Assembly: GCF_021631985.1 (NCBI RefSeq) | Contig: NZ_CP070225.1 | Coordinates: 7,936,001-8,000,000 of the forward strand | Reading direction: 5' to 3' | DNA from: Sandaracinus amylolyticus | GTDB taxonomy: Bacteria > Myxococcota_A > Polyangia > Polyangiales > Sandaracinaceae | DNA: 64,000 nucleotides | Shown here: in pieces, positions 1 through 64,000 of the stretch | Numbering within the stretch: position 1 is the stretch's first letter | How the letters are laid out: each line of letters begins with the position of its first letter | Notes under the pieces: model-generated | What the model saw: only the letters and a program-made list of their open reading frames with translations | What the model was told of the DNA's origin: nothing | Database searches by the model: none | Translations under genes and position numbers: made by a program

Positions 1-1
1 C

Positions 2-481
2 GCGCTGTTCGAGACCTACGACACCGTGCACCGGCGCCGAACCGAGCGACGCGCTCTCGTGAAGAGGATCGAGGACGAACTGCTGCAGGTCGGTCGATCC
101 TTGTCGATGGCGAGCGAAGCGTCTCAGCTGCGCGGCACGCTCGTGCGCGCCGATGCGCTGGTGACCCAGCGTTTCGAGGACGTCCGGCAGCGCCTGCTCG
201 CAATCGTCGACTGGATTCCGCTGGACCACGCGGTCTTCGATGAGGCGTGTAGGCTCGAGATCGCTCACGGGCTCGGTACGCCGGACGCCATCATGCTCGC
301 GAGCGTGCTGCTCCACGCACGAGCAGCGGGCGGGGAAGCCATCTTCGTGACGAAGAACCCACGCGACTTCGACACACCCGACGTGCGCAGCGCGTTGAGC
401 GCAGTCCGTTGCGCTCCGCTGTTCAAGATCGCGGCGGCGCACGCGAGAGTCACTGCCACGGCGGCTACCGTGACGCGCTGA
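2..481 (+). CDS. PIN-domain protein, C-terminal part (truncated by window edge)
   Basis: The reading frame is open to the left edge, so the start lies outside the window; a GTG at 26 is only an internal codon. The visible 159 residues end in a pattern typical of PIN-domain ribonucleases: a Gly-Thr-Pro-Asp-Ala segment (one of the acidic metal-binding residues) followed by a hydrophobic helix and then a Thr-Lys-Asn-...-Asp-Phe-Asp tail. PIN proteins are mostly Mg-dependent RNases and often VapC-type toxins. Any antitoxin partner would be upstream, out of view. It converges with the membrane protein gene at 502. PIN family is a moderately confident inference from the C-terminal half only. Confidence 0.6.
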   Translation, partial: ALFETYDTVHRRRTERRALVKRIEDELLQVGRSLSMASEASQLRGTLVRADALVTQRFEDVRQRLLAIVDWIPLDHAVFDEACRLEIAHGLGTPDAIMLASVLLHARAAGGEAIFVTKNPRDFDTPDVRSALSAVRCAPLFKIAAAHARVTATAATVTR

Positions 482-501
482 GGCACACGCTTCTTCGAGG
501 A

Positions 502-1125
502 TCACGCCGCGATGATCTCATCGTCGGGCGGCGGGCCCTCGAGCGTCAGCTGCGCCGCGTCCTGCAGCGCGTAGGCGTGGGCGAGGCCGAAGACCCAGAT
601 CGGCGCGGTGAGGATGAGGAGGCCCGGGCCGGGGGTCACGATCGCGTGCAGCACGACGAAGAGCAGGCCCGAGAGGTGGTGCAGCACCGACCACACGACC
701 GCGCCCTCGGCGAGATCGACGACCTCGCGATCGCGACGCAGCACGAAGTACGCGATGCACGCGAGCGCGAGCCCGAGGAAGAAGCCGCTCGATCCGGTGA
801 CCACCAGGCCGACCCCGGTGACCACCCCGATGAGCCCGACTCCGTCGGTCATCGCGCCGACGCAGAGCATCATCGGCGCGAACACGAGGCTCGTGAGCAC
901 CGACCACACCATCCCGATCCCCGCGGTCCACGTGATCGGCGACGGAGTGCCTCGCGGCACCTCGCGGCTCACGCGCGACTCGCGATACGCGCCGCGGCCG
1001 AGCCGCAACGCAGGGCCCGGGACGCTGCCCCATCGCGCGGCGAACCGGACGGACCAGTACGCGGTCGCGACGACGGCGACCATCGCGATGCCGAGCACGA
1101 AAAGGGCGTACAGCACGAGTCCCAT
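502..1125 (-). CDS. Polytopic membrane protein, paralogue of the gene at 1159-1839
   Basis: 207 residues with about five hydrophobic segments: an N-terminal one (about 3-23), a pair around 66-115, and two towards the C terminus (about 120-135 and 145-185). The Arg/Gly-rich loop near residues 40-60 followed by a Trp-Ser-Val-Leu-Thr-Ser-Leu-Val-Phe-Ala-Pro segment matches the next upstream gene, so the two are tandem paralogues. Both lie on the minus strand 33 bp apart, probably one transcript. No catalytic motif is visible and I do not recognise the family. The coding call is firm; function is unknown. Confidence 0.75.
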   Translation of the reverse strand: MGLVLYALFVLGIAMVAVVATAYWSVRFAARWGSVPGPALRLGRGAYRESRVSREVPRGTPSPITWTAGIGMVWSVLTSLVFAPMMLCVGAMTDGVGLIGVVTGVGLVVTGSSGFFLGLALACIAYFVLRRDREVVDLAEGAVVWSVLHHLSGLLFVVLHAIVTPGPGLLILTAPIWVFGLAHAYALQDAAQLTLEGPPPDDEIIAA

Positions 1126-1158
1126 GCTCGCTCTCCATGAGCGCGCGGCACGCGCGCG

Positions 1159-1839
1159 TCAGAGGGGCGATCGATCTCCGATCGCGAGGATCGCCGCGCT
1201 CTCGGACGAGGCATCTTCGTCGTCGCGCTCGCAACGCTGCACGCGCGCCACGATCCGCGAGACGCGCCCCAGCGACCACGCGTGCACGAGGCCGATCGCG
1301 CAGGGCACCGCGACGATGGCGACGATGCGCGCATCGTCCTCGTGCACCGCGAAGAGCACGAACGAGAGGAGCACCATCGCGTGGTGCAGCGAGGACCACG
1401 TCGCGACGGAGAGCGCGCGCTCGTCGGCGTCGGGCTCGCGCTCGAGAAGCGCGCGCGAGGCACGCACCAGCGAAGGACCGAGCGCGAACGCGGCGACCGC
1501 GGTGGCGAAGACGCCGAGGCCCGAGAGCGTGAGGAGGATCTGCCGCACCGGATCGTGACGCGCGGGCGCGAGCAGGAAGACGAGGCCGCTCGGCGCGAAG
1601 ACGAGCGTCGTGAGGAAGCCCCACACGCAGCCGGTGCCCGCGACGAGCACGACCGAGAGCGGGACGGGACGAGGCGCGTGGCTGCGCACGAGCGCGCGGC
1701 GATAGGGGCCCACACCGACGAGCGCGGCAGGACGCGACACGCGCCCCCAGCGGTCGCGCGCGCGCCACGCCCACCACGCGGTGAGCACCGCACCGATCAT
1801 CGCGGACAAGAGCGCGATGCGGGCGAGGAGCTCGGCCAT
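1159..1839 (-). CDS. Polytopic membrane protein, paralogue of the gene at 502-1125
   Basis: 226 residues with the same layout as its downstream neighbour: an N-terminal membrane helix, a basic loop with a Gly-Pro-Tyr-Arg-Arg motif, a Trp-Gly-Phe-Leu-Thr-Thr-Leu-Val-Phe-Ala-Pro segment, and a later Ser-Leu-His-His motif at the start of a helix (the neighbour has Val-Leu-His-His at the equivalent place). The C-terminal 25 residues are charged and probably cytoplasmic. This is the first gene of the apparent two-gene unit. No known domain recognised; local duplication is the simplest origin. Confidence 0.75.
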   Translation of the reverse strand: MAELLARIALLSAMIGAVLTAWWAWRARDRWGRVSRPAALVGVGPYRRALVRSHAPRPVPLSVVLVAGTGCVWGFLTTLVFAPSGLVFLLAPARHDPVRQILLTLSGLGVFATAVAAFALGPSLVRASRALLEREPDADERALSVATWSSLHHAMVLLSFVLFAVHEDDARIVAIVAVPCAIGLVHAWSLGRVSRIVARVQRCERDDEDASSESAAILAIGDRSPL

Positions 1840-1872
1840 CTCCGTCGCTATTGCGCGCCCCGTGCCGACCGT

Positions 1873-2370
1873 TCAGCGAAGCACGCGCGACATCAGGAGC
1901 TCGTCCACGTACACATCGGGACCGCGTCGGATCGCCCCGAGCTCTCGGCCGTACACCACGAACCCGTGGCGCTCGTAGAGCCGCAGCGCCCGCACGTTGT
2001 CGGCGGCGAGCGTCAGGAGCAATCGTTGGTGGTCCAACGATGCGTGCTCGATCGCGCGCGCGACGAGCGCGTCCGCGAGCCCTCTCCCGCGCGCATCGGG
2101 GTGCACGTACATCCCCCAGAGCAGCGCGCGATGGCGCAGCTTCGCGCCTTCGTAGCCGGTCACGCCCGCGACACCGAGGAGCGTTGCGTCTCGCTCTCCG
2201 CCGAACACGGCGTGACCCCCGAGGCGCTGCGCGACGCTCGCTTCGGTCTCGTGCTGCTCGTCCTCGGGCGCGACCCGGAACGCATCGGGCGCCTGGCGCA
2301 GCCCGAACGCGCGCAGCGCGCGATAGGCGCGCGCATCGTGCGCGCCGAGGCGACGGATCGCGATCGTCAT
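1873..2370 (-). CDS. GNAT-family N-acetyltransferase
   Basis: 165 residues. The acetyl-CoA-binding motif A is clear: a beta strand ending in Met-Tyr-Val-His-Pro, then Asp-Ala-Arg-Gly-Arg-Gly-Leu-Ala. It is followed by the motif B region Asn-Val-Arg-Ala-Leu-Arg-Leu-Tyr-Glu-Arg-His-Gly-Phe. The family transfers acetyl from acetyl-CoA to a primary amine; the substrate cannot be read from sequence. An upstream in-frame start at 2436 would add 22 Arg/Ser-rich residues with no similarity to the fold, so ATG 2370 is preferred. It stands 33 bp upstream of the paralogous membrane pair on the same strand and could be co-transcribed. Confidence 0.85.
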   Translation of the reverse strand: MTIAIRRLGAHDARAYRALRAFGLRQAPDAFRVAPEDEQHETEASVAQRLGGHAVFGGERDATLLGVAGVTGYEGAKLRHRALLWGMYVHPDARGRGLADALVARAIEHASLDHQRLLLTLAADNVRALRLYERHGFVVYGRELGAIRRGPDVYVDELLMSRVLR

Positions 2371-2443
2371 GGCGCAGCGTGTGGTGCTCGCGATGCGAGA
2401 TCGGGAGGGACACGGTTCGCGCGCGGGATGGGCCAAAAGAAAA

Positions 2444-2523
2444 ATCGGCTCGCCCGCTCAGGGCCCTCCCGTCCGCGTGCTCCGCCCGCTCCCGTCCGGG
2501 CCCTGCGCAGGCGAGCACTCCAG
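2444..2523. repeat. Dispersed intergenic repeat, copy 1 (about 80 bp)
   Basis: Shares its two ends and a central block with 49532-49609: both begin ATCGGCTCGCCCGC, both contain CGCTCCCGTCCGGG followed by CCTGCG, and both end CGAGCACTCC. It holds small palindromes (CCTGCGCAGG, CCCG-TC-CGGG). It is bracketed by an 11-bp direct repeat, CCAAAAGAAAA, at 2433-2443 and 2528-2538. The right copy is the T-tail of the chemotaxis gene terminator, so the element seems to sit immediately behind that terminator. Confidence 0.65.
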
Positions 2524-2527
2524 CCGA

Positions 2528-2564
2528 CCAAAAGAAAACGAGCCGGCCCTCTCGGGCCGGCTCG
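2528..2564 (-). terminator. Rho-independent terminator of the chemotaxis receptor gene
   Basis: Perfect 11-bp arms (2539-2549 and 2554-2564) around a 4-nt loop. Read on the minus strand the hairpin is followed by TTTTCTTTT. It lies 23 bp downstream of the receptor stop codon at 2588. One of the few terminators in the window with a real T tract. Confidence 0.9.
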
Positions 2565-2587
2565 TCGTCTCGCACTTTCGTTCGCGC

Positions 2588-4615
2588 TCAGCTGCCGACG
2601 GCGCGCAGTCGCTCGGCGATGCGCGACAGATCGCGCAGCTGCGCCTCGTATGCGCGCGTGAGCTCGCTGATGCGCTTGGCCGCGGTGAGCGTCTGCTCGC
2701 TGCCGCGCGCCTGGGCGCGATGCGACTGGTGCAGCTGGTTCACCATGCTCGAGATGTTCTCGATCGCCTGGCTGATCTGACGTCCGCCGCGGGCCTGCTC
2801 CTGCGACGAGCGCTCCACGTGCTGCGTGATGAGCCGCATCTTCTCGGCGCTCTTCATGATGAGCTCCGAGCCGCGCGCCTGCTCCGCGGTCGCCGCCGCG
2901 ATCTGCTGCACCGTCTCCGCGATGCGCCCGATCGCGTCGGTCACCTGCTTGCTGCCCTTGGCCTGCTCGACCGTCGCGCGCGCGATCGCGCGCACCATCG
3001 CGGTGCTCTTCTGCGAGCTCTCGAGGATCTTCTTGAGCGCGGTCTCCGCGCTCGCGCTGACCTCGACGCCGCGATCGACCGTCGCCGCGCCGCGCTCGAC
3101 GGCGGTGATGCCCTTCTTCGACTCCGCCTGGATGGTCTTGATGAGATCCGCGATCTCGCGCGTGCTCGCGCCCGCGCGCTCCGCGAGATCCTTGATCTCG
3201 TCGGCGACGACCGCGAAGCCCTTGCCGTGCTCGCCCGCCTGCGCCGCGATGATCGCGGCGTTCAGCGCGAGCAGGTTGGTCTGCTCCGCGACGTCGTCGA
3301 TGACGTCGAGGATGTCGCCGATCGCCTCGATGCGCGTGCCGAGGTTCGAGATGACCTGCACCGCCTCGCTCGAGGTCTCCTTGATGCGGTTGATCTCCTG
3401 GATCGTCTTCAGGATCGCCTCGGCGCCGATCTCCGCGTCCGACGCGACCTGCTCGGAGAGGCGCGCGGTCTCGTTCGCGTTCGACTGCACCTGGTCGATC
3501 GAGACGTCCATCTCGTTCATCGACGACGACGTCTCTTCGGCGGTCAGCGAGAGGGCGTCGACGTTCCGGGCGACTTCCTTGATCGAGTAGGTCATCTCCT
3601 CGATCGAGCTGACGGTCTCGCGCACGCTCGCCGCGAGGTTGCCGGTATTCTCCGCGACCTCGTCGTTCGTCGCGGTCATCTCGAGGATCGAGCTCGAGCT
3701 CTCTTCCGCGTTCGACGCCAGCGCTTCCACGTGCTGCGCGATCTGGTGCAGCTGCTGCGTCATCTCCTGCATCGAGCGCGTCGTCTGCTCGACCGCGGCC
3801 ATCTGCTCGCCGAAGCCGTTCGAGAGCAGGTCGAGGTACTGCGAGAGCTTCTCCTCGGCCTCGCGCACCTGACGACGCAGGCCCTTGGCCTCTTCCTCGC
3901 CGGCGCGGCGCGCACGCTCTGCCTCGTCGACCTCGCGGCGCTGGGTCGCGACCTGGGTCTCGAGATCGCGCACCCGCTGCTCGAGCTCGCTGCTGCGGGT
4001 ACGGAGCGGCGTCGCCTGCGACTCGGCGTCGCGCGCACGCTGCTCGAGCTCGCTCACCCGACCGCGCAGGGGCTCGGCCTTCGACTCGGCGTCACGCGCA
4101 CGCTGCTCGAGCTCCGAGAGGCGGCTGCGCAGCGGCGCGAGCTGGGCCTCGGCGTCGCGGGCCCGCGACTCGAGCTCGCTCGAGCGACCGCGCAGCGCCT
4201 CGAGCTCGGCGAGGCGCGACTTGAGCCCGTCGATCTCCTTCTGCGCGCGGCCGTTCTGCTCGCGGAGCGCCTCTTCCTCGCGGCGCTCGTCGCTCAGCTT
4301 GTCGGCGATCTTCTCGATCGTGTCGAACGCGTCGTACTCGGCGATCGGGAGATCGGCGGGACGACGCGGCTTGCGACCGTCGAGGACCTCGCGAAGCGCG
4401 TTGAACGCGTGGGTGCTGCCTCCGGCGGGAGCCGAGAACCCGGTCACCCACACGTACAGCGCGCCGAGCGCGGCGGCCGCCACGATCGTCACCGCGCCAC
4501 CGGCGTAGAGCGGTCCCGGGCCCTGCGATGCGGTGAGATAACCGAGGAAGGCGCCACCGAGCACCAACATCAGCGCCCACGGCGCGTTCTTGCTCTGGAA
4601 GATTCTTTCCACCAT
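2588..4615 (-). CDS. Methyl-accepting chemotaxis protein with coiled-coil repeat region
   Basis: 675 residues. Two N-terminal membrane helices (about 14-29 and 39-57) are separated by only a few residues, so there is no periplasmic ligand-binding domain. A long coiled coil follows, holding four consecutive 21-residue repeats at about residues 141-224 (DNA 3944-4195), each built on Leu-Arg-x-Arg-x-Ser-Glu-Leu-Glu-x-Arg-Ala-Arg-Asp. The C-terminal receptor signalling domain (about 250-675) contains the hairpin tip near residue 450, the CheA/CheW contact site. The tip reads [10 protein letters not shown] instead of the usual Ile-Glu-Ala-Ala-Arg. ATG 4615 starts just before TM1; an in-frame start at 4663 is less likely. 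No che genes are nearby. Input is probably cytoplasmic or membrane-derived. Confidence 0.93.
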
Positions 4616-4803
4616 TCGTTCCCGGCCGCCGCGAGGGTACGCGCCTCTTTCTCCGCGAAGCAAGAACGCGGGGAAGATCGATCACTGCCTGGCCGGGGAG
4701 GACCGTGACGACGCGTCGCGCGACTGCTGCCTCGAGTCCGCACCTCGCGCGTCCGATCTCCGTGCACACGCGCGCACGCGAATTGCTGTATCGGGGTGCA
4801 CAC

Positions 4804-6843
4804 ATGCGCGCTTTCCTCGCACTCGCCGCCGTCCTCGCCATCACCGCGCCCGCCGCGGCGCAGCCGTTGGTCGTCATCGATCCCGGCCACGGCGGCTCGG
4901 ACCCAGGCGCGGTCGGCTGCTCGATCGAGGAAGAAGACGTCGTGCTCGACGTCTCGCAGCGGCTGCAGGTGCTGCTCGAGCGCGACGGGATCCGCATCGC
5001 GATGACGCGCGACGCCGACACGACGGTCGGCCTCTCGGCGCGCGCCACCTTCGCGAACTCGCGGGGTGCGACCGGCTTCGTGAGCATCCACTCGAACTCG
5101 AACGGCGGCACCCCTGCGACCGGCACCGAGACCTTCGTCTATCCGGGCTCGAACGCGCGCACCCGCGCGCTCGGTCAGGGCGTGCAGTCCGCGATGATCG
5201 CGGCGTGGGGCCTGCGCGATCGTGGCCTCAAGGAGGGCAACTTCGCGGTCGTTCGCGAGACCACGATGCCCGCCGCGCTCGGCGAGCTCGCGTTCACCAA
5301 CAACTGCACCACCGACGCGCGCTTCCTCAGCGATCCCGCGCAGCGCCAGCGCATGGCCGAGCACCTGCGCACCGCGATCCTGAGCTGGCTCGGGGTCTCG
5401 CCGATGCCGACCACCGGCACCCTGCGCGGCGTGGTCTTCGAGGACCAGGGAGTGGGGACCGAGGACATCACCGTGCGCATCGGCGGCGCGAGCGTTCGCG
5501 TCACCGAGACCGGTGCGAGCGCGACCTCGGCGGCCGCCGACGGCGCGTGGTCGTTCACGGTGCCGCCCGGCGAGTACACGGTGGAGGCCTCGCATGCGGG
5601 GCACGTGACCGCGTCGCGGCGCTGCGCGGTCGTGAGCGGGATGACGACGTGGTGCTCGATCGGTCTTCTCCCCGAGTCGACGCCGCCGCCGCCCGATGCG
5701 GGCTCGGTGGGCGAGGAGGACGCGGGCGTGATCGAAGAGGTCGATGCGGGTGGCGAGGAGCGCGACGCGGCGACGATCGGCGGCGATGCCGGCGCGCGGC
5801 GCGACGGTGGCACCACGGGGCGCGAGATGGTCGACGGCGGATGCAGCGTGGGGCACGGCAGCGGATCGAGCGCGTGGCTCGCGATGATCCTCGCCGGGCT
5901 CGTGGTGGCGATGCGGCGCCGTCGCGCTCCCGTCGCGCTGCTCGCGGCGATCGCGATGGTGGGATGCGCGCGCGAGGCCGCGCCCGCCGCGCACGAGAGC
6001 GATCTGCGCGGGATCGTCGACGACCAGAATGTGGCACCCAGTGCCAGAATCGGCGCGCGCCCGGTCGCATCGTTCGCGACGCTCGGTGCACGTCGCGAGT
6101 GGCTCGCGGAGGATCTCGTCACGCCCGTGCTCTCGCCCGACGGAACGCGCGCGCTGCTCGCCTCGCCCGATCACACCGCGCTCTTCGTGCTCGAGCTCGA
6201 TGGGACGAGCACGGTGCGCGAGCTCTGTCGCGTCGGTCGCTGCGGGTGGGAGCCGCAGTGGCAGGACGAGGGCGCGGCGGTCGCGTTCCGCACCGAGGGC
6301 CAGTCGGGCACCGCGGTGCCCGCGGAGGCGGTGTCGCTGGAGGACGGGCGCGGTCTCGCGGTCCGCGTCGGCGAGCGCGGCGTGCACGCGTGGACCGACG
6401 AGGACGATCGCGCGTGGCTGCGCATCGACGGGCGGGTGCGCGAGATCGGCCCCGAGGGCGAGCGCGTGATGATGCCGGCGCTCACCAGCGATCGCCGCCA
6501 CGTCGTGATGTGGGGCCTGACCGAGGGCGTGCTGATCCATCGGGTGCGCGACGGCGCGATCGTGCACGCGGGGCCGGGCGGTCATCCGCGCGTCGATCCC
6601 TCGGGGCGCTGGCTGGTGTTCGAGCGCACCGAGGACGACGGGCACGACATCACGCGCTCCGATCTCTTCGTCGTCGATCTCGCCGATCCCGGCTACGCGA
6701 TCGCGCCGCTGGTGCAGAGCGACGATCGCCTGGAGCGCATGCCCTCGCTCTCGCGCATCGAGGGCGGCGCGGGCACGCTCGCGTACGTCGAGGACGGCGC
6801 GCTGATCGTGCGCGAGGTCCGCTTCGCGCGCGCGATCGACTGA
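4804..6843 (+). CDS. N-acetylmuramoyl-L-alanine amidase with internal MYXO-CTERM tag, fused to a lipoprotein-like domain
   Basis: 679 residues in one uninterrupted frame that look like two genes. Part 1: signal peptide (1-19), Amidase_3 zinc hydrolase (about 20-205; Asp-Pro-Gly-His-Gly-Gly, Glu-Glu-Glu-Asp, Ser-Ile-His-Ser-Asn zinc/catalytic motifs) that cuts peptidoglycan stem peptides, a carboxypeptidase-regulatory-like beta domain (about 210-310), an Asp-Ala-Gly-rich linker, then Cys, one membrane helix and four Arg, the layout of a MYXO-CTERM sorting tag (about 352-374). Part 2 begins at Met370 (ATG 5911): n-region Arg4, hydrophobic core and lipobox Met-Val-Gly-Cys (Cys388), followed by a beta-rich domain resembling WD/TolB-type propeller repeats. 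The Arg4 stretch serves both halves. ATG 4804 is preferred over 4705 because it starts the signal peptide. Whether one fusion or two overlapping products are made is open. Confidence 0.85.
   Translation: MRAFLALAAVLAITAPAAAQPLVVIDPGHGGSDPGAVGCSIEEEDVVLDVSQRLQVLLERDGIRIAMTRDADTTVGLSARATFANSRGATGFVSIHSNSNGGTPATGTETFVYPGSNARTRALGQGVQSAMIAAWGLRDRGLKEGNFAVVRETTMPAALGELAFTNNCTTDARFLSDPAQRQRMAEHLRTAILSWLGVSPMPTTGTLRGVVFEDQGVGTEDITVRIGGASVRVTETGASATSAAADGAWSFTVPPGEYTVEASHAGHVTASRRCAVVSGMTTWCSIGLLPESTPPPPDAGSVGEEDAGVIEEVDAGGEERDAATIGGDAGARRDGGTTGREMVDGGCSVGHGSGSSAWLAMILAGLVVAMRRRRAPVALLAAIAMVGCAREAAPAAHESDLRGIVDDQNVAPSARIGARPVASFATLGARREWLAEDLVTPVLSPDGTRALLASPDHTALFVLELDGTSTVRELCRVGRCGWEPQWQDEGAAVAFRTEGQSGTAVPAEAVSLEDGRGLAVRVGERGVHAWTDEDDRAWLRIDGRVREIGPEGERVMMPALTSDRRHVVMWGLTEGVLIHRVRDGAIVHAGPGGHPRVDPSGRWLVFERTEDDGHDITRSDLFVVDLADPGYAIAPLVQSDDRLERMPSLSRIEGGAGTLAYVEDGALIVREVRFARAID
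6025..6050. repeat. TGGCAC/GTGCCA palindrome inside coding sequence, flanked by a 6-bp direct repeat
   Basis: TGGCACCCAGTGCCA (6032-6046) is a hairpin with 6-bp perfect arms and a 3-nt loop. CAGAAT occurs on both sides (6025-6030 and 6045-6050). The identical 15-mer recurs at 25153-25167, again inside a gene; related palindromes lie at 35040-35079. Here it encodes Val-Ala-Pro-Ser-Ala in the lipoprotein half of the fusion ORF. Confidence 0.6.
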
Positions 6844-6847
6844 TCGA

Positions 6848-7324
6848 TCACCGCGCGCCGCGGCGCGTGATCCTCGCGAGCTCGCTCTTGAACGCGCTCG
6901 GTGAGAGCTCGGGGTGCTTCTCGCGCACGTCCTCGAGCGCCGCGTCGAGGTCGCCGCGGATGCGATATTCGTAGGGCGGCGGGACCACCCAGAAGAGCGC
7001 GGTCGCGACCCCGCGGGTCGCGGCCGAGGGCGTGCACAGGATCCACACGCTGGTGGTGCGGCGGCGCTTCGCCACGTAGCGCGCGAGCACGTCGTTCACC
7101 CGCTTGCGTCGTCCCGCGTCCCAGGTGCCGCCGCCCGGCACGTAGAAGAGCACCGCGACCCGATCGTCCTCGCGCCGCGCGCCGAGCTCGCGCTCGAGCG
7201 CCGAGAGATAGATCTCGAAGCTCGCGTCGGTGTGCTCGGGCAGCACCTGCGCGACGACCACCGGGCCGATGCGCGCGTAGAGCAAGTGCGCGTCGTGTCC
7301 GTAGACCGTCGACTCCAGCGGCAT
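6848..7324 (-). CDS. Small STAS-like protein of unknown function (paralogue of 36929-37372)
   Basis: 158 residues, no signal peptide or membrane helix. It resembles the 147-residue protein at 36929-37372: both have an N-terminal strand-rich part, an Arg/Lys-rich helix in the middle, then a hydrophobic strand, Thr-Arg-Gly-Val-Ala-Thr-Ala-Leu-Phe-Trp-Val (the other has Leu-Arg-Gly-Val-Met-Thr-Ala-Val-His-Trp-Ile), a Pro-Pro pair, and a C-terminal helix with Asp-Ala-Leu. The alternating alpha/beta pattern suggests a STAS/SpoIIAA-like fold, which is inference. ATG 7324 was chosen because the upstream extension is low-complexity and overlaps the divergent promoter. It converges with the amidase fusion (4-bp gap) and is divergent from the efflux adaptor. 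Confidence 0.7.
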   Translation of the reverse strand: MPLESTVYGHDAHLLYARIGPVVVAQVLPEHTDASFEIYLSALERELGARREDDRVAVLFYVPGGGTWDAGRRKRVNDVLARYVAKRRRTTSVWILCTPSAATRGVATALFWVVPPPYEYRIRGDLDAALEDVREKHPELSPSAFKSELARITRRGAR

Positions 7325-7406
7325 GGGTGCCGCGATGGTAGCGCGCGCGTCGCCGGTTCCACCAAGGACGACATCCGGCCTCTCCGTTGCACCAGAGTCG
7401 CGCGTC

Positions 7407-8549
7407 ATGCGCCGCGGGATCGTCGCGCTCGTCGTGCTGGTCGTGCTCGCCGTCCTCGGCGGGATCGCGGGCATCAAGTGGTCGCAGATCACCACGCTCA
7501 TCGCGCACGCACAGGACATGGAGCGACGGGGCCCGCCGCCCGAGGTCGTCGGCGCCACGGTCGCCGAGCAGCAGGTGTGGCCACAGATGGCGCACGCGGT
7601 GGGCACGGTCGCGTCGAATCGCGACGTCGCGATCGCGAACGAGCTCCCCGGCGTGGTCGCGCGCATCGCGTTCGACTCCGGTGCGTCGGTGCGCGCGGGC
7701 GACCTGCTCGTGCAGCTCGACGTGAGCGTCGAGGCCGCGAACCTCGAGGCCGCGATCGCGAACGAGCGCCTCGCGCGCGTGACCGCTGGCCGCGCGCAGC
7801 AGCTGGTCGCACGCGGGGTCGCATCGGAGCAGGAGGGCGACAACGCCGAGGCGAGCGCGGCGAGCGCGGCCGCGCAGGTCGCGTCGCTGCGCGCGACGAT
7901 CGAGCGCAAGACGGTCCGCGCGCCGTTCGACGGGCGCGTGGGCATCCGCGCGGTGCGGCTCGGGCAGTACCTTCAGCCCGGCACCACCGTCACGACGATC
8001 GCCGGCGAGGACGCGACGTACGTCGACTTCACGCTGCCGCAGGAGCTGCTGCCGGTGCTGCGGGTCGGAATGCCGGTCGAGGTGCACCCGGGCGGTGAGC
8101 GCGACGTGCTCGCCGGTGAGGTCGCGGCGCTCGAGCCCTCGATCGATCCCACCACGCGCGCGGTCGGGCTGCGCGCGATCGTGCGCAGCGGCGAGGACCT
8201 CCTGCGCCCCGGCATGTTCGTCGACGTCGACGTCGTGCTGCCGCAGCGCGACGCCGTGGTCGCGGTGCCGTCGACCGCGATCGTGCACGCGCCCTACGGC
8301 GACTCGCTCTACGTGCTCGAGGACTCGGGCCGTCGCACGGCGGACGGGCAGCCGATCCAGATCGCGCGGCAGACCTTCGTGCGCACCGGTGAGCAGCGCG
8401 GCGACTTCGTCGCGGTCACGCAGGGCGTCGAGCCGGGGCGTCGGGTGGTGAGCGCGGGGGCGTTCAAGCTGCGCAACAACGCGACGGTGATCGTCACCGA
8501 GGACGCGGGGCCGCAGCCCGAGCTCGCGCCCCGTCCGGTGAGCCGATGA
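7407..8549 (+). CDS. RND efflux periplasmic adaptor (membrane fusion protein)
   Basis: 380 residues. An N-terminal membrane anchor (about 4-22) is followed by the biotinyl-lipoyl-like half, an alpha-helical hairpin with Ala-rich heptads, the second lipoyl half ending in Arg-Ala-Pro-Phe-Asp-Gly-Arg-Val-Gly, and beta-barrel and membrane-proximal domains. This is the HlyD/AcrA order. It bridges the inner-membrane pump at 8546 to an outer-membrane channel that is not encoded here. The stop overlaps the permease start (ATGA at 8546-8549), so translation is coupled. ATG 7407 begins the anchor; an upstream start at 7323 would overlap the divergent gene start at 7324. Confidence 0.93.
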   Translation: MRRGIVALVVLVVLAVLGGIAGIKWSQITTLIAHAQDMERRGPPPEVVGATVAEQQVWPQMAHAVGTVASNRDVAIANELPGVVARIAFDSGASVRAGDLLVQLDVSVEAANLEAAIANERLARVTAGRAQQLVARGVASEQEGDNAEASAASAAAQVASLRATIERKTVRAPFDGRVGIRAVRLGQYLQPGTTVTTIAGEDATYVDFTLPQELLPVLRVGMPVEVHPGGERDVLAGEVAALEPSIDPTTRAVGLRAIVRSGEDLLRPGMFVDVDVVLPQRDAVVAVPSTAIVHAPYGDSLYVLEDSGRRTADGQPIQIARQTFVRTGEQRGDFVAVTQGVEPGRRVVSAGAFKLRNNATVIVTEDAGPQPELAPRPVSR

Positions 8550-11500
8550 TCAGACTCACCGACGTCTTCGTGCGCCGCCCGGTCCTCGCGATCGTGGTGA
8601 ACCTGCTGATCCTCGTCGCGGGCGTGCAGGCGATCCGATCGCTCAGCGTGCGGCAGTACCCGCGGCTCGAGCTCGCGACCGTGACGATCTCGACGATCTA
8701 CGTCGGCGCGAGCGCGGACCTCGTGCGCGGCTTCATCACCACGCCGATCGAGCGCGCGATCTCGGCGGCCGACGGCATCGAGTACATCGAGTCCGAGAGC
8801 ACGCAGGGCCTCTCGACGATCCGCGCGCGCTTGCGCCTGAATTTCCGCGCGACCGACGCGCTCGCCGACATCAGCGCGCGGGTGAACCAGGTGCGCAACG
8901 AGCTCCCGCCCGAGGCCGAGCTCCCGACGATCCTCATCGAGCCCTCGGACGCGCAGATCGCGTCGATGTACCTGAGCTTCCGCTCGCCGATCCTCGAGCC
9001 GAACCAGGTCACCGACTACCTCGTGCGCGAGGTGCAGCCGCGCCTGTCCGCGATCGACGGAGTGCAGCGCGCCGACCTCCTCGGTGGTCGCGCGTTCGCG
9101 CTGCGCGCGTGGCTCGATCCCCAGCGCATGGCGTCGCTCGGGGTCTCGCCCTCCGACGTGTCGCGCGCGCTCGCCGACGAGAACTACCTCGCAGCGGTCG
9201 GCAACACCGACGGCGCGCTGGTCCGGGTCGATCTCACCGCCACGACCGATCTCCAGACCGTCGACGAATTCCGCCGGCTCGTGGTGCGGCGCGACGGCGA
9301 CACGCTCATCCGCCTCGCCGACGTCGCCGACGTGCAGCTCGGCTCGGAGAGCTACGACCAGGACGTGCGCTTCGCGGGCGAGCGCGCGGTGTTCATGGGC
9401 GTGTGGGTGCGGCCCAACGCGAACGCGCTCGAGGTGATCGAGCGGGTCCGCGCCGAGATCGACACGCTGCAGGCCGATCTCCCGGTCGGCATGGAGGCGA
9501 CGATCGCGTACGACTCGACCGAGTACATCGAGGACGCGATCCAAGAGGTCACGCGCACGCTCCTCGAGACGGTCCTGATCGTCGTGCTCGTGATCACCGC
9601 GTTCCTCGGATCGCTGCGCGGCTCGATCGTGCCGATCGTCGCGATCCCGCTCTCGCTGATTGGCGCGGTGTTCCTCATGCAGGTGCTCGGCTTCACGCTG
9701 AACCTGCTGACGCTCCTCGCGATCGTGCTCTCGGTCGGTCTCGTCGTCGACGACGCGATCGTCGTGGTCGAGAACGTCGAGCGGCACATCCGATCGGGCC
9801 AGACCCGCGTGCAGGCCGCGATCACCGGTGCGCGCGAGCTCGTCGGTCCGATCATCGCGATGACGATCACGCTGCTCGCGGTGTACGTGCCGGTCGGGTT
9901 CCAGGGCGGGATGACCGGCGAGCTGTTCCGCGAGTTCGCGTTCACGCTCGCGGGCGCGGTGTTCATCTCGGGCATCGTCGCGCTCACGCTCTCGCCGGTG
10001 ATGTCGTCGCGCCTGGTGCCCGAGAAGCAGGGGCGCGTGGCGCGCACCGTCGCGCGCGGGTTCTCGGCGGTGCAGCGCGGCTACGGGCACGCGCTCGGGG
10101 CCACGCTCGCGATGCGCCCGCTGGTGTACGTCGTGTGGATCGTGATCGCGGCGGCGACGATCCCGATGTTCATGCTCTCGGCGTCGGAGCTCGCGCCCGA
10201 GGAAGATCAGGGCGTCGTGTTCAGCTCGCTCGAGGTCCCGGCGAACGCGAGCGTCGAGCAGGTCTCGGCGTATGCGGAGCAGCTCCAGCACGCGTTCGAG
10301 CAGGACCCCGACTACCACCAGAGCTTCCAGCTCACGACGCCGGGCACCGCGTTCGGCGGGATGATCGCGGCGCCGTGGCAGCAGCGCGAACGGAACATCT
10401 TCGAGATCCAGAGCGCGCTCACGCCGCGGGTCGGCGCGATCGCGGGGGTGCGTGCGCCGCTCTTCCTGCCTGCCGCGCTCCCGAGCCCGGGCACGCTGCC
10501 GATCGAGTTCGTCGTCAGCGCGAGCGCCGACCACGAGGAGATCGTCCGCTACACCGAGCGCCTCACCCAGATCGCCGCGCAGAGCGGCGAGTTCGCGTTC
10601 CCGCCGATCGCCGACGTGCGCTTCGACGAGGCGCGCGCCGACATCGTGCTCGACCGCGATCAGATCGCGACGATGGGCGTCAACATGGGCCAGATCGGCT
10701 CGGATCTGTCGTGGATGCTCTCGGGCAACTACGTGAACCGCTTCAACATGGCGGGCCGCAGCTACCGCGTGATCCCGCAGATCGTGCGCACGTCGCGCCT
10801 CGTGCCGCGCCAGCTGCAGGACATCCACGTGACCGGCCCCGACGGAACGTTGATCCCGCTCGGCGCGGTCGCGACGCTGCACGAGACGGTCGAGCCGCGC
10901 ACGCTGAACCGCTTCCAGCAGCTCAACTCGGTGAAGCTCTCGGGCGTGCCCGCGCGCTCGGTCGACGCGGCGCTGCGCGTGCTCGAGCAAGCGGCGGCGG
11001 AGACGCTGCCGCCGGGATACCGCGTCGACTACACCGGCGAGTCGCGACAGCTGCGACAAGAGGCGGGGAAGTTCCTGCCGGTGCTCGGGCTCGCGCTGCT
11101 CGTGATCTTCCTGGTGCTCGCCGCGCAGTTCGACTCGTTCCGCGATCCCTTCGTCATCCTCGCGGGCTCGGTGCCGCTCGCGCTCTTCGGCGCGCTCGTG
11201 TTCACGTTCCTGCACTTCGAGGGACCGCCGGGCCTCGAGTACGGCCTGACCTCGGGGTGGACGACGACGCTCAACATCTACTCGCAGGTCGGGCTCGTCA
11301 CGCTGGTCGGCCTGATCGCGAAGCACGGCATCCTGATCGTCGAGTTCGCGAACGAGAGCCAGCGCGAAGGGCTCTCGAAGATCGAGGCGGTGAAGCACGC
11401 GGCGAGCGTGCGCCTCCGGCCGGTCCTGATGACGACCGCGGCGACGATCGCCGGTCACTTCCCGCTGACGCTCGTCACCGGCCCCGGCGCCGAGGCCCGC

Positions 11501-11677
11501 AATTCGATCGGCCTCGTGCTGGTCGGCGGCATGGCGATCGGGACGATCTTCACGCTCTTCGTGGTGCCTGCGGTCTACGTGCTGATCGCGCGCGAGCACC
11601 GCGCGCACGCCGAGGAGAAGCGACGCGAGGAAGAGCCGGAGATGGGCGGCGCGCTGCTCCCGTCGCCCGCCGAGTGA
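8546..11677 (+). CDS. RND-family efflux permease
   Basis: 1043 residues, the normal length for AcrB/MexB-type HAE1 pumps. Visible features: TM1 right after the N terminus, the first large periplasmic loop, TM2-TM6 around 330-480, the second periplasmic loop, and TM8-TM12 at the end. The proton-relay pair is present in TM4 (Val-Asp-Asp-Ala near residue 401-404) and the partner Lys in TM10 (Ile-Ala-Lys-His-Gly near residue 926). It exports drugs, solvents or lipids using the proton gradient; the substrate cannot be told. Coupled to the adaptor by ATGA. No TolC-like gene follows: the next gene converges with zero spacing (stop 11677, opposite stop 11678). Confidence 0.95.
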   Translation: MIRLTDVFVRRPVLAIVVNLLILVAGVQAIRSLSVRQYPRLELATVTISTIYVGASADLVRGFITTPIERAISAADGIEYIESESTQGLSTIRARLRLNFRATDALADISARVNQVRNELPPEAELPTILIEPSDAQIASMYLSFRSPILEPNQVTDYLVREVQPRLSAIDGVQRADLLGGRAFALRAWLDPQRMASLGVSPSDVSRALADENYLAAVGNTDGALVRVDLTATTDLQTVDEFRRLVVRRDGDTLIRLADVADVQLGSESYDQDVRFAGERAVFMGVWVRPNANALEVIERVRAEIDTLQADLPVGMEATIAYDSTEYIEDAIQEVTRTLLETVLIVVLVITAFLGSLRGSIVPIVAIPLSLIGAVFLMQVLGFTLNLLTLLAIVLSVGLVVDDAIVVVENVERHIRSGQTRVQAAITGARELVGPIIAMTITLLAVYVPVGFQGGMTGELFREFAFTLAGAVFISGIVALTLSPVMSSRLVPEKQGRVARTVARGFSAVQRGYGHALGATLAMRPLVYVVWIVIAAATIPMFMLSASELAPEEDQGVVFSSLEVPANASVEQVSAYAEQLQHAFEQDPDYHQSFQLTTPGTAFGGMIAAPWQQRERNIFEIQSALTPRVGAIAGVRAPLFLPAALPSPGTLPIEFVVSASADHEEIVRYTERLTQIAAQSGEFAFPPIADVRFDEARADIVLDRDQIATMGVNMGQIGSDLSWMLSGNYVNRFNMAGRSYRVIPQIVRTSRLVPRQLQDIHVTGPDGTLIPLGAVATLHETVEPRTLNRFQQLNSVKLSGVPARSVDAALRVLEQAAAETLPPGYRVDYTGESRQLRQEAGKFLPVLGLALLVIFLVLAAQFDSFRDPFVILAGSVPLALFGALVFTFLHFEGPPGLEYGLTSGWTTTLNIYSQVGLVTLVGLIAKHGILIVEFANESQREGLSKIEAVKHAASVRLRPVLMTTAATIAGHFPLTLVTGPGAEARNSIGLVLVGGMAIGTIFTLFVVPAVYVLIAREHRAHAEEKRREEEPEMGGALLPSPAE

Positions 11678-12676
11678 TCACGCCGCGGCGGCGAGGTACC
11701 CCTCGCGATCGAACCACGCGAGCGCGTCGCCGAGCGCGCGCTCGATCGGCGTCTGCGGCAGCCCGAGCTCGCGCACTGCTTTCGACGCATCGGCGGCGAG
11801 CCCGAGCTCCGCGATCGCGATCGCCTCGGTCGTGATCGGCGGCGCGCGATGGGTCACGCGGTCGGCGAGCGCGCTCATCGCATGCCCGGCGACCCGCGCT
11901 GCGCGCCACGGGATCTCGACGATCGGCGCGCGACGTCCGGTCGCCTCGAGCGCGATCGCGGCGAGCTGCGCGAGCGAGAGGTCGCGATGCCCGAGCAGGT
12001 AGCTCTCACCGCGCACCCCGCGCTCCGCCGCGAGCAGATGACCGCGCGCGACGTCGCGCACGTCGACGAAGTTCGTGACGGTCGGCGTCACCGCGATCAC
12101 CGGCAGGCGCAGACACTCGATCAGCAATCGCCCCGTCGGGGTCGGGCCCACGTCGCCCGGCCCGATCGGGCCGCACGGCGCGACGATCACCACGTCCTGA
12201 TCTCGCGCCGCATCGAGCGCGACCTCGTGCGCATCGCGCTTGCTGATCGCGTACGCGCTCTTGGTGATGCCGAGCGCGAACGGCGACGATTCGGTCGCGC
12301 GCCGTCCCGGCCCTTGTCCGCCGAAGCGCGCGATCGAGCTGGTGTGCACCACCCGCCGCACGCCGGCGCGCCGCGCCTCCTCGAGCACGATGCGCGTGCC
12401 CTCGACGTTCACCCGGCGCATCCGCGCGCCACGATCGGGCGTCCACAGCGCGTAGATCGCCGCGAGGTGGAACACGACCTCGACGTCGCGCATCGCCCGG
12501 GCGACCGACTCGCGATCGGTCACGTCGCCGATCCGCACCTCGACGTCGAGGCCTCGCAGGTTGCGCAGATCGTCACGCGCCAGCACCAGCGCGCGCACGT
12601 CGTCGCCGCGCTCGCAGAGCTGGCGCACGACGTGGTGGCCGATGAGGCCCGCCGCGCCGGTGACCAGCGCGCGCAT
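11678..12676 (-). CDS. NAD(P)-dependent epimerase/dehydratase (extended SDR)
   Basis: 332 residues. Rossmann motif Gly-Ala-Ala-Gly-Leu-Ile-Gly at residues 8-14, an Asp-Val-Thr-Asp nucleotide-binding turn, His-Leu-Ala-Ala, Ser-Ser-Ile, and the active-site Tyr-x-x-x-Lys pair (Tyr-Ala-Ile-Ser-Lys). The layout resembles dihydroflavonol-4-reductase and hopanoid-associated sugar epimerase-like SDRs; the substrate is not evident. The start overlaps the stop of the upstream gene (TGATG at 12674-12678), so the two are coupled. Both are divergent from the TetR gene at 13308, whose operator probably controls them. Confidence 0.9.
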   Translation of the reverse strand: MRALVTGAAGLIGHHVVRQLCERGDDVRALVLARDDLRNLRGLDVEVRIGDVTDRESVARAMRDVEVVFHLAAIYALWTPDRGARMRRVNVEGTRIVLEEARRAGVRRVVHTSSIARFGGQGPGRRATESSPFALGITKSAYAISKRDAHEVALDAARDQDVVIVAPCGPIGPGDVGPTPTGRLLIECLRLPVIAVTPTVTNFVDVRDVARGHLLAAERGVRGESYLLGHRDLSLAQLAAIALEATGRRAPIVEIPWRAARVAGHAMSALADRVTHRAPPITTEAIAIAELGLAADASKAVRELGLPQTPIERALGDALAWFDREGYLAAAA

Positions 12677-13233
12677 CAGAACGTTCCTTCGACGCGGCGT
12701 CGATCCTCGAGGCCGAACCACAGCACGAAGTGCGGCTCGTCGCCGACCCGCAGCCACGCCTGACCGAGGTACACGCCGGGCGCGAGCTCGCGGATCTCGT
12801 CCTCGATCTTGCGGATGAAGAACGGGTTCTCCGCGTGGTCGTAGTCGAGCTGGATCGCCGGCTGTCCGTCGTGGCGCGAGGGGCCCGCGAACGTCTCGAA
12901 CCGGAACAGGCGCACCGCGTCGAAGACCACGCGGTTGTTGCCCTCGCCGCGTCCCTCGCCGTGCGGCGCGAAGCTCTTGCCGCGCCACGGGAACGAGCCG
13001 GTCCGCGCCCACGCCACCGGCAGCGCGCTCACGAGCGAGGGCACCGCGGGCACCGCGAGCATGCGCCCGCGCAGGTCGCCCGAGATCGCCTCGAGGCGCG
13101 GCAGCGTCGCGTGCTCGTAGAGCGCGGTGAGCGCGTCGTGGTCGAGGTGCAGCAGCTGATCGAGCCTGCGGATCGACGCGGGCGCGCGCGCCGGAGAGTG
13201 GACGTCGAGCGGACGGGCGGCGATGGTCTCCAT
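12676..13233 (-). CDS. Conserved protein of unknown function, first gene of TetR-flanked operon
   Basis: 185 residues, no signal peptide or membrane helix. Distinct segments: Gly-Ser-Phe-Pro-Trp-Arg-Gly-Lys-Ser-Phe near residue 80, a strand-rich middle, Asn-Pro-Phe-Phe-Ile-Arg-Lys-Ile-Glu-Asp-Glu, and a C-terminal Gly-Gln-Ala-Trp-Leu...Trp-Phe-Gly-Leu-Glu. The pattern suggests a lipocalin-like or ligand-binding beta fold, but I do not recognise the family. ATG 13233 has a strong ribosome-binding site (AGGAGG) 10 bp upstream. The ORF could extend to 13314, but that would run through the operator. Co-expressed with the epimerase at 11678 by TGATG coupling. Confidence 0.8.
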   Translation of the reverse strand: METIAARPLDVHSPARAPASIRRLDQLLHLDHDALTALYEHATLPRLEAISGDLRGRMLAVPAVPSLVSALPVAWARTGSFPWRGKSFAPHGEGRGEGNNRVVFDAVRLFRFETFAGPSRHDGQPAIQLDYDHAENPFFIRKIEDEIRELAPGVYLGQAWLRVGDEPHFVLWFGLEDRRRVEGTF

Positions 13234-13261
13234 GTTCGGTCCTCCTGAGGCGCTGGCGCGC

Positions 13262-13283
13262 TCACATACGAACGCGTATGTGA
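13262..13283. promoter_or_regulatory. Palindromic operator, primary site (TetR type)
   Basis: Perfect 9-bp arms TCACATACG / CGTATGTGA with a 4-bp centre, in the 74-bp gap between divergent genes (starts 13233 and 13308). The position and the adjacent TetR gene make autoregulated repression of both directions likely; binding itself is inference. Confidence 0.8.
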
Positions 13284-13290
13284 GACGGAT

Positions 13291-13313
13291 TTCACGTACG
13301 GGTTCGTATGTCA
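13291..13313. promoter_or_regulatory. Second, imperfect operator overlapping the TetR start codon
   Basis: CACGTACG-GGTT-CGTATGTC repeats the arm sequence of the first site (CATACG/CGTATG) with mismatches. It covers the TetR ATG at 13308. A repressor bound here would block its own transcription start or ribosome access. Confidence 0.65.
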
Positions 13314-13955
13314 AGCGGACGAGCGAAGAAGAAGCCCACCAAGAGCGAGCCGCGATCGCGCGCCGAGACCAGCGCCGAGACGCGCGAGGCGCTGATCCGC
13401 GCGGGGATCGAGCTCTTCGCGGCGGAGGGGCTCGACGCGCCGAGCCTCGACGCGATCTGCGCGCGCGCCGGCAAGACGCGCGGCGCGTTCTACGTGCACT
13501 TCGCCGATCGCGACGCGTTCCTCGCCGCGGTGATGGAGCGGGTGGGCCTTCCCTTCCTCGACGTCGTGCTCGGGAGCGACGACACCCCGCCCGCGCTGAT
13601 GACGGTGGTGCAGCGCTTCCTCGTCGCGGTCGCGAGCGGCGAGTACCCGCTCACCGCGAAGGAAGGCGTGCGCCCGCACCAGCTCCTCGACGCGTGTGCG
13701 CGCAGCGAGCCGGTGCGCGCGCGCTACGTCGCGCTGATCGACTCGTCGATCGCGCGGCTCGCGGCGATCGTCGCGCGCGGCCAGGACGAGAAGACGCTGC
13801 GCGACGACGTGCGCCCCGAGGACGCCGCCGCGATCCTGCTCGCGGCCGTCGTCGGCGCGCAGACGCTGATGGAGCTGCGGGTCTCGGTGGACCTCGGGCC
13901 CGCCGCCGCAGCGATGCTCACCATGTTGCGCCGTCACCCGGGACCGCAGGAGTAG
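13308..13955 (+). CDS. TetR-family transcriptional regulator
   Basis: 215 residues. A basic N-terminal tail (1-20) precedes the TetR DNA-binding domain (about 22-70): Leu-Phe-Ala-Ala-Glu-Gly-Leu, a helix-turn-helix with Asp-Ala-Ile-Cys-Ala-Arg-Ala-Gly-Lys-Thr-Arg-Gly-Ala-Phe-Tyr-Val-His-Phe, then Asp-Arg-Asp-Ala-Phe-Leu. The rest is the helical ligand-binding and dimerisation domain. Divergent from the operon 13233-11678, with two palindromes between. ATG 13308 lies inside the second palindrome and has no clear Shine-Dalgarno sequence, so a leaderless or weakly translated mRNA is possible. The inducer is unknown. Confidence 0.93.
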   Translation: MSSGRAKKKPTKSEPRSRAETSAETREALIRAGIELFAAEGLDAPSLDAICARAGKTRGAFYVHFADRDAFLAAVMERVGLPFLDVVLGSDDTPPALMTVVQRFLVAVASGEYPLTAKEGVRPHQLLDACARSEPVRARYVALIDSSIARLAAIVARGQDEKTLRDDVRPEDAAAILLAAVVGAQTLMELRVSVDLGPAAAAMLTMLRRHPGPQE

Positions 13956-14042
13956 GAAAACCTGGTCGAATCGGCGCACGATCACGCGCGCGGCGAAACA
14001 AACCGCGGGATCGATCGCTTGCGCGCCGCTACCATTGCAGCC

Positions 14043-15473
14043 GTGACAATCCGCTCGTGGGCGCTGGTCGTGATGGTGCTCTCGCTCGCTCCCCCGATCG
14101 CCGCCAGTGCACAGCGACGGGATCGAGCGCCGATCCCAGCGATGGTGCGGGGATTGCGCAACGCGGCCGGTTATGCGGGCGTGGAGCGCGATCGGATCGC
14201 GGCGGAGCTGAGCGCGGCGATGCGCGCCATCGACGCGGCGAGCGCGAGCGACGGATGCAAGGCGATCGCGCGCCGGCGCATCGAGGCGATCGCGTCCGCG
14301 GTGACCGAGAGCCCGGATCGTGCGGCGAGCCGCGCGTGGGAGGCCGCGCGGCGCGCGGTCGCGTCGGCGGGTGAGTGCCGCCCCGACGACGAAGCGCCCA
14401 GCGAGGCGCTGGTCGCGCTCGAGGTCGCGGTGTGGCTCGGCGTGGTGTCGAACGGCGCGAGCGCCGAGGTGATGGTGCAGGACCCGGGGCCGCGCGCGCT
14501 CTTCGTGCGCGGCACGGCGCTGCTCGCGTCGTCGCAGTGGGAGCTCGCGCGCGCGCGCTTCGAGGCCGGGCGCGCGGTGGTCGGTGATCGCGATCCGGTG
14601 CTCTCCGCGGACCTCGCACGCGGCGTGGGCGAGGCGCAGCTCGGCGCGATGCACGAGGCCGATGGGCTCCGCGCGATCGAGGACGCGACGTCGCGCGCGA
14701 GCAGCGCGGCCGAGGTGGGATGGCGCGCGCTGGTCGACGCGCAGGTCGCGCTCGGCAGCGCGCACGCGCGGGGACGCCGGTTCGCCGAGGCGCTCGCCGC
14801 CTACGATCGCGCGCTCTCGGTCGTGCAGGCGCGGCTCGGCGCGAGCGATCCCTGGGTCGCGGATCTGGTGAACCGCCGCGCGGTGGCGCTCGGCGAGCTC
14901 GAGCGCGTCGACGACGCGATCATCGCGAACCAGAGCGCCCTCGCGATCCGCGAGCGTGCGCTCGGCCCCGGCCATCCCGATGCGCTGATCTCGCGATCGA
15001 ACATCGCGATGATGCTCCAGCGGCGCGGTGATCTCGCGGGCGCGCTCGCGATGCACCAGCAGATCCTCGACACGCGCACGCGCGTGCTCGGCGCGAACGA
15101 TCCGAGCGTCGCGGTGACGCTCGACGCGATCGCGTTCATCGAGCGCACGGCCGGGCATCACGCCGAGGCGGAGGCGCTGCTGCGTCGTGCGATCACGATC
15201 CGCGAGCGCTCGCTGCCGCCCGGACATCCCGACCGCGGGCGCAGCCATCGCGCGCTCGCGCCGGTGCTCGTCGCGCTGGGTCGCATGGACGAGGCGGTGC
15301 AGGTCGCCGAGCGCGGCGTGCTGCTGACGATCGAGGCGGTCGGGCCCGATCATCCCGACGTCGCGACCGCGTGGTCGACGATGCTGCAGGTCGCGCAGGC
15401 GGTGGGCCGCGACGAGATCGCGCAGCGCGCCCAGCGCGAGATCGCGCGGGTTCGCTCGGTGTCGAGGCGCTGA
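14043..15473 (+). CDS. Secreted TPR (kinesin-light-chain-type) repeat protein
   Basis: 476 residues. GTG 14043 starts a normal signal peptide (about 1-24, cut near Ala-Ser-Ala-Gln); a TTG at 14019 would only add eight residues. The C-terminal half carries several 42-residue TPR units of the kinesin-light-chain type (about residues 225-450), each with an Ala-Leu-Ala-x-Tyr/His-x-x-x-Leu helix and an Arg-x-x-x-Leu-Gly-x-x-His/Asp-Pro-Asp loop. The N-terminal 200 residues are helical with two Cys residues. It is probably a periplasmic protein-interaction scaffold. It stands alone between the TetR gene and the M23 peptidase. Confidence 0.85.
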   Translation: MTIRSWALVVMVLSLAPPIAASAQRRDRAPIPAMVRGLRNAAGYAGVERDRIAAELSAAMRAIDAASASDGCKAIARRRIEAIASAVTESPDRAASRAWEAARRAVASAGECRPDDEAPSEALVALEVAVWLGVVSNGASAEVMVQDPGPRALFVRGTALLASSQWELARARFEAGRAVVGDRDPVLSADLARGVGEAQLGAMHEADGLRAIEDATSRASSAAEVGWRALVDAQVALGSAHARGRRFAEALAAYDRALSVVQARLGASDPWVADLVNRRAVALGELERVDDAIIANQSALAIRERALGPGHPDALISRSNIAMMLQRRGDLAGALAMHQQILDTRTRVLGANDPSVAVTLDAIAFIERTAGHHAEAEALLRRAITIRERSLPPGHPDRGRSHRALAPVLVALGRMDEAVQVAERGVLLTIEAVGPDHPDVATAWSTMLQVAQAVGRDEIAQRAQREIARVRSVSRR

Positions 15474-15511
15474 GCCTGCGACGGCGCGGTCGCAGCTGCG
15501 GCCTCGGCGCA

Positions 15512-15540
15512 GCAGGCCGTCCAGAGCGTGGACGGCGTGC
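15512..15540 (+). terminator. GC-rich hairpin downstream of the TPR gene
   Basis: 12-bp arms with one mismatch around a 5-nt loop, 38 bp after the TPR stop. There is no T tract, so it may be a weak terminator or a 3'-end stabiliser. The rest of 15474-15646 shows nothing else. Confidence 0.45.
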
Positions 15541-15646
15541 AGGCTGCACCGAGCGCGCGCCGCCCGGGATGCGCGAGGTCGAGCGCGCAATTCCGGGCTC
15601 GGCGCGGCCGATCGCGTGAGCACGGCGGGTGCAATGAGAGCCGCTC

Positions 15647-16555
15647 ATGCAACGTGCTCTCGCGATCGTGTGTGTCGTGGCGCTCTCGGGCTGTGTCGCG
15701 TCGATGGACGAAGACCTCGACCCCGCAACGAGCCTCGGTGAGGAAGAGTGGAGCGACGAGGGACCGCCGCCCGGTGAAGAAGCGGAGTCCGAGGTGCCCG
15801 AGGACGACGGCGACCTCGGGACGATCTCGGAGGCGCTCACCGGCGCGCCGCGCTTCCAGCTGCCGTTCCCGTGCGGCCAGGTCTGGGCGGGCCAGACGCG
15901 CACCAACCACAGCCCGCTCAACTCGGTCGACTTCAACCGCGCCAACGACATCGGCGACGCGGTCGTCGCCGCCGCTGCGGGCACGGTCACGCGCGTCGCG
16001 AACGAAGGCAATCGCAGCTACGGGCGCTGGATCGAGATCGATCACGGCAACGGCTACCGCACCCGCTACGCGCACCTCAACTCGCAGGGCGTGTCGGTCG
16101 GCCAGCGCGTGACCCAGGGCCAGCGCATCGGCACGGTGGGCGACACCGGCGGCTCGTCGGGCCCGCACCTGCACTACGAGGTGCGCCGCAACGGCGTCGC
16201 GATCCGCCCGGTGTTCGACGGACGCACCGCGCTCTTCTACGGGACGCGCAACTACACCAGCCAGAACGCGTGCGGTGGTGGTGGCGGCGGCGGTGGTGGG
16301 TCGACCGGCGTGGTCGGCCGCGTGAACACGAGCGGCGCGGCGCTCACGGTGCGCGCGGGCGCGAGCTCGACGACGCGCGCGGTGGGCTCGGTCGCCGACG
16401 GGTCGACGGTGCGCATCCAGTGTCAGGTGCGCGGCCAGTCGATCACCGGCACGTACGGCACCTCGACGCTGTGGGACTACATCGGCACGGGTTACGTCGC
16501 GGACGCGTACATCTCGACGGGCTCCGACGGGCAGGTCGCTCCGACCTGCAGGTGA
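15647..16555 (+). CDS. M23 family metallopeptidase lipoprotein with C-terminal SH3b domain
   Basis: 302 residues. Signal peptide with lipobox Leu-Ser-Gly-Cys (Cys17), then an acidic Glu/Asp-rich spacer to about residue 65. The LytM/M23 domain follows (about 70-205): His and Asp of the first zinc motif (His-Ser-Pro-...-Asp-Phe), then His-Leu-His-Tyr-Glu. These Zn endopeptidases cut peptide cross-links of peptidoglycan. A run of nine Gly residues (DNA near 16275) joins it to a C-terminal bacterial SH3-like domain (about 225-300) with four Cys-flanked strands, likely a wall-binding module. Free-standing, with its own terminator at 16609. Confidence 0.92.
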   Translation: MQRALAIVCVVALSGCVASMDEDLDPATSLGEEEWSDEGPPPGEEAESEVPEDDGDLGTISEALTGAPRFQLPFPCGQVWAGQTRTNHSPLNSVDFNRANDIGDAVVAAAAGTVTRVANEGNRSYGRWIEIDHGNGYRTRYAHLNSQGVSVGQRVTQGQRIGTVGDTGGSSGPHLHYEVRRNGVAIRPVFDGRTALFYGTRNYTSQNACGGGGGGGGGSTGVVGRVNTSGAALTVRAGASSTTRAVGSVADGSTVRIQCQVRGQSITGTYGTSTLWDYIGTGYVADAYISTGSDGQVAPTCR

Positions 16556-16608
16556 GGCTCCGGCGAGAGGCGCGTGTGCGCGCGGAGCGCGGGATGGGAT
16601 GAGCGAGG

Positions 16609-16640
16609 ACGCGCGACGCGAGTCGCGCGTTTTCTCGTTT
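16609..16640 (+). terminator. Rho-independent terminator of the M23 peptidase gene
   Basis: Perfect 9-bp arms ACGCGCGAC / GTCGCGCGT around a GCGA tetraloop, followed directly by TTTTCTCGTTTT. It is 53 bp downstream of the stop at 16555. Confidence 0.9.
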
Positions 16641-16706
16641 TGCGCTGGTGCAAAGCGGCAGGGTGCGCCGTTGCATCCGCGCAAACCCGTCACCGAGCCG
16701 GCGCCG

Positions 16707-16760
16707 ACCCCGGGCCGGGTCCGGTACCCCGCGCCGACCCGGACCGGGACCCCGACCCCG
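16707..16760. repeat. Low-complexity GACCCCG/CCGGGTC tract
   Basis: Short G/C tandem units (GACCCCG, CCGGGTCCGG, CCCGGACCGGG) between the M23 terminator and the stop of the giant lipoprotein gene. It contains inverted GGTCCGG / CCGGACC and may act as the 3' hairpin of the minus-strand operon. Confidence 0.4.
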
Positions 16761-16763
16761 TCG

Positions 16764-19700
16764 TCAGCTCTCGGCGGGCATCGCGACTTGCTCGAGCTGG
16801 TTCGCTTCGTTCAGTCGGTAGCGCACCACGCGGCGCTCTCTCGTCAGCGTGATCGGCTGCACCACGATGCGCTGCTCGCTCGTGCCGGGGCGGACGATGA
16901 TCGTCAGCTCCGCGGTGGTGTCGCGGATCGCGTCGCGATCCTCGCGTCGCACCTCGAACACGTGATCGCCCGCTTCGCGCTCGCCGATGCGGATCGCGCG
17001 CACGCCGTGCTCGGTGCTCCCGAGCGTCGCCGCCTCGAACACGCTCGCGTCCTCGGTGCCCGGCCAGTGCACCGCGAGCTGCGGCGCGTCGTCGGGATGT
17101 GCCCACGTCAGCGCGACGAACACGTCGGGCGGATCGCGCATCACGCCCGCCTCGCGCCACCTTCGGCGGATCGCGGCGCGCATCGCCTCGTCGTCGCCCG
17201 CCGCGAGCTCGAGCCGCGCGAGCCGCACCATCGTCCACAGGCGTGCGTGCGACGCCGCGCCCTCGTCGACGCCGGGCTCGGTCGCCTCCCCGAGCCGCTG
17301 CTCGAGCCGCAGCGCTTCGTCGGTGCGATGCGCGTCCGCCGCGGCGCGCGCGAGCAACAGGAGCACCTCGCCCTCGCCGGGACGCAGCCGCGCGAGCGTG
17401 CCGTACTCGCGGTAGGCGTCGTCCGCCCAGCCGTGCGCGCGATAGAGATCGCCGAGCCGGCGTCGCGCCCAGGGATCGAGCGGCGCGTGCTCCACGATCT
17501 CGCTGAACACGCGGCGCGCCTCGACCTCGTTCTCCTGGCGCAGCCAGAACTCGCCCACCGCGGTGCGCACCCGCGCGTCGGCGAGCGGATCGGCGCGCAG
17601 CTCACGCGCGACGCGACGTGCCTCGGGGACCGCGCCGGTCTGCTCGAGCAGCGAGAGCAGGCGCAGCCGCAGATCCATCTCGTCGGGCGCGACCTCGAGC
17701 CAGCGCCGCACCAGCGCGAGGCGCGCCGCGGGATCGTCGTTCGTCCACCACAGGCGCGAGAAGATCTCCCACTCGACGCCCGCGTCGAGCCCGAGGCCCC
17801 AGCGCACGTCGTAGACGTCCTGCACCGTGCGCACGTGACGGAGGATCGCGCGCCGCAGATAGCTCGCCGCCGCGCCGTCGCCCGCGAGCGCGCGATAGAG
17901 CTCGACCTCGGCGGCCACACCGCCGACGTGCTCGAGCATCATGTCGAGCAGCGTGCGCCGCGCGCGCCAGTTGCCGAGCTCGCACTGCGCGCGCGCATCG
18001 CGCCACACCGAGAGCGCGCCGCTCACGCCGTACGAGCCCGAGAGGCGCTCGCGCCACAACGCACGCCGCATCTCGAGCGCCTGCTGCGACGCATCGCTGC
18101 ACTGCCGGCGCGTGCCCAGCTCGCGCTCCGGCACCCGGAACACGAACGTGTGATCGACCGAGACCTGCGCGCCGCCGTGCGCCGGGAACCGGATGCCGCG
18201 CACCTCGGTGATCACGCACTGCTCGACGTCGGGATCGCCCAGGCCCGTGCTCGCGATCTCCGCGCTGCGCACGCTGCCGTCGCCCTCGATCGCGACCCGC
18301 ACCGTGACGTCACCGGTGAGATCGGGGCGCACCAGCGAGCGTCGCTCGTAACACTGCCGGGGACCGCGCTCGCCCACGACCAGCGCGCGCGCCGCCGACG
18401 CGCGACCGAGCCCGCCGTCGCCCGACTCGCCGCGCACCGGCTCGGGCGGCGTGCTGCTCACGCGCGACGACCACGTCGCCTCGGGCGACGACGCGTCGCG
18501 GCTCGGATCGTCGCGCCGCATCCGACGGCGCCATCCGAGCTCGTCCGACGTGAGCCCGGTGACCGGCACGTTCGCGCCGCCGCCACCGAGGCCCCACGCG
18601 ACCCCGAGCGGGTCGTGATCGAAGCCGTCGATCAGCGCGAGGATCTGGTTCTCGGTGATGCCCACGCCCATCGAGGTCCACGGCGTGACGAGCCCGAAGC
18701 GCACCCCGAGATCGACCAGCGCCTCGCGTCCCGCGTCGGCATCGAGCAGCTCGCGCAGCCGCGCGCTCGCCCAGCGACGCCGCACGTCGCCCTCGTCCTC
18801 GACGCTGCCGCTGGTCACCGGCAGCGTGCGCTCGAGCTCGAAGCCGTCGACCTGGCCGCGGATCGTGATCGACGTCGGAAGCGTGTCGACGAGACGACCG
18901 ACCAGACGCAGGTGCTCGCCGCGACGGATCGAGATCGGGCCGCGCGGATACACACGCTCCACGCCCTCGCCGAGCTCCACGCTGATGCCGCGCAGCGTCG
19001 CGCGCGACGCGTCGGCGAGCACCGTCATCACCGCGCGCGCCGCGCTCTCGCGATCGCGCACCGCGCTCGCCTGCTCGCCGAAGAGCGCGCGCAGCAGATC
19101 GACGTTCGCGCCGTCGCCGATCGCGAGACCGAAGAAGCGCGGCGGCGCGTCGAGCGTCGCGAGCTGCGCGCGGATCGCCGTCGCGTCGAGCGCGCCCGTC
19201 GTGGGCATCGCATCGCCGAGATAGATCACCGCGCCGCGCCCTTCTCCGGCCACCAGCGCCGCTGCATCACGCAGGCTCGCGCCGAGATCGGTCGCGCCGC
19301 CGAGCTCGACGCGCGCCAGCGACTCGAGGATCTGCTCGCGCGTCTCGTCGCTCGCGGTGACGAGCCCTTCGGGCGCGCCCGCGGGGGCCCTCGCGCGCAC
19401 GTCGGCGATGCGGATCGCGACACGATCCCCCGGCGCGAGCTGCCTCAGCACCGCCTCGACCACGCCGCGCGCGATCTCGAGGTCCTCGGGATCGGTCGCG
19501 CCCGAGACGTCGAGCAGCAGCACGATCGACGGGCCCGGCGGCGTCTCCTCGCGCTCCGAGGCGAGCGCCGCGGTCGGCACGTCGAAGAGCACGTAGTCGT
19601 CCTCGCCCTCGGCGGCCGGCTGGGTCTGCAGCCCGCCCACGCGATAGGCGACCACACCGCTGCCGCGCTCCGCGCGCTCGGCGTCGTAGAGATCGAGATG

Positions 19701-20888
19701 GAAGTCGGCGCGCGGTCGGAAGTCGCTGCGACGCAGCGTGACGCGACCGCTCTCGTCCGCCGCGCCCATCCCGGCGCGCAGCGCGCCGGCGTTCGCGTGG
19801 CGGGTGTCGACGTTCAGCACGAACTCGCCGAGCAGCGGCGCCTCGCCCTCGGCGCGCATCGGATAGACGTAGGTGCGTCGTTCGCCAGAACGGTCGAGCC
19901 ATTCGGTATAACGAACGCGCACCCGCACCGTGCCGCCCGGCGGGACCGGATAGATGCGCGCGCGAAGGCGCTCGGGGCCGTCCCACGAGAGCTTGCTGCC
20001 CGCGGTCTCGCGGCTCTGCCATCCGAGCTGATAGCCGGGGCTCACCGGGATCGTGCCGACCACCGCGTCGACGAAGCCGCCGCCGGTGTCGACCGCGAAG
20101 CCCTGCACGATCGCGCCCGCGGGCAGGCGCATGCGCCACTCGCCCTCGAGCGCCTCGGAGCGCGCGTTGAAGAACGTCTGCACCACCTCGGTCACCGCGA
20201 GGTCGCCGCGGATCTCGGCGCTCACCTCGTGGCCGCGGATCGGCAGCGGCGTGCGCGCGCGACCGAGCTCGTGCGGCATGCGCCCCGCGAGCACACCGAC
20301 GCGCTCCACCACCCGCAGCCGGCCGTGCGCGGGGTCGGCGAGCCCGCCGGTCCAGTCGTCCCACATCGCCTCGGGCGCGAGGTCCGCCGCGCTCGCGCCC
20401 GCGCGCAGGGTCTCGCCCTGCGCGATGCGCCCTTCGCCGTGCGGCGTCGTGTACGTGACCTCGCCCGAGCCGCAGTAGACGCGGGTCTCGCCCCCGGCGA
20501 TCTCCACCGCGAACGCGGCGCCGCTGCTCGCGAAGCGACCGTGCGCGGTCTCGATCGTCGTCTCGTCGGCGCTCGATGCGTCGACCCACACCCGGCCCTG
20601 CGCGAGCGTCAGCGACGCGAGCTGCGCCGCGCCGGCGGTGGCGCGATCGAAGAGCACCCACGCGCCGGAGTCGAGCGTGAGCGCGGCGCGACCGTCGTCC
20701 GCGGTGCGCACCGTCGCGCCCTGCTCGACGCGCGCCGGATGATCGACGGTCTCGCGCGCGTCGCCGCGCTCGAGGGTCGTCGTGCCGCGCACCACCGAGA
20801 CCAACGCGACGGTCGGCGCGGGATCGTGGTGCTCGCCGCCGCAGCCGACGAGCAGGATCAGCGCGAGCGAGAGACGAAGCGTGCGCAT
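16764..20888 (-). CDS. Giant FecR-VIT-VWA-AgmX-like-TPR lipoprotein (downstream paralogue)
   Basis: 1374 residues. Signal peptide with lipobox Leu-Val-Gly-Cys (Cys16); FecR-like beta domain (about 25-165); VIT domain (about 195-335, with Val-Gln-Thr-Phe-Phe-Asn-Ala-Arg-Ser-Glu); von Willebrand A domain (about 455-635); a Ser/Pro-rich linker; an AgmX/TonB-C-like domain (about 850-940, Cys-Tyr-Glu-Arg...Gly-Asp-Val-Thr-Val); and a C-terminal helical TPR-like region. The VWA metal site starts Asp-Val-Ser-Gly-Ala, so the third residue of Asp-x-Ser-x-Ser is Ala. VIT/VWA proteins usually serve adhesion or protein assembly at the surface; AgmX relatives take part in gliding and surface transport. 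Start codon overlaps the upstream stop (TGATG at 20886-20890), so it is coupled to its paralogue. Confidence 0.9.
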   Translation of the reverse strand: MRTLRLSLALILLVGCGGEHHDPAPTVALVSVVRGTTTLERGDARETVDHPARVEQGATVRTADDGRAALTLDSGAWVLFDRATAGAAQLASLTLAQGRVWVDASSADETTIETAHGRFASSGAAFAVEIAGGETRVYCGSGEVTYTTPHGEGRIAQGETLRAGASAADLAPEAMWDDWTGGLADPAHGRLRVVERVGVLAGRMPHELGRARTPLPIRGHEVSAEIRGDLAVTEVVQTFFNARSEALEGEWRMRLPAGAIVQGFAVDTGGGFVDAVVGTIPVSPGYQLGWQSRETAGSKLSWDGPERLRARIYPVPPGGTVRVRVRYTEWLDRSGERRTYVYPMRAEGEAPLLGEFVLNVDTRHANAGALRAGMGAADESGRVTLRRSDFRPRADFHLDLYDAERAERGSGVVAYRVGGLQTQPAAEGEDDYVLFDVPTAALASEREETPPGPSIVLLLDVSGATDPEDLEIARGVVEAVLRQLAPGDRVAIRIADVRARAPAGAPEGLVTASDETREQILESLARVELGGATDLGASLRDAAALVAGEGRGAVIYLGDAMPTTGALDATAIRAQLATLDAPPRFFGLAIGDGANVDLLRALFGEQASAVRDRESAARAVMTVLADASRATLRGISVELGEGVERVYPRGPISIRRGEHLRLVGRLVDTLPTSITIRGQVDGFELERTLPVTSGSVEDEGDVRRRWASARLRELLDADAGREALVDLGVRFGLVTPWTSMGVGITENQILALIDGFDHDPLGVAWGLGGGGANVPVTGLTSDELGWRRRMRRDDPSRDASSPEATWSSRVSSTPPEPVRGESGDGGLGRASAARALVVGERGPRQCYERRSLVRPDLTGDVTVRVAIEGDGSVRSAEIASTGLGDPDVEQCVITEVRGIRFPAHGGAQVSVDHTFVFRVPERELGTRRQCSDASQQALEMRRALWRERLSGSYGVSGALSVWRDARAQCELGNWRARRTLLDMMLEHVGGVAAEVELYRALAGDGAAASYLRRAILRHVRTVQDVYDVRWGLGLDAGVEWEIFSRLWWTNDDPAARLALVRRWLEVAPDEMDLRLRLLSLLEQTGAVPEARRVARELRADPLADARVRTAVGEFWLRQENEVEARRVFSEIVEHAPLDPWARRRLGDLYRAHGWADDAYREYGTLARLRPGEGEVLLLLARAAADAHRTDEALRLEQRLGEATEPGVDEGAASHARLWTMVRLARLELAAGDDEAMRAAIRRRWREAGVMRDPPDVFVALTWAHPDDAPQLAVHWPGTEDASVFEAATLGSTEHGVRAIRIGEREAGDHVFEVRREDRDAIRDTTAELTIIVRPGTSEQRIVVQPITLTRERRVVRYRLNEANQLEQVAMPAES

Positions 20889-23800
20889 CAGCGGTTCCCT
20901 CGCGCGGCGGTGGTGATCTCGAGCGGCGTGGTCTCGGCGATGGTGGTGCCGGTGATCGTCCACGCCATCGCGCGTCGCTCGGCGTCGAAACGCAGCGGGA
21001 TCACCTGGATGCGCTCGTCGGGCCGGCCCTCGTGCCACACCACGACGAGCTCGCCCTCGATCGCGCCGAGACGATCGCGGCTCGAGCGACGCACCTCGAT
21101 GCGATAGGGCGCGCTCTCCTGCTCGGCGACGTCGAACGCCTCGATGCCGAGCTCGGGCGCGAGATCCTCGGGGCGCGTGGGCGAGAGCCCGGGGTGCGCG
21201 GCCCAGAGCGCGAGCTGCGCGTCGGGATGCGACCACGTGAGCGAGACCCGCATGTCGCCCGCGCCGCGCAGCACGCCGCTGCGGCGCATGCGCGCGACCA
21301 GCGACGCGAGGCGCGCCTCGTCGGAATTGCGGCGCGCGTCCTCGCGCAGCTTCGCGAAGCGCACGCTCGACCAGAGCTGCGCGATGCGAGCCAGGCCCTC
21401 GCGCGCGCCGGGCTCCGCGGTCTCCATCAGGCGCTGCTCGAGGCGCAGTGCTTCGTCGACGCGCCCCGCGCCCGCCGCCGCCTGCGCCAGCAGGAGCAGC
21501 ACGCCGGGATCGTCGGGACGGATCGCGGAGAGCGTCGCGTACTGGCGGTAGGCGTCGTCGTACCAGCCGTGGGCGCGATAGAGGTCGCCGAGGCGGCGCC
21601 GCGCGAGCTCGTCGAGCGGCGCGAACTCCACGATCTCGCTGAACGCGCGTCGCGCCTCGGGCTCGCGATCGTGGCGCAGGTACATCTCGCCGATCGCGGT
21701 GCGCACCCCGGCGTCGGCCAGGGGATCGAGACGCATCGCGCTCGCGAGACGGAACGCCTCGGGCATGCGCTGCTGGTGCTCGAGCTCCTCGAGCAGACGT
21801 AGTTTGAGGTCCAACGAATCCGGTCGCTGCGCCACGAGCTCGCGCAGCGCGCGCAGTCGCGCCGCGGGCGTGGTCGCGCGCGCGAGCACCTGCTCGACGA
21901 GCGTCCAGTCCACGCCGCCGCTGAGCCCGAACGCGTTGCGCACCAGGCGCAGATCCTCGGGCGAGCGCACGCGCCGCAGGATCTCGCCGCGCAGGTAGCC
22001 GCGCGCCGAGCCCTCGGTCATCTGCTGGTAGAGCTCGATCATCGTCGCGAGCGAGCCCGCGCGCGCGAGCATCAGCGAGAGCAGCGCGCGGCGATCACGC
22101 CAGCCCGGCGCCTCGCAGTCGCGGATCGCGGTGCGATAGACCTCGACCCATTCCCAGGTGCCGCTCGTCTGCTCGAGGCGCTCGCGCCACAGCGCGCGGC
22201 GATCGTCGAGCGAGCGCGACGCCGCATCGCTGCAGCGACGGCGCGCATGATCGTCGGCGGTCGTCGTGGTGACGATGATCGTGGTGCGAGTCGTGCTCGA
22301 CGTGTGCTGGATCGGCGCGCTCGATCCGCCCGACGCCTCGAGCGTGATCGGATAGGTCACGGTGACCACGCCGCCGCCGGTGGGCGACGGGAACGTCCAG
22401 CGACGCACCGCCTGTGCGATGCAGCCCTCGACGCGCGGATTGCCGAGCGAGCTGCTGGTGACGCCCGAGCCCTGCACCGCACCGCTCGAGCCGATGACGA
22501 AGCCGATGGTGACGCGGCCCATCAGGTCGGGGCGCTGCGCGAGCTCCTGCTCGTAGCAGTAGCGCACCTCGTTGAGGTGACGCCGCACCACGCGACGGAT
22601 CACCTCCGACGAGAGCGCGCCGCGCACCTCGGCCTGACCGAAGCGCACCTGAGGCACCGCGGCGCGTCGACCGCTGAACCCACCGGCCGCCGAGCCGTAG
22701 CCCTGGCCGGTTCCGTCGCCCGCGCCGTGTCCGATCGCGCCGAGGTTGCCCAGCCCGATCGTGCCCTCGCCGCTTCCACCGCCGCCGCGCCCGGTGCCGC
22801 GCAGACCGAGGCCGCCGTACCCGGAATTCGTGCCGATCTCGTCGCCCAACAGCGAGCCGAGCGCGTCCATCGGCTCGCTGCGCTCGGCCTCGCGCGCCGG
22901 GGAGCGGTCCGCGATCGCGCCGCCCACCGCTGCCGCCGCGGCCTCGGGCTCGGGCTCGGCAGGCAGGACCGGCGCGGTCGTCGCGGTGGTCGCGGGCGGC
23001 GGTGCGGGCGCGGGCTGCGGCGCGTCCGTGCGCGCCTGCTCGCGCGCCATGCGCTGATCGTCGGCGTTGCCCTCGATGCCGTAGCGCGATCGCGACTCGG
23101 TCTGGGTGCTCGTCGTGGTGTCGGTGCCTCCCGCCTGCAAGGGAGGCGCTTCTTCGACCTCTTCGGCGACCGGCTCGCCGGGCTCGCTCGTCGCGCCCGA
23201 TCCGGTCGGCGGCTCCGCGCCGCCCGAGCATCCGGTGAGCGCGAGCGGACCGAGCGCGATGCCCAGCGCGATCTGCGCGATCGTCGACTCCTCTTCGCGC
23301 GCCGCGGGATCGACCAGCGGCTCGTGGTGCAGCAGGCGCGAGAGCCGACCCATCTCGCGCAGCTCGCGCGCGCTCGGCACGTAGTAGCTGGTGAACGGCG
23401 TGATCAGCCCGTAGCGCGTGCCGAGCTCCGCGATCTCCTCGCGGCTCGCGCCTCCGAGCAGGAGCTGCCGCAGCCGCTCGCCCGCCCATCGCAGCCGCAG
23501 ATCCACCGTCTCGGCGCGCGTCTCGGTGCTCACCGCGATGCGCTCTTCGAACGGCGCGCCCGCGACCTCGCCGCGCACCACGATCTCGGTGGGCAGATCG
23601 TCGCGCACGCGCCCGACGATCGCGAGCACGTCACCCGAGGTGAGGTCGACCGGACGACGCGGGAACACGTTGTCGATCCCGCTGCCCAGCTCGACCGTCA
23701 CGCGCGAGAGCAGCGGCCGCTGCGCGTGCGCGAGCACGTCGAGCGCAGCCTCCGCCGACTGCCCGCGCTCTTCCACGCGCAGCGCGAGACCGCCGCCCTG

Positions 23801-25636
23801 GGTGAGCGCGTCGAGCAGATCGACGTTCGCGCTCGAGCCCACGCCGATCGCGTAGAGGCGCACCGGGTGGGGCAGTCGCGCGAGGTGCTCGAGGAGCTGC
23901 TCCGCGCCGAGCTCGCCGACCGTCGGCGCACCATCGCCGACGTACACCACCGCGCCGGGCCGCGCGGGATCGAGCAGCGTGGAGGCCTCGGCGATCGCCG
24001 CGCCGAGGTCGGTCGCACCACCCGCGGGCACGCGCGAGAGCCCTTCGAGGAGCGCCTCGACGCGCTCTCCGCTCGCAGGCCCCAGCGCGGTCGCGCCCTC
24101 GCCTTCGATCAGCGGACGGATCGCGAGATCGGCGCCCACGATGCTCAGTCGATCACGCGGCCCGAGGTGCGCCGCGATCGACTCGACCACGCTGCGGCCG
24201 AGCTCGAGGTGCGATCGATCCGTCGCCGCGCTCACGTCGGCGACCACCACGAGATCGATCCCGCCTTCGCCCGCGCGCTCGGTGAGCCGCGCCGGAAGCC
24301 GCAGCGGCAGGAACCAGTAGTCGCGCTCGTCGGCCTCGTGGACGATCGCACGCGATCCCGGAGCGCGCGGCGGGGGCTCGTGGCGCGCGCGGTACGCGCG
24401 CTGGGCGCGCGCTTCGTCCTGGCTCGTCAGCTCGAGCCAGAGATCGCTGCGCGGACGGAAGTCGCTGCGCCGCAGCACCACCGAGTCGCCCTCGACCACC
24501 GCGCCCATGCCCGCGCGCACGTGCGATGCACCGGCGCGCGCGAGATCGGCGACGAACGACATCTCCTGCACGTGCGGCGCGCGCTCGCCCGCGCCCATCG
24601 GGTAGCGATAGAGCCGCGGCCCGCCTTCGCGCGCGGGGCCGAGCCACTCCGCGTAGCGGATCGCGATGCGTCGCACCTCGCCGGGCGCGATCGGATAGAT
24701 GCGCGCGCGGTAGCGTCCTGCCGCGTCCCACTCGAGCAGCGCGGGATCATCGGTCGAGCCGCGATAGACCTGCGCTTCGTACGCCGCGCGCGCCTGCTGC
24801 TGCTCGCGCACGTAGCCCTCGACCATCGTGCCGTCGCGATCGACCGCGAAGCGCTGCAGCACCGCGCCCTCGGGCACCGACACGCGATAGAGGCCCTCCA
24901 CGGTCTCGCTCGCGGGGTTGAAGAACTCCTGCTCGACCTCGGTGATCGCGAGGTCTCCGTCGACGCGCACGCGCACGTCGAGCCGGCGGATCGTGAGCGC
25001 CCAGCGTGCGACGCCGATCTCGTCGGGCACACGCGCCTCGAGCATGCCGAGCCCGGGCGCGACCTCGCCGCCCTCGGGCCCGGGCCGCACCAGACCACCG
25101 GTCCAGTCGCTCCACAACGTCGCGGGGGTGATGGTCGGAGCGTCGGAAGAAGTGGCACCCAGTGCCATTTCTTCGCCGGCCCGGATCACCCCGCGATGGG
25201 CGCCGACGCGATAGCTGATCTCGCCGCGCACCACGTAGATGCGGTCGCGCTCGACCGAGAGCGCCGCATCGGCAGCGCGCAGCGTGGCTTCGCCGATCGT
25301 GATCGCGACCGCGTCACCGGGGTGCGACTGGACGTAGACGCGCCCCGCGTCGATCGTGATCGCGTCCTCCGCACCGATCGTGAGGCGCGCGCCCTGGTCG
25401 AGCAGGAGCGCGCCACCTCCGTCGAGCTCGAGGCGGGCGCGCGAGGCCTCGCCGGTCGTCACGATCGCGCCGGGCGCCACCCGTGCGCGAGGCCCTGCGA
25501 CGTCGTCCCCTGCCCGCACGTCGCCGCGCACCGTGCGCAACGTCGCGACCGTCGCGTCCACCGCTTCGGTGCGGTGCCCACACGCGACCAGCGCGAGCGC
25601 GACCACCCCCACGATCACGACGTGGTGTCGCCTCAT
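20888..25636 (-). CDS. Giant FecR-VIT-VWA-AgmX-TPR lipoprotein (upstream paralogue)
   Basis: 1582 residues. Lipobox Leu-Val-Ala-Cys (Cys19); FecR-like domain (about 30-165); VIT (about 205-335, Val-Glu-Gln-Glu-Phe-Phe-Asn-Pro-Ala-Ser-Glu); VWA (about 462-640) whose metal motif is Asp-Val-Ser-Ala-Ala, again lacking the last Ser; a hydrophobic stretch 786-802 ending in a second lipobox-like Leu-Thr-Gly-Cys; a Pro/Ala then Gly-rich linker (about 930-990); the AgmX/PglI-type C-terminal domain (about 1000-1100, with Cys-Tyr-Glu-Gln-Glu-Leu); and TPR-like helices (about 1290-1450). It differs from the downstream copy mainly by the Gly-rich linker. It heads the two-gene operon; the 152 bp upstream holds the promoter region. 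Probably exposed at the envelope. Exact partner unknown. Confidence 0.92.
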   Translation of the reverse strand: MRRHHVVIVGVVALALVACGHRTEAVDATVATLRTVRGDVRAGDDVAGPRARVAPGAIVTTGEASRARLELDGGGALLLDQGARLTIGAEDAITIDAGRVYVQSHPGDAVAITIGEATLRAADAALSVERDRIYVVRGEISYRVGAHRGVIRAGEEMALGATSSDAPTITPATLWSDWTGGLVRPGPEGGEVAPGLGMLEARVPDEIGVARWALTIRRLDVRVRVDGDLAITEVEQEFFNPASETVEGLYRVSVPEGAVLQRFAVDRDGTMVEGYVREQQQARAAYEAQVYRGSTDDPALLEWDAAGRYRARIYPIAPGEVRRIAIRYAEWLGPAREGGPRLYRYPMGAGERAPHVQEMSFVADLARAGASHVRAGMGAVVEGDSVVLRRSDFRPRSDLWLELTSQDEARAQRAYRARHEPPPRAPGSRAIVHEADERDYWFLPLRLPARLTERAGEGGIDLVVVADVSAATDRSHLELGRSVVESIAAHLGPRDRLSIVGADLAIRPLIEGEGATALGPASGERVEALLEGLSRVPAGGATDLGAAIAEASTLLDPARPGAVVYVGDGAPTVGELGAEQLLEHLARLPHPVRLYAIGVGSSANVDLLDALTQGGGLALRVEERGQSAEAALDVLAHAQRPLLSRVTVELGSGIDNVFPRRPVDLTSGDVLAIVGRVRDDLPTEIVVRGEVAGAPFEERIAVSTETRAETVDLRLRWAGERLRQLLLGGASREEIAELGTRYGLITPFTSYYVPSARELREMGRLSRLLHHEPLVDPAAREEESTIAQIALGIALGPLALTGCSGGAEPPTGSGATSEPGEPVAEEVEEAPPLQAGGTDTTTSTQTESRSRYGIEGNADDQRMAREQARTDAPQPAPAPPPATTATTAPVLPAEPEPEAAAAAVGGAIADRSPAREAERSEPMDALGSLLGDEIGTNSGYGGLGLRGTGRGGGGSGEGTIGLGNLGAIGHGAGDGTGQGYGSAAGGFSGRRAAVPQVRFGQAEVRGALSSEVIRRVVRRHLNEVRYCYEQELAQRPDLMGRVTIGFVIGSSGAVQGSGVTSSSLGNPRVEGCIAQAVRRWTFPSPTGGGVVTVTYPITLEASGGSSAPIQHTSSTTRTTIIVTTTTADDHARRRCSDAASRSLDDRRALWRERLEQTSGTWEWVEVYRTAIRDCEAPGWRDRRALLSLMLARAGSLATMIELYQQMTEGSARGYLRGEILRRVRSPEDLRLVRNAFGLSGGVDWTLVEQVLARATTPAARLRALRELVAQRPDSLDLKLRLLEELEHQQRMPEAFRLASAMRLDPLADAGVRTAIGEMYLRHDREPEARRAFSEIVEFAPLDELARRRLGDLYRAHGWYDDAYRQYATLSAIRPDDPGVLLLLAQAAAGAGRVDEALRLEQRLMETAEPGAREGLARIAQLWSSVRFAKLREDARRNSDEARLASLVARMRRSGVLRGAGDMRVSLTWSHPDAQLALWAAHPGLSPTRPEDLAPELGIEAFDVAEQESAPYRIEVRRSSRDRLGAIEGELVVVWHEGRPDERIQVIPLRFDAERRAMAWTITGTTIAETTPLEITTAARGNR
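25146..25174. repeat. TGGCAC/GTGCCA hairpin with extended arms, inside a gene
   Basis: The 15-mer TGGCACCCAGTGCCA (25153-25167) is identical to that at 6032-6046. Here the arms extend to 13 bp with one mismatch (GAAGAAG... / ...TTTCTTC). It encodes residues about 157-164 at the end of the FecR-like domain. Confidence 0.6.
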
Positions 25637-25760
25637 CCCCGAGCCTCCCTCGTTCGCCAGACTATCACTGACCTCGGGCGCCCTAGACGCCTTGGAAGTC
25701 GGGAAGTTCTGACGCGAGAGCGAGGGAGATCAGCGTGTCGACGCCGTATCGGCGATGGAG

Positions 25761-25781
25761 ATGCGTGCTCGGAGCACGCAT
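25761..25781 (-). terminator. Hairpin 3' of the cytochrome peroxidase gene
   Basis: Perfect 10-bp arms ATGCGTGCTC / GAGCACGCAT with a single-base centre, starting 8 bp beyond the stop codon at 25789. No T tract. It shares the GTGCTC/GAGCAC core with several repeats in the window. Confidence 0.55.
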
Positions 25782-25788
25782 TCGTCGA

Positions 25789-26904
25789 TCACTGCGCGGG
25801 CGCCTCGCTGCTCGGGCGCTCTGCGGGCGGGGTCTCGCTCGTGGGCGGGGGCGGTGCGCTCGGGGTCGCGGTCGGGCTCGGCGGGAACGCGTCGCGCGGG
25901 ACCTCGCCGCTCAGCGAGCCCAGGAACGCGACGATCAATCGCACCTGCTCGTCGCTCAGCTCGCGACCGAGCTGGTAGCGGCCCATCACGCGCACCACCT
26001 CGGGCAACGTCGCCTGCGATCCGTCGTGCAGGTACGGCGCGGTCAGCGCGACGTTGCGCAGCGTCGGCACCTTGAAGCGATGACGATCCGCTTCGTCGTG
26101 CGTGACGTTGTAACAGCCCATGTCGGCGTCGGTGAGCGGGCGTCCGACGTCCTGGAAGTAGTCGCGCACCAGGCCCATGCGCTGGTACATCGTGCCCCCG
26201 AGGTTCGCGCCGGTGTGGCACGCGGTGCAGCCCACGCTCACGAAGAGCGCGTAGCCCCGGCGCTCGTCCTCGGTGAGCGCGCCCGCGTCGCCGCGCACGA
26301 AACGATCGAAGCGCCCCGGCGTGATCAGCATGCGCTCGTACTCGGCGATCGCGCTCTGCACGTTCTCCTGCGAGATCGGGCGCTCGCCGCCGAACACCGC
26401 GGCGAACTCCGCGGCGTACGTCGGATCGTTCTGGAGCACCGAGAGCACGCGATCCCAGCTCGAGCCCATCTCGAGCGGGTTCGTGATCGGCCCCGCGCAC
26501 TGCGTCTCGAGATCGGGCGCGCGCCCGTCCCAGAACTGCACGAAGTTGAGCGCCGCGTTGAGCACCGGCGGCGAGTTGATCGGACCGACCTGACCGCCGA
26601 TCCCGATCGACGTGCGACGCGGCTCGGCGCCGCCGTGCTCGAGCTGATGACAGGTGACGCACGCGACCGAGCCATCGCCCGAGAGCCGCGGATCGTGGAA
26701 GAGCGCGCGACCGAGCAGCGCCTCGCGACGCTCGAAGCGCGCCTCGGGCAGCGCCTGGATCCCACCGAGCGCCTGGGGCGGCGCCGGCTCGGGGATCGCG
26801 GTGGTCGCGGCCTGGGGCGCAGGCGCCGGTTGCTCGGCGCTCTCCGACGACGAGCCGCAGCCGATCGCCAGGGCGGCGACGAAGCACGTCCACACACGCG
26901 TCAT
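25789..26904 (-). CDS. Di-heme cytochrome c peroxidase/MauG-family lipoprotein
   Basis: 371 residues. Signal peptide with lipobox Ala-Ile-Gly-Cys (Cys16) and an Ala/Pro-rich spacer. Two heme c motifs, Cys-Val-Thr-Cys-His (82-86) and Cys-Thr-Ala-Cys-His (226-230), with the family segments Leu-Phe-x-Asp-Pro-Arg-Leu-Ser and Arg-Asn-Val-Ala-Leu-Thr-Ala-Pro-Tyr-Leu-His-Asp-Gly. These periplasmic enzymes reduce H2O2 with electrons from small cytochromes or carry out MauG-like oxidation of a protein substrate. The Pro/Ser/Thr-rich tail after residue 335 is extra. Monocistronic: hairpin at 25761 downstream, quinone reductase stop 45 bp upstream on the same strand. Confidence 0.93.
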   Translation of the reverse strand: MTRVWTCFVAALAIGCGSSSESAEQPAPAPQAATTAIPEPAPPQALGGIQALPEARFERREALLGRALFHDPRLSGDGSVACVTCHQLEHGGAEPRRTSIGIGGQVGPINSPPVLNAALNFVQFWDGRAPDLETQCAGPITNPLEMGSSWDRVLSVLQNDPTYAAEFAAVFGGERPISQENVQSAIAEYERMLITPGRFDRFVRGDAGALTEDERRGYALFVSVGCTACHTGANLGGTMYQRMGLVRDYFQDVGRPLTDADMGCYNVTHDEADRHRFKVPTLRNVALTAPYLHDGSQATLPEVVRVMGRYQLGRELSDEQVRLIVAFLGSLSGEVPRDAFPPSPTATPSAPPPPTSETPPAERPSSEAPAQ

Positions 26905-26949
26905 CGTGCGTGGACATGCTCGCGCGCCTCATCGCCACAAGTGCTCGGC

Positions 26950-27960
26950 TCACTCGACCGCGATCACCACCTTGCCGAAGTGCTCGCCGCTCGCGAGGCG
27001 CGCGTACGCATCGCGCGCCTCGCGCCACGGGAACACCCGATCGATCACCGGCTCGATCTTCGCTGCCTCGAGCGCGCGATTCAGCGCCTCGAACATCGCG
27101 ACCGATCCCACGTACACGCCCGCGACGCGCAGCGCCTTGTGGAACACCGCGTGGGTGTCGATCTCGCCGCGCGTCCCCGTGAGCACGCCGATCAGGCTCA
27201 TCGTGCCGCCGTAGCGCAGCGACACCACCGACTGATCGAACGTGCCCGGCCCACCGACCTCGACCGCGACGTCGACGCCGCGCCCGCCGGTGAGCGCCTT
27301 CGCGCGCTCGCCCCACTTCGGCTCGGCGACGTAGTCGATCACGTGGTCGGCGCCGAGCGCCCGCGCGCGCTCGCGCTTCTCCTCGCTCTTCGAGGTCACG
27401 ATCACCTTCGCGCCCGCTGCCTTCGCGAGCTGCAGCGCGAACATCGACACACCGCCGGTGCCCTGCACCAGCACCACGTCACCCGGCGCGACCACGTGCG
27501 TCGTCTCGAAGAGCGCGTGCCACGCCGTCACCGCTGCGCACGGCAACGACGCAGCCTGCACGAACGAGAGGCGCGCCGGGATCGCGACCCACGACGACTC
27601 GTCGAGCACGACCTCCTCGGCGAGCATGCCGTCGCGCCCGCCGCCGAGCGCGTTCGCGTGATGGAAGTCGGAGAGCAGCCCGCTCTGCCACGTCGGGAAG
27701 AACGACGCCGCGACACGATCGCCGACCTTCCATCGCGTCACCTGCGCGCCCACCTCGATCACCTCGCCCGCTCCGTCCGAGAGCGGCACGACCGGCGCTT
27801 TCCGGTTCGTCGCGAGGCGACGGAGGACCAGGTCGCGATAGTTGAGCGAGGTCGCGCGCACCCGCACCCGCACGTCGCGCGCACCGAGCGCGGGCGAGGG
27901 TCGTTCGGTGAGCACCAGCGCGTCGTTCTCGGGGGCGGGACGGAGCTCGTAGGCCTTCAT
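26950..27960 (-). CDS. NAD(P)H:quinone oxidoreductase-like MDR protein
   Basis: 336 residues. Medium-chain dehydrogenase fold: N-terminal GroES-like part with Leu-Asn-Tyr-Arg-Asp and Asp-Gly-Ala-Gly-Glu-Val, then the Rossmann part with Gly-Thr-Gly-Gly-Val-Ser-Met-Phe-Ala-Leu-Gln-Leu-Ala and Ala-Leu-Gly-Ala-Asp-His-Val. The Cys and His zinc ligands of alcohol dehydrogenases are not evident, so a zinc-free quinone/enone reductase is more likely. ATG 27960 has a GAGGAG ribosome-binding site; the frame continues upstream through the divergent promoter but without support. Divergent from the HxlR regulator at 28010, a common arrangement in which the regulator senses electrophiles or quinones and controls the reductase. 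Confidence 0.9.
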   Translation of the reverse strand: MKAYELRPAPENDALVLTERPSPALGARDVRVRVRATSLNYRDLVLRRLATNRKAPVVPLSDGAGEVIEVGAQVTRWKVGDRVAASFFPTWQSGLLSDFHHANALGGGRDGMLAEEVVLDESSWVAIPARLSFVQAASLPCAAVTAWHALFETTHVVAPGDVVLVQGTGGVSMFALQLAKAAGAKVIVTSKSEEKRERARALGADHVIDYVAEPKWGERAKALTGGRGVDVAVEVGGPGTFDQSVVSLRYGGTMSLIGVLTGTRGEIDTHAVFHKALRVAGVYVGSVAMFEALNRALEAAKIEPVIDRVFPWREARDAYARLASGEHFGKVVIAVE

Positions 27961-28009
27961 GATCGTCTTCTCCTCGTAGGACGAAGCGCTCTCTCGTACC
28001 CTGCTTCCG

Positions 28010-28543
28010 ATGTCGCAAGTACGGACAAAGACCGCCGGTACTATCAAGAAGGGAAGTAAGGGCCCGGTCGGAAACAGCGGGATCGCCGAGGGCGCCGATG
28101 CGCCGCGAGGGCAAGGCGCGAGGAGGAGGAATGCTCGAAGCATTCCGACGACGAGCAACGCAGCCATCGCGGACGCAGCGGCGGCCGCAGGCCCCGCTGT
28201 TTCCGACCGGGCCCGTAAGCGCGGCGACGATCAGCGCTCGAACTGCGCGGTCGAGGCCACGCTCGGCGTGATCGGCGGACGCTGGAAGGGCGTCGTCCTC
28301 TTCTGGCTGCTCACGGGCAAGCTCCGGTTCGGCGAGCTGCGCCGCAGGGTCCCGAACTGCTCGGAGCGCATGCTCACGCTGCAGCTCCGCGAGCTCGAGG
28401 AGGACGGGCTCGTCTCGCGCACCGTCTACGCCGAGGTCCCGCCGCGCGTCGAGTACGAGCTCACGACATTCGGGCGCAGCCTCGAGCCGATCCTCCTCGG
28501 CATGCGCGAGTGGGGCGAGCGCTACAAGCGCCGCCTGACGTGA
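28010..28543 (+). CDS. HxlR-family regulator with a 53-residue insertion from a MITE-like element
   Basis: 177 residues. The HxlR winged helix occupies about residues 78-175: [15 protein letters not shown], then Leu-Arg-Phe-Gly-Glu-Leu-Arg-Arg, Leu-Thr-Leu-Gln-Leu-Arg-Glu-Leu-Glu, and a Tyr-Glu-Leu-Thr wing. HxlR/YodB-type repressors often use the N-terminal Cys as an oxidant or quinone sensor, fitting the divergent quinone reductase. Residues 17-69 come from a 155-bp palindromic element plus a 4-bp duplication (159 bp, 53 codons). Removing it gives a normal short N terminus that stays in frame. No other start codon is available between the element and the domain. GTAC half-sites at 27996, 28018 and 28038 may belong to its operator. 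It converges with the AraC gene (9-bp gap). Confidence 0.9.
28018..28042. promoter_or_regulatory. Possible HxlR operator half-sites
   Basis: AGTAC (28018-28022) and GTACT (28038-28042) form an inverted pair 20 bp apart at the very start of the HxlR gene, with a further GTACC at 27996-28000. Spacing of about two helical turns and TAC/GTA half-sites recall YodB/HxlR operators. Weak evidence on its own. Confidence 0.3.
28056..28218. mobile_element. MITE-like palindromic element with target-site duplication
   Basis: The element spans 28060-28214 (155 bp). It has perfect 22-bp terminal inverted repeats at 28060-28081 (begins GGGCCCGGTCGG) and 28193-28214. GTAA flanks it on both sides (28056-28059 and 28215-28218), a likely 4-bp target-site duplication. 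A central hairpin GGAATGCT-CGA-AGCATTCC (28128-28146) is centred on base 28137, exactly the midpoint of the element, and parts of the arms between also pair. No ORF of its own, so it would need a transposase elsewhere. It lies in frame within the HxlR gene. Confidence 0.75.
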
Positions 28544-28552
28544 TCGCGGCGC

Positions 28553-29350
28553 TCAGCCGATCGACGACGACGCCCAGAGCTCTCCGAGCAGCGCGCGCGG
28601 CGGCGCGCCCGCGATCGCGCGGAACTCGGTGATCAGGTGCGCCTGATCGTAGTAGCCGGCGTCGGCGGCGATCGCTGCCCAGGCGGCGCGATCGCCGGAG
28701 CGCGCAGCACCGAGCGCGCGATGGAATCGCGCGAGCTTGGCGAACCCCTTGGGCCCGATGCCGAACGCATCGCGGAACACGCGGCGGAGGTGGCGCGCGC
28801 TCACGCCGAGCTCGTCCGCCACGGCCTGCACGTTCGCGCTCGCGAAGGACGGGTCGCGCAGCTTCTCGGCGGCGTCGAGGGCGAGGCGCGAGCACGGCCG
28901 TACCTCGCTCGCCACGCGCTCGGCGATCGAGGCATCGAGGACCGCCGCGGCCTCGAGCACGTCGCGCGCCGCGGCGAGCCGCTCGAAGACACGACGCGCC
29001 GCGGCCTCGCCCCAGAGATCCTCGAGCGCGACGACGCGGCCGGCGATCGCCGACGCGGGCACGCCGAGCACGGCCTCGGTCGCGCCCAGACGGAGCCGCG
29101 CGCTCACGCTGCGCTGCGTCCCGCGCAGGACCTTGCGACGGACGCGCTCCCGCGCGCCGAGCGCGTGTGCGTCGAGCCCTCTCTGCGCCGCGGGCCCGAA
29201 GCGGACCATGATCTCGACCTCGGCGTGAGGGATCAGCACGTGCGGCGTGTCGGCCTCGGGCTCGTGCACGAGCAACGCCTCGACGACCGATGCCGTCGGC
29301 GCGCTGCTCGGGACGAGAGAACGGCGATCGACGTGCATGGCAGAGAGCAT
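28553..29350 (-). CDS. AraC-family transcriptional regulator
   Basis: 265 residues (261 if ATG 29338 is used; neither start has a clear Shine-Dalgarno). The N-terminal part (about 1-150) resembles the cupin-like sensory domain of AraC proteins, with His-Val-Leu-Ile-Pro-His-Ala-Glu-Val-Glu. The C-terminal domain (about 165-260) has the two AraC helix-turn-helices: Val-Ala-Asp-Glu-Leu-Gly-Val-Ser-x-Arg-His-Leu-Arg-Arg-Val-Phe, then Ile-Ala-Ala-Asp-Ala-Gly-Tyr-Tyr-Asp-Gln-Ala-His-Leu. Divergent from the epimerase at 29438 with 87 bp between, so it probably controls that gene. The effector is unknown. Confidence 0.88.
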   Translation of the reverse strand: MLSAMHVDRRSLVPSSAPTASVVEALLVHEPEADTPHVLIPHAEVEIMVRFGPAAQRGLDAHALGARERVRRKVLRGTQRSVSARLRLGATEAVLGVPASAIAGRVVALEDLWGEAAARRVFERLAAARDVLEAAAVLDASIAERVASEVRPCSRLALDAAEKLRDPSFASANVQAVADELGVSARHLRRVFRDAFGIGPKGFAKLARFHRALGAARSGDRAAWAAIAADAGYYDQAHLITEFRAIAGAPPRALLGELWASSSIG

Positions 29351-29437
29351 GGAGTCGCGCGCTCGCTGCACAAGGGGCGCGCGTCGTGGTCCGCTTTCTC
29401 CAATCCGTGCGCCGGCCTGCTCGCTAGGTTCCGGCGC

Positions 29438-30268
29438 ATGAAGCTGCTCGTCACCGGAGCGACCGGAAAAGTCGGAAGTCGTCTCGCTCGCCGCCTCGCC
29501 CTGCGCGGCGATCACGTTCGCGCGCTCGTGCGCGATCCCAGCCGCGCCGAGGCGCTGCGCGCGCTCGGCGTCGAGATCGTGCGGGGCGACCTGCTCGACG
29601 TCGCATCGCTCGAGGCCGCGGTGCGCGGCGTCGACGCAGTCGTGCACTGCGCCGCGTTCTTCCGCGGCGCCACGGCGGAGGAGGCGCACGCGACCAACGA
29701 CCTCGGCACCCAGCACCTCGCGGCGGCGGCACGCCGCGCGTCGGTGGGGCGCTTCGTCTTCACGAGCACCGGGCTCGTGTACGGCGCGAACGGCGGGCGC
29801 GCCGCGCGCGAGGACGATCCGTGCACGCCGGCACCGGGATACCCGGCGAGCAAGCTCGCCGCCGAGCGCGCCCTCTTCGCGGTCGAGGGCCTCGACGTGC
29901 GCGTGCTCCGGCTGCCCTTCGTATACGGCGACGGCGATCCCCACATCGAGGAAGCGGTCCCGATGATGCGCGGCTTCCTGCCGGCGCAGCGCATGTCGCT
30001 CGGGCACCACGCCGACGTCGCGCAGGCGGTCGCGCGCGTCCTCGACACGCGGTCGCCGTCGCACCGCATCTACAACGTCGTCGACGACGAAGCGCCCGAC
30101 CTGGCCACGCTCTTCGCGTCGGTCGGCGCCCCGCCGCCCGACGGCTCGGCCGCCGAGATGGCGCGCGCGTTCGACATGCTGCTCGACGGCCACCGGCTCC
30201 GCGACGACCTCGGCTTCCGCCCGGAGTACCCGCGCCTCCAGGACGCGATCGCCGCCGGCGTGGCGTGA
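29438..30268 (+). CDS. NAD(P)-dependent epimerase/dehydratase-like SDR
   Basis: 276 residues. Gly-Ala-Thr-Gly-Lys-Val-Gly (residues 7-13) is the Rossmann signature; Gly-Asp-Leu-Leu-Asp, His-Cys-Ala-Ala, Ser-Thr-Gly-Leu-Val-Tyr and the active-site pair Tyr-Pro-Ala-Ser-Lys follow as in extended SDRs. The length and the Leu-Arg-Leu-Pro-Phe-Val-Tyr-Gly motif are typical of UDP-sugar epimerase relatives. It is only distantly like the epimerase at 11678. Divergent from the AraC regulator; converges with the SixA-like gene with a 22-bp gap. Substrate unknown. Confidence 0.9.
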   Translation: MKLLVTGATGKVGSRLARRLALRGDHVRALVRDPSRAEALRALGVEIVRGDLLDVASLEAAVRGVDAVVHCAAFFRGATAEEAHATNDLGTQHLAAAARRASVGRFVFTSTGLVYGANGGRAAREDDPCTPAPGYPASKLAAERALFAVEGLDVRVLRLPFVYGDGDPHIEEAVPMMRGFLPAQRMSLGHHADVAQAVARVLDTRSPSHRIYNVVDDEAPDLATLFASVGAPPPDGSAAEMARAFDMLLDGHRLRDDLGFRPEYPRLQDAIAAGVA

Positions 30269-30290
30269 TGCGGGCGAACGCGGCCGGTGG

Positions 30291-30731
30291 TCACGCGGTG
30301 TCGGGGTCGAGCCGCAGCACCACGCGCCCGCCGTCGATCAGCGCGCACTCCGCGGTGCGGAACGACTTCACCGACGCCTGTCCGGTCAGGCGCGCGGTGA
30401 TCACGCGGACGAAGGGCTCGTGCGTCACCGCGACGACGAGCCCGGGCGCGCTCGTGAGCAGGTGCTCGGCGCGCAGCGCGTCGCCGTGGGGCTCGATCGC
30501 ACGATCGACGGTGACGAGCCCCGCGTAGCCGAGCCCTTGTGCGAGCAGCTCCGCGGTCTGCACCGCGCGCACCAGCGGGCTCGCGAGGATCGTCGTCGGG
30601 ACCATCCCCCGCAGCGAGAGCGCGCTCGCGATCGCGCGCACCTCGTCGCGTCCCCGCAGCGAGAGCACACGCTCCTCGTCGTTTCCGTGCGAGGGCATCG
30701 CCTCGCCGTGCCGCACCACGAGGATGGGCAT
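30291..30731 (-). CDS. sixA: SixA-type phosphohistidine phosphatase
   Basis: 146 residues, the usual SixA length. The Arg-His-Gly-Glu-Ala motif at residues 7-11 holds the catalytic His of the histidine phosphatase family. A second conserved His is in Ala-Val-Thr-His-Glu-Pro-Phe, and Ser-Pro-Leu-Val-Arg-Ala-Val-Gln-Thr-Ala-Glu is the family signature. SixA removes phosphate from phospho-His in HPt domains or PTS proteins. It starts only 2 bp after the stop of the Ser/Thr kinase gene upstream, so the two form an operon. The symbol is by family, not by proven orthology. Confidence 0.88.
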   Translation of the reverse strand: MPILVVRHGEAMPSHGNDEERVLSLRGRDEVRAIASALSLRGMVPTTILASPLVRAVQTAELLAQGLGYAGLVTVDRAIEPHGDALRAEHLLTSAPGLVVAVTHEPFVRVITARLTGQASVKSFRTAECALIDGGRVVLRLDPDTA

Positions 30732-30733
30732 GA

Positions 30734-31705
30734 TCAGGCCGCGCGGATCGCCGCGGTGTCGGGCCGGGTGCGCTCGCCGTCGGCGGGGATGCCGCGCGAC
30801 TCGAGCAGCGCGAGGAGCCGGCTCTCGGCGATGCGTCGATCTCCGACCAGCGGCGCGACGCCGCGCGCGAGCGCGCGCATCGTCGGGAATCGATCGTCCT
30901 GCACCCGCGCCATCGAGCGCGCGACGAACTCGTCCCACGCGAAGTCGAGATCGTGGCGGATGAGCCCGGCGCGCGGCGCGTCCTCGCGGATGATGCGGCG
31001 CAGGAGGTTCGCGACGTTCGATCCGGTGAACGGAAGACGCCCGGTGAGCGCCTCGAACATCACCACGCCCATGCCGAACACGTCGGCGCGCGCGTCGACG
31101 TCGGGATCCCCCGACGCCTGCTCGGGCGAGACGTAGCTCGGCGTGCCGAACACCCGACCGACCTCGCGCTGACGCTCGTCCGCGGGGGCACGATCCGACG
31201 CGCACACGCCGAAGTCGAGCAGCCGCACCCGCAGCGATCCGTCGACCTCGCGATCCATCACGATGTGCTCGGGCTTCACGTCGCGGTGCACGTAGCCGTG
31301 GGCGTGCGCGGCGTGGAGGATCGTCGCGACGCGCATCATGATCGCGCCGACGATCTCGGGCGCGAGCGTGCCGACCCGACGGAGCAGGCGCGCCATGCAC
31401 TCGCCGCGCACGCGCTCGAGCACGAGGTAGGGCGAGCCGTCGGGCAGCGTGCCCTCGTCGATCACCGGCACGATGCCGGGATGCGCGACGGTGCGCGCGA
31501 CCTCGCCCTCGCGGCGCAGGCGGCGCACGAGGTCGGGGTTGTCGACGAAGATCGGGCGCAGCGTCTTGATCACGACGTCTGCGCCGTCGTCGATGCGCTC
31601 CGCCTCGAAGACCACTGCGGTCCCACCGATGCCGAGGACCTCGCCGACGAGATAGCGGCCGTCCAGGATCGTTCCCCGCAGCTCCGAACGCTCCGCTGCT
31701 TCCAT
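30734..31705 (-). CDS. Ser/Thr protein kinase (Hanks type)
   Basis: 323 residues, a cytoplasmic kinase domain without membrane helix. Glycine loop Leu-Gly-Ile-Gly-Gly-Thr-Ala-Val-Val-Phe-Glu, Val-Ile-Lys (ATP Lys), His-Arg-Asp-Val-Lys-Pro-Glu-His-Ile (catalytic loop), Asp-Phe-Gly (metal), Gly-Thr-Pro-Ser-Tyr-Val-Ser-Pro-Glu-Gln (activation segment). A short C-terminal tail of about 45 residues has no clear domain. ATG 31705 has GGAG about 10 bp upstream and is preferred over 31753. First gene of a two-gene operon with the SixA-like phosphatase. Confidence 0.95.
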   Translation of the reverse strand: MEAAERSELRGTILDGRYLVGEVLGIGGTAVVFEAERIDDGADVVIKTLRPIFVDNPDLVRRLRREGEVARTVAHPGIVPVIDEGTLPDGSPYLVLERVRGECMARLLRRVGTLAPEIVGAIMMRVATILHAAHAHGYVHRDVKPEHIVMDREVDGSLRVRLLDFGVCASDRAPADERQREVGRVFGTPSYVSPEQASGDPDVDARADVFGMGVVMFEALTGRLPFTGSNVANLLRRIIREDAPRAGLIRHDLDFAWDEFVARSMARVQDDRFPTMRALARGVAPLVGDRRIAESRLLALLESRGIPADGERTRPDTAAIRAA

Positions 31706-31750
31706 CGCCGAGCCTCCAGCGGCGACCTTCGGAGGAACGGAGATCCCGGT

Positions 31751-31778
31751 CAAAAAAGCGACGCGGACGATCCGTGTT
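31751..31778 (-). terminator. Rho-independent terminator of the His-rich membrane protein gene
   Basis: Read on the minus strand, a 7-bp stem (one G-T pair) with a 3-nt loop at 31761-31777 is followed by TTTTTT (31752-31757). It lies 8 bp beyond the stop at 31785. Confidence 0.75.
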
Positions 31779-31784
31779 CGGAGA

Positions 31785-32891
31785 TCAACGAAGCCAGCGG
31801 GTCTCGGGGTTCTCCCGGCGCCAGATCACGTGATCCATGAAGTAGTGGTGGACGTTCACCACGACGAAGAAGGCCGCGAAGAACGGCGTCGGACCGAGCG
31901 GTCCATCGCTCGGCATTCCGTCGTCGAGCAGCGCCGGGCCACCGCGGAAGAGCAGCCATCCGAGCCCGAGCGCGGAGAGCGCGAGCAGGCCGAGCCGCAG
32001 CGCGACCGGACGCCCGAAGGTCGGCGGTGCTTCCTCGGCGCGGGCGCGGTTCCCGCGCATCAGCGCGACGAAGTAGAAGTACTGCACCGCGTGCAGCGCG
32101 GGGATCGCGTAGCGCACCAGCGGATCGGCGTTCGACCACACCGTCCACGCCCACACGGTGATCAGGAACCCCGAGAGCGGCGCGAGCGGGAGCGATCGCC
32201 ACCGCCGCGCGAGCACGATCACCAGCGCGATCGTCGTGAGCGCGAAGACGACGCCGCTGCCGAGCTCGAGCCACGCGGGCCGCGCCGTCGCCCAGTACAC
32301 CACGCCCTTCTCGACGAACTCGCCCGCCGGCGTCGCGGGGCTCGCCCAGGCGTAGGCCCACGCTGCGTAGCAGTGCGCGAGGATCACCCGCCGCTCGTGA
32401 TCCGCGAACCGCACGCCGCGCCGCATCGAGAGCACGGTGAGCACACCGAAGCCCTGCTTCACGTAGTGCCAGCCGACGAGCACGAACATCAGCTGCACCA
32501 TCCACCCGAGCGCCTGCGGCGAGCGCAGCGCGATCGCCGCGCCCGCCCACGTCACGAGCACCAGCGGCACCACGAGCCCCGCGATCACGTACCGAATCCG
32601 CTGGGTGCGTGGGATCGACGCGCCGAGCGCGCGCTCGCGCACGTTCTCGTAGAAGAGCAGGTACGTGACCGAGAAGTGCGGATCGTTGATCACGTGCGCC
32701 GCGTGGAAGAACAGGAACCCGAACGCGAGCTCCGACGCGTCGAGCCCGACGCTCGCGCGCAGCCACCACGAGAGCGGGAAGAGCAGCAGCGTGATCCCGC
32801 CCGTGAGCAGGAATTCCGCGACGCGTCCGCGCGGCGCGGGGGTCCTCACGTCTTCTTCTTCGACGACGAGCGCTTCGACTGCGCTGCTCAC
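31785..32891 (-). CDS. Polytopic membrane protein with histidine clusters
   Basis: 368 residues, about eight membrane segments. Conserved-looking His motifs sit at the membrane borders: Phe-Phe-His-Ala-Ala-His-Val-Ile-Asn-Asp-Pro-His-Phe (about residue 60), Gly-Trp-His-Tyr-Val-Lys-Gln-Gly-Phe-Gly (about 155), and Val-His-His-Tyr-Phe-Met-Asp-His-Val-Ile-Trp-Arg near the C terminus. Spaced His boxes of this kind occur in membrane di-iron enzymes (desaturase/hydroxylase type), but the exact pattern does not match a family I can name. GTG 32891 starts 13 bp after the stop of the upstream gene, making a two-gene unit with it. Coding call firm; function unknown. Confidence 0.8.
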   Translation of the reverse strand: MSSAVEALVVEEEDVRTPAPRGRVAEFLLTGGITLLLFPLSWWLRASVGLDASELAFGFLFFHAAHVINDPHFSVTYLLFYENVRERALGASIPRTQRIRYVIAGLVVPLVLVTWAGAAIALRSPQALGWMVQLMFVLVGWHYVKQGFGVLTVLSMRRGVRFADHERRVILAHCYAAWAYAWASPATPAGEFVEKGVVYWATARPAWLELGSGVVFALTTIALVIVLARRWRSLPLAPLSGFLITVWAWTVWSNADPLVRYAIPALHAVQYFYFVALMRGNRARAEEAPPTFGRPVALRLGLLALSALGLGWLLFRGGPALLDDGMPSDGPLGPTPFFAAFFVVVNVHHYFMDHVIWRRENPETRWLR

Positions 32892-32904
32892 GCACGCGAC
32901 TCTA

Positions 32905-33537
32905 TCATCGCGTCTCGAGGGTCCGCGCCTCGCGTGCGCCGAGCTGCAGCACGGCGAGCAGGGCCGCGAACGTGAGCGCGACGACCCACGCGCCGAGGTG
33001 CGCACGCGGCGCGAGCACGAGGTGCGCGGCGTCGCGTGCGATCGCGAGCGGATCGGTGATTACGTCCCACGAATTCCAGCGCTGCACGCGGCCGAGCCAC
33101 ACGCCGACGCCGCTCGAGAGCCACACGATCGCGGCGAGCATCCAGCTCGCGCGCTCACCGGTGCGCTCCGCGAGCGCGCAGCGCATGCGCTCGAGCGAGC
33201 CGATCGCGATCGTGGCGCCGGCGAACGCGAACGACGCGCACATCACCGCGTCGTACCAGCGCAGCGCACCCGGCCCGTGCCCCGCGTACACGAGATCGGT
33301 CACCAGGTAGATCGCGTTCGGGAAGAAGAGCCACCACGCGAGCGCAGCCGGGACCGCGAGCTCGAGGCGATCGCGCGCGAGCGCACCACGCGTGAGGAGC
33401 TCGGGCGCGACGGGTGCCCACGCGAGCACGAGGTTCCACCCGAGGAACGCGAGATCGAGCGAGCCGGTGCGCGAGACGCGCGCGACGAGCATCACGATCG
33501 CGAGCGCGGAGAGCAGGAGCGACGATCGAGAGCGCAT
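32905..33537 (-). CDS. DUF1361-family membrane protein
   Basis: 210 residues from ATG 33537 (an ATG at 33561 would add eight). Six or so membrane segments. The stretch Trp-Leu-Phe-Phe-Pro-Asn-Ala-Ile-Tyr-Leu-Val-Thr-Asp-Leu (about residue 70) and a later Trp-Asn-Ser-Trp-Asp motif are typical of DUF1361 proteins, whose role is not established. It precedes the His-rich membrane protein on the same strand (13-bp gap). The 5' region contains the inverted repeat 33589-33782. Confidence 0.8.
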   Translation of the reverse strand: MRSRSSLLLSALAIVMLVARVSRTGSLDLAFLGWNLVLAWAPVAPELLTRGALARDRLELAVPAALAWWLFFPNAIYLVTDLVYAGHGPGALRWYDAVMCASFAFAGATIAIGSLERMRCALAERTGERASWMLAAIVWLSSGVGVWLGRVQRWNSWDVITDPLAIARDAAHLVLAPRAHLGAWVVALTFAALLAVLQLGAREARTLETR

Positions 33538-33588
33538 CCGCTCGCAATGCGCGACACGCATGGCGAAATCGTGGCGGAACCCGGGAGA

Positions 33589-33782
33589 ATTTCTGAGGAG
33601 AGCAGGAGGGTTGGGAACACCCGAGCGCAACGGGCGCCACGAGGAAGGGTCAGGAGTCCCGCTTCGTGCGCTTCGGTGTTCTGCTCTCCGCGGAAAGCCC
33701 GTGATGAGCATTCCGCGAGCATCGGGCCCCGAGCTGACCACTCGACGTGGTCACTCCTTCCACTCCTGCTCTCCTCGGAAAT
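33589..33782. repeat. Inverted repeat with multiple CTGCTCTCC copies between two genes
   Basis: Arms 33589-33608 and 33763-33782 match 19 of 20 as inverted copies (ATTTCTGAGGAGAGCAGGAG). Further direct copies of CTGCTCTCC lie at about 33681 and 33799, the last ending on the methyltransferase stop codon. A separate hairpin TGACCAC-TCGAC-GTGGTCA sits at 33735-33753. The whole 270-bp gap 33538-33807 shows no ORF support on either strand. Confidence 0.6.
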
Positions 33783-33807
33783 CTCTCTCCTCGGATTCCT
33801 GCTCTCC

Positions 33808-35112
33808 TCAGCGGCGCCGCTCGGCTCGCTTCAGCGCGACGAGGTGCTCCTCGCGCGTCGCGCCTCCACCCCACGCGGGCCGGGGCTGCGACGCGCTCGC
33901 GACCAGCTCGAGGCCCACGTGCGGTGCGATCTCGAGCAGCTGCGGGATCAGCGGCACGTCGAGCTGGCCGAAACGTCCGTCGCCCATCAACAGCACGATG
34001 AAGCCGTCGCGATCGAGCACGCGCTCCATCCCGCGCAGCATCGCCGCGACGTCGTCCCACCACTGCTCCGCAGCCTCGTCGGGATCGACCGCGGCGCTAC
34101 GGCGCGCGCCCATCTCGCGGCGCGCGAAGGCGCGCGCGTCGAGGCCCAGCCACGCGAGGCGCAGCGCGTGCTGCGCGTGGTAGTCGTAGGTCCCGCCGTA
34201 GGGCGGCGACGTCAGGATCAACCGCGCCTTGGTGCGCGCGCCGAGCAGGTGCTCGAGCTCTCGCGAGTCGCCCTCGAAGAAGCGCGGCGCGATCACGTCC
34301 GCGGGCAGCGCCTCGTCGAGCGTGCCCCAGCGCTGCGCGAGCTCGTGGCACTTGCGCACGAACATCTCGGTGCTGAGCCCCTTGCGGATGCGCTTCTCGG
34401 CCTCCTGCTGCGAGGTCTCGGCGCGCTTCTTCGAGAGCTTCACGACGAGCGACGAGAACACCATCTCGAGCGCGCGGCGATCGGCGTCGTCCTCGACGCT
34501 CCGGATCTCCTCGAGCAGCCCCGCGAGCTCCTTGAGCACGTGCGGGCCGTACCAGCCGATCATCGAGGGCGGCAGCTTCGCGATCGCACGCTCGCGCGCC
34601 TGCACGCGCTCGATCGACGCCTCGCCCACCAGCTCCGCGAGCTGCTCGAACGCGTCGCGCGAGTCGGCGTCGCGGCGCTCGCACTTCACCGCGACGAGCG
34701 AGCCCGCGAGCGGGTTCAGATCGACGCCCGCGCTGCGCCGCCCCGCGAGCATCGCCTCGAGCAGCACGGTGCCGCTGCCGCAGAAGGGATCGAGCACACG
34801 CTCGCCCTCGCGGGTCGCGCGCGCGATCACGATGCGCGCGATCGCGCGGTGCATGCGCGCCGGCCACGCGTGGAACCCGTGGGTGAGCGCGTCGGGATCT
34901 TCGTGCGCCGCGGCCTCCATCGCCTCGACGAGCGTCGCCGCGATCTTGGGATCGCCCTGCGAGCGAGTGGGCCCACCGACGTTCACCAGCGCCTTGCGAC
35001 CGATCGACTCCTCCTCGTCGTGCTCGCGCGTGGGTCGTCCAGTGCCAGCGCTGGCACTGCGAGTGCCAACGTTGGCACTGGGACGACGGACTCTCTTCCG
35101 CTCCTCGCTCAT
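33808..35112 (-). CDS. SAM-dependent DNA/RNA methyltransferase (Asp-Pro-Phe-Cys-Gly-Ser-Gly type)
   Basis: 434 residues. A low-complexity N terminus (1-40) precedes the catalytic core: motif I Leu-Asp-Pro-Phe-Cys-Gly-Ser-Gly-Thr (about residue 108) with Gly-Val-Asp-Leu-Asn-Pro-Leu-Ala, and motif IV Thr-Ser-Pro-Pro-Tyr (about residue 310). Ser/Asn-Pro-Pro-Tyr marks transfer to an exocyclic amino group of adenine, cytosine or guanine, as in N6/N4 DNA methylases and THUMP-type RNA methylases. A helical insert of about 170 residues separates the motifs. No restriction enzyme is near, so this is an orphan enzyme. Its start overlaps the stop of the upstream methyltransferase (ATGA). Two 18-20 bp palindromes are embedded in the N-terminal codons. 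Confidence 0.85.
   Translation of the reverse strand: MSEERKRVRRPSANVGTRSASAGTGRPTREHDEEESIGRKALVNVGGPTRSQGDPKIAATLVEAMEAAAHEDPDALTHGFHAWPARMHRAIARIVIARATREGERVLDPFCGSGTVLLEAMLAGRRSAGVDLNPLAGSLVAVKCERRDADSRDAFEQLAELVGEASIERVQARERAIAKLPPSMIGWYGPHVLKELAGLLEEIRSVEDDADRRALEMVFSSLVVKLSKKRAETSQQEAEKRIRKGLSTEMFVRKCHELAQRWGTLDEALPADVIAPRFFEGDSRELEHLLGARTKARLILTSPPYGGTYDYHAQHALRLAWLGLDARAFARREMGARRSAAVDPDEAAEQWWDDVAAMLRGMERVLDRDGFIVLLMGDGRFGQLDVPLIPQLLEIAPHVGLELVASASQPRPAWGGGATREEHLVALKRAERRR
35034..35087. repeat. Nested palindromes CAGTGCCA/TGGCACTG inside the methyltransferase gene
   Basis: Two adjacent perfect palindromes, 35040-35059 (20 bp, centre AGCGCT) and 35062-35079 (18 bp, centre AACGTT), both built on AGTGCCA/TGGCACT. 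They are enclosed by a further inverted pair GTCGTCC / GGACGAC. Same core as the hairpins at 6032 and 25153. They code for a Thr/Ala/Gly-rich stretch in the disordered N terminus. Confidence 0.65.
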
Positions 35113-35915
35113 CGCGCCCTCCGCGCGCGAGCCCGCGGGCTCGGCGCCTCGTCCTCGTTCACCTGTTGATCGAAGAAGCGACGCATCGCGTGCGCGTCCT
35201 CGGTGCGCGCACCGTCCGCAGTGCGCGCGACGATCGGCGCATGCGCCGTGATCGTCCCCGTCCCTTCGCCCCGCAGCGCGAACGTCCAGATCGTGAAGAG
35301 CGCGTCCTTGTCCGCGCGCGGCACGACGTCGCGCGTCGCGATCACGTCGAGCCCCGCCGCGGCCGCGCCCGCCATCGCGCGATCGGGACGACGCGCATCG
35401 CCGCACACCACGAGGCGACCTCCGGGCGCGAGCAGCCGCGCCCCCGCCGCGACGTAGTCTTCGATCCCGCCGCGCATCTCGATCCGTGCATAGGTCCGCT
35501 GCGAGTCGGTCGAGGGCGAGCTCTTCTTGGGATCGAAGTAGGGCGGCGTGCCGGTGATCAGATCCCCGCGCTCCTCGAGCGCGACCGTGCGCAGATCGCC
35601 GTGGATCAGCCGCACCCGCTCCGAGAGCCCGTTGCGCGCGAGGTTGCGCCGCGCGAGCTCGTGCGAGATCGCCTGCGCCTCGATCGCGATCACGCGCGCG
35701 TCGCGGAGCTTGTACGCGAGCATCAGCGTGACCGATCCGATCCCGCACCCGAGGTCGATCACCCGCTGCGCGTCGGGCCGCGCGAGCACGCCTTCGCGCG
35801 CGGTCGCGACGTCGTCGAGCGAGTAACGGTGCCCGCGCACCCGCTGCCACAAGCGCCAGTCGCCCGCGATCGCGTCGTCGCTGAGCTCGCCGATCTCCTC
35901 GTCCGTCACCGTCAT
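35109..35915 (-). CDS. tRNA1(Val) adenine-N6 methyltransferase-like (TrmN6/YfiC family)
   Basis: 268 residues. The early Tyr-Ser-Leu-Asp-Asp-Val-Ala segment and motif I Val-Ile-Asp-Leu-Gly-Cys-Gly-Ile-Gly-Ser-Val (about residue 54) match TrmN6-type enzymes. Ile-Glu-Ala-Gln-Ala is the SAM-ribose acidic loop, and Gly-Thr-Pro-Pro-Tyr-Phe replaces the common Asn-Pro-Pro-Tyr catalytic motif. TrmN6 methylates A37 of tRNA-Val; the Thr variant leaves the precise substrate open. ATG 35915 starts the conserved part; the upstream extension to 35984 overlaps the divergent glutathione peroxidase gene. Translationally coupled to the second methyltransferase. Confidence 0.85.
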   Translation of the reverse strand: MTVTDEEIGELSDDAIAGDWRLWQRVRGHRYSLDDVATAREGVLARPDAQRVIDLGCGIGSVTLMLAYKLRDARVIAIEAQAISHELARRNLARNGLSERVRLIHGDLRTVALEERGDLITGTPPYFDPKKSSPSTDSQRTYARIEMRGGIEDYVAAGARLLAPGGRLVVCGDARRPDRAMAGAAAAGLDVIATRDVVPRADKDALFTIWTFALRGEGTGTITAHAPIVARTADGARTEDAHAMRRFFDQQVNEDEAPSPRARARRAR

Positions 35916-35960
35916 CGAAGGCGCTTGACGTACCACGCGCGCGCCACGATGGTCGCCGCC

Positions 35961-36437
35961 ATGACCACGCTCCACGATTTCCAAGTCAAGACGATCGACG
36001 GCGCGGCCAAGAGCCTCGGCGACTACCGCGGAAAGGCGCTGCTCGTCGTGAACGTCGCGAGCCAGTGCGGGCTCACGCCGCAGTACTCGAAGCTGCAGTC
36101 GCTCTACGAGCAGTACGGGGCGCAGGGCGCCGAGGTGCTCGGCTTCCCGTGCAACCAGTTCATGGGCCAGGAGCCCGGGACCGAGAACGAGATCAAGACG
36201 TTCTGCGAGACGAGCTACGGCGTGACGTTCCCGCTCTTCTCGAAGATCGAGGTCAACGGCGCCGGCGCGGACCCGCTCTACCAGTGGCTCAAGGGCGAGA
36301 CCGGCGGCGGCGACATCCAGTGGAACTTCGAGAAGTTCGTGGTGGGCAAGGACGGCCGCGTGGTCGAGCGCTTCTCGCCCAAGACCGCGCCCGACGACCC
36401 GAAGATCGTCGCGGCGCTGCAGCGCGCGCTCGGGTGA
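35961..36437 (+). CDS. Glutathione peroxidase family thiol peroxidase
   Basis: 158 residues, the standard length. Active-site Cys in Asn-Val-Ala-Ser-Gln-Cys-Gly-Leu-Thr (Cys36 region), then Leu-Gly-Phe-Pro-Cys-Asn-Gln-Phe (resolving-Cys and Gln motif) and Trp-Asn-Phe-Glu-Lys-Phe (Trp/Asn of the catalytic tetrad). It reduces peroxides using thioredoxin or glutathione and uses Cys, not selenocysteine. Cytoplasmic: no signal peptide. Start ATG 35961. Divergent from the TrmN6-like gene (45-bp gap) and closed by a strong hairpin at 36447. Confidence 0.95.
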   Translation: MTTLHDFQVKTIDGAAKSLGDYRGKALLVVNVASQCGLTPQYSKLQSLYEQYGAQGAEVLGFPCNQFMGQEPGTENEIKTFCETSYGVTFPLFSKIEVNGAGADPLYQWLKGETGGGDIQWNFEKFVVGKDGRVVERFSPKTAPDDPKIVAALQRALG

Positions 36438-36446
36438 TCGGTGCTC

Positions 36447-36484
36447 AGCTCGCGAGGCGCGCGCGGAGCGGCGCCTCGCGAGCT
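36447..36484. terminator. Bidirectional hairpin terminator between convergent genes
   Basis: Perfect 14-bp arms AGCTCGCGAGGCGC / GCGCCTCGCGAGCT around a 10-nt loop. It fills the space between the peroxidase stop (36437) and the stop of the opposing lipoprotein gene (36484). No T tract. Confidence 0.75.
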
Positions 36485-36873
36485 CAGTCGAGCGGGTAGT
36501 GTCGATCCAGACACTCGAGTCGCGCGGTATACGCGTCGCGATAGCTCGTCCCGTAGCGCGCCTCGGGCTCGCCCGTCGCGATCGCCCGGTCGCGCATGGC
36601 GTCCCAGTAGAGCATTTCGGTGTAGAGGGCGCGGCAGAGCGGGTACTGCAGGTGCTCGAGCTCCACCGTGGCCTCGCAGGCCGGGGCGTCGCCGAAGCCT
36701 TCGTAGATCTCGCACAGCTCGGCGGGCGTCATGGTCTCGAAGTCGGGCGGTGTCTCGTCCGGAGCACCCTCGCTCCCGCATGCCGCCAGAGCGAGCACGG
36801 CAACGGCGACGAGCGAGCGGCGGTGCGCGAGCGTCGCACCGGGGCCTCTCGGAGCGACTGTCTGCTCGCCCAA
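36484..36873 (-). CDS. Small lipoprotein of unknown function
   Basis: About 129 residues from a TTG at 36873; a GTG at 36942 would add a 23-residue Asp/Ala/Arg-rich extension and overlap the upstream gene by 14 bp. TTG places a basic n-region, hydrophobic core and lipobox Leu-Ala-Ala-Cys at usual distances. The mature part contains Met-Thr-Pro-Ala-Glu-Leu-Cys and three further Cys residues that could form disulfides. No recognised domain. It lies 55 bp downstream of the STAS-like gene on the same strand and may be co-transcribed. The start is uncertain; the coding call is reasonable. Confidence 0.65.
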   Translation of the reverse strand: MGEQTVAPRGPGATLAHRRSLVAVAVLALAACGSEGAPDETPPDFETMTPAELCEIYEGFGDAPACEATVELEHLQYPLCRALYTEMLYWDAMRDRAIATGEPEARYGTSYRDAYTARLECLDRHYPLD

Positions 36874-36928
36874 CCGGCGCTCACCCGCGGATGCCCGCGC
36901 GGCGTCCTCGGGATCGGCGTGAAGCGCG

Positions 36929-37372
36929 TCAGGTGCGGGCACGCTTCTCGATCGCGGGCGCGGGCTCGCGGCTCGGGATTCCGTTCGCGGCGAGCTGCTC
37001 CTGACACCAGGTGAGCGCGTCGGCGCGCGTCGCGAACGTCTGCACCGGCCACTTCGGCGGAGCGATCCAATGCACGGCGGTCATCACCCCGCGCAGCAGC
37101 GGGTTCGGCAGCACGATCGCCTCGGCGACCCGCCGTCCGTCGAGCTCGCGCGTGAGGCTCTGCAGGCGCTCACCCATGCGCTTTCGGTGGGTGGGGCTCA
37201 GCGCGGTCGGCCCGAGCTGCGAGCCGTCGACGAGGTGCACGTGCGCGCGACGGGTGCGCGCGATCGCGAGGAGCTCGTCGAAGTGGGTGTCGACATCGCT
37301 CAACGAGAGCTCGGCTGGCATCTCGACGAGGAGCACGGGCCACGAAGAGAGGTCGACCTTGGGCAGCGCCAT
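36929..37372 (-). CDS. Small STAS-like protein (paralogue of 6848-7324)
   Basis: 147 residues, no signal or membrane segment. Alternating strands and helices: Pro-Val-Leu-Leu-Val-Glu-Met-Pro, a helix with Asp-Glu-Leu-Leu-Ala-Ile-Ala, Val-His-Leu-Val-Asp-Gly-Ser, a basic helix His-Arg-Lys-Arg-Met-Gly-Glu-Arg-Leu, a strand, then Leu-Arg-Gly-Val-Met-Thr-Ala-Val-His-Trp-Ile-Ala-Pro-Pro and a C-terminal helix. The same order is seen in the protein at 6848. STAS/SpoIIAA-like fold is inferred. Start ATG 37372; the longer frame to 37642 runs through the repeat 37446-37689 and is unlikely coding. Confidence 0.7.
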   Translation of the reverse strand: MALPKVDLSSWPVLLVEMPAELSLSDVDTHFDELLAIARTRRAHVHLVDGSQLGPTALSPTHRKRMGERLQSLTRELDGRRVAEAIVLPNPLLRGVMTAVHWIAPPKWPVQTFATRADALTWCQEQLAANGIPSREPAPAIEKRART

Positions 37373-37445
37373 CGAGTGATCTGAACGAGGCGCGGGGCGC
37401 GAAGGAAGGAACCAGGGGTCCGGAGAGCCGGCTTCTCGGTCCACC

Positions 37446-37689
37446 ACCGAGCAGGCGCAGGTGGCACGTGGACGAGCACGGTCCACGAGCACGTGCACGA
37501 GCACGGTTCGGGCCTCTCCGGCGATCGGGCCTGGAGCTCGGAGAATGAAAACGGCGAGCGCAGCGAGCCGAAGCCCACCGCACCCGCCGCATCGTGCGCT
37601 CACGCGCCGCTCGTCACGGTGATCCGCAGCGTGCTCGTGCACGTGCGCGTCCCGCGTGCTCGTCCACGTGCCGCCTGCGCGTGCTCGGC
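37446..37689. repeat. Long imperfect inverted repeat with 66-bp arms
   Basis: Arms 37446-37511 and 37624-37689 are inverted copies with about 10 mismatches in 66 positions. The arms contain tandem CACGAGCACG units and CACGTGCACG. A smaller inverted pair CCGGAGAG / CTCTCCGG is nested across the left arm. It occupies most of the 330-bp gap 37373-37702, where I see no gene. Confidence 0.7.
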
Positions 37690-37702
37690 CGTACCCGCGA
37701 TC

Positions 37703-38293
37703 TCAGCGCCAGCGACCGCGTCCCTGCCCCGCCGGATCGGCGTAGGGCCCACCATCGCTGTCGGTGATCCCCGTGGTCCCCACGCGACCCGTGCCCCGGC
37801 CGTTGCCCGCGGGATCGGCGTAGGGCCCACCGTCGCTGTCGGTGATGCCGCTGGTCCGCCCGTACACGCCGCGGCCGTAGCCCGCGGGATCGGCGTACGC
37901 ACCGCCGTCGCTGTCGGTCAGCCCGGTGTACGCCTGACGGCGCGTTCCGCGGCCGTAACCCGCGGGATCGGCGTACGCACCACCGTCGCTGTCGGTCACG
38001 CCGGTGCGGTAGCGGCCCTGGGGGGCCTGCACGACCACCGTCGCGGGCTGCGGCGCCTGCGCGTACACGACGGGCTGCGGCGGCTGCGCGTACACGACCG
38101 GACGCCGGCGCACCACGCAGCCCGGGAGCACCGCGGCCGCCGCGCCTCCCGCGAGCACACCGATCACGCCCAGCATCGAGCGGCGCGACACCGGCGCCGG
38201 CTCTTCGGCTCCGCTCCGCTCCGAGACGATGTCGGCATCGTCGAGCGTGAGCGTCTTCTTCTCGACCCCGGGATCCGTCTTCTTGTCGGACAT
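37703..38293 (-). CDS. Tat-type lipoprotein with four Thr-Asp-Ser-Asp-Gly-Gly repeats
   Basis: 196 residues. The charged N terminus is followed by Ser-Arg-Arg-Ser-Met-Leu-Gly (twin-arginine motif), a hydrophobic stretch and a lipobox Leu-Pro-Gly-Cys near residue 59. A Pro/Gln/Val-rich spacer follows. The last 95 residues are four near-identical units, each with Thr-Asp-Ser-Asp-Gly-Gly-(Ala/Pro)-Tyr-Ala-Asp-Pro-Ala-Gly-x-Gly-Arg-Gly. The spaced Asp residues suggest calcium binding, but no known fold is recognised. Export in folded form by Tat is implied by the signal. Start ATG 38293. Divergent from the Ser/Thr kinase at 38449. Confidence 0.85.
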   Translation of the reverse strand: MSDKKTDPGVEKKTLTLDDADIVSERSGAEEPAPVSRRSMLGVIGVLAGGAAAAVLPGCVVRRRPVVYAQPPQPVVYAQAPQPATVVVQAPQGRYRTGVTDSDGGAYADPAGYGRGTRRQAYTGLTDSDGGAYADPAGYGRGVYGRTSGITDSDGGPYADPAGNGRGTGRVGTTGITDSDGGPYADPAGQGRGRWR

Positions 38294-38345
38294 GCGCGGC
38301 ACGACTCCTATGGAAAGCCTGCCCGGCTCTCTCGTTCTCGCCCGG

Positions 38346-38362
38346 GCGTCCCGTAGGGACGC
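38346..38362. repeat. Hairpin between divergent genes
   Basis: GCGTCCC-GTA-GGGACGC with G/C flanks (CCGGG... / ...CCCGG) that extend the stem after a 2-nt bulge. It lies in the 155-bp divergent region between the Tat lipoprotein and kinase genes and could be regulatory or a repeat remnant. Confidence 0.4.
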
Positions 38363-38448
38363 GCCCGGCCCCCCGCGGATTCTCTCACGACCGCGGCGGT
38401 CGAGGCGACTCCCATGCTACGAGGCGCGCCGCTATGCTCTCCCCGTCC

Positions 38449-39321
38449 ATGACGACGTCGAAGACGATCGACGAGGTCGCGCAGGGCCGCGTCGGCCAGG
38501 TCGTCGCCGATCGCTACGAGCTCCAGCGGTTGCTCGGCGTCGGCGCGAGCGGCGCCGTGTACGAGGCCGTCCATCGCTACACCGATCGCAGCGTCGCGCT
38601 GAAGGCGATGCACCCGCACCTCACCGCGGCGCCCGAGGCGGTGCGACGATTCCTGCGCGAGGCCCGCGCGGCGGCAGCGGTCGGACACCCCGGCATCCCG
38701 CAGGTGCTCGACGCGGGCACGCTCGAGGACGGTCGCCCCTACATCGTCAACGAGCTGCTCGAGGGGCGCTCGCTCGACGAGGCGATCCGCGCGAAGGATC
38801 TCTCGCTCGACGACGTCACGACGATCGGCGTGCAGCTCTGCGACGTGCTCGCGGCCGCGCACGACGTGCACATCGTGCATCGCGACGTGAAGCCCGAGAA
38901 CGTGTTCCTCGTGCGCGAGAAGGGCACGCTCGGCGTGCGCCTGCTCGACTTCGGCGTCGCGAAGAACCTGCAGAGCGTCGATCGCAGCGGCATCCTCACC
39001 AAGCCGGGCACCGCGATCGGGACGCCGACGTACATGGCGCCGGAGCAGGCACGCGCGCAGCCGGTCGATGCGCGCACCGATCTCTGGGGCGCGGGCGCGA
39101 CGCTGTTCCACGCCGCGACCGGGCGCACCCACTACCAGGAGCCGAGCCTGCCGATGCTGCTGATGCGCATCGTGACCAGCCGTCCGCCGCGCATCCGCGA
39201 GATCCGCGACGACGTGCCCGATGCGCTGGCGCGCGCGATCGACGGCGCGCTCGAGCCCGACGTCGCGCAGCGCTGGCCCGATGCGCGGGCGATGGCCGCG
39301 GTGCTGAGCGGCACGGGTTAA
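38449..39321 (+). CDS. Ser/Thr protein kinase (Hanks type), short form
   Basis: 290 residues, a bare kinase domain without membrane helix or sensor. Gly-Val-Gly-Ala-Ser-Gly-Ala-Val-Tyr-Glu (glycine loop), Val-Ala-Leu-Lys-Ala-Met (ATP Lys), His-Arg-Asp-Val-Lys-Pro-Glu-Asn-Val (catalytic loop), Asp-Phe-Gly-Val-Ala-Lys, Gly-Thr-Pro-Thr-Tyr-Met-Ala-Pro-Glu-Gln. All key residues are present, so it should be active. ATG 38434 is an alternative start five codons upstream. It is followed after 62 bp by the Cys-rich lipoprotein gene on the same strand. Confidence 0.95.
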   Translation: MTTSKTIDEVAQGRVGQVVADRYELQRLLGVGASGAVYEAVHRYTDRSVALKAMHPHLTAAPEAVRRFLREARAAAAVGHPGIPQVLDAGTLEDGRPYIVNELLEGRSLDEAIRAKDLSLDDVTTIGVQLCDVLAAAHDVHIVHRDVKPENVFLVREKGTLGVRLLDFGVAKNLQSVDRSGILTKPGTAIGTPTYMAPEQARAQPVDARTDLWGAGATLFHAATGRTHYQEPSLPMLLMRIVTSRPPRIREIRDDVPDALARAIDGALEPDVAQRWPDARAMAAVLSGTG

Positions 39322-39383
39322 TCGAGGGTTAATCCGCGATACGCGGGGGCGACACCGGATAGCCGCTGCGCGAACGTGGCGCT

Positions 39384-40259
39384 GTGGGCGGGCGAGCAGT
39401 ACGGGGGGGCATCGCCGCAGCGGTGGTGCTCTCGGGCGCGAGCATCCTCTGGTGGGGTTGCTCGCTCGAGCGCGTGAGCTTCGCGGGCGTCTCGCGCGAT
39501 GCGAGCACGAGCGACGCGGGCGTGGGTCGCGGTGATGCGAGCCCGGTCGGCGCGTGCGTGCCGCGATGCGCGGGCGCGGTCGCGATCCGATGCGCGGGGA
39601 CGAGCACCGTCGAGGAGGACTGCGCGCCGCGCGGCGCCCGCTGCGCGATGACCGACGGCGACGCGACGTGCGTCGCGCGCACGTGCGAGCCACGGCGGAC
39701 GCGCTGCGACGGCGACGTGCTCTACACCTGCGACGCCGAGGGCGCGGCCGAGCAGCCCACGACGTGCGAGCACGGTTGCAGCGAGGGCGCGTGCACGACC
39801 GAGTCGGGCTCGTGCCTCTGGAGCTCGGAGATCGTCGACGAGGGCTCGTTCGCGATCGATCTCTGCGGGCGCACCGACGATCACCAGGTGCGCGCCGATC
39901 GGTGCGAGGGCGCGACCAGCGACGGCGAGGACGCCCACGTGCGGCTCTTCGTCTCGCAGCGACGGCGGCTGAGGCTCGATCTGCGCGACGTCGACGGCCC
40001 GGGAGGCGTGGACACGGTGCTCTCGCTCTTGCGTCGCTGCGGCGAGATGGAGAGCGAGATCGAGTGCTCGAACGACATCGCGTGCGCCGACGCCGACGAG
40101 GATCTGAAGGGCACGCCGTGCGAGTCGGGACGGCAGCCGCGACAGTCGCGCCTCGACGTCGAGCTCGACCCCGGCACGTACTACGTGCTGCTCGACAGCC
40201 AGAACCGCGGCTCGTTCGGGTGCGGTCGCGTCGAGCTGCGCGTGCGCGCGATGGACTAG
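39384..40259 (+). CDS. Cys-rich secreted lipoprotein
   Basis: 291 residues from GTG 39384. Signal segment with Trp-Trp-Gly-Cys lipobox-like end (Cys26), then an Asp/Ala/Ser spacer. The region 55-145 has about a dozen Cys residues in paired spacing (Cys-Val-Pro-Arg-Cys, Cys-Glu-Pro-Arg-Arg-Thr-Arg-Cys, Tyr-Thr-Cys-Asp), recalling short disulfide-rich repeats of myxobacterial surface proteins. The C-terminal half is strand-rich and ends in a bacterial pre-peptidase (PPC)-like pattern with Asp-Pro-Gly-Thr-Tyr-Tyr-Val-Leu-Leu-Asp. Stop overlaps the opposing gene's stop (CTAG at 40256-40259). No enzyme motif. Confidence 0.8.
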   Translation: MGGRAVRGGIAAAVVLSGASILWWGCSLERVSFAGVSRDASTSDAGVGRGDASPVGACVPRCAGAVAIRCAGTSTVEEDCAPRGARCAMTDGDATCVARTCEPRRTRCDGDVLYTCDAEGAAEQPTTCEHGCSEGACTTESGSCLWSSEIVDEGSFAIDLCGRTDDHQVRADRCEGATSDGEDAHVRLFVSQRRRLRLDLRDVDGPGGVDTVLSLLRRCGEMESEIECSNDIACADADEDLKGTPCESGRQPRQSRLDVELDPGTYYVLLDSQNRGSFGCGRVELRVRAMD

Positions 40260-42313
40260 AAGGTCTGTCCGGGGCCCCACCGGACGACGTAAGGGCGCGC
40301 CTGCACGATCACGATGCGCCCTCCGGCGAGCAGGAACTCCACGTCGACCGCGTTCACCGGCTGCGGCCAGCGGGGGCGTTCCCCTCCGACGAAATGAGCG
40401 TGGATGCGCGCGAGACGCTCGTGCAGCGCGGTGATCGCCGCATCGTCGAGCAAGAGCGCGCCCGGGCTGCGCGAGCTGCGCGCGAGGAGCTCGGTCTCGA
40501 ACGGCTGCATGTAGTGGTAGATGAGGTGCTGCTCGGGGATCTCCTCGCCCGCCGCGCCGGTCACGCTTCCGCCGAGCACCTGCGCGTTCACGAAATACGC
40601 GGGGCGCGCCTCGTAATACGGGTTCGCGGTGATCGCGACGCCGTTCGCGCTCGCGCCGTCGACGAAGGGCTGCGCGAGGATCGCCATCCCGACGCTGCGG
40701 TGATCGACGCGGTACCACTCGCGCTCTTCGTACGCGCCGAGCAGCCACACGCTGGCCCACACCTCGCGCAGCGCGTTCGCGATCTCCTGATCGCTCGCGC
40801 CCGCGCTCACCACGATGCTGCGATAGAGCCCCGCGCCGGTGAAGCCCGCGAGGTCCTCGGCGTTGGTGCTCGATCGCAGGATCCACCGCGCGTGGGGCGC
40901 GACGTGCGCGATGCGACGACGCACTTCGTGCACCAGGCGGGGCTCGACGCCCGCGCTCTGGATCATCGTGCGCACCTGCGCGAGCTGTCGCGCCCGCACC
41001 GTCGCGTCGCTGCGGAACGTCGGGTCCGCGAGCATCTGCGGCAGGCCGTGCACGATCCCGCTGTCGCCGAGGTGCTCGAGGTAGTGCGCGACCGGCACCA
41101 CGAACCCACCGGGCGTGTCGATGTTGCCGAGCGAGCAGACCTCGCCGAGCTGCGATGCCTTCGCGCCCGCGAACGCCGCGTCGGGCAGGCGCAGATCGCA
41201 CACCGCGACCAGGCGTCGCTCGCGGGGATCGAGCCGCGGAACCTGCGGCTGGGCGGGACGTCGCGCGGCCCACGCGGCCTCGGCCTGGGCCAGCGTGGCC
41301 TCGCGGATCGCGAACTCCTGCGGGCCGATCACGAGCTGCACGAGGCGCCCGTCGAGCCGCTGCACGTCGGGATGATCGAGCGCCGCGCGCAGCCCCATGT
41401 TCGGCGTGCCCCGATTCGCGCAGAGGATCGCGACGTGTCCGAGCGGCGCCTGGAGCTGCGCGCTGATCACCCCGCTCACCACGGGAATCTCGTCGGGCAG
41501 CTGCTCGAGCACGAGGATCTGATCGGGGCGCACGGTGCTGGGATCGAGCGCGCCGCGCACCACGCGCAGCGTGCCGAACGCCGGACCTTCGGTGAGCGGC
41601 TGGTAGCGCACGCCCGCGAACACCTCGTCGGCGGTCGCGATCGGCAGCTGCGCGCGCACGCTCGCGATCGATCGATCGTGCAGCGGCGACATCGGACGGA
41701 ACCGGAGCCGATCGCCGATCCACAACGCGCCGCGCAGCTGCTGGAAGAGCGTCACGATGCGATCGCCGGGGAGCGTGTCGCCGCCGATGAGCTCGAGCGT
41801 CCAGAGATCACTGTCGAGGTAGTGCACGATCGTGCCGAGCTCGAAGCGGCGCTCGGGACGGCGGTACTCGCGGACGTTGAACGTCCGGTGGTCGGCGTGT
41901 GTGGCGCCGACCGGATGGCGATCGGTCGAGAGATGATCGCGCGCGAACTCGTAATGGATGTCCCAGCGCTGCGTGTCGATGAACCAGATGGTCCGGCCCT
42001 CGGCGACGTCGACGAGGAACTTCACGACCTCGGTGCGCGCGACCGCGCTCGATGCGGGCCGCGCCGCGAGCCGGGCCCACGTCGCCGCATCGTCGATGCG
42101 GTGCGCGAACTCGAGGCGCCCCTCGGACGTGCTCTGCGCGCCGCCGCTCGACTCACCGCCCTGCGCGTCGCCGCGCAGCGCGTGGTCGTCGGGCAATGGC
42201 GCGATCGGTCCGGCGTTCCGACGCGCCGGCGCGCTCCCACACGACGCCGCGATCACCGCGACCATCGTCAGCGCCGCGAGCCGAGCCCCCGTCCTGCGCA
42301 CGTCTTCGAGCAT
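40256..42313 (-). CDS. PEP-synthase/PPDK-like lipoprotein
   Basis: 685 residues. Signal peptide with lipobox Ala-Ala-Ser-Cys (Cys25) and a spacer. An N-terminal domain of unknown type (about 65-240) is followed by a swivelling phosphohistidine-like segment (about 270-330) with Pro-Leu-Gly-His-Val-Ala-Ile and Arg-Gly-Thr-Pro-Asn-Met. The PPDK/PEP-synthase ATP-grasp domain comes last (about 385-685): Ala-Lys-Ala-Ser-Gln-Leu-Gly-Glu, Leu-Arg-Ser-Ser-Thr-Asn-Ala-Glu-Asp-Leu, and a terminal Val-Asp-Val-Glu-Phe-Leu...Gln-Ala-Arg-Pro. The domain order is reversed against classical PEP synthase and the PEP-binding barrel is missing. Such enzymes are normally cytoplasmic, needing ATP; a lipid anchor outside the inner membrane is odd. 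An 18-bp palindrome lies just upstream. Confidence 0.85.
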   Translation of the reverse strand: MLEDVRRTGARLAALTMVAVIAASCGSAPARRNAGPIAPLPDDHALRGDAQGGESSGGAQSTSEGRLEFAHRIDDAATWARLAARPASSAVARTEVVKFLVDVAEGRTIWFIDTQRWDIHYEFARDHLSTDRHPVGATHADHRTFNVREYRRPERRFELGTIVHYLDSDLWTLELIGGDTLPGDRIVTLFQQLRGALWIGDRLRFRPMSPLHDRSIASVRAQLPIATADEVFAGVRYQPLTEGPAFGTLRVVRGALDPSTVRPDQILVLEQLPDEIPVVSGVISAQLQAPLGHVAILCANRGTPNMGLRAALDHPDVQRLDGRLVQLVIGPQEFAIREATLAQAEAAWAARRPAQPQVPRLDPRERRLVAVCDLRLPDAAFAGAKASQLGEVCSLGNIDTPGGFVVPVAHYLEHLGDSGIVHGLPQMLADPTFRSDATVRARQLAQVRTMIQSAGVEPRLVHEVRRRIAHVAPHARWILRSSTNAEDLAGFTGAGLYRSIVVSAGASDQEIANALREVWASVWLLGAYEEREWYRVDHRSVGMAILAQPFVDGASANGVAITANPYYEARPAYFVNAQVLGGSVTGAAGEEIPEQHLIYHYMQPFETELLARSSRSPGALLLDDAAITALHERLARIHAHFVGGERPRWPQPVNAVDVEFLLAGGRIVIVQARPYVVRWGPGQTF

Positions 42314-42345
42314 AAACCTCTGCGACGTACGAGTGCCTGCGTGCG

Positions 42346-42363
42346 TTCTGGTCGTGACCAGAA
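42346..42363. promoter_or_regulatory. 18-bp palindrome upstream of the PPDK-like lipoprotein
   Basis: TTCTGGTC-GT-GACCAGAA, perfect 8-bp arms, 32 bp upstream of the start codon at 42313. Size, symmetry and position fit a repressor or activator site. No regulator gene is adjacent. Confidence 0.55.
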
Positions 42364-42440
42364 TTCGCGGCGATCAGTCCGCGAACCGGCAAACGATTCA
42401 CGCGGGCGCACCTCACCGCACCCGCGCGCTCAACCGAGAC

Positions 42441-42712
42441 AGGAGTGCTCGCGGAGCAGACGGCGGACGGAAGTGCCCGCCTCGGGCACGCACGGGAGCC
42501 GGCTGCGCAGTGAGCCGATTCAACGAAAGCAGGAGTGCTCGCGGAGCAGACGGCGGACGGAAGTGCCCGCCTCGGGCACGCACGGGAGCCGGCTGCGCAG
42601 TGAGCCGATTCAACGAAAGCAGGAGTGCTCGCGGAGTAGACGGCGGACGGAAGTGCCCGCCTCGGGCACGCACGGGAGCCGGCTGCGCAGTGAGCCGATT
42701 CAACGAAGCAGG
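42441..42712. repeat. Three tandem 90-bp repeats
   Basis: Units begin AGGAGTGCTCGCGGAG at 42441, 42531 and 42621. The copies are nearly identical (one visible change, C to T at 42637); the third is cut short near 42712. Each unit can fold: TGCTC-GCG-GAGCA, GTGCCCG-CCT-CGGGCAC, and CGGCT...AGCCG. The last copy supplies the stop codon and final residues of the AlkC-like gene (stop at 42700). As 90 is a multiple of three, several frames stay open as artefacts. The remainder of the 386-bp gap 42314-42699 holds only the palindrome at 42346. Confidence 0.9.
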
Positions 42713-43797
42713 AACGCGCCGAGCGGGAAGCGGGTGCCGTTGATCTGCAGCTCGACGCGGTGCTCGCCCGGGTGGTGCTTGCGGGTGGTGCGCTCCTCGA
42801 GCGAGAGGCGGCGGGTCAGCGCGAGCGGCGTGTGCGGCTCGAGCGTCGCGCGCGTCCACTTGAACACCTTCGCGCTGGTCTGGCCGCGGGCCTTCACGTA
42901 GTGGACGACGAGATCGATCACCGCGTCGAGCGAGATCGCGCTGGTGATCGTCGCGTCGATGCGCACCTCACCGCCGCGCTTCACGCGGGCGGGTGTGATC
43001 GCGCCGTGCACCTCGCAGTCGGGGCGCTCGCTCGAGACGCCGAGCACCTCGAGCGCGCCGGGATCGCCGCGTTTGATCAGGGTGCGCAGCGCGTGGCGCA
43101 CCGTCTTGGCGCGCGACGGGACGCGCATCCACGCACCTGCGATCTCGACCGCGCGCGCCGGGTGATCCTTCGCGACGTCGTTGAGGTGGTTCGCGACCGA
43201 GCGACGCACCACCTCGGTCTCGTCGTCGACCAGCCGCGCGATCCGCGCGAGCCCGGGCTCGGGATCGTCGATCAACCAGCGCACCCGCGCCGCCCACGGC
43301 AGGCGCGGCCGCATGCCCTCGCTCACGAGGCGACGCACGTGGGGGCTCGGATCGCTCACCCACTCGTCGAGCCGCTCCAGCGTGCGCTCGCGGTGCTGCT
43401 CGAGGAACGGACGTATTGCGAATTCGCAAGAGAAGCGTTGCGTAATTGCATGCATCGCGTCGAGCGATCGCGCGGGGCGCTCGAGGCCGTGCTCGGCGAC
43501 GAACATCGTGTGCGGCAGGTAGAAGAACGGCGCCATGCCGGACACCGCGTCGACTTCTCCGACCGGACCGAGCGAGCGCTCGATCACCTCGATCGCATCC
43601 TCGAAGCGCGCGGGCAGCCCGGCGTGCATCGCGCGCATCAGGTGCCGCCCGCGATCGAGCAGCTCGAGCGCGTCGAGCCCTTCGTTCGCGCGACGTCGGA
43701 ACGCGCGCTCGTCGAACGTCGGATGCGCCGCGCGCAGCGACGCACCGAGGCGCTGCACCAGCGCCGCGTCGAAGAAGTCCTTGAGCTGCGTGGCCAT
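42700..43797 (-). CDS. AlkC-like DNA alkylation repair protein
   Basis: 365 residues. Helical HEAT-like repeats fill about 20-250, with Pro-Ser-Pro-His-Val-Arg-Arg-Leu-Val-Ser-Glu-Gly-Met-Arg-Pro-Arg-Leu-Pro-Trp and Val-Val-Arg-Arg-Ser-Val-Ala-Asn-His-Leu-Asn-Asp, the hallmark segments of the AlkC/AlkD superfamily. These glycosylases remove N3- or N7-alkylated purines. The C-terminal 100 residues are strand-rich, as in AlkC proteins with an extra Ig-like domain. The start overlaps the stop of the FAH gene (TGATG at 43795-43799). The 3' end runs into the tandem array, which provides the stop codon. Confidence 0.88.
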   Translation of the reverse strand: MATQLKDFFDAALVQRLGASLRAAHPTFDERAFRRRANEGLDALELLDRGRHLMRAMHAGLPARFEDAIEVIERSLGPVGEVDAVSGMAPFFYLPHTMFVAEHGLERPARSLDAMHAITQRFSCEFAIRPFLEQHRERTLERLDEWVSDPSPHVRRLVSEGMRPRLPWAARVRWLIDDPEPGLARIARLVDDETEVVRRSVANHLNDVAKDHPARAVEIAGAWMRVPSRAKTVRHALRTLIKRGDPGALEVLGVSSERPDCEVHGAITPARVKRGGEVRIDATITSAISLDAVIDLVVHYVKARGQTSAKVFKWTRATLEPHTPLALTRRLSLEERTTRKHHPGEHRVELQINGTRFPLGAFLLR

Positions 43798-44684
43798 CAG
43801 ACGATCGTGATGCGGCGACGGCCGAGCACGCCGCCGTCGATCTCGACGACATCGCCCGGCTCGAGCATGCGCGGATTGCTCGCGTGCGCACGCAGCGCGG
43901 CGGCGAGACGTGTGGTGCGCCCCGGCAGGAGCGACGCGAGCGCGCGCTTCCACGCCGCCACGGTGAACGCGACCCCGGACGGCGTGCCGGTGAGCACCGC
44001 ATCGCCCTTCTCGAGCACGCCCGAAGGCACTGCGCGCGCCGCTGCGAGGAGCAGCTCGCGCGGGGTCGCGACGAGGTCCATCGTGCGGCCGCGCTGACGC
44101 AGCTCGCCGTTCACCGTCAGCGTGAGCGTGACGTCGAGAATCGCGTCGGCCTGCGGCGTCTCGGGGACCCAGAGCGTCGGCCCGGCGACCAAGAACCCGG
44201 GGAAGCTCTTCGCGGCGCCCCAGAACCGCATGCGATCGGCGCGGCCTTCACCGAGCACCTGCACCGTGCGCGCCGAGAGATCGTTCGCGACGAAGTAGCC
44301 GATCGGCGGCGCGAAGTCGGGCTGCTCGAGCTGCACGACGCGCACCTCGTCGAGCAGCACGAAGCCGAGCTCGACCTCGTAGTCGAAGAGCGGAGGCAGC
44401 ACCACGAACCGACGCGCGACACGCTCGGCGAGCGCTGCATCGAGGCGCGCGATCGCCGCGATCAGCGCGTCGCGCGACGGGCTCTCCACCGCGTCGTCGC
44501 CGCGCAGCAGCGACGCCGCGTCCTTGTCGAACACGACGCGGGCCTCGCCGTCGCCGCCGGTCTCGTTGATGTGCGCGGCGTAGGTGAGGCCGAGCGCGTG
44601 CACGCGCTTCGGGGCGAGCTCGAGCGGGCGCGTCGTGCCTCCTCGTGCATCGAGCGGGCGCATGGTCGCGGGCGTCGCGCGCAT
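43797..44684 (-). CDS. Fumarylacetoacetate hydrolase-family protein
   Basis: 295 residues. FAH catalytic core: Asp-Tyr-Glu-Val-Glu-Leu-Gly-Phe-Val-Leu (metal-binding Glu pair), Tyr-Phe-Val-Ala-Asn-Asp-Leu-Ser-Ala-Arg (metal Asp), Lys-Ser-Phe-Pro-Gly-Phe, and Thr-Gly-Thr-Pro-Ser-Gly-Val near the C terminus. The family hydrolyses C-C bonds in acylpyruvates or decarboxylates/hydrates related diketones. Both ends overlap neighbours (TGATG with 44684 upstream and with 43797 downstream), so it is the middle gene of a tightly coupled three-gene operon whose link to alkylation repair is not obvious. Confidence 0.9.
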   Translation of the reverse strand: MRATPATMRPLDARGGTTRPLELAPKRVHALGLTYAAHINETGGDGEARVVFDKDAASLLRGDDAVESPSRDALIAAIARLDAALAERVARRFVVLPPLFDYEVELGFVLLDEVRVVQLEQPDFAPPIGYFVANDLSARTVQVLGEGRADRMRFWGAAKSFPGFLVAGPTLWVPETPQADAILDVTLTLTVNGELRQRGRTMDLVATPRELLLAAARAVPSGVLEKGDAVLTGTPSGVAFTVAAWKRALASLLPGRTTRLAAALRAHASNPRMLEPGDVVEIDGGVLGRRRITIV

Positions 44685-45718
44685 CAGCGTTCCTCCAGGT
44701 GCGTCGCGTCCCAGCCGAGATAACGCACGTTTTCGAGCGGCTCGGGCGCGTGGAACTCGAGCGCGGCGACCGTGGAGGTGAGGCGCCGATCGGGCCTCCA
44801 GGCATCGAGCGGATGCGCGCGCGAGAAGAGCTCGACCTCGCACTCCGCGACGTCGCTCTGGGCGACGTGCACGTCCCATCCCTGCGGGTCGCGATAGACG
44901 TAGCCGGCGAGCGTGCGGGGATCGCACCACGCACGTCCGCGCAGCGATCGCGTCGCGGAGCGCGCTTCGAAGCGCACCTCGTGGCCTCGCGGCTCCAGCT
45001 TCGTGAGGAGGATGCCGGGCACCTCGTGGAACGCGTGCTCGCGCTCCGACGTGCGCAGGTAGATCGGCGTGAAGCGCACGCCGGGCACGCTGCGTCGCGG
45101 CTGCACGGTGAGCGCTTCGAGGCGCGCCCCGGGATCTTCGCGGAACCGCGGGCAGTGGAGCCACGTCAGCGCCTCGACCCGGCGCGTGCCCCAGATGTGC
45201 TTCTGGAGCCCGGGGGCGCCGCGCACCTCGTGCTGCACCCCGTCGACCGACACGACGCCGCGGAACGTCACGTCGTCGTGCGAGTGGCTCACGTGGGTCG
45301 GCAGCGGAAGCCGATCGAGTCCACGCGGGCCGCGACGCGCGACGTCCGACGAGGGCGTGAAGCGCAGGTCCCACTCGATCGCGTGACCGCCCGATCCGAC
45401 GCGGCCACGGCACACCCCGCGCGCGAGCTCGGAGTCGCCGATGCGGATGCCGAATCGATCGCGGGTGCCCGCATCGAATTCCGAGATCGGGTGCAGCGAC
45501 TTGATCGCGATCGCCGGCTCGCTCGATCGACGATCGAACGCCGCGGCCCACACCGTCGCGCGCGGCTCGCCGCGGCCTCCGGGCGCAGGCGTGAACAGCG
45601 TGTAGCGCAGCCACCACGCGCAATCGCCGCTCGGGTCGAGCACCACCAGGAACCAGATCTCGAAGAACCCCGGCTCGCCCTTCCAGCGTGGAAGGTCGGC
45701 GCGCTCGCTGGACCGCAT
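44684..45718 (-). CDS. Lipocalin-like (CrtC/AttH-type) protein, tentative
   Basis: 344 residues, no signal peptide. Strand-rich throughout, with Phe-Phe-Glu-Ile-Trp-Phe-Leu-Val-Val, Trp-Trp-Leu-Arg-Tyr-Thr-Leu and a duplicated beta pattern; this recalls the paired-lipocalin hydratase/AttH fold (carotenoid hydratase, tocopherol-cyclase-like proteins). His-Ile-Trp-Gly-Thr and Trp-Leu-His-Cys-Pro in the middle could be functional. The family assignment is inference. ATG 45718 begins the conserved part, with GAGGAG upstream. First gene of the operon leading to FAH and AlkC; divergent from the GNAT gene at 45770. Confidence 0.7.
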   Translation of the reverse strand: MRSSERADLPRWKGEPGFFEIWFLVVLDPSGDCAWWLRYTLFTPAPGGRGEPRATVWAAAFDRRSSEPAIAIKSLHPISEFDAGTRDRFGIRIGDSELARGVCRGRVGSGGHAIEWDLRFTPSSDVARRGPRGLDRLPLPTHVSHSHDDVTFRGVVSVDGVQHEVRGAPGLQKHIWGTRRVEALTWLHCPRFREDPGARLEALTVQPRRSVPGVRFTPIYLRTSEREHAFHEVPGILLTKLEPRGHEVRFEARSATRSLRGRAWCDPRTLAGYVYRDPQGWDVHVAQSDVAECEVELFSRAHPLDAWRPDRRLTSTVAALEFHAPEPLENVRYLGWDATHLEER

Positions 45719-45769
45719 CCCAGGCTCACTCCTCGCCGTCGACCGCGCGTGCGTTAGCATGCGCGGCCC

Positions 45770-46342
45770 ATGCGTACGATCGAGACCGAGCGCCTCTTCC
45801 TGCGCGACTACACCCCCGACGACGCCGAGGCGATGCTCGTCATCGACGGCGATCCCGAGGTGATGCACTTCCTCGGCGGCGTGCAGCGCCGCACCGTCGC
45901 CGAGCAGCGCGCCTTCCTCGAGAAGGTCTGCGCGAAGTTCGACGGCTACGTCGCGCGCGGCCTGCCCTACTGCGCGATGGGCGCGTTCGAGCGCGAGACC
46001 GGCGCGCTCGTCGGCACCGCGCTCTTCAAGCCCCTGCCCTTCATGACGCCGGGCTCGGAAGAGCGCGTCGACAGCGAGGATCTCGAGGTCGGATGGCACC
46101 TCGCGCGCGCCGCGTGGGGCAAGGGATACGCGTCGGAATTCGGACGCGCGATGCGCGATCGCGCGTTCAGCACGACGTCGACCGAGGTCGTGCACGCGGT
46201 GGTCGATCCCGGCAACGTGCGCAGCGAGCGTGTCGCGTCGCGCCTCGGCATGCGCCAGATCCGCATCACGGATCGCTGGTACGCGCGCACGCTCACGCAA
46301 TTCACGATCACGCGCGCCGAGTGGGAGGCTGGTTCACGATGA
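45770..46342 (+). CDS. GNAT acetyltransferase, RimJ/RimL type
   Basis: 190 residues. N-terminal Glu-Thr-Glu-Arg-Leu-Phe-Leu-Arg-Asp-Tyr is the RimJ/RimL opening. Motif A is Val-Gly-Trp-His-Leu-Ala-Arg-Ala-Ala-Trp-Gly-Lys-Gly-Tyr-Ala-Ser-Glu, and Val-Asp-Pro-Gly-Asn-Val-Arg-Ser-Glu-Arg-Val-Ala-Ser-Arg-Leu-Gly-Met is the acetyl-CoA/product region. It acetylates an N-terminal amino group or a small amine. The stop overlaps the NUDIX start (ATGA at 46339), giving coupled translation. Confidence 0.93.
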   Translation: MRTIETERLFLRDYTPDDAEAMLVIDGDPEVMHFLGGVQRRTVAEQRAFLEKVCAKFDGYVARGLPYCAMGAFERETGALVGTALFKPLPFMTPGSEERVDSEDLEVGWHLARAAWGKGYASEFGRAMRDRAFSTTSTEVVHAVVDPGNVRSERVASRLGMRQIRITDRWYARTLTQFTITRAEWEAGSR

Positions 46343-46755
46343 GGAAGGCGTTCTCGATCGCGGTGTACCCGCGGCGCGGTGATCGCGTGCTCTTGATCAA
46401 GCACACGCGCCTCGGGGTGTGGCTCCCGCCGGGCGGCGAGCTCGAAGAGGGCGAGACCCCGCTCGAGGCCGCGATCCGCGAGCTGCGCGAGGAGACGGGG
46501 CTCGTCGGCGAGTTCCCGATCGTCTCGGAGATCGAAGGCACGCCGCCGGGGCTCATCGGGTACGAGGAGCACGTCGCGGGCAAGAAGGGCGTGCACATGA
46601 ACTTCGTGTTCGTCGCCGACGTGACGACCGACGAGATCACGCCCTGCGACGAGTTCACCGACTGGCGCTGGGTGACGCTCGAGGACGGACCCTGGGAGGA
46701 CGCGCCGAAGAACGTGTACCAGCTCGCGGTGGTCGCGCTGCGCGCGGGACGTTGA
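46339..46755 (+). CDS. NUDIX hydrolase
   Basis: 138 residues. The NUDIX box is complete: Gly-Gly-Glu-Leu-Glu-Glu-Gly-Glu-Thr followed by Ala-Ile-Arg-Glu-Leu-Arg-Glu-Glu-Thr-Gly-Leu-Val (about residues 36-58). NUDIX enzymes cut nucleoside diphosphate-X compounds, removing damaged nucleotides or signalling molecules. Small and cytoplasmic. Coupled to GNAT upstream; the deaminase gene follows after 30 bp on the same strand, so the three may be one housekeeping unit. Confidence 0.95.
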   Translation: MRKAFSIAVYPRRGDRVLLIKHTRLGVWLPPGGELEEGETPLEAAIRELREETGLVGEFPIVSEIEGTPPGLIGYEEHVAGKKGVHMNFVFVADVTTDEITPCDEFTDWRWVTLEDGPWEDAPKNVYQLAVVALRAGR

Positions 46756-46785
46756 TCGCGCGCTGCGGGGCACGAGATCTCGGAC

Positions 46786-47250
46786 ATGCGAGACGACGAC
46801 GAGCGGTGGATGCGACGGAGCTTCGAGCTCGCGATCGCGGCGGGGCGCGCCGGGAACGCGCCCTTCGGCGCGGTGTTGGTGTCGCGCGACGGCGCGCTCC
46901 TCGCGGAGGGCGAGAACACCGCATCGCGCGAGGGTGATCCCACCGGGCACGCCGAGCTGAACCTGGTGCGTGGGCTCTTCACCCGCGTGCGCCCCGAGCA
47001 GCTCGAGGGCGCGACGCTCTACGCGAGCGGCGAGCCCTGCCCGATGTGCGCGGGCGCGATCGCGTGGGCCGGGATCCCGCGCGTCGTGTTCTCGGTGCCC
47101 GCCGCGCGCATCTCCGCGATCCTCTCGGGCCGCCCCGGCCCGACGTTCTCGATCGGCGTGCGCGACGTGCTCGGCGCGTCGTCGTTCGTGGTGCGCGTGG
47201 AGGGCCCGCTCCTGGCGGAAGAAGGCGAGCGAGCGCTGATCACAACATAG
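46786..47250 (+). CDS. Cytidine/deoxycytidylate deaminase-family nucleoside deaminase
   Basis: 154 residues. Zinc-binding His-Ala-Glu-Leu (about residue 55) with catalytic Glu, and Pro-Cys-Pro-Met-Cys-Ala-Gly-Ala-Ile (about residue 85). This is the pattern of guanine/tRNA-adenosine/cytosine deaminases. Length fits a free nucleobase or nucleoside deaminase; TadA-specific tRNA residues are not clear. The 3' end overlaps the opposing unknown gene by 11 bp. Confidence 0.92.
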   Translation: MRDDDERWMRRSFELAIAAGRAGNAPFGAVLVSRDGALLAEGENTASREGDPTGHAELNLVRGLFTRVRPEQLEGATLYASGEPCPMCAGAIAWAGIPRVVFSVPAARISAILSGRPGPTFSIGVRDVLGASSFVVRVEGPLLAEEGERALITT

Positions 47251-49039
47251 GCGACCACGCGATCACGCCGGCGTCGATCAGCTCGCGCAGCCAGGCCCGG
47301 GGATCGGGCGCCTCCTCGAGCAGCGCTACGAATTCCGTAGCGCGCATCGGCGCGCGCGCGAGCACGTCGAGCGCGTCGGCGACGATCTCGGCGATCGCGA
47401 CCACGACCACCTCGTCGTGGTACGCGCCGATCAAGTAGGTGCGCGGTCCCTTGCCCGGCTTCTGTCCGGAGTGCAGCGCGAACACGTCGCGATCGAAGGG
47501 CACCACCCGGAACGCCTGGCTGCGCACCAGCTGCACCTCGTCGAGATCGCGCGGCAGCGCGCGCGCCGGCTCGGAGAGGCGCTCGACCCGATCGTCGCCG
47601 CGACGTGCCGACGCGATCGTCGCCTCGAAGCGCGCGAGCTCGGCGATCTTGGGATCGGCCCCGCTCGACGCGAGGTACGCCGCGAGACGATCGGCGAGCG
47701 GCGCGCGCGCGAGGAGTGCATCGCTGGTCGCGAGCGCGGTGAGCGTGGAGCCGGCGCGGCGACCCAGCAGCGCGAGGGTGCGCGGCGCGCACGACGCGAC
47801 TCCGTCCGCGAGCTGATCGGCCGAGAGCGCGCCGTGCTGGAGATCGCCGGTCTCGACGATCGCCGCCGCCGCACCGCGCAACGACTTGGCGATGCGGCGA
47901 TCCCACGCGACGACGTCGACCGCCTTCTTGCCATCGAGCGCGCGCGCGATCTCGGCGCCCGCGTCGTCGGCGATCTCCGCCGCCCACTTCGACGCGCTGC
48001 CTCCGCTGTGCGCGGCGCGCTGCACGCGATCCCAGAGCGCGCGCCCGCTGCGCTGGATCGCCGCCTTCTTCGGATCGAACGAGAGCGTCGCGAAGAGCAG
48101 CGCGTCGAACGCCTCCTCGATCGCGCTGCGATAGGCGCGCACGTCCTCGAAACGATCGGGCCCCGCAGGCACCAGTCGCGCGAGCACGTCGCCGGTCTTC
48201 TCGAGCCGCGCGCGATGTCCCGCGACGTACGCGAGCGCATCGCTCGATGCGTCGAGGAACGGATGCGGCGCGCGCACCCGGCGCCCGGTCGCGATCTCCT
48301 CGTCGATCGCCGCGAGCTCGCGCTCGAAGTGGGTGATGCCTTCCTTGATCAGCACGGCCGTGCGGCTCGCGCGCACGCGCAGCGACGCATCGTCCTCGTC
48401 GAGCCAGCGCGCATCGGCAAGGCGCGCGGCGGGATCACGCCCCGCGAGCTCTCGATCGAACGCGCCCTCGTCGAGACGCATCGCCTGCTCGGGCCCGTAC
48501 CACGTCACGACCGGGAGCAGCTCGTTGAGGCGCGCTCCGAGATAGAGCTCCCAGCGCGAGCATCCGGGCCGGTGGAAAAAGCCCACCGCGCGATGCATCA
48601 GCTCGTGCGGGCCCCACTTGCTGACGTGGTCGGGATGGAACGTCGCGAGCGGCTCGTCCTGCAGGAATTGCTGGTATTTCCCGAGGCGCAGCACCCCGCG
48701 ATCCCACTGTCCGTGCACCGGATCGCGCGTGCCCTCTTCGCCCGCGAGGGCGCGCGGCCACGTCATCACCCGGCGCAGATCGCCGTGCACCGTGCCTGCG
48801 CCGCGCATCGCCGCGAGCGCGACCATGCGGGTCGCGAAGGGCGAGGCCACGACCTCGGCGATCGGAAGCGAGACCGCGCGCGCGAGCGCCTCGTGGGTCG
48901 ATGGATCGCGCAGCGCGAGCGCGAGCTCCACGAGGTGCGAGGCGAGCACGTCGTCGGTGGCGCGGAGGAGCGCGCGGCGTCGCGCGGCCGGGCTCGGACC
49001 ACGCGGCGCATCGAAGGCGGGGATGGTGAAGGCGGGCAT
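47240..49039 (-). CDS. Large protein of unknown function with His-Glu-Leu-Met-His motif
   Basis: 599 residues, mostly helical, no signal peptide. A His-Glu-x-x-His zinc motif (145-149) lies in Trp-Gly-Pro-His-Glu-Leu-Met-His-Arg-Ala-Val-Gly-Phe-Phe-His, followed by Trp-Glu-Leu-Tyr-Leu-Gly-Ala-Arg-Leu-Asn-Glu-Leu-Leu-Pro-Val, which could offer a third ligand. The last 65 residues look like a winged helix. A metalloprotease role is possible but not shown. ATG 49039 is preferred to the start at 49210, which would overlap the divergent lipoprotein gene. I do not recognise the family. Confidence 0.75.
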   Translation of the reverse strand: MPAFTIPAFDAPRGPSPAARRRALLRATDDVLASHLVELALALRDPSTHEALARAVSLPIAEVVASPFATRMVALAAMRGAGTVHGDLRRVMTWPRALAGEEGTRDPVHGQWDRGVLRLGKYQQFLQDEPLATFHPDHVSKWGPHELMHRAVGFFHRPGCSRWELYLGARLNELLPVVTWYGPEQAMRLDEGAFDRELAGRDPAARLADARWLDEDDASLRVRASRTAVLIKEGITHFERELAAIDEEIATGRRVRAPHPFLDASSDALAYVAGHRARLEKTGDVLARLVPAGPDRFEDVRAYRSAIEEAFDALLFATLSFDPKKAAIQRSGRALWDRVQRAAHSGGSASKWAAEIADDAGAEIARALDGKKAVDVVAWDRRIAKSLRGAAAAIVETGDLQHGALSADQLADGVASCAPRTLALLGRRAGSTLTALATSDALLARAPLADRLAAYLASSGADPKIAELARFEATIASARRGDDRVERLSEPARALPRDLDEVQLVRSQAFRVVPFDRDVFALHSGQKPGKGPRTYLIGAYHDEVVVVAIAEIVADALDVLARAPMRATEFVALLEEAPDPRAWLRELIDAGVIAWSPML

Positions 49040-49093
49040 CGTCGGCGCGCGAGTCTGGCACGGGCGGCGAGGCCGCGCGGCGGTTAGGCTCCG

Positions 49094-49519
49094 ATGACGA
49101 TGCGCCCGACGTTCGCGCTCCTGATCTCCTCGCTGGTACTGCTCGGCGGCTGCAGCAGCGCGCGCGAGCGTGTGCCCGAGGGCGGCCTCGTGGACTCCGG
49201 CCCCGCGCACTGCGCGCGGGTGGCGACCTTCCGCGACGGAGATGCCTGCGACTTCGACGAGCCGTGCGTGATCGACGACGGCTGCTGCGCGACCACCTGG
49301 ACCTGCGAGTCACGCGCGTTGGTGAGCGCGGCGCGCTGCGGGCTGCCCGGTTGTTACAGCGAGTGCGACGACGCGCTCGAGTCGGCCGAGCACGGCGATC
49401 CCTGCGAGGGCGCGTTCTTCTGCTCGCAATTCGACGATCGCCTGTGCTGCTCGCACAGCGTCGAGTGCGTCGGCGGTCGCGTGCAGGTCGAGGACGAGTG
49501 CCCGCCCGCGTGTGACTGA
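49094..49519 (+). CDS. Small Cys-rich lipoprotein
   Basis: 141 residues. Signal peptide with lipobox Leu-Gly-Gly-Cys (Cys20). The mature part has about 17 Cys residues, among them two Cys-Cys pairs (Gly-Cys-Cys-Ala, Leu-Cys-Cys-Ser) and Cys-Pro-Pro-Ala-Cys at the end, suggesting a compact disulfide-bonded fold. Secreted or surface; no enzyme motif. Similar in style to the Cys-rich proteins at 39384 and 58243. Stand-alone gene, followed by repeat copy 2. Confidence 0.8.
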   Translation: MTMRPTFALLISSLVLLGGCSSARERVPEGGLVDSGPAHCARVATFRDGDACDFDEPCVIDDGCCATTWTCESRALVSAARCGLPGCYSECDDALESAEHGDPCEGAFFCSQFDDRLCCSHSVECVGGRVQVEDECPPACD

Positions 49520-49531
49520 CTCAGTCGATAC

Positions 49532-49609
49532 ATCGGCTCGCCCGCCGGTCCCTACCGTACGCGCGCTTCGCGCGCTCCCGTCCGGGACCTGCGAGACGAG
49601 CACTCCGGC
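49532..49609. repeat. Dispersed intergenic repeat, copy 2 (about 78 bp)
   Basis: Copy of 2444-2523 with the same ends and central CGCTCCCGTCCGGG block; the intervening bases differ. Direct repeats GACTCAG flank it at 49518-49524 and 49613-49619. It fills the 96-bp gap between convergent genes (stops 49519 and 49616). Confidence 0.65.
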
Positions 49610-49615
49610 AAGGAC

Positions 49616-50602
49616 TCAGATCTTCGCGATCTCGGCCTCGACGCTCTCGCCGACCTCGACCTCGCTCCGCACCCGCGCGAGATCGCGCTCGAGCCCGGCG
49701 ATCGCGCTGCGATCCGCGACGCACGCCGCCATGCGCACCACCGTCTCCTCGAGCTGGGCGACGATCGACTCGAGCTTCGCGCGCGCCTCGGCGCGACGCG
49801 CGTGCATCGTGCTGAGCGTCGCGCTCGCCGCTTCCGATCGCACCCACGCGCTGCGGGTGATCGCGCGATCGAGCTCGACCAGGTGCGCCTTCTGGCGAGT
49901 GGCCGCTCCGGCGAGCGCGTTCGCCGACTCCAGCGCGCCCTCGAACGCCGGTCCCAGCGCCTTCGCCTCGCGGGCGATCGCGGCGCGCGCCTTCGTGACC
50001 CGCGCCATCAGCGCCGCCTCGTGATCACGACGGCGCCGCCGCGCGAGCACGATCCCGAGCGCGAAGAGCGGCACGCTCAGCGTCACCGCGCCTGCCAGCG
50101 CGGCCGGCGACACGCTCGGCTCGACGACCGCGGCGCTCGGCACGTCGTGCACGATCGGCGCGACCTCATCGCCGAGCACCTCCGCGACGATCACGCCGCT
50201 CAAGCTCGCGCGCAGCTCCGAGACCGTCACCAGGTGACGCGCCGCGAGCGAGGCGACGTTGAGCCCGATGGTCGCGCCCGCGCCGGTCGGCATCTCGACG
50301 AGGTACGCGTGCGGCCCGCGCTGCTCGATCATCCGCGCCCCCGCGGGGAACACCAACGGCGATGCGTCCTCCATCGAGCGCGACGTCGTCGTCACGTGCA
50401 TCGCGTCGATCTCCGATCCGTCGATCGCGTTGCTCAGCGTCCCGCGCAGCACCACCCGCACCGTCGGGCCCGGCGCCCACGACACGTCGGCGCGATCTCA
50501 CGCATCGATGCGATACGTCGCGACCACCCGATCCTGCGCCCCGGCACGCGCTGCGATCGCGACCACGAGGAGCGAGAGCGCCCACGCGATCGTGCGCCTC
50601 AT
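49616..50602 (-). pseudogene. Membrane protein gene interrupted by an in-frame TGA
   Basis: From ATG 50602 the frame gives a good signal peptide (Leu-Ser-Leu-Leu-Val-Val-Ala-Ile-Ala-Ala-Arg-Ala-Gly-Ala-Gln) and 34 residues, then TGA at 50498-50500, then the same frame continues for 293 more residues. The following codons read straight on (Asp-Arg-Ala-Asp-Val-Ser-Trp), so a CGA to TGA change is the simplest explanation. The rest has a strand-rich exported part, a membrane helix near Pro-Leu-Phe-Ala-Leu-Gly-Ile-Val-Leu-Ala followed by five Arg, and a long cytoplasmic coiled coil. Translation restarting at GTG 50485 would lack the signal peptide. Start overlaps the VWA lipoprotein stop (ATGA at 50599-50602). 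Confidence 0.75.
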
Positions 50603-52578
50603 CGCATCCTCCGATCGCCGTAGTAGTTCATCGCCATCACCAGCGTGCGGCGCGAGTCCTCGCCCCATCCGCCCCACGCCGACGCGAGCACGCGCTGGTA
50701 GCCCTCGAGGATGCGCAGGTCGTCGTCGAGCCCGCGATCGCGCCACAGGTCACGCGCCGCGCGCAGCAGCTCGATGCGCTCCGAGATCGCGAGCTGCGCG
50801 CCCGCGTAGTCACCGCGATCGAGCGCGTCCGCGGTCGACTGCAGCGCATCGCCCGCCTGGAACGCGAGCACCGTGCGCTTCACCTGACGCACCGTCGACG
50901 CGACCGCGGCCTCGGCATCGCTCGTGCGCTCGGCGGCGACGTCGACCGCGGCGTGCGCGTTGTGCTCGTCGACCAGGTCCTTCCAGTCGAGCGAGACCCG
51001 CGCGATCGACGTGCGGTCGACGCCCGCCGGCACCTCGAGCTCCATCAGCACGACGTGCTGATCGCCGCGGCGGAACGTCGGGAAGTGCATGCGCAGACCG
51101 CGCTGATCGTCCTCCTGGCGATCCCGCGCGATGCCGAGCTCGCGCGCCAGGCGCACGTCGGTCGCGACCTCGGTCCGGCGCACCGCCTGGGCCTCCTGCT
51201 GATCGAGCAGGCGCGAGCCGTACACCCGCGTCGCGGTCACGCCGGGCGCGAGCTCGATGCGGAGCCGCAGGTTCTGCGCGACCGCCTGGGCGCGCTCCTC
51301 CAGCTCGTCGGTGAGGATGCTCGCGATGTCCTCGCTGCGGCGCACGAAGTGGTAGCTGCCGCTGCCCTCGCGCGCGATCGAGAGCATGGTCTGCTCGTCG
51401 AAGTCGGTGCCCACGCCGAGCGTCGTGGTGAGCACGCCGCCCTCGTCGAAGAGCGCGCGGGCGCGCGCCGCGATCATGTCCGCGTTGGTCTGACCGACGT
51501 TCGCCACTCCGTCCGAGAGCAGCACGACGAGCAGCACGTCGTTCGGACGCCGGCGCTCGGGGCGGACCCGCGAGACCGCGGAGAGCGCGCCGTCGATGTT
51601 GGTGCCGCCGCCGATCACGAGCTGATCGATCGCGTGGTGCGCGCGCTGGCGATTGCCGACGCGCGCCGGCTCGAGATCGATGCTCGCGTCGTCGCTGTAG
51701 CTGATGAGCCCGAACGTATCGTTGGAGCTCAAACGATCGACGAGCGCGTGCGCGGCCTGGATGGCGTGGGCCCACTTGTCGCCGTGCATCGAGCCCGAGC
51801 GATCGATCACGAGGCGCACGTCCATGCGCGGGCGCGCCGGCATCTCGCCCTGCCGCGCCATGAGCGCGATCTGCAGGTGCACGCGCTCGCCGTCGGTGCG
51901 CAGCGTGGCGCGCTCGAGCTCGGCGTGGAGCGCGACCGCGTCGCGCGCCGGCACCGCGTAGGGAAGGCGTCCGAGCTCGTCGAACGCCTCGAGCCGCACG
52001 TGCTGACCGCCGACCATCACGCCGCGCTCGAGCAGATCTTCGAGGCGCGCCTGGGCGCCGCTTCCGCCCACGAACGTCGACGCGAGCACGCCGCTCTGGG
52101 GCAGCGGCGCCGAGGCTGCGCGCTGGGCGGCCGGCACGGTCGGGCTCGGTGCGCCGGCGGAGCGGCCGCCCCCGCCGAGCGCGCCCTGCAGCAGGCTGTC
52201 GATGTCGCCGCCCCGATCGGCGGGACGCGCAGGACGCGCGCGCCGCGCCGGCGACGACCCCTCGCCCTCTTCGGCATCGGCGAGCCCCGCGAAGCCGGGC
52301 GATGCGGGCGGGCGCTGCATGGCCTCGCGCGGCGGGGGCGCGGCGGCGGTCGGAGACGAGAACGGATCCGCGACCGGCGGGGGCGCGGGCGCTTCCGCCG
52401 TCTCCATCCTCACCGGCGCGGCGAGACCTTCTTCGTCGGCAGCAGCCTCGACTGGCAGCGCAGCAGCGACCGGCTCGTCGGCGCGCCCGCACGCCGCCGT
52501 CAGCATCATCGCGACGAGCGCGATCCACCTCGACGACGCGCGGTGCCGCACGCCGCTGCACGAACGATCGTTCAACAT
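50599..52578 (-). CDS. VWA-domain lipoprotein
   Basis: 659 residues. Signal region with lipobox Leu-Thr-Ala-Ala-Cys (Cys30), a long Ala/Pro-rich spacer, then a YfbK-like layout: an N-terminal beta domain (about 190-245) and a von Willebrand A domain (about 250-430). The metal site is intact: Asp-Arg-Ser-Gly-Ser-Met, Gly-Gly-Gly-Thr-Asn, Leu-Leu-Ser-Asp-Gly-Val. The C-terminal third has strands and a helical tail. VWA domains bind proteins through a divalent metal. It contrasts with the giant VIT-VWA pair, whose metal motifs are altered. Start ATG 52578. It precedes the interrupted membrane gene in the same operon. Confidence 0.9.
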   Translation of the reverse strand: MLNDRSCSGVRHRASSRWIALVAMMLTAACGRADEPVAAALPVEAAADEEGLAAPVRMETAEAPAPPPVADPFSSPTAAAPPPREAMQRPPASPGFAGLADAEEGEGSSPARRARPARPADRGGDIDSLLQGALGGGGRSAGAPSPTVPAAQRAASAPLPQSGVLASTFVGGSGAQARLEDLLERGVMVGGQHVRLEAFDELGRLPYAVPARDAVALHAELERATLRTDGERVHLQIALMARQGEMPARPRMDVRLVIDRSGSMHGDKWAHAIQAAHALVDRLSSNDTFGLISYSDDASIDLEPARVGNRQRAHHAIDQLVIGGGTNIDGALSAVSRVRPERRRPNDVLLVVLLSDGVANVGQTNADMIAARARALFDEGGVLTTTLGVGTDFDEQTMLSIAREGSGSYHFVRRSEDIASILTDELEERAQAVAQNLRLRIELAPGVTATRVYGSRLLDQQEAQAVRRTEVATDVRLARELGIARDRQEDDQRGLRMHFPTFRRGDQHVVLMELEVPAGVDRTSIARVSLDWKDLVDEHNAHAAVDVAAERTSDAEAAVASTVRQVKRTVLAFQAGDALQSTADALDRGDYAGAQLAISERIELLRAARDLWRDRGLDDDLRILEGYQRVLASAWGGWGEDSRRTLVMAMNYYGDRRMR

Positions 52579-52639
52579 TCGCTCTCTCCGGTCGGGTGTG
52601 GCCTACGACCCGAGCGACTCGAGCGACCTTGGGCGTGCT

Positions 52640-53380
52640 TCAGCGATACGTCGCGTGATCGATCGTCGCGCGGAAGAACTCACCTTCGTCCCACCGCGAC
52701 GTCCCGAAGAACCATCCGACGCGCACGCGCGACGGGATCGTGAAGCCCTCGAACGTGCGCTCGTCCTCGATCACCCCGCCGAACGGGAACGTCGACGAGG
52801 TTCCCTTCTGCTCGGGATCACCCCATCGATCGAACACGATCTCGCGCAGCGCGCCGCGCTCGTCGACGCCGAGCTCGACGTGCCCGCTCTCGCCGTGGAT
52901 CGAGACCTTCACATCGGCGTGCGCATCGTCGCGCGCGCGCCACTCGACGCCGGTGAGGATCGACGGCAACCAGATCGTCTCCGCCTGCGCGCGTCCCGCC
53001 GCCGAGCGCGACACGTCGGCGCCCGACGCGCGCGCCACCGGGATCACACCGAGCAGTCGCCAGTCGAGCGCGCCCGCCCCGTCGACCCAGCGATCCGATC
53101 CCCGCACCGGCAGGCCCTTCATCCGCACCCGGGCGCGCCACACGAACCCGCGCGCCGCGTGGATCACCTGCTCCGCGTCGAAGGGGCTCCACGCGCCACC
53201 GAGCTTGATCTCGCCGTGCATCACGAGCCGCACCGCATGCGCGAGCGGCGTCCCCTCGGCGATCGCATGACGCAGATACCGCTGCGCAGGCGCAGGCAGG
53301 TGCGCGACCGAGCGCGCATCGAACGGCGCACCGCGCGCGACCGTGTCGTCCCAGAGCTCCTCGAGCGCACGATCCGCCAT
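52640..53380 (-). CDS. DUF6544/DUF6920-like protein
   Basis: 246 residues, no signal peptide or membrane helix. Opening Leu-Pro-Ala-Pro-Ala-Gln-Arg-Tyr-Leu-Arg-His-Ala, then Gly-Ala-Trp-Ser-Pro-Phe-Asp-Ala-Glu-Gln-Val-Ile, Phe-Val-Trp-Arg-Ala-Arg-Val, Trp-Leu-Pro-Ser-Ile-Leu and a later Gly-Phe-Thr-Ile-Pro-Ser-Arg-Val-Arg-Val-Gly-Trp match my memory of this family; function is not established. Start ATG 53380. It lies 61 bp upstream of the VWA gene on the same strand. Confidence 0.75.
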   Translation of the reverse strand: MADRALEELWDDTVARGAPFDARSVAHLPAPAQRYLRHAIAEGTPLAHAVRLVMHGEIKLGGAWSPFDAEQVIHAARGFVWRARVRMKGLPVRGSDRWVDGAGALDWRLLGVIPVARASGADVSRSAAGRAQAETIWLPSILTGVEWRARDDAHADVKVSIHGESGHVELGVDERGALREIVFDRWGDPEQKGTSSTFPFGGVIEDERTFEGFTIPSRVRVGWFFGTSRWDEGEFFRATIDHATYR

Positions 53381-53548
53381 CCTCACCACCTACCCACGCA
53401 GCCCCAACGCGCTCGCACCAATTCCCGCGCAACGCGCGCACACGCGCGAAGCGCGGTGCTACTCGCGAGCGTCCGAGCCGCGCGAACAGCGCGGATCGGT
53501 CGCGAGCCTCCCCAGCCTCCCCAACGAGACGGCAGAACCGCGGTACCG

Positions 53549-53732
53549 GGCGCGGGGTGAGGGTGCCGGCGCCCTCACGCAGCGGGTCGGGTAGACGGCA
53601 ACGCGAGATCGTCGGCGAGCGAGCGGAGTGCGCGAGCAGCGCACGCAGCGAGCGAAGCTCCGCGACCCGAACCTCCCACCGCCACAGTCCGGCAGCCGCG
53701 AGTACCGGGCGCCGGCACCCTCACCCCGCGCC
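53549..53732. repeat. Inverted repeat with perfect 25-bp arms
   Basis: Arms 53549-53573 and 53708-53732 are exact inverted copies (start GGCGCGGGGTGAGGG). Near the centre is GTGCGC-GAGCA-GCGCAC (53628-53644), and CGGGTCGGG/CGACCCGAACC between also pair in part. GTACCGGGCGC occurs as a direct repeat at 53543 and 53702. No flanking duplication was found. It lies in the 367-bp gap 53381-53747, which shows no gene; it may terminate the ligA transcript. Confidence 0.7.
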
Positions 53733-53747
53733 TCTCGCCGAAGCCTC

Positions 53748-58200
<4,453 letters not shown>

Positions 58201-58207
58201 GATCGCA

Positions 58208-58235
58208 GCGCGGCCCCGGAGCGCCGGGGCCGCGC
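58208..58235. terminator. Bidirectional hairpin terminator
   Basis: Perfect 12-bp arms GCGCGGCCCCGG / CCGGGGCCGCGC around AGCG, in the 42-bp gap between convergent stops (58200 and 58243). No T tract. Confidence 0.8.
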
Positions 58236-58242
58236 GTCGTGA

Positions 58243-59412
58243 TCACTGGAGCTCGGGCACGCTGCACATGAGCGCGATCGCGTCGAGCGAGTCACCGGCG
58301 CGGATCACCGCGCCGCGCGCGATCGATCCCGCGGGGCACGCCGACTCGGCGAACGCCGTTCCGCCGCTGCCGCCGATCGACGGTCGCGCCGCGGGCGTGC
58401 CGATCGCGATCGCGAGCGACGCGCCGCTGCCCGTGACCGTGAGGCTCGCGCACGAGATCGTGATGCTGTCGACGAGCGCGCCGCGGCGTCCGGCGAACGC
58501 GGTGACGATCTCGCCGGGCGCGCAGCGGGTGCTGGTCATGACGGGTCCGACGTGCCCGCCGCGCAGCGGCAGGGTGGCGCCGGCGCCGATCGACACCGTG
58601 TAGCCGCCGCTGCCATCGGGCGTGAGCGCGGGCGTGCCGCACACCGCGGCGAGGCGCTGGAAGTAGCCGTTCGCCGAGCTGAGGAGCCCGTCGAAGCCGA
58701 TCAACACCTGGCCCTCGGGGCACGCGTCGTCGTAGCGCGTGCCGCCCGTCGTGTTGCCGCGCATCGGCGACTCGACGCCCGGCGGGAACGCGAGGATCGG
58801 ATCGTCGCAGGTCGTGGCCACGCCCTCGCACACGCCCGCGGTGCACACGTCGTCGGTGGTGCAGCGATCGCCGTCGTCGCATCCGGTGTCGTCGGGGCGC
58901 GGCGTCGGGGCGCACGCGCCGGTCGCGTCGCAGGTGCCGACGTTGCAGGCGTCGTCCATCGACGAGCAGTCGACCGCGGTCCCGCCGCAGGTGCCGGCGG
59001 TGCACACGTCGTCCTCGGTGCAGGCGTCGCCGTCGTCGCAGTCGGTGTCGTCGGGGCGCGGCATCGTCCCGCAGGTTCCGTCGCCGGGATCGCACACGCC
59101 GACGACGCACGGACCGTCCATCGCCGAGCAGTCGACGCCGGTGCACGGCGAGCCCGCGTCGCTGCCCGCGTCGGGCGCGCCGGAGTCGGGGAGGCCGGCG
59201 TCGATCGCGCTCGCGTCACGACCCGAGTCGAGCGGAGGCGCCGCATCCACCGGCGCGGCGTCGATCGCGGGCACCTGCGCGTCGACGCTCGCGCCGGCGT
59301 CGAGGCGCCCTGCGTCCACGCGCCGCCCGCCCCCGTCGTCGTCGTCCGCGGTGCACGCCGCGCCCCATGTCCCGATCACCACGATCGCCAAGCAGCTCCG
59401 AAGCTTCCCCAC
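58243..59412 (-). CDS. Secreted lipoprotein with Cys-rich tandem repeats
   Basis: 389 residues from GTG 59412, which has GGAGG at a good distance. Lipobox Gly-Ala-Ala-Cys (Cys20), an Asp/Ala-rich spacer with Asp-Ala-Gly units, then two tandem Cys-rich repeats (about 85-175) each with Cys-Asp-Asp-Gly-Asp-x-Cys-Thr-x-Asp-Asp-Val-Cys-Thr-Ala-Gly. The C-terminal 190 residues contain Cys-Pro-Glu-Gly-Gln-Val-Leu-Ile-Gly-Phe and a related Cys-Ala-Pro-Gly-Glu-Ile-Val and Cys-Pro-Ala-Gly-Ser-Ile, a three-fold pattern of about 60 residues. Surface-located by inference; no enzyme motif. This style is common in myxobacterial and other deltaproteobacterial secreted proteins. Confidence 0.85.
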   Translation of the reverse strand: MGKLRSCLAIVVIGTWGAACTADDDDGGGRRVDAGRLDAGASVDAQVPAIDAAPVDAAPPLDSGRDASAIDAGLPDSGAPDAGSDAGSPCTGVDCSAMDGPCVVGVCDPGDGTCGTMPRPDDTDCDDGDACTEDDVCTAGTCGGTAVDCSSMDDACNVGTCDATGACAPTPRPDDTGCDDGDRCTTDDVCTAGVCEGVATTCDDPILAFPPGVESPMRGNTTGGTRYDDACPEGQVLIGFDGLLSSANGYFQRLAAVCGTPALTPDGSGGYTVSIGAGATLPLRGGHVGPVMTSTRCAPGEIVTAFAGRRGALVDSITISCASLTVTGSGASLAIAIGTPAARPSIGGSGGTAFAESACPAGSIARGAVIRAGDSLDAIALMCSVPELQ

Positions 59413-59674
59413 GCGTACCTCCACGACCCGGCGCGCTCGTTGCGGCCGCAAACGATCGGCGCTCGGTGGCGCGGGAGGGGGCGCTTCGCGCCCGAGCGGG
59501 TCTCGGCCGCGTGACGCGGGCGTCTCTTTTCACACGCCGGAAACAATCCGTGCAGCGCCGGTGCGGGAAGTCGCGCACCACCGCACGTTTCGCGGGTCGA
59601 TCGTCGCGTTGACGACGCCGGGGCGCAGGTCGTCTCCTCGGGCGCGTGGAGCGGATGAACGAAGAGTCGGCGCC

Positions 59675-60154
59675 GTGATCGCGGAGCTCGAGGCCACGCT
59701 GGTCGACGGGATCGCGCCGCGCGAGCGCGTGCTGGCGTGGGTGCGGACGTTCGATCTCGCGGTGGCGCGCGAGCCCGAGGCGCGCATCGCGCTCACCACC
59801 GCGATGGTCGCCGCGGGACGCGCGCTGCTCGAAGCCGGAGTGCTCGAGCTCGACACGAACGTGCGCGCGACGATCGACGCCGCGGAGCGCTACCTCGAGG
59901 CACCGGGGGACGCGTCGTGGGCGGTGTACGAGGACGCGGCGACCGCGAGCTATCCGTTCGGCTCGGGCGAGGGCTGCTTCGCGATCGCGGAGCTCGCGAG
60001 CTCGTGCGCGGCGGGGAGCGGCTGCCACAGCGGGTCGGGCGCGCTGTACTTCGTGGCGCTGGCGATCGGCGACGAGCGTCTCGTCGACGCAGTGCGTCCT
60101 GCGCTCGCGTCGTGGTGCGCGCGAGCACGCGCGGCACGAACGCTGCTGCGGTGA
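59675..60154 (+). CDS. Hypothetical protein with C-terminal Cys motif
   Basis: 159 residues from GTG 59675 (GAAGAG about 8 bp upstream). Helical N-terminal two thirds (Arg-Glu-Arg-Val-Leu-Ala-Trp-Val, Asn-Val-Arg-Ala-Thr-Ile-Asp-Ala-Ala-Glu), then Ser-Gly-Glu-Gly-Cys-Phe...Cys-Ala-Ala-Gly-Ser-Gly-Cys-His-Ser-Gly-Ser. The Cys-x-x-x-x-x-Cys-His stretch is not a standard heme motif. The frame is open far upstream (to 58739) but antisense to the lipoprotein gene, so the short form is used. Family unknown. The DUF3072 gene follows after 7 bp. Confidence 0.6.
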   Translation: MIAELEATLVDGIAPRERVLAWVRTFDLAVAREPEARIALTTAMVAAGRALLEAGVLELDTNVRATIDAAERYLEAPGDASWAVYEDAATASYPFGSGEGCFAIAELASSCAAGSGCHSGSGALYFVALAIGDERLVDAVRPALASWCARARAARTLLR

Positions 60155-60161
60155 TCGGCGC

Positions 60162-60416
60162 ATGGAGCATCCGAAGAAGCCGGTGGCGGGCCGCGACTTC
60201 GATCCTCGTCGGAGCAACCTCGAGAAGGATCCCGACGACTGGGTCAGCGGCGACGATCCGATGACCGACGCCCAGTCGTCGTATCTCGCGACGCTCTGCG
60301 AGCAGGCCCACGAGGAGTTCGAGCCGCACCTCACGAAGGCCGAGGCGAGCAAGCGCATCGACGCGCTGCGCGCGAAGCTCGGACTGCCCGATCATCACCG
60401 TCACGACGTGCACTGA
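60162..60416 (+). CDS. DUF3072-family small protein
   Basis: 84 residues. Asn-Leu-Glu-Lys-Asp-Pro-Asp-Asp-Trp-Val-Ser-Gly-Asp-Asp-Pro-Met-Thr-x-Ala-Gln-x-Ser-Tyr-Leu followed by Leu-Thr-Lys-Ala-Glu-Ala-Ser-Lys-Arg-Ile-Asp is the full DUF3072 signature. Its role is not established. ATG 60162; close behind the unknown gene at 59675. Confidence 0.92.
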   Translation: MEHPKKPVAGRDFDPRRSNLEKDPDDWVSGDDPMTDAQSSYLATLCEQAHEEFEPHLTKAEASKRIDALRAKLGLPDHHRHDVH

Positions 60417-60497
60417 TCCGCGGGGCGGCGCGCCTCACCGGGGCGTCCCGATCCGCGCGCTTGTTGCGGGCTCGTTCGTCGTGTGACGCTGGCGCGC

Positions 60498-63400
60498 ATG
60501 ACGCGCCTCTCGTGGTCGCTGCTCGTCCTCGCGCTCGTGCTCCCGTCGGCTGCGCACGCGCAAGCGCCGCTCGCGCCGAGCGACGTGCCGGCACCGCTCC
60601 AGCCGTGGATCCCGTGGGCGCTCGACGGGATGGAGACCTACGGCTGCACGTTCATGCCCGATGGCTCGCCGCGCTGCATCTGGCCGGGCGAGCTCGCGCT
60701 CGTGGTCGAGCCGGGCGGCGCGACCTTCGTGCTCAGCGTCTCGCTCGATCACGCGAGCGCGGTGACGCTCCCCGGCGACGAGCGACGCTGGCCGCTCGAC
60801 GTGCGGGTCGACGGACGCGCGGTGCCGGTGCGTCGCGGCGGCGCGCCGCTGGTCGATCTGCCCGCGGGATCGTTCCGCATCGAGGGCCGGTTCACGTGGA
60901 GCGAGCAGCCCGAGACGATCGCGATCCCGTCGGAGGTCGGGCGCATCGCGCTGCGCACGCCCGAGGGTGTCGTCACCCGCCCGCGTCGCGATGCGAGCAC
61001 GCTCTGGCTGCAGACCGCGACCCGCGAGGCCGCGCAGGAGGACACGCTCTCGATCGAGGTGTTCCGGCGGATCGACGACGGCTCGCCGATGCGCATCACC
61101 ACGCGCATCGCGCTCCGGGTCGGCGGTCGTCCCCGCGAGATCGCGCTGGGTCGCGCGCTGCTCGAGGGCGTCGATCCGATCGCGGTCACGTCGAGCGCGC
61201 CGGTGCGCATGAGCGAGGACGGCGAGCTCACGGTGCAGGTGCAGGCGGGCTCGTTCGACGTCGAAGTGGTCGGGGTGCGCGCCTCGCTCGACGCGCCGCT
61301 GCGCGCGATCGCGCGCGCCGAGATCTGGCCCGCCGAGGAGATCTGGGTGTGGAGCGCCGACGAGGCGCTGCGCCAGGTCGAGCTCGCGGGCGCGGATCGC
61401 ATCGATCCCGATCGCACCAACCTGCCCGGCGAGTGGCGCGGGCTGCCGACCTATCTCGCGCCCTCGGGCTCGGCCGAGCTCACGCTGACCACCACCCGCC
61501 GGGGCAACCCCGCGCCGCCGCCGAACCAGGTCTCGCTCTCGCGCGAGCTCTGGCTCGATCCCGACGGCGAGGGCCTCACCGGCATCGACGTGCTCAGCGG
61601 TCAGATGCACCAGCGGTGGCGCCTCGAGCTCGCGCACGGCGAGCTCGGACGCGCGACGGTCGACGGATCGCCGCACCTGATCTCGACGCTCTCCGACGAC
61701 GGTCGCGCCGGCGTGGAGCTCCGCCGTCCGACGATCGACGTGCGCGCCGAGTGGCGCGACGACGGGACCAGCAACGTGTTCTCCGCAGTGGGCTGGGACG
61801 AGGACGTGCAGAGCCTCGTCGCGACGCTGCACCTCGCGCCGGGGTTCCGACTGATCGCGGCGAGCGGCGTCGATCACGCCGCGACCTGGCTCGATCGCTG
61901 GAACCTGTGGGGGCTCTTCTTCGTGCTGGTGATCTCGCTCGCGATCGGAAGGCTCGCCGGGCCGGTCGCGGGCGCGACGTCGCTCGCGGTGCTCGTGCTC
62001 TCGTACCACGCGCCCGATGCGCCGTTCCTGGTGTGGATCCCGCTGGTGATCACGCTCGCGCTCGCGAAGGCGCTGCCGCGCGGATGGATGCGCGAGTCGA
62101 TGCGCTACGCGTTCCACGTCTGCTTCGCGCTGCTCTGCCTGCTCGTCGTGTACTTCGCGGGCTACGAGCTGCGCCGTGGGATCTGGCCCTACGCCGATCC
62201 CGGCGCGCCGGCGTACGAGCTGCGCGAGGAGGAGGAGGTCAGCTCGTTCGACTACCCGACGAGCACCGTCGCGCCCTCGGCACCCGCCGCCGAGCCGATG
62301 ATGGCCGACGACGCCGAGGGCGGGGGCGGACGGCGGAGCTACCGCGGCGGTGAGTCCGACGAGATCGGCGGGCTCTTCGGCAGCAGCGGCGACGTGTCGC
62401 GCAGCCCGAACCTCTGGTCGTACGAGCCCAACGCGGTGCTGCAGACCGGGCCCGGCGTGCCCTCGTGGCAGTCCCGCGGTGGTCAGACGATCACGCTCTC
62501 GTGGGATGGCCCGGTGACCCACGACACCGAGGTGCGGCTCTGGCTCGTCACGCCGCTCGAGAACGGGGTGCTCGCGATCCTCGAGGTCGCGCTCTTCGGG
62601 CTCTTCCTCTACTTCCTCTATCGCGCCCGTCCTCAGCCGCCTCCGCCGAGCGCCGAGGCGAGCGCGCCGGCGCCGATCGCCGCGGCCGCGGTGCTGCTCG
62701 CGATCGTGATCGCGCCCCCGACGATCGTGCGCGCCCAGGACGCATACGAGCCCTCGCCGCAGATGATCGAGCAGCTGCGCACCCGCCTCACCCGCGCGCC
62801 GCGCTGCGCCCCGAATTGCGCGGATCTCGCGGCCGCGACGATCTCGATCGCGGGCGCTCGGCTGGTGATCGATCTCGACGTGCAGGCGAGCGCGCTGTCC
62901 GCAGTGCCGCTGCCCGGACCGCTCGACGCGTGGTCGCCCGCGACCATCACGATCGACGGCGGCGCGACCACTGCCGCGGCGCGGGCCGACGACGGCTATC
63001 TCTACGCGCGCGTGCCCTCGGGCGCGCACCGGGTGCGGCTCGAGGGTGCGCTGCCCTCGAGCGACGCGTTCACGCTCGCGTTCGCCGCGGCGCCCCATCA
63101 CGCGCAGGTGAGCGCGGCGGGCTGGGAGGTCGACGGGCTCTCGGGCGGCGATCGCATCGGCAGCTCGATCCAGCTGCGACGCTCGGTCGGCAGCGAGCCC
63201 GGTGAGGGCGAAGGCGAGAGCGGTGGCGGCGCGTCGATCCGCGTCGTGCCGTGGCTCGCGCTCGAGCGCTCGTTCGCGCTCGGCATCCGCTGGGAGGCGA
63301 CCACCACGGTGCGTCGTACTTCGGCGATCGGCGCGCCGATCGTCGCGCGCATCCCGCTCCTGCCCGGCGAGTCGGTGCTCTCGTCGGATCTCACGGTCGA

Positions 63401-64000
63401 GAACGGCGTGGTCGTGGTGACGCTCGGCGGCACCGAGACCGAGCGCTCGTGGTCGAGCGTGCTCACGCCGCGCGAGTCGCTCGTGCTCACCGCGCCGGAG
63501 AACGAGCGCCGCAGCGAGACCTGGCGGGTGTCGTGCGGCACCGTGTGGCGCTGCGAGACGCGCGAGCTCGACCCGGTGAGCATCGAGCAGGACGGGATGT
63601 GGCAGCCCCAGTTCCGCCCCTTCCCCGGCGACACGCTGCACGTCGACGTCGCGCGCCTTCCCGCGGCGCAGGGCCAGTCGATGACGATCGACGGAGCGCG
63701 CCTCACGCTGCGCCCCGGCGAGCGGCTGACGATCGCGACGCTCTCGCTCGACGCCCGCAGCAGCGTGGGCTCGACCCAGACGATCACGCTGCCCGAGGGC
63801 GCGGTGCTGCAGTCGGTGATGGTCGGCGGCGAGCGCCGCTCGGTGGAGCAGCGCGATCGTCAGGTGAGCTTGACCATCGCGCCGGGCTCGACGAGCGTGC
63901 AGCTCGAGTGGCAGGAGCCGCGCGCGCTCGACGTCGTGTACCGCACGTCGCCGGTGACGCTCTCGGGCGGCGCGGTGAACACGACCGTCGTGATCGAGCG
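60498..64000 (+). CDS. Very large envelope protein, truncated by the window edge
   Basis: The frame is open from ATG 60498 to the end of the window (1167 codons visible, no stop). Signal peptide (1-22, ends Ala-His-Ala-Gln). A strand-rich exported part (about 25-460) is followed by about four membrane helices (468-562), an acidic/Ser/Gly-rich loop with Glu-Glu-Glu-Glu-Val, another helix (about 690-708) and a further hydrophobic segment ending Ile-Val-Arg-Ala-Gln (about 727-748) that looks like a second signal sequence. The remaining 420 residues are strand-rich and exported. The join near residue 727 resembles a fusion of two genes. No catalytic motif seen. Antisense ORFs here are shadows. 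Family unknown. Confidence 0.85.
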   Translation, partial: MTRLSWSLLVLALVLPSAAHAQAPLAPSDVPAPLQPWIPWALDGMETYGCTFMPDGSPRCIWPGELALVVEPGGATFVLSVSLDHASAVTLPGDERRWPLDVRVDGRAVPVRRGGAPLVDLPAGSFRIEGRFTWSEQPETIAIPSEVGRIALRTPEGVVTRPRRDASTLWLQTATREAAQEDTLSIEVFRRIDDGSPMRITTRIALRVGGRPREIALGRALLEGVDPIAVTSSAPVRMSEDGELTVQVQAGSFDVEVVGVRASLDAPLRAIARAEIWPAEEIWVWSADEALRQVELAGADRIDPDRTNLPGEWRGLPTYLAPSGSAELTLTTTRRGNPAPPPNQVSLSRELWLDPDGEGLTGIDVLSGQMHQRWRLELAHGELGRATVDGSPHLISTLSDDGRAGVELRRPTIDVRAEWRDDGTSNVFSAVGWDEDVQSLVATLHLAPGFRLIAASGVDHAATWLDRWNLWGLFFVLVISLAIGRLAGPVAGATSLAVLVLSYHAPDAPFLVWIPLVITLALAKALPRGWMRESMRYAFHVCFALLCLLVVYFAGYELRRGIWPYADPGAPAYELREEEEVSSFDYPTSTVAPSAPAAEPMMADDAEGGGGRRSYRGGESDEIGGLFGSSGDVSRSPNLWSYEPNAVLQTGPGVPSWQSRGGQTITLSWDGPVTHDTEVRLWLVTPLENGVLAILEVALFGLFLYFLYRARPQPPPPSAEASAPAPIAAAAVLLAIVIAPPTIVRAQDAYEPSPQMIEQLRTRLTRAPRCAPNCADLAAATISIAGARLVIDLDVQASALSAVPLPGPLDAWSPATITIDGGATTAAARADDGYLYARVPSGAHRVRLEGALPSSDAFTLAFAAAPHHAQVSAAGWEVDGLSGGDRIGSSIQLRRSVGSEPGEGEGESGGGASIRVVPWLALERSFALGIRWEATTTVRRTSAIGAPIVARIPLLPGESVLSSDLTVENGVVVVTLGGTETERSWSSVLTPRESLVLTAPENERRSETWRVSCGTVWRCETRELDPVSIEQDGMWQPQFRPFPGDTLHVDVARLPAAQGQSMTIDGARLTLRPGERLTIATLSLDARSSVGSTQTITLPEGAVLQSVMVGGERRSVEQRDRQVSLTIAPGSTSVQLEWQEPRALDVVYRTSPVTLSGGAVNTTVVIE

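Follow-up and report, generated by a model that had tools for sequence, protein, structure and literature searches.

A palindromic insertion in an HxlR regulator gene of Sandaracinus amylolyticus carries a conserved structured core and is probably a member of a widespread family of MITE-like elements

A palindromic insertion in an HxlR regulator gene

The window, the whole stretch of 64,000 nucleotides of Sandaracinus amylolyticus DNA that was analysed, includes a 177-amino acid ORF (nucleotides 28010 to 28543, + strand) encoding an HxlR-family regulator, with its HxlR domain (Pfam PF01638, E 8.4e-35) at residues 87-175. Adjoining it in divergent orientation is a gene for a zinc-binding alcohol/quinone dehydrogenase-like protein (26950 to 27963, − strand; PF08240 and PF00107), the start of which was placed at 27963 from the Pfam-matched reading and which is the probable target of the regulator. 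Within the regulator ORF two copies of GTAA, at 28056-28059 and 28215-28218, bracket a 155-bp element (28060 to 28214, + strand) that ends in 22-bp terminal inverted repeats (TIRs), the left one at 28060-28081 on the + strand and the right one at 28193-28214 on the − strand, with arms complementary at 22/22 positions. The arm sequence occurs just twice in the window (chance expectation, 0.01), and DNA folding of the element stretch gave -73 kcal/mol as compared to -39.9 ± 3.1 for dinucleotide shuffles (z = -10.8). The same site is empty in a sister species of the genus (G001, locus L099), where the sequence ...AAGGGAAGTAAGCGCGG... includes GTAA once and the flanks are 90-91% identical on both sides. 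Since only a single GTAA is present there, 159 bp were inserted in the genome of the window with duplication of GTAA, and the insertion of the element into the HxlR gene is certain. An earlier note, made from the letters of this DNA, had described a palindromic element with perfect 22-bp TIRs and a GTAA duplication, and the empty site bears this description out.

The 159 bp gained with respect to the G001 site amount to 53 codons, approximately residues 18-70, and are open in that frame; therefore 53 residues are added to the N terminus with no truncation of the protein. The G001 orthologue has 124 amino acids, lacks the 53 residues and carries at Cys26 the equivalent of Cys79 in the window protein. 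It is thus the short regulator with a cysteine near its start that the earlier note had expected upon excision of an in-frame insert, and the orthologue comparison it had suggested came out accordingly. No in-frame ATG, GTG or TTG codon follows 28010 until the GTG at 28268, so that a product translated from the original start must include the inserted residues. In an AlphaFold model made with 10 sequences residues 1-73 are predicted to be disordered, and the wHTH domain is folded with pLDDT values mostly between 82 and 94. The open frame, the predicted disorder of the insert and the modelled folding of the domain are all compatible with a regulator that was altered but not destroyed. The opposing explanation, that the gene was plainly inactivated because the hairpin blocks translation or the long tail spoils the protein, with the open frame being a matter of luck, must be taken seriously, and we place it somewhat short of an even chance. 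The strong predicted hairpin lies 46 nt past the start codon, the gene offers no other in-frame start ahead of the GTG already mentioned, the length of an insert preserves the frame one time in three, and GC-rich DNA keeps most frames open, five of the six in the case of this element. On the other hand, the ORF downstream of the insert is intact and differs from the G001 gene by 11 silent and 3 amino acid-changing codons, and an insert predicted to be disordered next to a domain predicted to fold also argues against inactivation.

The conserved core, its structure and its distribution

Blast searches using the window element as query matched 31 of 97 genomes, its own included. The stronger matches clustered at query positions 51-106, and aligning them yielded a core of about 57 nt at the centre of the element with the consensus GCAAGGCGCGAsGAsGAG-hairpin-GAsGAsGAGCAACGCAG, or in its longer aligned form GCAAGGCGCGAsGAsGAGGAATrCy...rGyATTTCGAsGAsGAGCAACGCAGCC. 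A covariance model built from the aligned core matches, named R1, locates the core of the window element at 28110-28168 on the + strand (82.6 bits), which corresponds to G000:C1:7964110-7964168 in the genome of the window, G000. This structured core, an apical hairpin between repeated tandem GA/GA steps, and not the TIRs, is the unit conserved across many phyla, a point that the earlier note had missed. R1 also has a weak match at 62218-62276 of the window (+ strand; 19.3 bits, E 0.24), possibly a decayed copy or a chance match.

The core is predicted to fold as a long hairpin built by turns of single Watson-Crick pairs and of GA facing GA. At the s positions C/G swaps are complementary in 51/53 and 52/53 distinct cores (Fisher p = 6e-13 and 3e-14, respectively), a result obtained with an alignment-free test on cores collected by a pattern that presumes no pairing. 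An alignment fitted to R1, with 76 distinct rows, gave a covariation score of 0.600 versus 0.218 for shuffles; it has 213 double-change cells and 93% of its cells pair, and the slid controls were all between 0.03 and 0.11. The core pairs covary very strongly across phyla. Because the GA/GA steps are possible on the modelled strand only, the function of the core would be that of one folded strand, either DNA or RNA.

In an order-wide scan with R1 at E ≤ 1e-4, which scored no more than 30 candidates for each genome, 58 of 184 genomes had the core, as did 39 of 84 genera, and many of these genomes have from 12 to at least 30 copies. A plain pattern scan of species genomes identified at least 119 stretches with the core; the matches listed include the gammaproteobacterial genera Lysobacter, Dokdonella, Pseudoxanthomonas and Hydrocarboniphaga as well as Nitrospirae, Binatia, Phycisphaera (Planctomycetes), Gemmatimonadetes/Gemmatimonadota, Acidobacteria, Omnitrophica and Deltaproteobacteria/Myxococcota. 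Several of the genomes bearing the core belong to cultured isolates and others are MAGs, and therefore contamination of bins is not the whole explanation of this distribution. A complete Binatia chromosome (G186) harbors 39 copies. Another complete chromosome (G178; L127, L304-L331) has about 19 copies of a 105-bp palindromic unit with constant GACCGA and GACGGG flanks beside the core, and in six loci (L163, L214, L125, L133, L139 and L140) another conserved motif, an internal loop with GGACCGAG facing CGACGGGAG, lies 20-30 bp from the ends. The plasmids and the viral contigs searched had no core match, and phage records yielded nothing beyond one weak 28-nt match. The core sequence word was found in the literature in unrelated papers only, and a topic search of titles and abstracts, with most subscription journals outside its reach, returned no account of this core; the family that it defines is apparently undescribed so far.

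When three core sites occupied in G001 were compared with their counterparts in G000 (L376, which is G000:C1:185977-186612, L372 and L374), the core was absent from all three in G000, and hence insertions come and go between these sister species. One of the G000 sites retains both ends without the core, and the other two, at which a clean duplication was not seen, have 4-5 different bases where G001 has the element, possibly excision footprints or else the result of insertions accompanied by small deletions. A set of 159 distinct copies with flanking sequence includes 48 open frames that run through a copy, but most of these ORFs have no Pfam support and probably reflect spurious open frames in GC-rich sequence. 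The 29 spanning frames with the longest flanks were scanned for domains, which were found on both sides in only one locus, L194, where a 159-nt core element (L194:2957-3115) lies in frame as codons 691-744 of a 1906-amino acid Pkinase-AAA_16-GAF-HisKA-HATPase protein. The fusion in the window is thus real and not the only one. In-frame fusion nevertheless looks rare and incidental in the core family, a by-product, since element length is variable and most frames stay open in GC-rich DNA.

These data bear on the possibility that the core, besides being mobile, serves as a structured RNA or a cis-regulatory element within mRNAs, for example in their processing or stability. GA/GA steps that form on the modelled strand alone imply a strand-specific function, the core is co-oriented with the upstream gene slightly more often than not (86/144, p = 0.02), and effects on mRNAs are known for ERIC and Correia elements (PMC2229807, PMC10969869). 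We nevertheless regard this explanation as rather unlikely: both orientations of the core are common, the loss or deletion of insertions between sister species does not suggest a benefit to the host, and a search of Rfam 15 with 15 loci at E up to 1 returned no family, the one miRNA match being spurious and below the gathering score. Replication-strand bias of the copies was not significant (25/39, p = 0.11).

Terminal repeats, target duplications and candidate transposases

The core is common to all of these elements, and the TIRs and target duplications that accompany it differ by lineage. The ends have the form C[TA]GTGTGGTGTCCCGCAAATAA in Dokdonella and its relatives, C[TA]GTGTCCTGTCCCAGAAATAA on the Binatia chromosome, T(N)A followed by GGACCCGCCACACAATAACC, or GGGCCCG..., in the order of the window, and T(G)A followed by GAGTTTGTGAATCAATCC in other lineages. 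The target duplications are either TA within CTAG (e.g. L168, L206 and L236) or TNA, which includes TTA, TAA, TCA and TGA; those in genome G018 are TTA, TAA and TCA. Because of the comparison with these other copies, the duplication at the window element may be TAA, of the TNA class, with an extra G at the right end, instead of GTAA, which leaves the length of the insert unchanged. The terminal arms in G018 match each other at 19.2 of 24 positions within a copy versus 15.2 of 24 between copies, with 58 double changes. Such matched changes could possibly be due to selection on the hairpin or to the correction of one arm by the other through template switching.

A candidate for the mobilisation of one of these lineages was found on the Binatia chromosome G186, where a TIR pair (L337) encloses the gene for a 367-amino acid transposase with DDE_3 (PF13358) and HTH domains, an IS630-family transposon in which R1 detected no core. 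Its TIRs match those of the TA-type core copies of the same chromosome, at the right end over most of the first 23 bases and at 21/30 positions over a longer stretch. Likewise, an IS630 element in genome G043 (L359) matches the ends of a core element in G119, another genome of the order of the window, at 23/31 positions. Ends common to IS630 transposons and TA-type core elements suggest that the latter are probably mobilised in trans by IS630 transposases. L337 is a candidate autonomous parent of the TA-type lineage in G186; none was found for the type of the window, no transposase with GGGCCC-type ends having turned up in the genome of the window, the sister species or G018. The window copy does not qualify as an IS630-derived MITE, having a GTAA or TAA and not a TA duplication and a TIR that matches the IS630 ends of its own genome at 9/22 positions. 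A 1.2-kb IS630-family element with CTAG targets and ends GTGTCTCGACCGTGACG occurs in that genome four times or more (L363, L365, L367 and L370). Other potential parents were discarded. An IS5-type parent of TNA-class elements would carry PF13586, which none of the eight genomes searched contains; the unpaired TIR matches in G018 turned out to be core copies in a degenerate state, TIR-like matches that stand alone or short TIR pairs, and no transposon was found among them; and a 3.6-kb TIR pair in G186 (L332) has ordinary genes between unrelated ends.

The earlier note had proposed a search for other copies and for a parent, which was successful in part. Blast detected one full copy and one diverged relative in the genome of the window but no second full-length copy with the window TIR, while R1 found three core copies, i.e. 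the window element and two diverged relatives; a transposase with these TIRs did not turn up. The window element has TIRs and a target-site duplication, is shorter than 500 bp and lacks a transposase gene, and as to copy number, the single full copy and two diverged relatives in its own genome compare with up to at least 30 copies in related ones. Its MITE-like nature is very likely, and we are fairly confident in assigning it, as a MITE-like transposable element that is non-autonomous, to a widespread family with a conserved structured core.

Whether it is an ordinary MITE is another matter. It could be an internally deleted IS that is inserted by its parent IS, with a leftover as its middle part and a core that is found elsewhere by common descent. 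MITEs typically have TIRs, are small and multi-copy and duplicate a short target, as these elements do, and the TIRs of one lineage are shared with an IS630 transposon; but an IS remnant should conserve its TIRs most, and conservation is instead much stronger in the core than in the TIRs, holds over many phyla and comes with strong covariation. In addition, the core occurs with at least two types of duplication, TA and TNA, and the IS630 relative matches approximately the terminal 23 bp only and lacks the core, all of which makes this origin unlikely.

In the explanation that we favour, the whole element is predicted to fold as one long hairpin with the core in the middle. A DDE transposase acting in trans would recognise the TIRs, cut the element out and paste it elsewhere, as the ends shared with IS630 in one TA-type genome suggest, and the core would be an independent module joined to different TIRs in different lineages. 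It most likely has to fold as a single strand to play its part, be it as DNA while transposition or replication takes place or as RNA. The window copy, which is of the TNA class and has GGGCCC ends, inserted once near the start of the HxlR gene, probably after the split of the two species. Going further, we propose, tentatively and as a reading that may well fail, that the core is a selfish fold, conserved as a folded single strand in many phyla, which rides with ends that belong to different DDE transposases, of the IS630 type in the case of TA and another in that of TNA, and keeps the arms of the hairpin matched as their sequence changes.

Relation to known palindromic repeats and significance of the family

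The palindromic elements of Rickettsia (RPE) resemble the window element in being palindromic, about 105-150 bp long and inserted in frame in protein genes with residues that can be tolerated (PMC2229807, PMC10969869), and an enzyme carrying such an insert has been shown to be made and active (PMC2229807). RPE are reported from Rickettsia, often inside genes, whereas the core family spans several phyla and its in-frame cases are rare (the window and L194). The conserved part is here a covarying core and not a conserved peptide, which, going by the published descriptions, sets it apart from RPE.

The ERIC or IRU elements of enterobacteria generate a TA target duplication. Like the core elements, they are imperfect palindromes (about 127 bp) with many chromosomal copies, a central hairpin and some ORF fusions (PMC2229807), and they are reported from Enterobacteriaceae and Vibrionaceae (PMC10969869). 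The best R1 match in one E. coli ERIC locus was not significant (5.2 bits, E 3.8), so that ERIC was discarded as a homologue, and its likeness to the core elements is one of general design only. That match, in L282, is located on the ERIC core, shares its orientation and has a similar AACGCAGC motif at its end, a lead to a very remote relation. The window element belongs to none of the named families with which it was tested.

The RUP elements of pneumococcus, IS630-derived MITEs moved in trans through TIRs shared with IS630 at TA targets (PMC2229807), are comparable to the lineage of L337. No conserved structured core has been reported for RUP, and the window copy differs from them in its GTAA or TAA duplication and in that the searches turned up no IS630 carrying its ends. 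REP sequences and REPINs, which are associated with RAYT, are also chromosomal palindromes mobilised in trans, and core elements likewise had no match in the plasmids searched. REPINs are short, are not known to have TIR-type duplications and depend on Y1 transposases. The core elements differ from them in that duplications and DDE-type ends are seen.

In-frame insertion of a palindrome into a protein is already known from RPE, ERIC and Correia elements, and it is the family that is unusual. Its core is nearly constant across phyla, and the ends, which a transposase would be expected to recognise, vary by lineage and even by copy, with both arms in step. R1 offers a route to annotate many repeats that have so far remained unlabelled. 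Should movement or persistence depend on the core, then a host factor or a common mechanism that reads the folded strand must exist, and if it is indeed a selfish fold, what defines this mobile element would be its internal fold and not its transposase.

Follow-up and report, generated by a model that had tools for sequence, protein, structure and literature searches.

The window, a 64,000-nucleotide stretch of the Sandaracinus amylolyticus genome (contig NZ_CP070225.1, positions 7,936,001 to 8,000,000), encodes on its minus strand (40256–42313) a 685-amino-acid protein that is probably a lipid-anchored, extracytoplasmic phosphotransferase of the dikinase type, predicted from its sequence and structure models to be active. 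By the same evidence, a third conserved domain stands in for the PEP barrel or the rifampin-binding domain.

Domain layout of the protein

When the open reading frame is re-read in the window, its ATG lies at 42313 and its stop codon at 40258–40256 of the minus strand, on which all features described below are found. The N-terminus, MLEDVRRTGARLAALTMVAVIAAS followed by a cysteine, comprises a signal peptide (residues 1–24, 42242–42313), whose start, MLxDVRR, is common to the homologues L010 and L011/L013, and a lipobox, AAS-C (residues 22–25, 42239–42250), with Cys25 as the residue predicted to be lipidated. A low-complexity linker (residues 26–64, 42122–42238), which has Pro/Gly/Ala/Thr-rich counterparts in the homologues, leads to an N-domain (residues about 66–235, 41609–42118), a phosphohistidine swivel domain (residues about 236–350, 41264–41608) that contains the putative carrier His293 (codon 41435–41437), and a C-terminal ATP-grasp domain (residues 372–685, 40259–41200).

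The Pfam PPDK_N profile matches residues 382–676 with an E-value of 6.5e-29 and 101.7 bits against a cut-off of 27, which, together with the conserved nucleotide residues described below, places the C-terminal domain in the PPDK_N ATP-grasp superfamily and bears out the ATP-using phosphotransferase fold proposed in an earlier note on this DNA. In line with that note, which had the PEP barrel as absent, neither PEP-utilizers (PF00391) nor PEP-utilizers_C (PF02896) matches the protein at E ≤ 1, whereas the PEP synthase of the same genome, used as a positive control, matches both (2.2e-28 and 1.7e-60, respectively). The protein thus shares the PPDK_N domain and the swivel phosphohistidine chemistry with PEP synthase and pyruvate phosphate dikinase (PPDK) but lacks their PEP-binding barrel and has a changed domain order. 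The earlier note had called this order reversed, which is correct relative to PEP synthase and PPDK but not in general, as the plant enzymes alpha-glucan, water dikinase and phosphoglucan, water dikinase (GWD/PWD) have their domains arranged in this way. The NCBIfam models for PEP synthase (TIGR01418, 61.8 bits against a cut-off of 739.75) and rifampin phosphotransferase (RPH; RIF_Ptrans_rph, 70.5 bits against 999) both remain below threshold.

Structure models were built on 8 sequences (mean pLDDT 72.4 and 77.0). In the AlphaFold2 model of residues 61–372, residues about 236–340 match the swivel domains of RPH, Enzyme I and PPDK (for RPH, Z 11.6, rmsd 2.7–2.8, 98–105 residues), and that of the ATP-grasp domain fits AMPPNP-bound RPH with a Z of 27.8 and an rmsd of 2.5 over 286 residues. 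The segment that the earlier note had described as phosphohistidine-like accordingly has a swivel fold in the model, and its His293 is invariant in all rows of a 44-row family alignment. This alignment consists of P0001 and 43 loci, with the copies L001, L005, L011, L013 and L030, the PEP synthase L002 and the partial L028 left out.

Relation to RPH and to small-molecule dikinases

The protein is similar to RPH in its ATP-grasp fold and residues, in a swivel domain with a carrier histidine, and in having no PEP barrel. The domains of RPH are arranged as ATP-grasp, RIF-binding and C-terminal His domain (PMC4844700), whereas the 685-amino-acid protein has the reverse order, an export signal and another third domain. 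The two-component phenol dikinases HpeHI, CreHI and PpsAB resemble it in their dikinase chemistry and the replacement of the PEP barrel, and HpeI matches its ATP-grasp domain, but they are made of two polypeptides and carry a GGxTSH-type motif at the carrier histidine, and an export signal goes unmentioned in the accessible text of PMC12167813.

The N-domain is the part of the protein with no recognisable relatives in our searches: a profile search of PDB sequences gave no match at E ≤ 5, no recognised Pfam family was found in this region among 40 members, and the Foldseek and VIA-align matches of the 61–372 model fall almost exclusively on the swivel part. It is conserved, with His120 and Arg155 invariant in 44 of 44 rows within the motifs LYFxxSxRxxIHYxF and EYxxPxRRF. 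Because the third domain of RPH holds Arg666 and Glu667, which are needed for transfer to the acceptor (PMC4844700), we infer by analogy that the N-domain binds the acceptor. A more distant subfamily, represented by L077 (2402–5230) and L088, comprises proteins of greater length, with 961- and 1116-codon frames, in which a lipobox start and, at the position of His120, an LHDEW motif can be seen by eye.

These comparisons bear on what the acceptor might be. The protein could be a surface dikinase of small molecules, similar to RPH or HpeHI, that phosphorylates antibiotics or phenolics at the envelope and thereby inactivates or captures them. RPH, PEP synthase and HpeI are the nearest solved relatives of its ATP-grasp domain, HpeHI is described as a scavenging small-molecule dikinase in which the PEP barrel has been replaced (PMC12167813), and the several paralogues found in some genomes (up to 8 matching stretches) would suit varied substrates. 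We nonetheless consider this rather unlikely, since the domain order is unlike that of RPH and the carrier motif of the family is PLSH or PLGH and not GGxTSH. The profile and fold searches gave no match of the N-domain to the rifampin-binding domain, which may say little, as the fold matches lie almost entirely in the swivel part.

Conservation of the catalytic residues

In the ATP-grasp domain, alignment with Listeria RPH pairs K385 with Lys22, R480 with Arg117 and S499 with Thr136. In RPH, the Lys22Ala mutation abolishes activity, Arg117Ala and Thr136Val lose rifampin transfer while retaining ATP splitting, and Glu297, the counterpart of E659, is dispensable (PMC4844700). All 44 rows have K385, R480 and the hydroxyl residue S499, and 43 have E659, Q671 and R673, the exception being a truncated row. 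Inspection of the catalytic residues, which the earlier note had proposed as a check, therefore finds the residues of RPH ATP chemistry retained in a domain whose model resembles that of RPH.

Compared with its 92%-identical orthologue in a genome of the same genus (G001), the gene has a dN/dS of 0.20 overall, 0.15 in the ATP-grasp domain and 0.06 in the swivel domain, and on these ratios it is under purifying selection.

The earlier note had also allowed for a protein that acts without catalysis. This could be a nucleotide-binding or sensing lipoprotein that keeps the fold for binding external ATP or for structure and performs no phosphotransfer. The scarcity of extracellular ATP (PMC3882102) would fit such a role, but we regard it as improbable, because relatives with as little as ~30% identity (the most distant in a 40-row alignment) invariably keep both the residues for nucleotide and the carrier histidine, the latter relevant to phosphotransfer only, and because the swivel domain is the slowest-evolving part of the protein.

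Export signal and lipobox

The lipobox of the protein, VIAAS-C25, is as clear as the earlier note had described it. The survey of homologues proposed there was run with a fixed rule on 42 non-redundant, untruncated sequences, which remained from 50 loci after five (L002, L005 and the duplicates L011, L029 and L030) had been dropped and three (L016, L055 and L056) excluded because a contig or locus edge had removed their N-terminus. Rather than starting downstream of the lipobox as cytoplasmic proteins, an outcome that the note had named as one that would count against its reading, the homologues carry a lipobox by this rule in 40 of 42 cases. Of the two misses, L052 has a lipobox by eye and L031 an ordinary secretion signal. 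The 40 include two weak rows: L042, where the rule picked the wrong cysteine and a better LLLLLS-C lies upstream with a weak start only, and L035, which fits only with a start 10 residues upstream. A naive start caller combined with a similar rule found a lipobox in 23 of 29 family calls against 57 of 335 neighbouring genes, a rough control, as several of the family misses are miscalled starts and the neighbours include true lipoproteins. In all 12 long forms tested, lamin-tail domains (PF00932) lie between the lipobox and the enzyme, one of them (L095) scoring below the Pfam cut-off.

With its signal peptide and lipobox cysteine kept in homologues, the protein classes as a bacterial lipoprotein whose lipidation and location are predicted from sequence. 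Its mature start, CGSAPAR, predicts an outer membrane location by the Myxococcus xanthus rules (Lys at +2 for the inner membrane, Ala at +7 for the matrix; PMC3222651), provided that these are valid in this family. The RR at residues 6–7 of the protein, which L010 and L013 share, raised the possibility of Tat export, but twin arginines are not a recurrent feature of the homologues in the lipobox survey, and Sec is therefore assumed.

That the enzyme is instead cytoplasmic, its lipoprotein signal being a wrong start call or unused, is highly unlikely: the Shine-Dalgarno-like AGAGG lies just 3 bases ahead of the ATG and the signal peptide has a dN/dS of about 1.2 (over few sites), yet signal peptide and cysteine persist across the surveyed homologues despite diverged letters, and the long forms join lipobox, linker and lamin-tail domains in frame with the enzyme.

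Distribution of the family and genomic context

In a protein search across 282 genomes of the phylum, 81 contain matches to the family at E ≤ 1e-40, many of which extend over nearly the whole protein; at E ≤ 0.001, 31 of 56 relatives have matches, some on the ATP-grasp part only. Contigs with family loci are assigned to Sandaracinaceae, Polyangiaceae and Nannocystis MAGs, among others. The loci studied here are the best matches reported by the search tools and not all matches. Seven loci came from a scan of genome contigs, one of which (L031) lies on a contig labelled as part of an Opitutaceae MAG. Its product has a secretion signal without a lipobox and is 64% identical to the protein of the window, and because of this identity we take the contig to be probably misbinned.

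Plasmid records yielded 30 matches, none of which covers 80% of the query; among the matches listed (15), only the ATP-grasp part is aligned. PADLOC gave no match for the 685-amino-acid protein, and the sole phage-family match was phrog_26338 (0.015). No description of a lipoprotein dikinase of this kind was found in the literature, which was searched largely by titles and the openings of abstracts.

The 10.96 Mb genome encodes a true PEP synthase and a PPDK elsewhere, both scoring over their NCBIfam cut-offs, which we count in favour of the dikinase reading of the present protein. A search of the whole genome with PPDK_N gave 8 matching stretches, some of which are pieces of one gene. One PPDK_N protein of this genome (L003, G000:C1:2463805-2467713) matches prodigiosin-ligase (PigC/RedH) models over most of the length of these models, at scores below their cut-offs.

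Gene neighbourhoods were compared at 27 loci including the window, with genes called by a simple codon-position script and then clustered. Besides the family itself, the only recurrent neighbours were a protein-kinase cluster, which occurs at 10 loci without a fixed position, and two clusters found at 3 loci each, and with so few recurrent clusters no pathway can be inferred, which we count against the dikinase reading. In the window, a cysteine-rich, lipoprotein-like open reading frame with no Pfam match (39384–40259, plus strand) ends 4 bases inside the dikinase gene in a tail-to-tail arrangement, and a similar gene adjoins the G001 orthologue. A 90-bp unit repeated 3.1 times with a 98% match (42440–42713) separates the dikinase gene from the next gene upstream. 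At 37703–38302 (minus strand), a further gene encodes a predicted lipoprotein whose signal reads SRRSM...LPGC and which contains repeats of TDSDGGxYADPAGxGRG.

Relation to plant glucan water dikinases

In GWD, the phosphohistidine domain sits before PPDK_N. The 685-amino-acid protein likewise consists of an N-terminal region, a phosphohistidine domain and PPDK_N in this order, as the water-dikinase-like layout suggested by the earlier note would have it, and shares with GWD/PWD the C-terminal position of PPDK_N (PMC6805951, PMC11986951). At the level of sequence, 13 of 40 members have a match to the GWD1_pHisD profile at E ≤ 1, the best one at 0.0021, with 12.3–12.9 bits in three members against a cut-off of 27 bits. 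When 188 genomes were scanned with this profile, 14 of them had hits at E ≤ 0.01, 15 in all and each below the cut-off, and 14 control genomes had none; all 10 loci examined out of these 15 belong to the lipoprotein dikinase family. This suggests that the swivel domain is akin to the GWD phosphohistidine domain, with a profile match below the cut-off for membership.

The protein differs from GWD/PWD in being a lipoprotein of half the size that lacks a starch-binding module (neither CBM45 nor CBM20 was found by Pfam in 40 members) and the CFATC/VFVTC motif. The latter lies near the carrier histidine in GWD/PWD (PMC6805951), whereas the sequence after H293 reads VAILCANRGTPN; algal GWDs are also without this motif, according to PMC11986951. 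The comparison suggests that the protein may be GWD-like in its working, its identity as a glucan dikinase being an analogy only.

Proposed mechanism and its implications

Combining these observations, we propose that ATP bound in the C-terminal domain would pyrophosphorylate His293, that the gamma phosphate would be released as Pi, and that the swivel domain would then deliver the beta phosphate to an acceptor bound in the N-domain, with His120 perhaps serving as a base and Arg155 as a phosphate clamp. The products would be AMP, Pi and the phosphorylated acceptor, as with water dikinases. The acceptor is probably a molecule of the envelope, the matrix or the environment. Since the layout and the swivel domain are nearest to those of plant glucan water dikinases, a surface polysaccharide is our leading guess among candidates.

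ATP would have to be supplied by leakage or by lysed neighbours or prey, and this is the weakest step of the model: supernatants of Salmonella contain ~1 nM ATP when taken from stationary cultures and over 10 nM when taken early in the log phase (PMC3882102), far below the ATP Km of 8.4 µM of RPH-Lm (PMC4844700). The gap might be bridged by a higher affinity, by action at sites of short-lived high ATP, for instance in the vicinity of lysing prey, or by another role of the nucleotide.

As a compact single-chain protein with the GWD layout, the dikinase is also of interest at a time when high-resolution structures of GWD are lacking, according to PMC12892837. We would suggest, tentatively and as one possibility, that myxobacteria have a widespread family of cell-surface dikinases that draw on ATP outside the cell, perhaps set free when prey or neighbours lyse, and phosphorylate polymers or molecules of the extracellular space through an unrecognised acceptor domain. 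Such a family would be a membrane-anchored bacterial counterpart of the water dikinases that phosphorylate starch. ATP-dependent phosphotransfer outside the bacterial cytoplasm is, to our knowledge, rarely documented, and a phylum-wide family that joins the full catalytic machinery to a lipobox makes it testable whether external ATP serves as a substrate and which molecules at the surface of myxobacteria receive phosphate.
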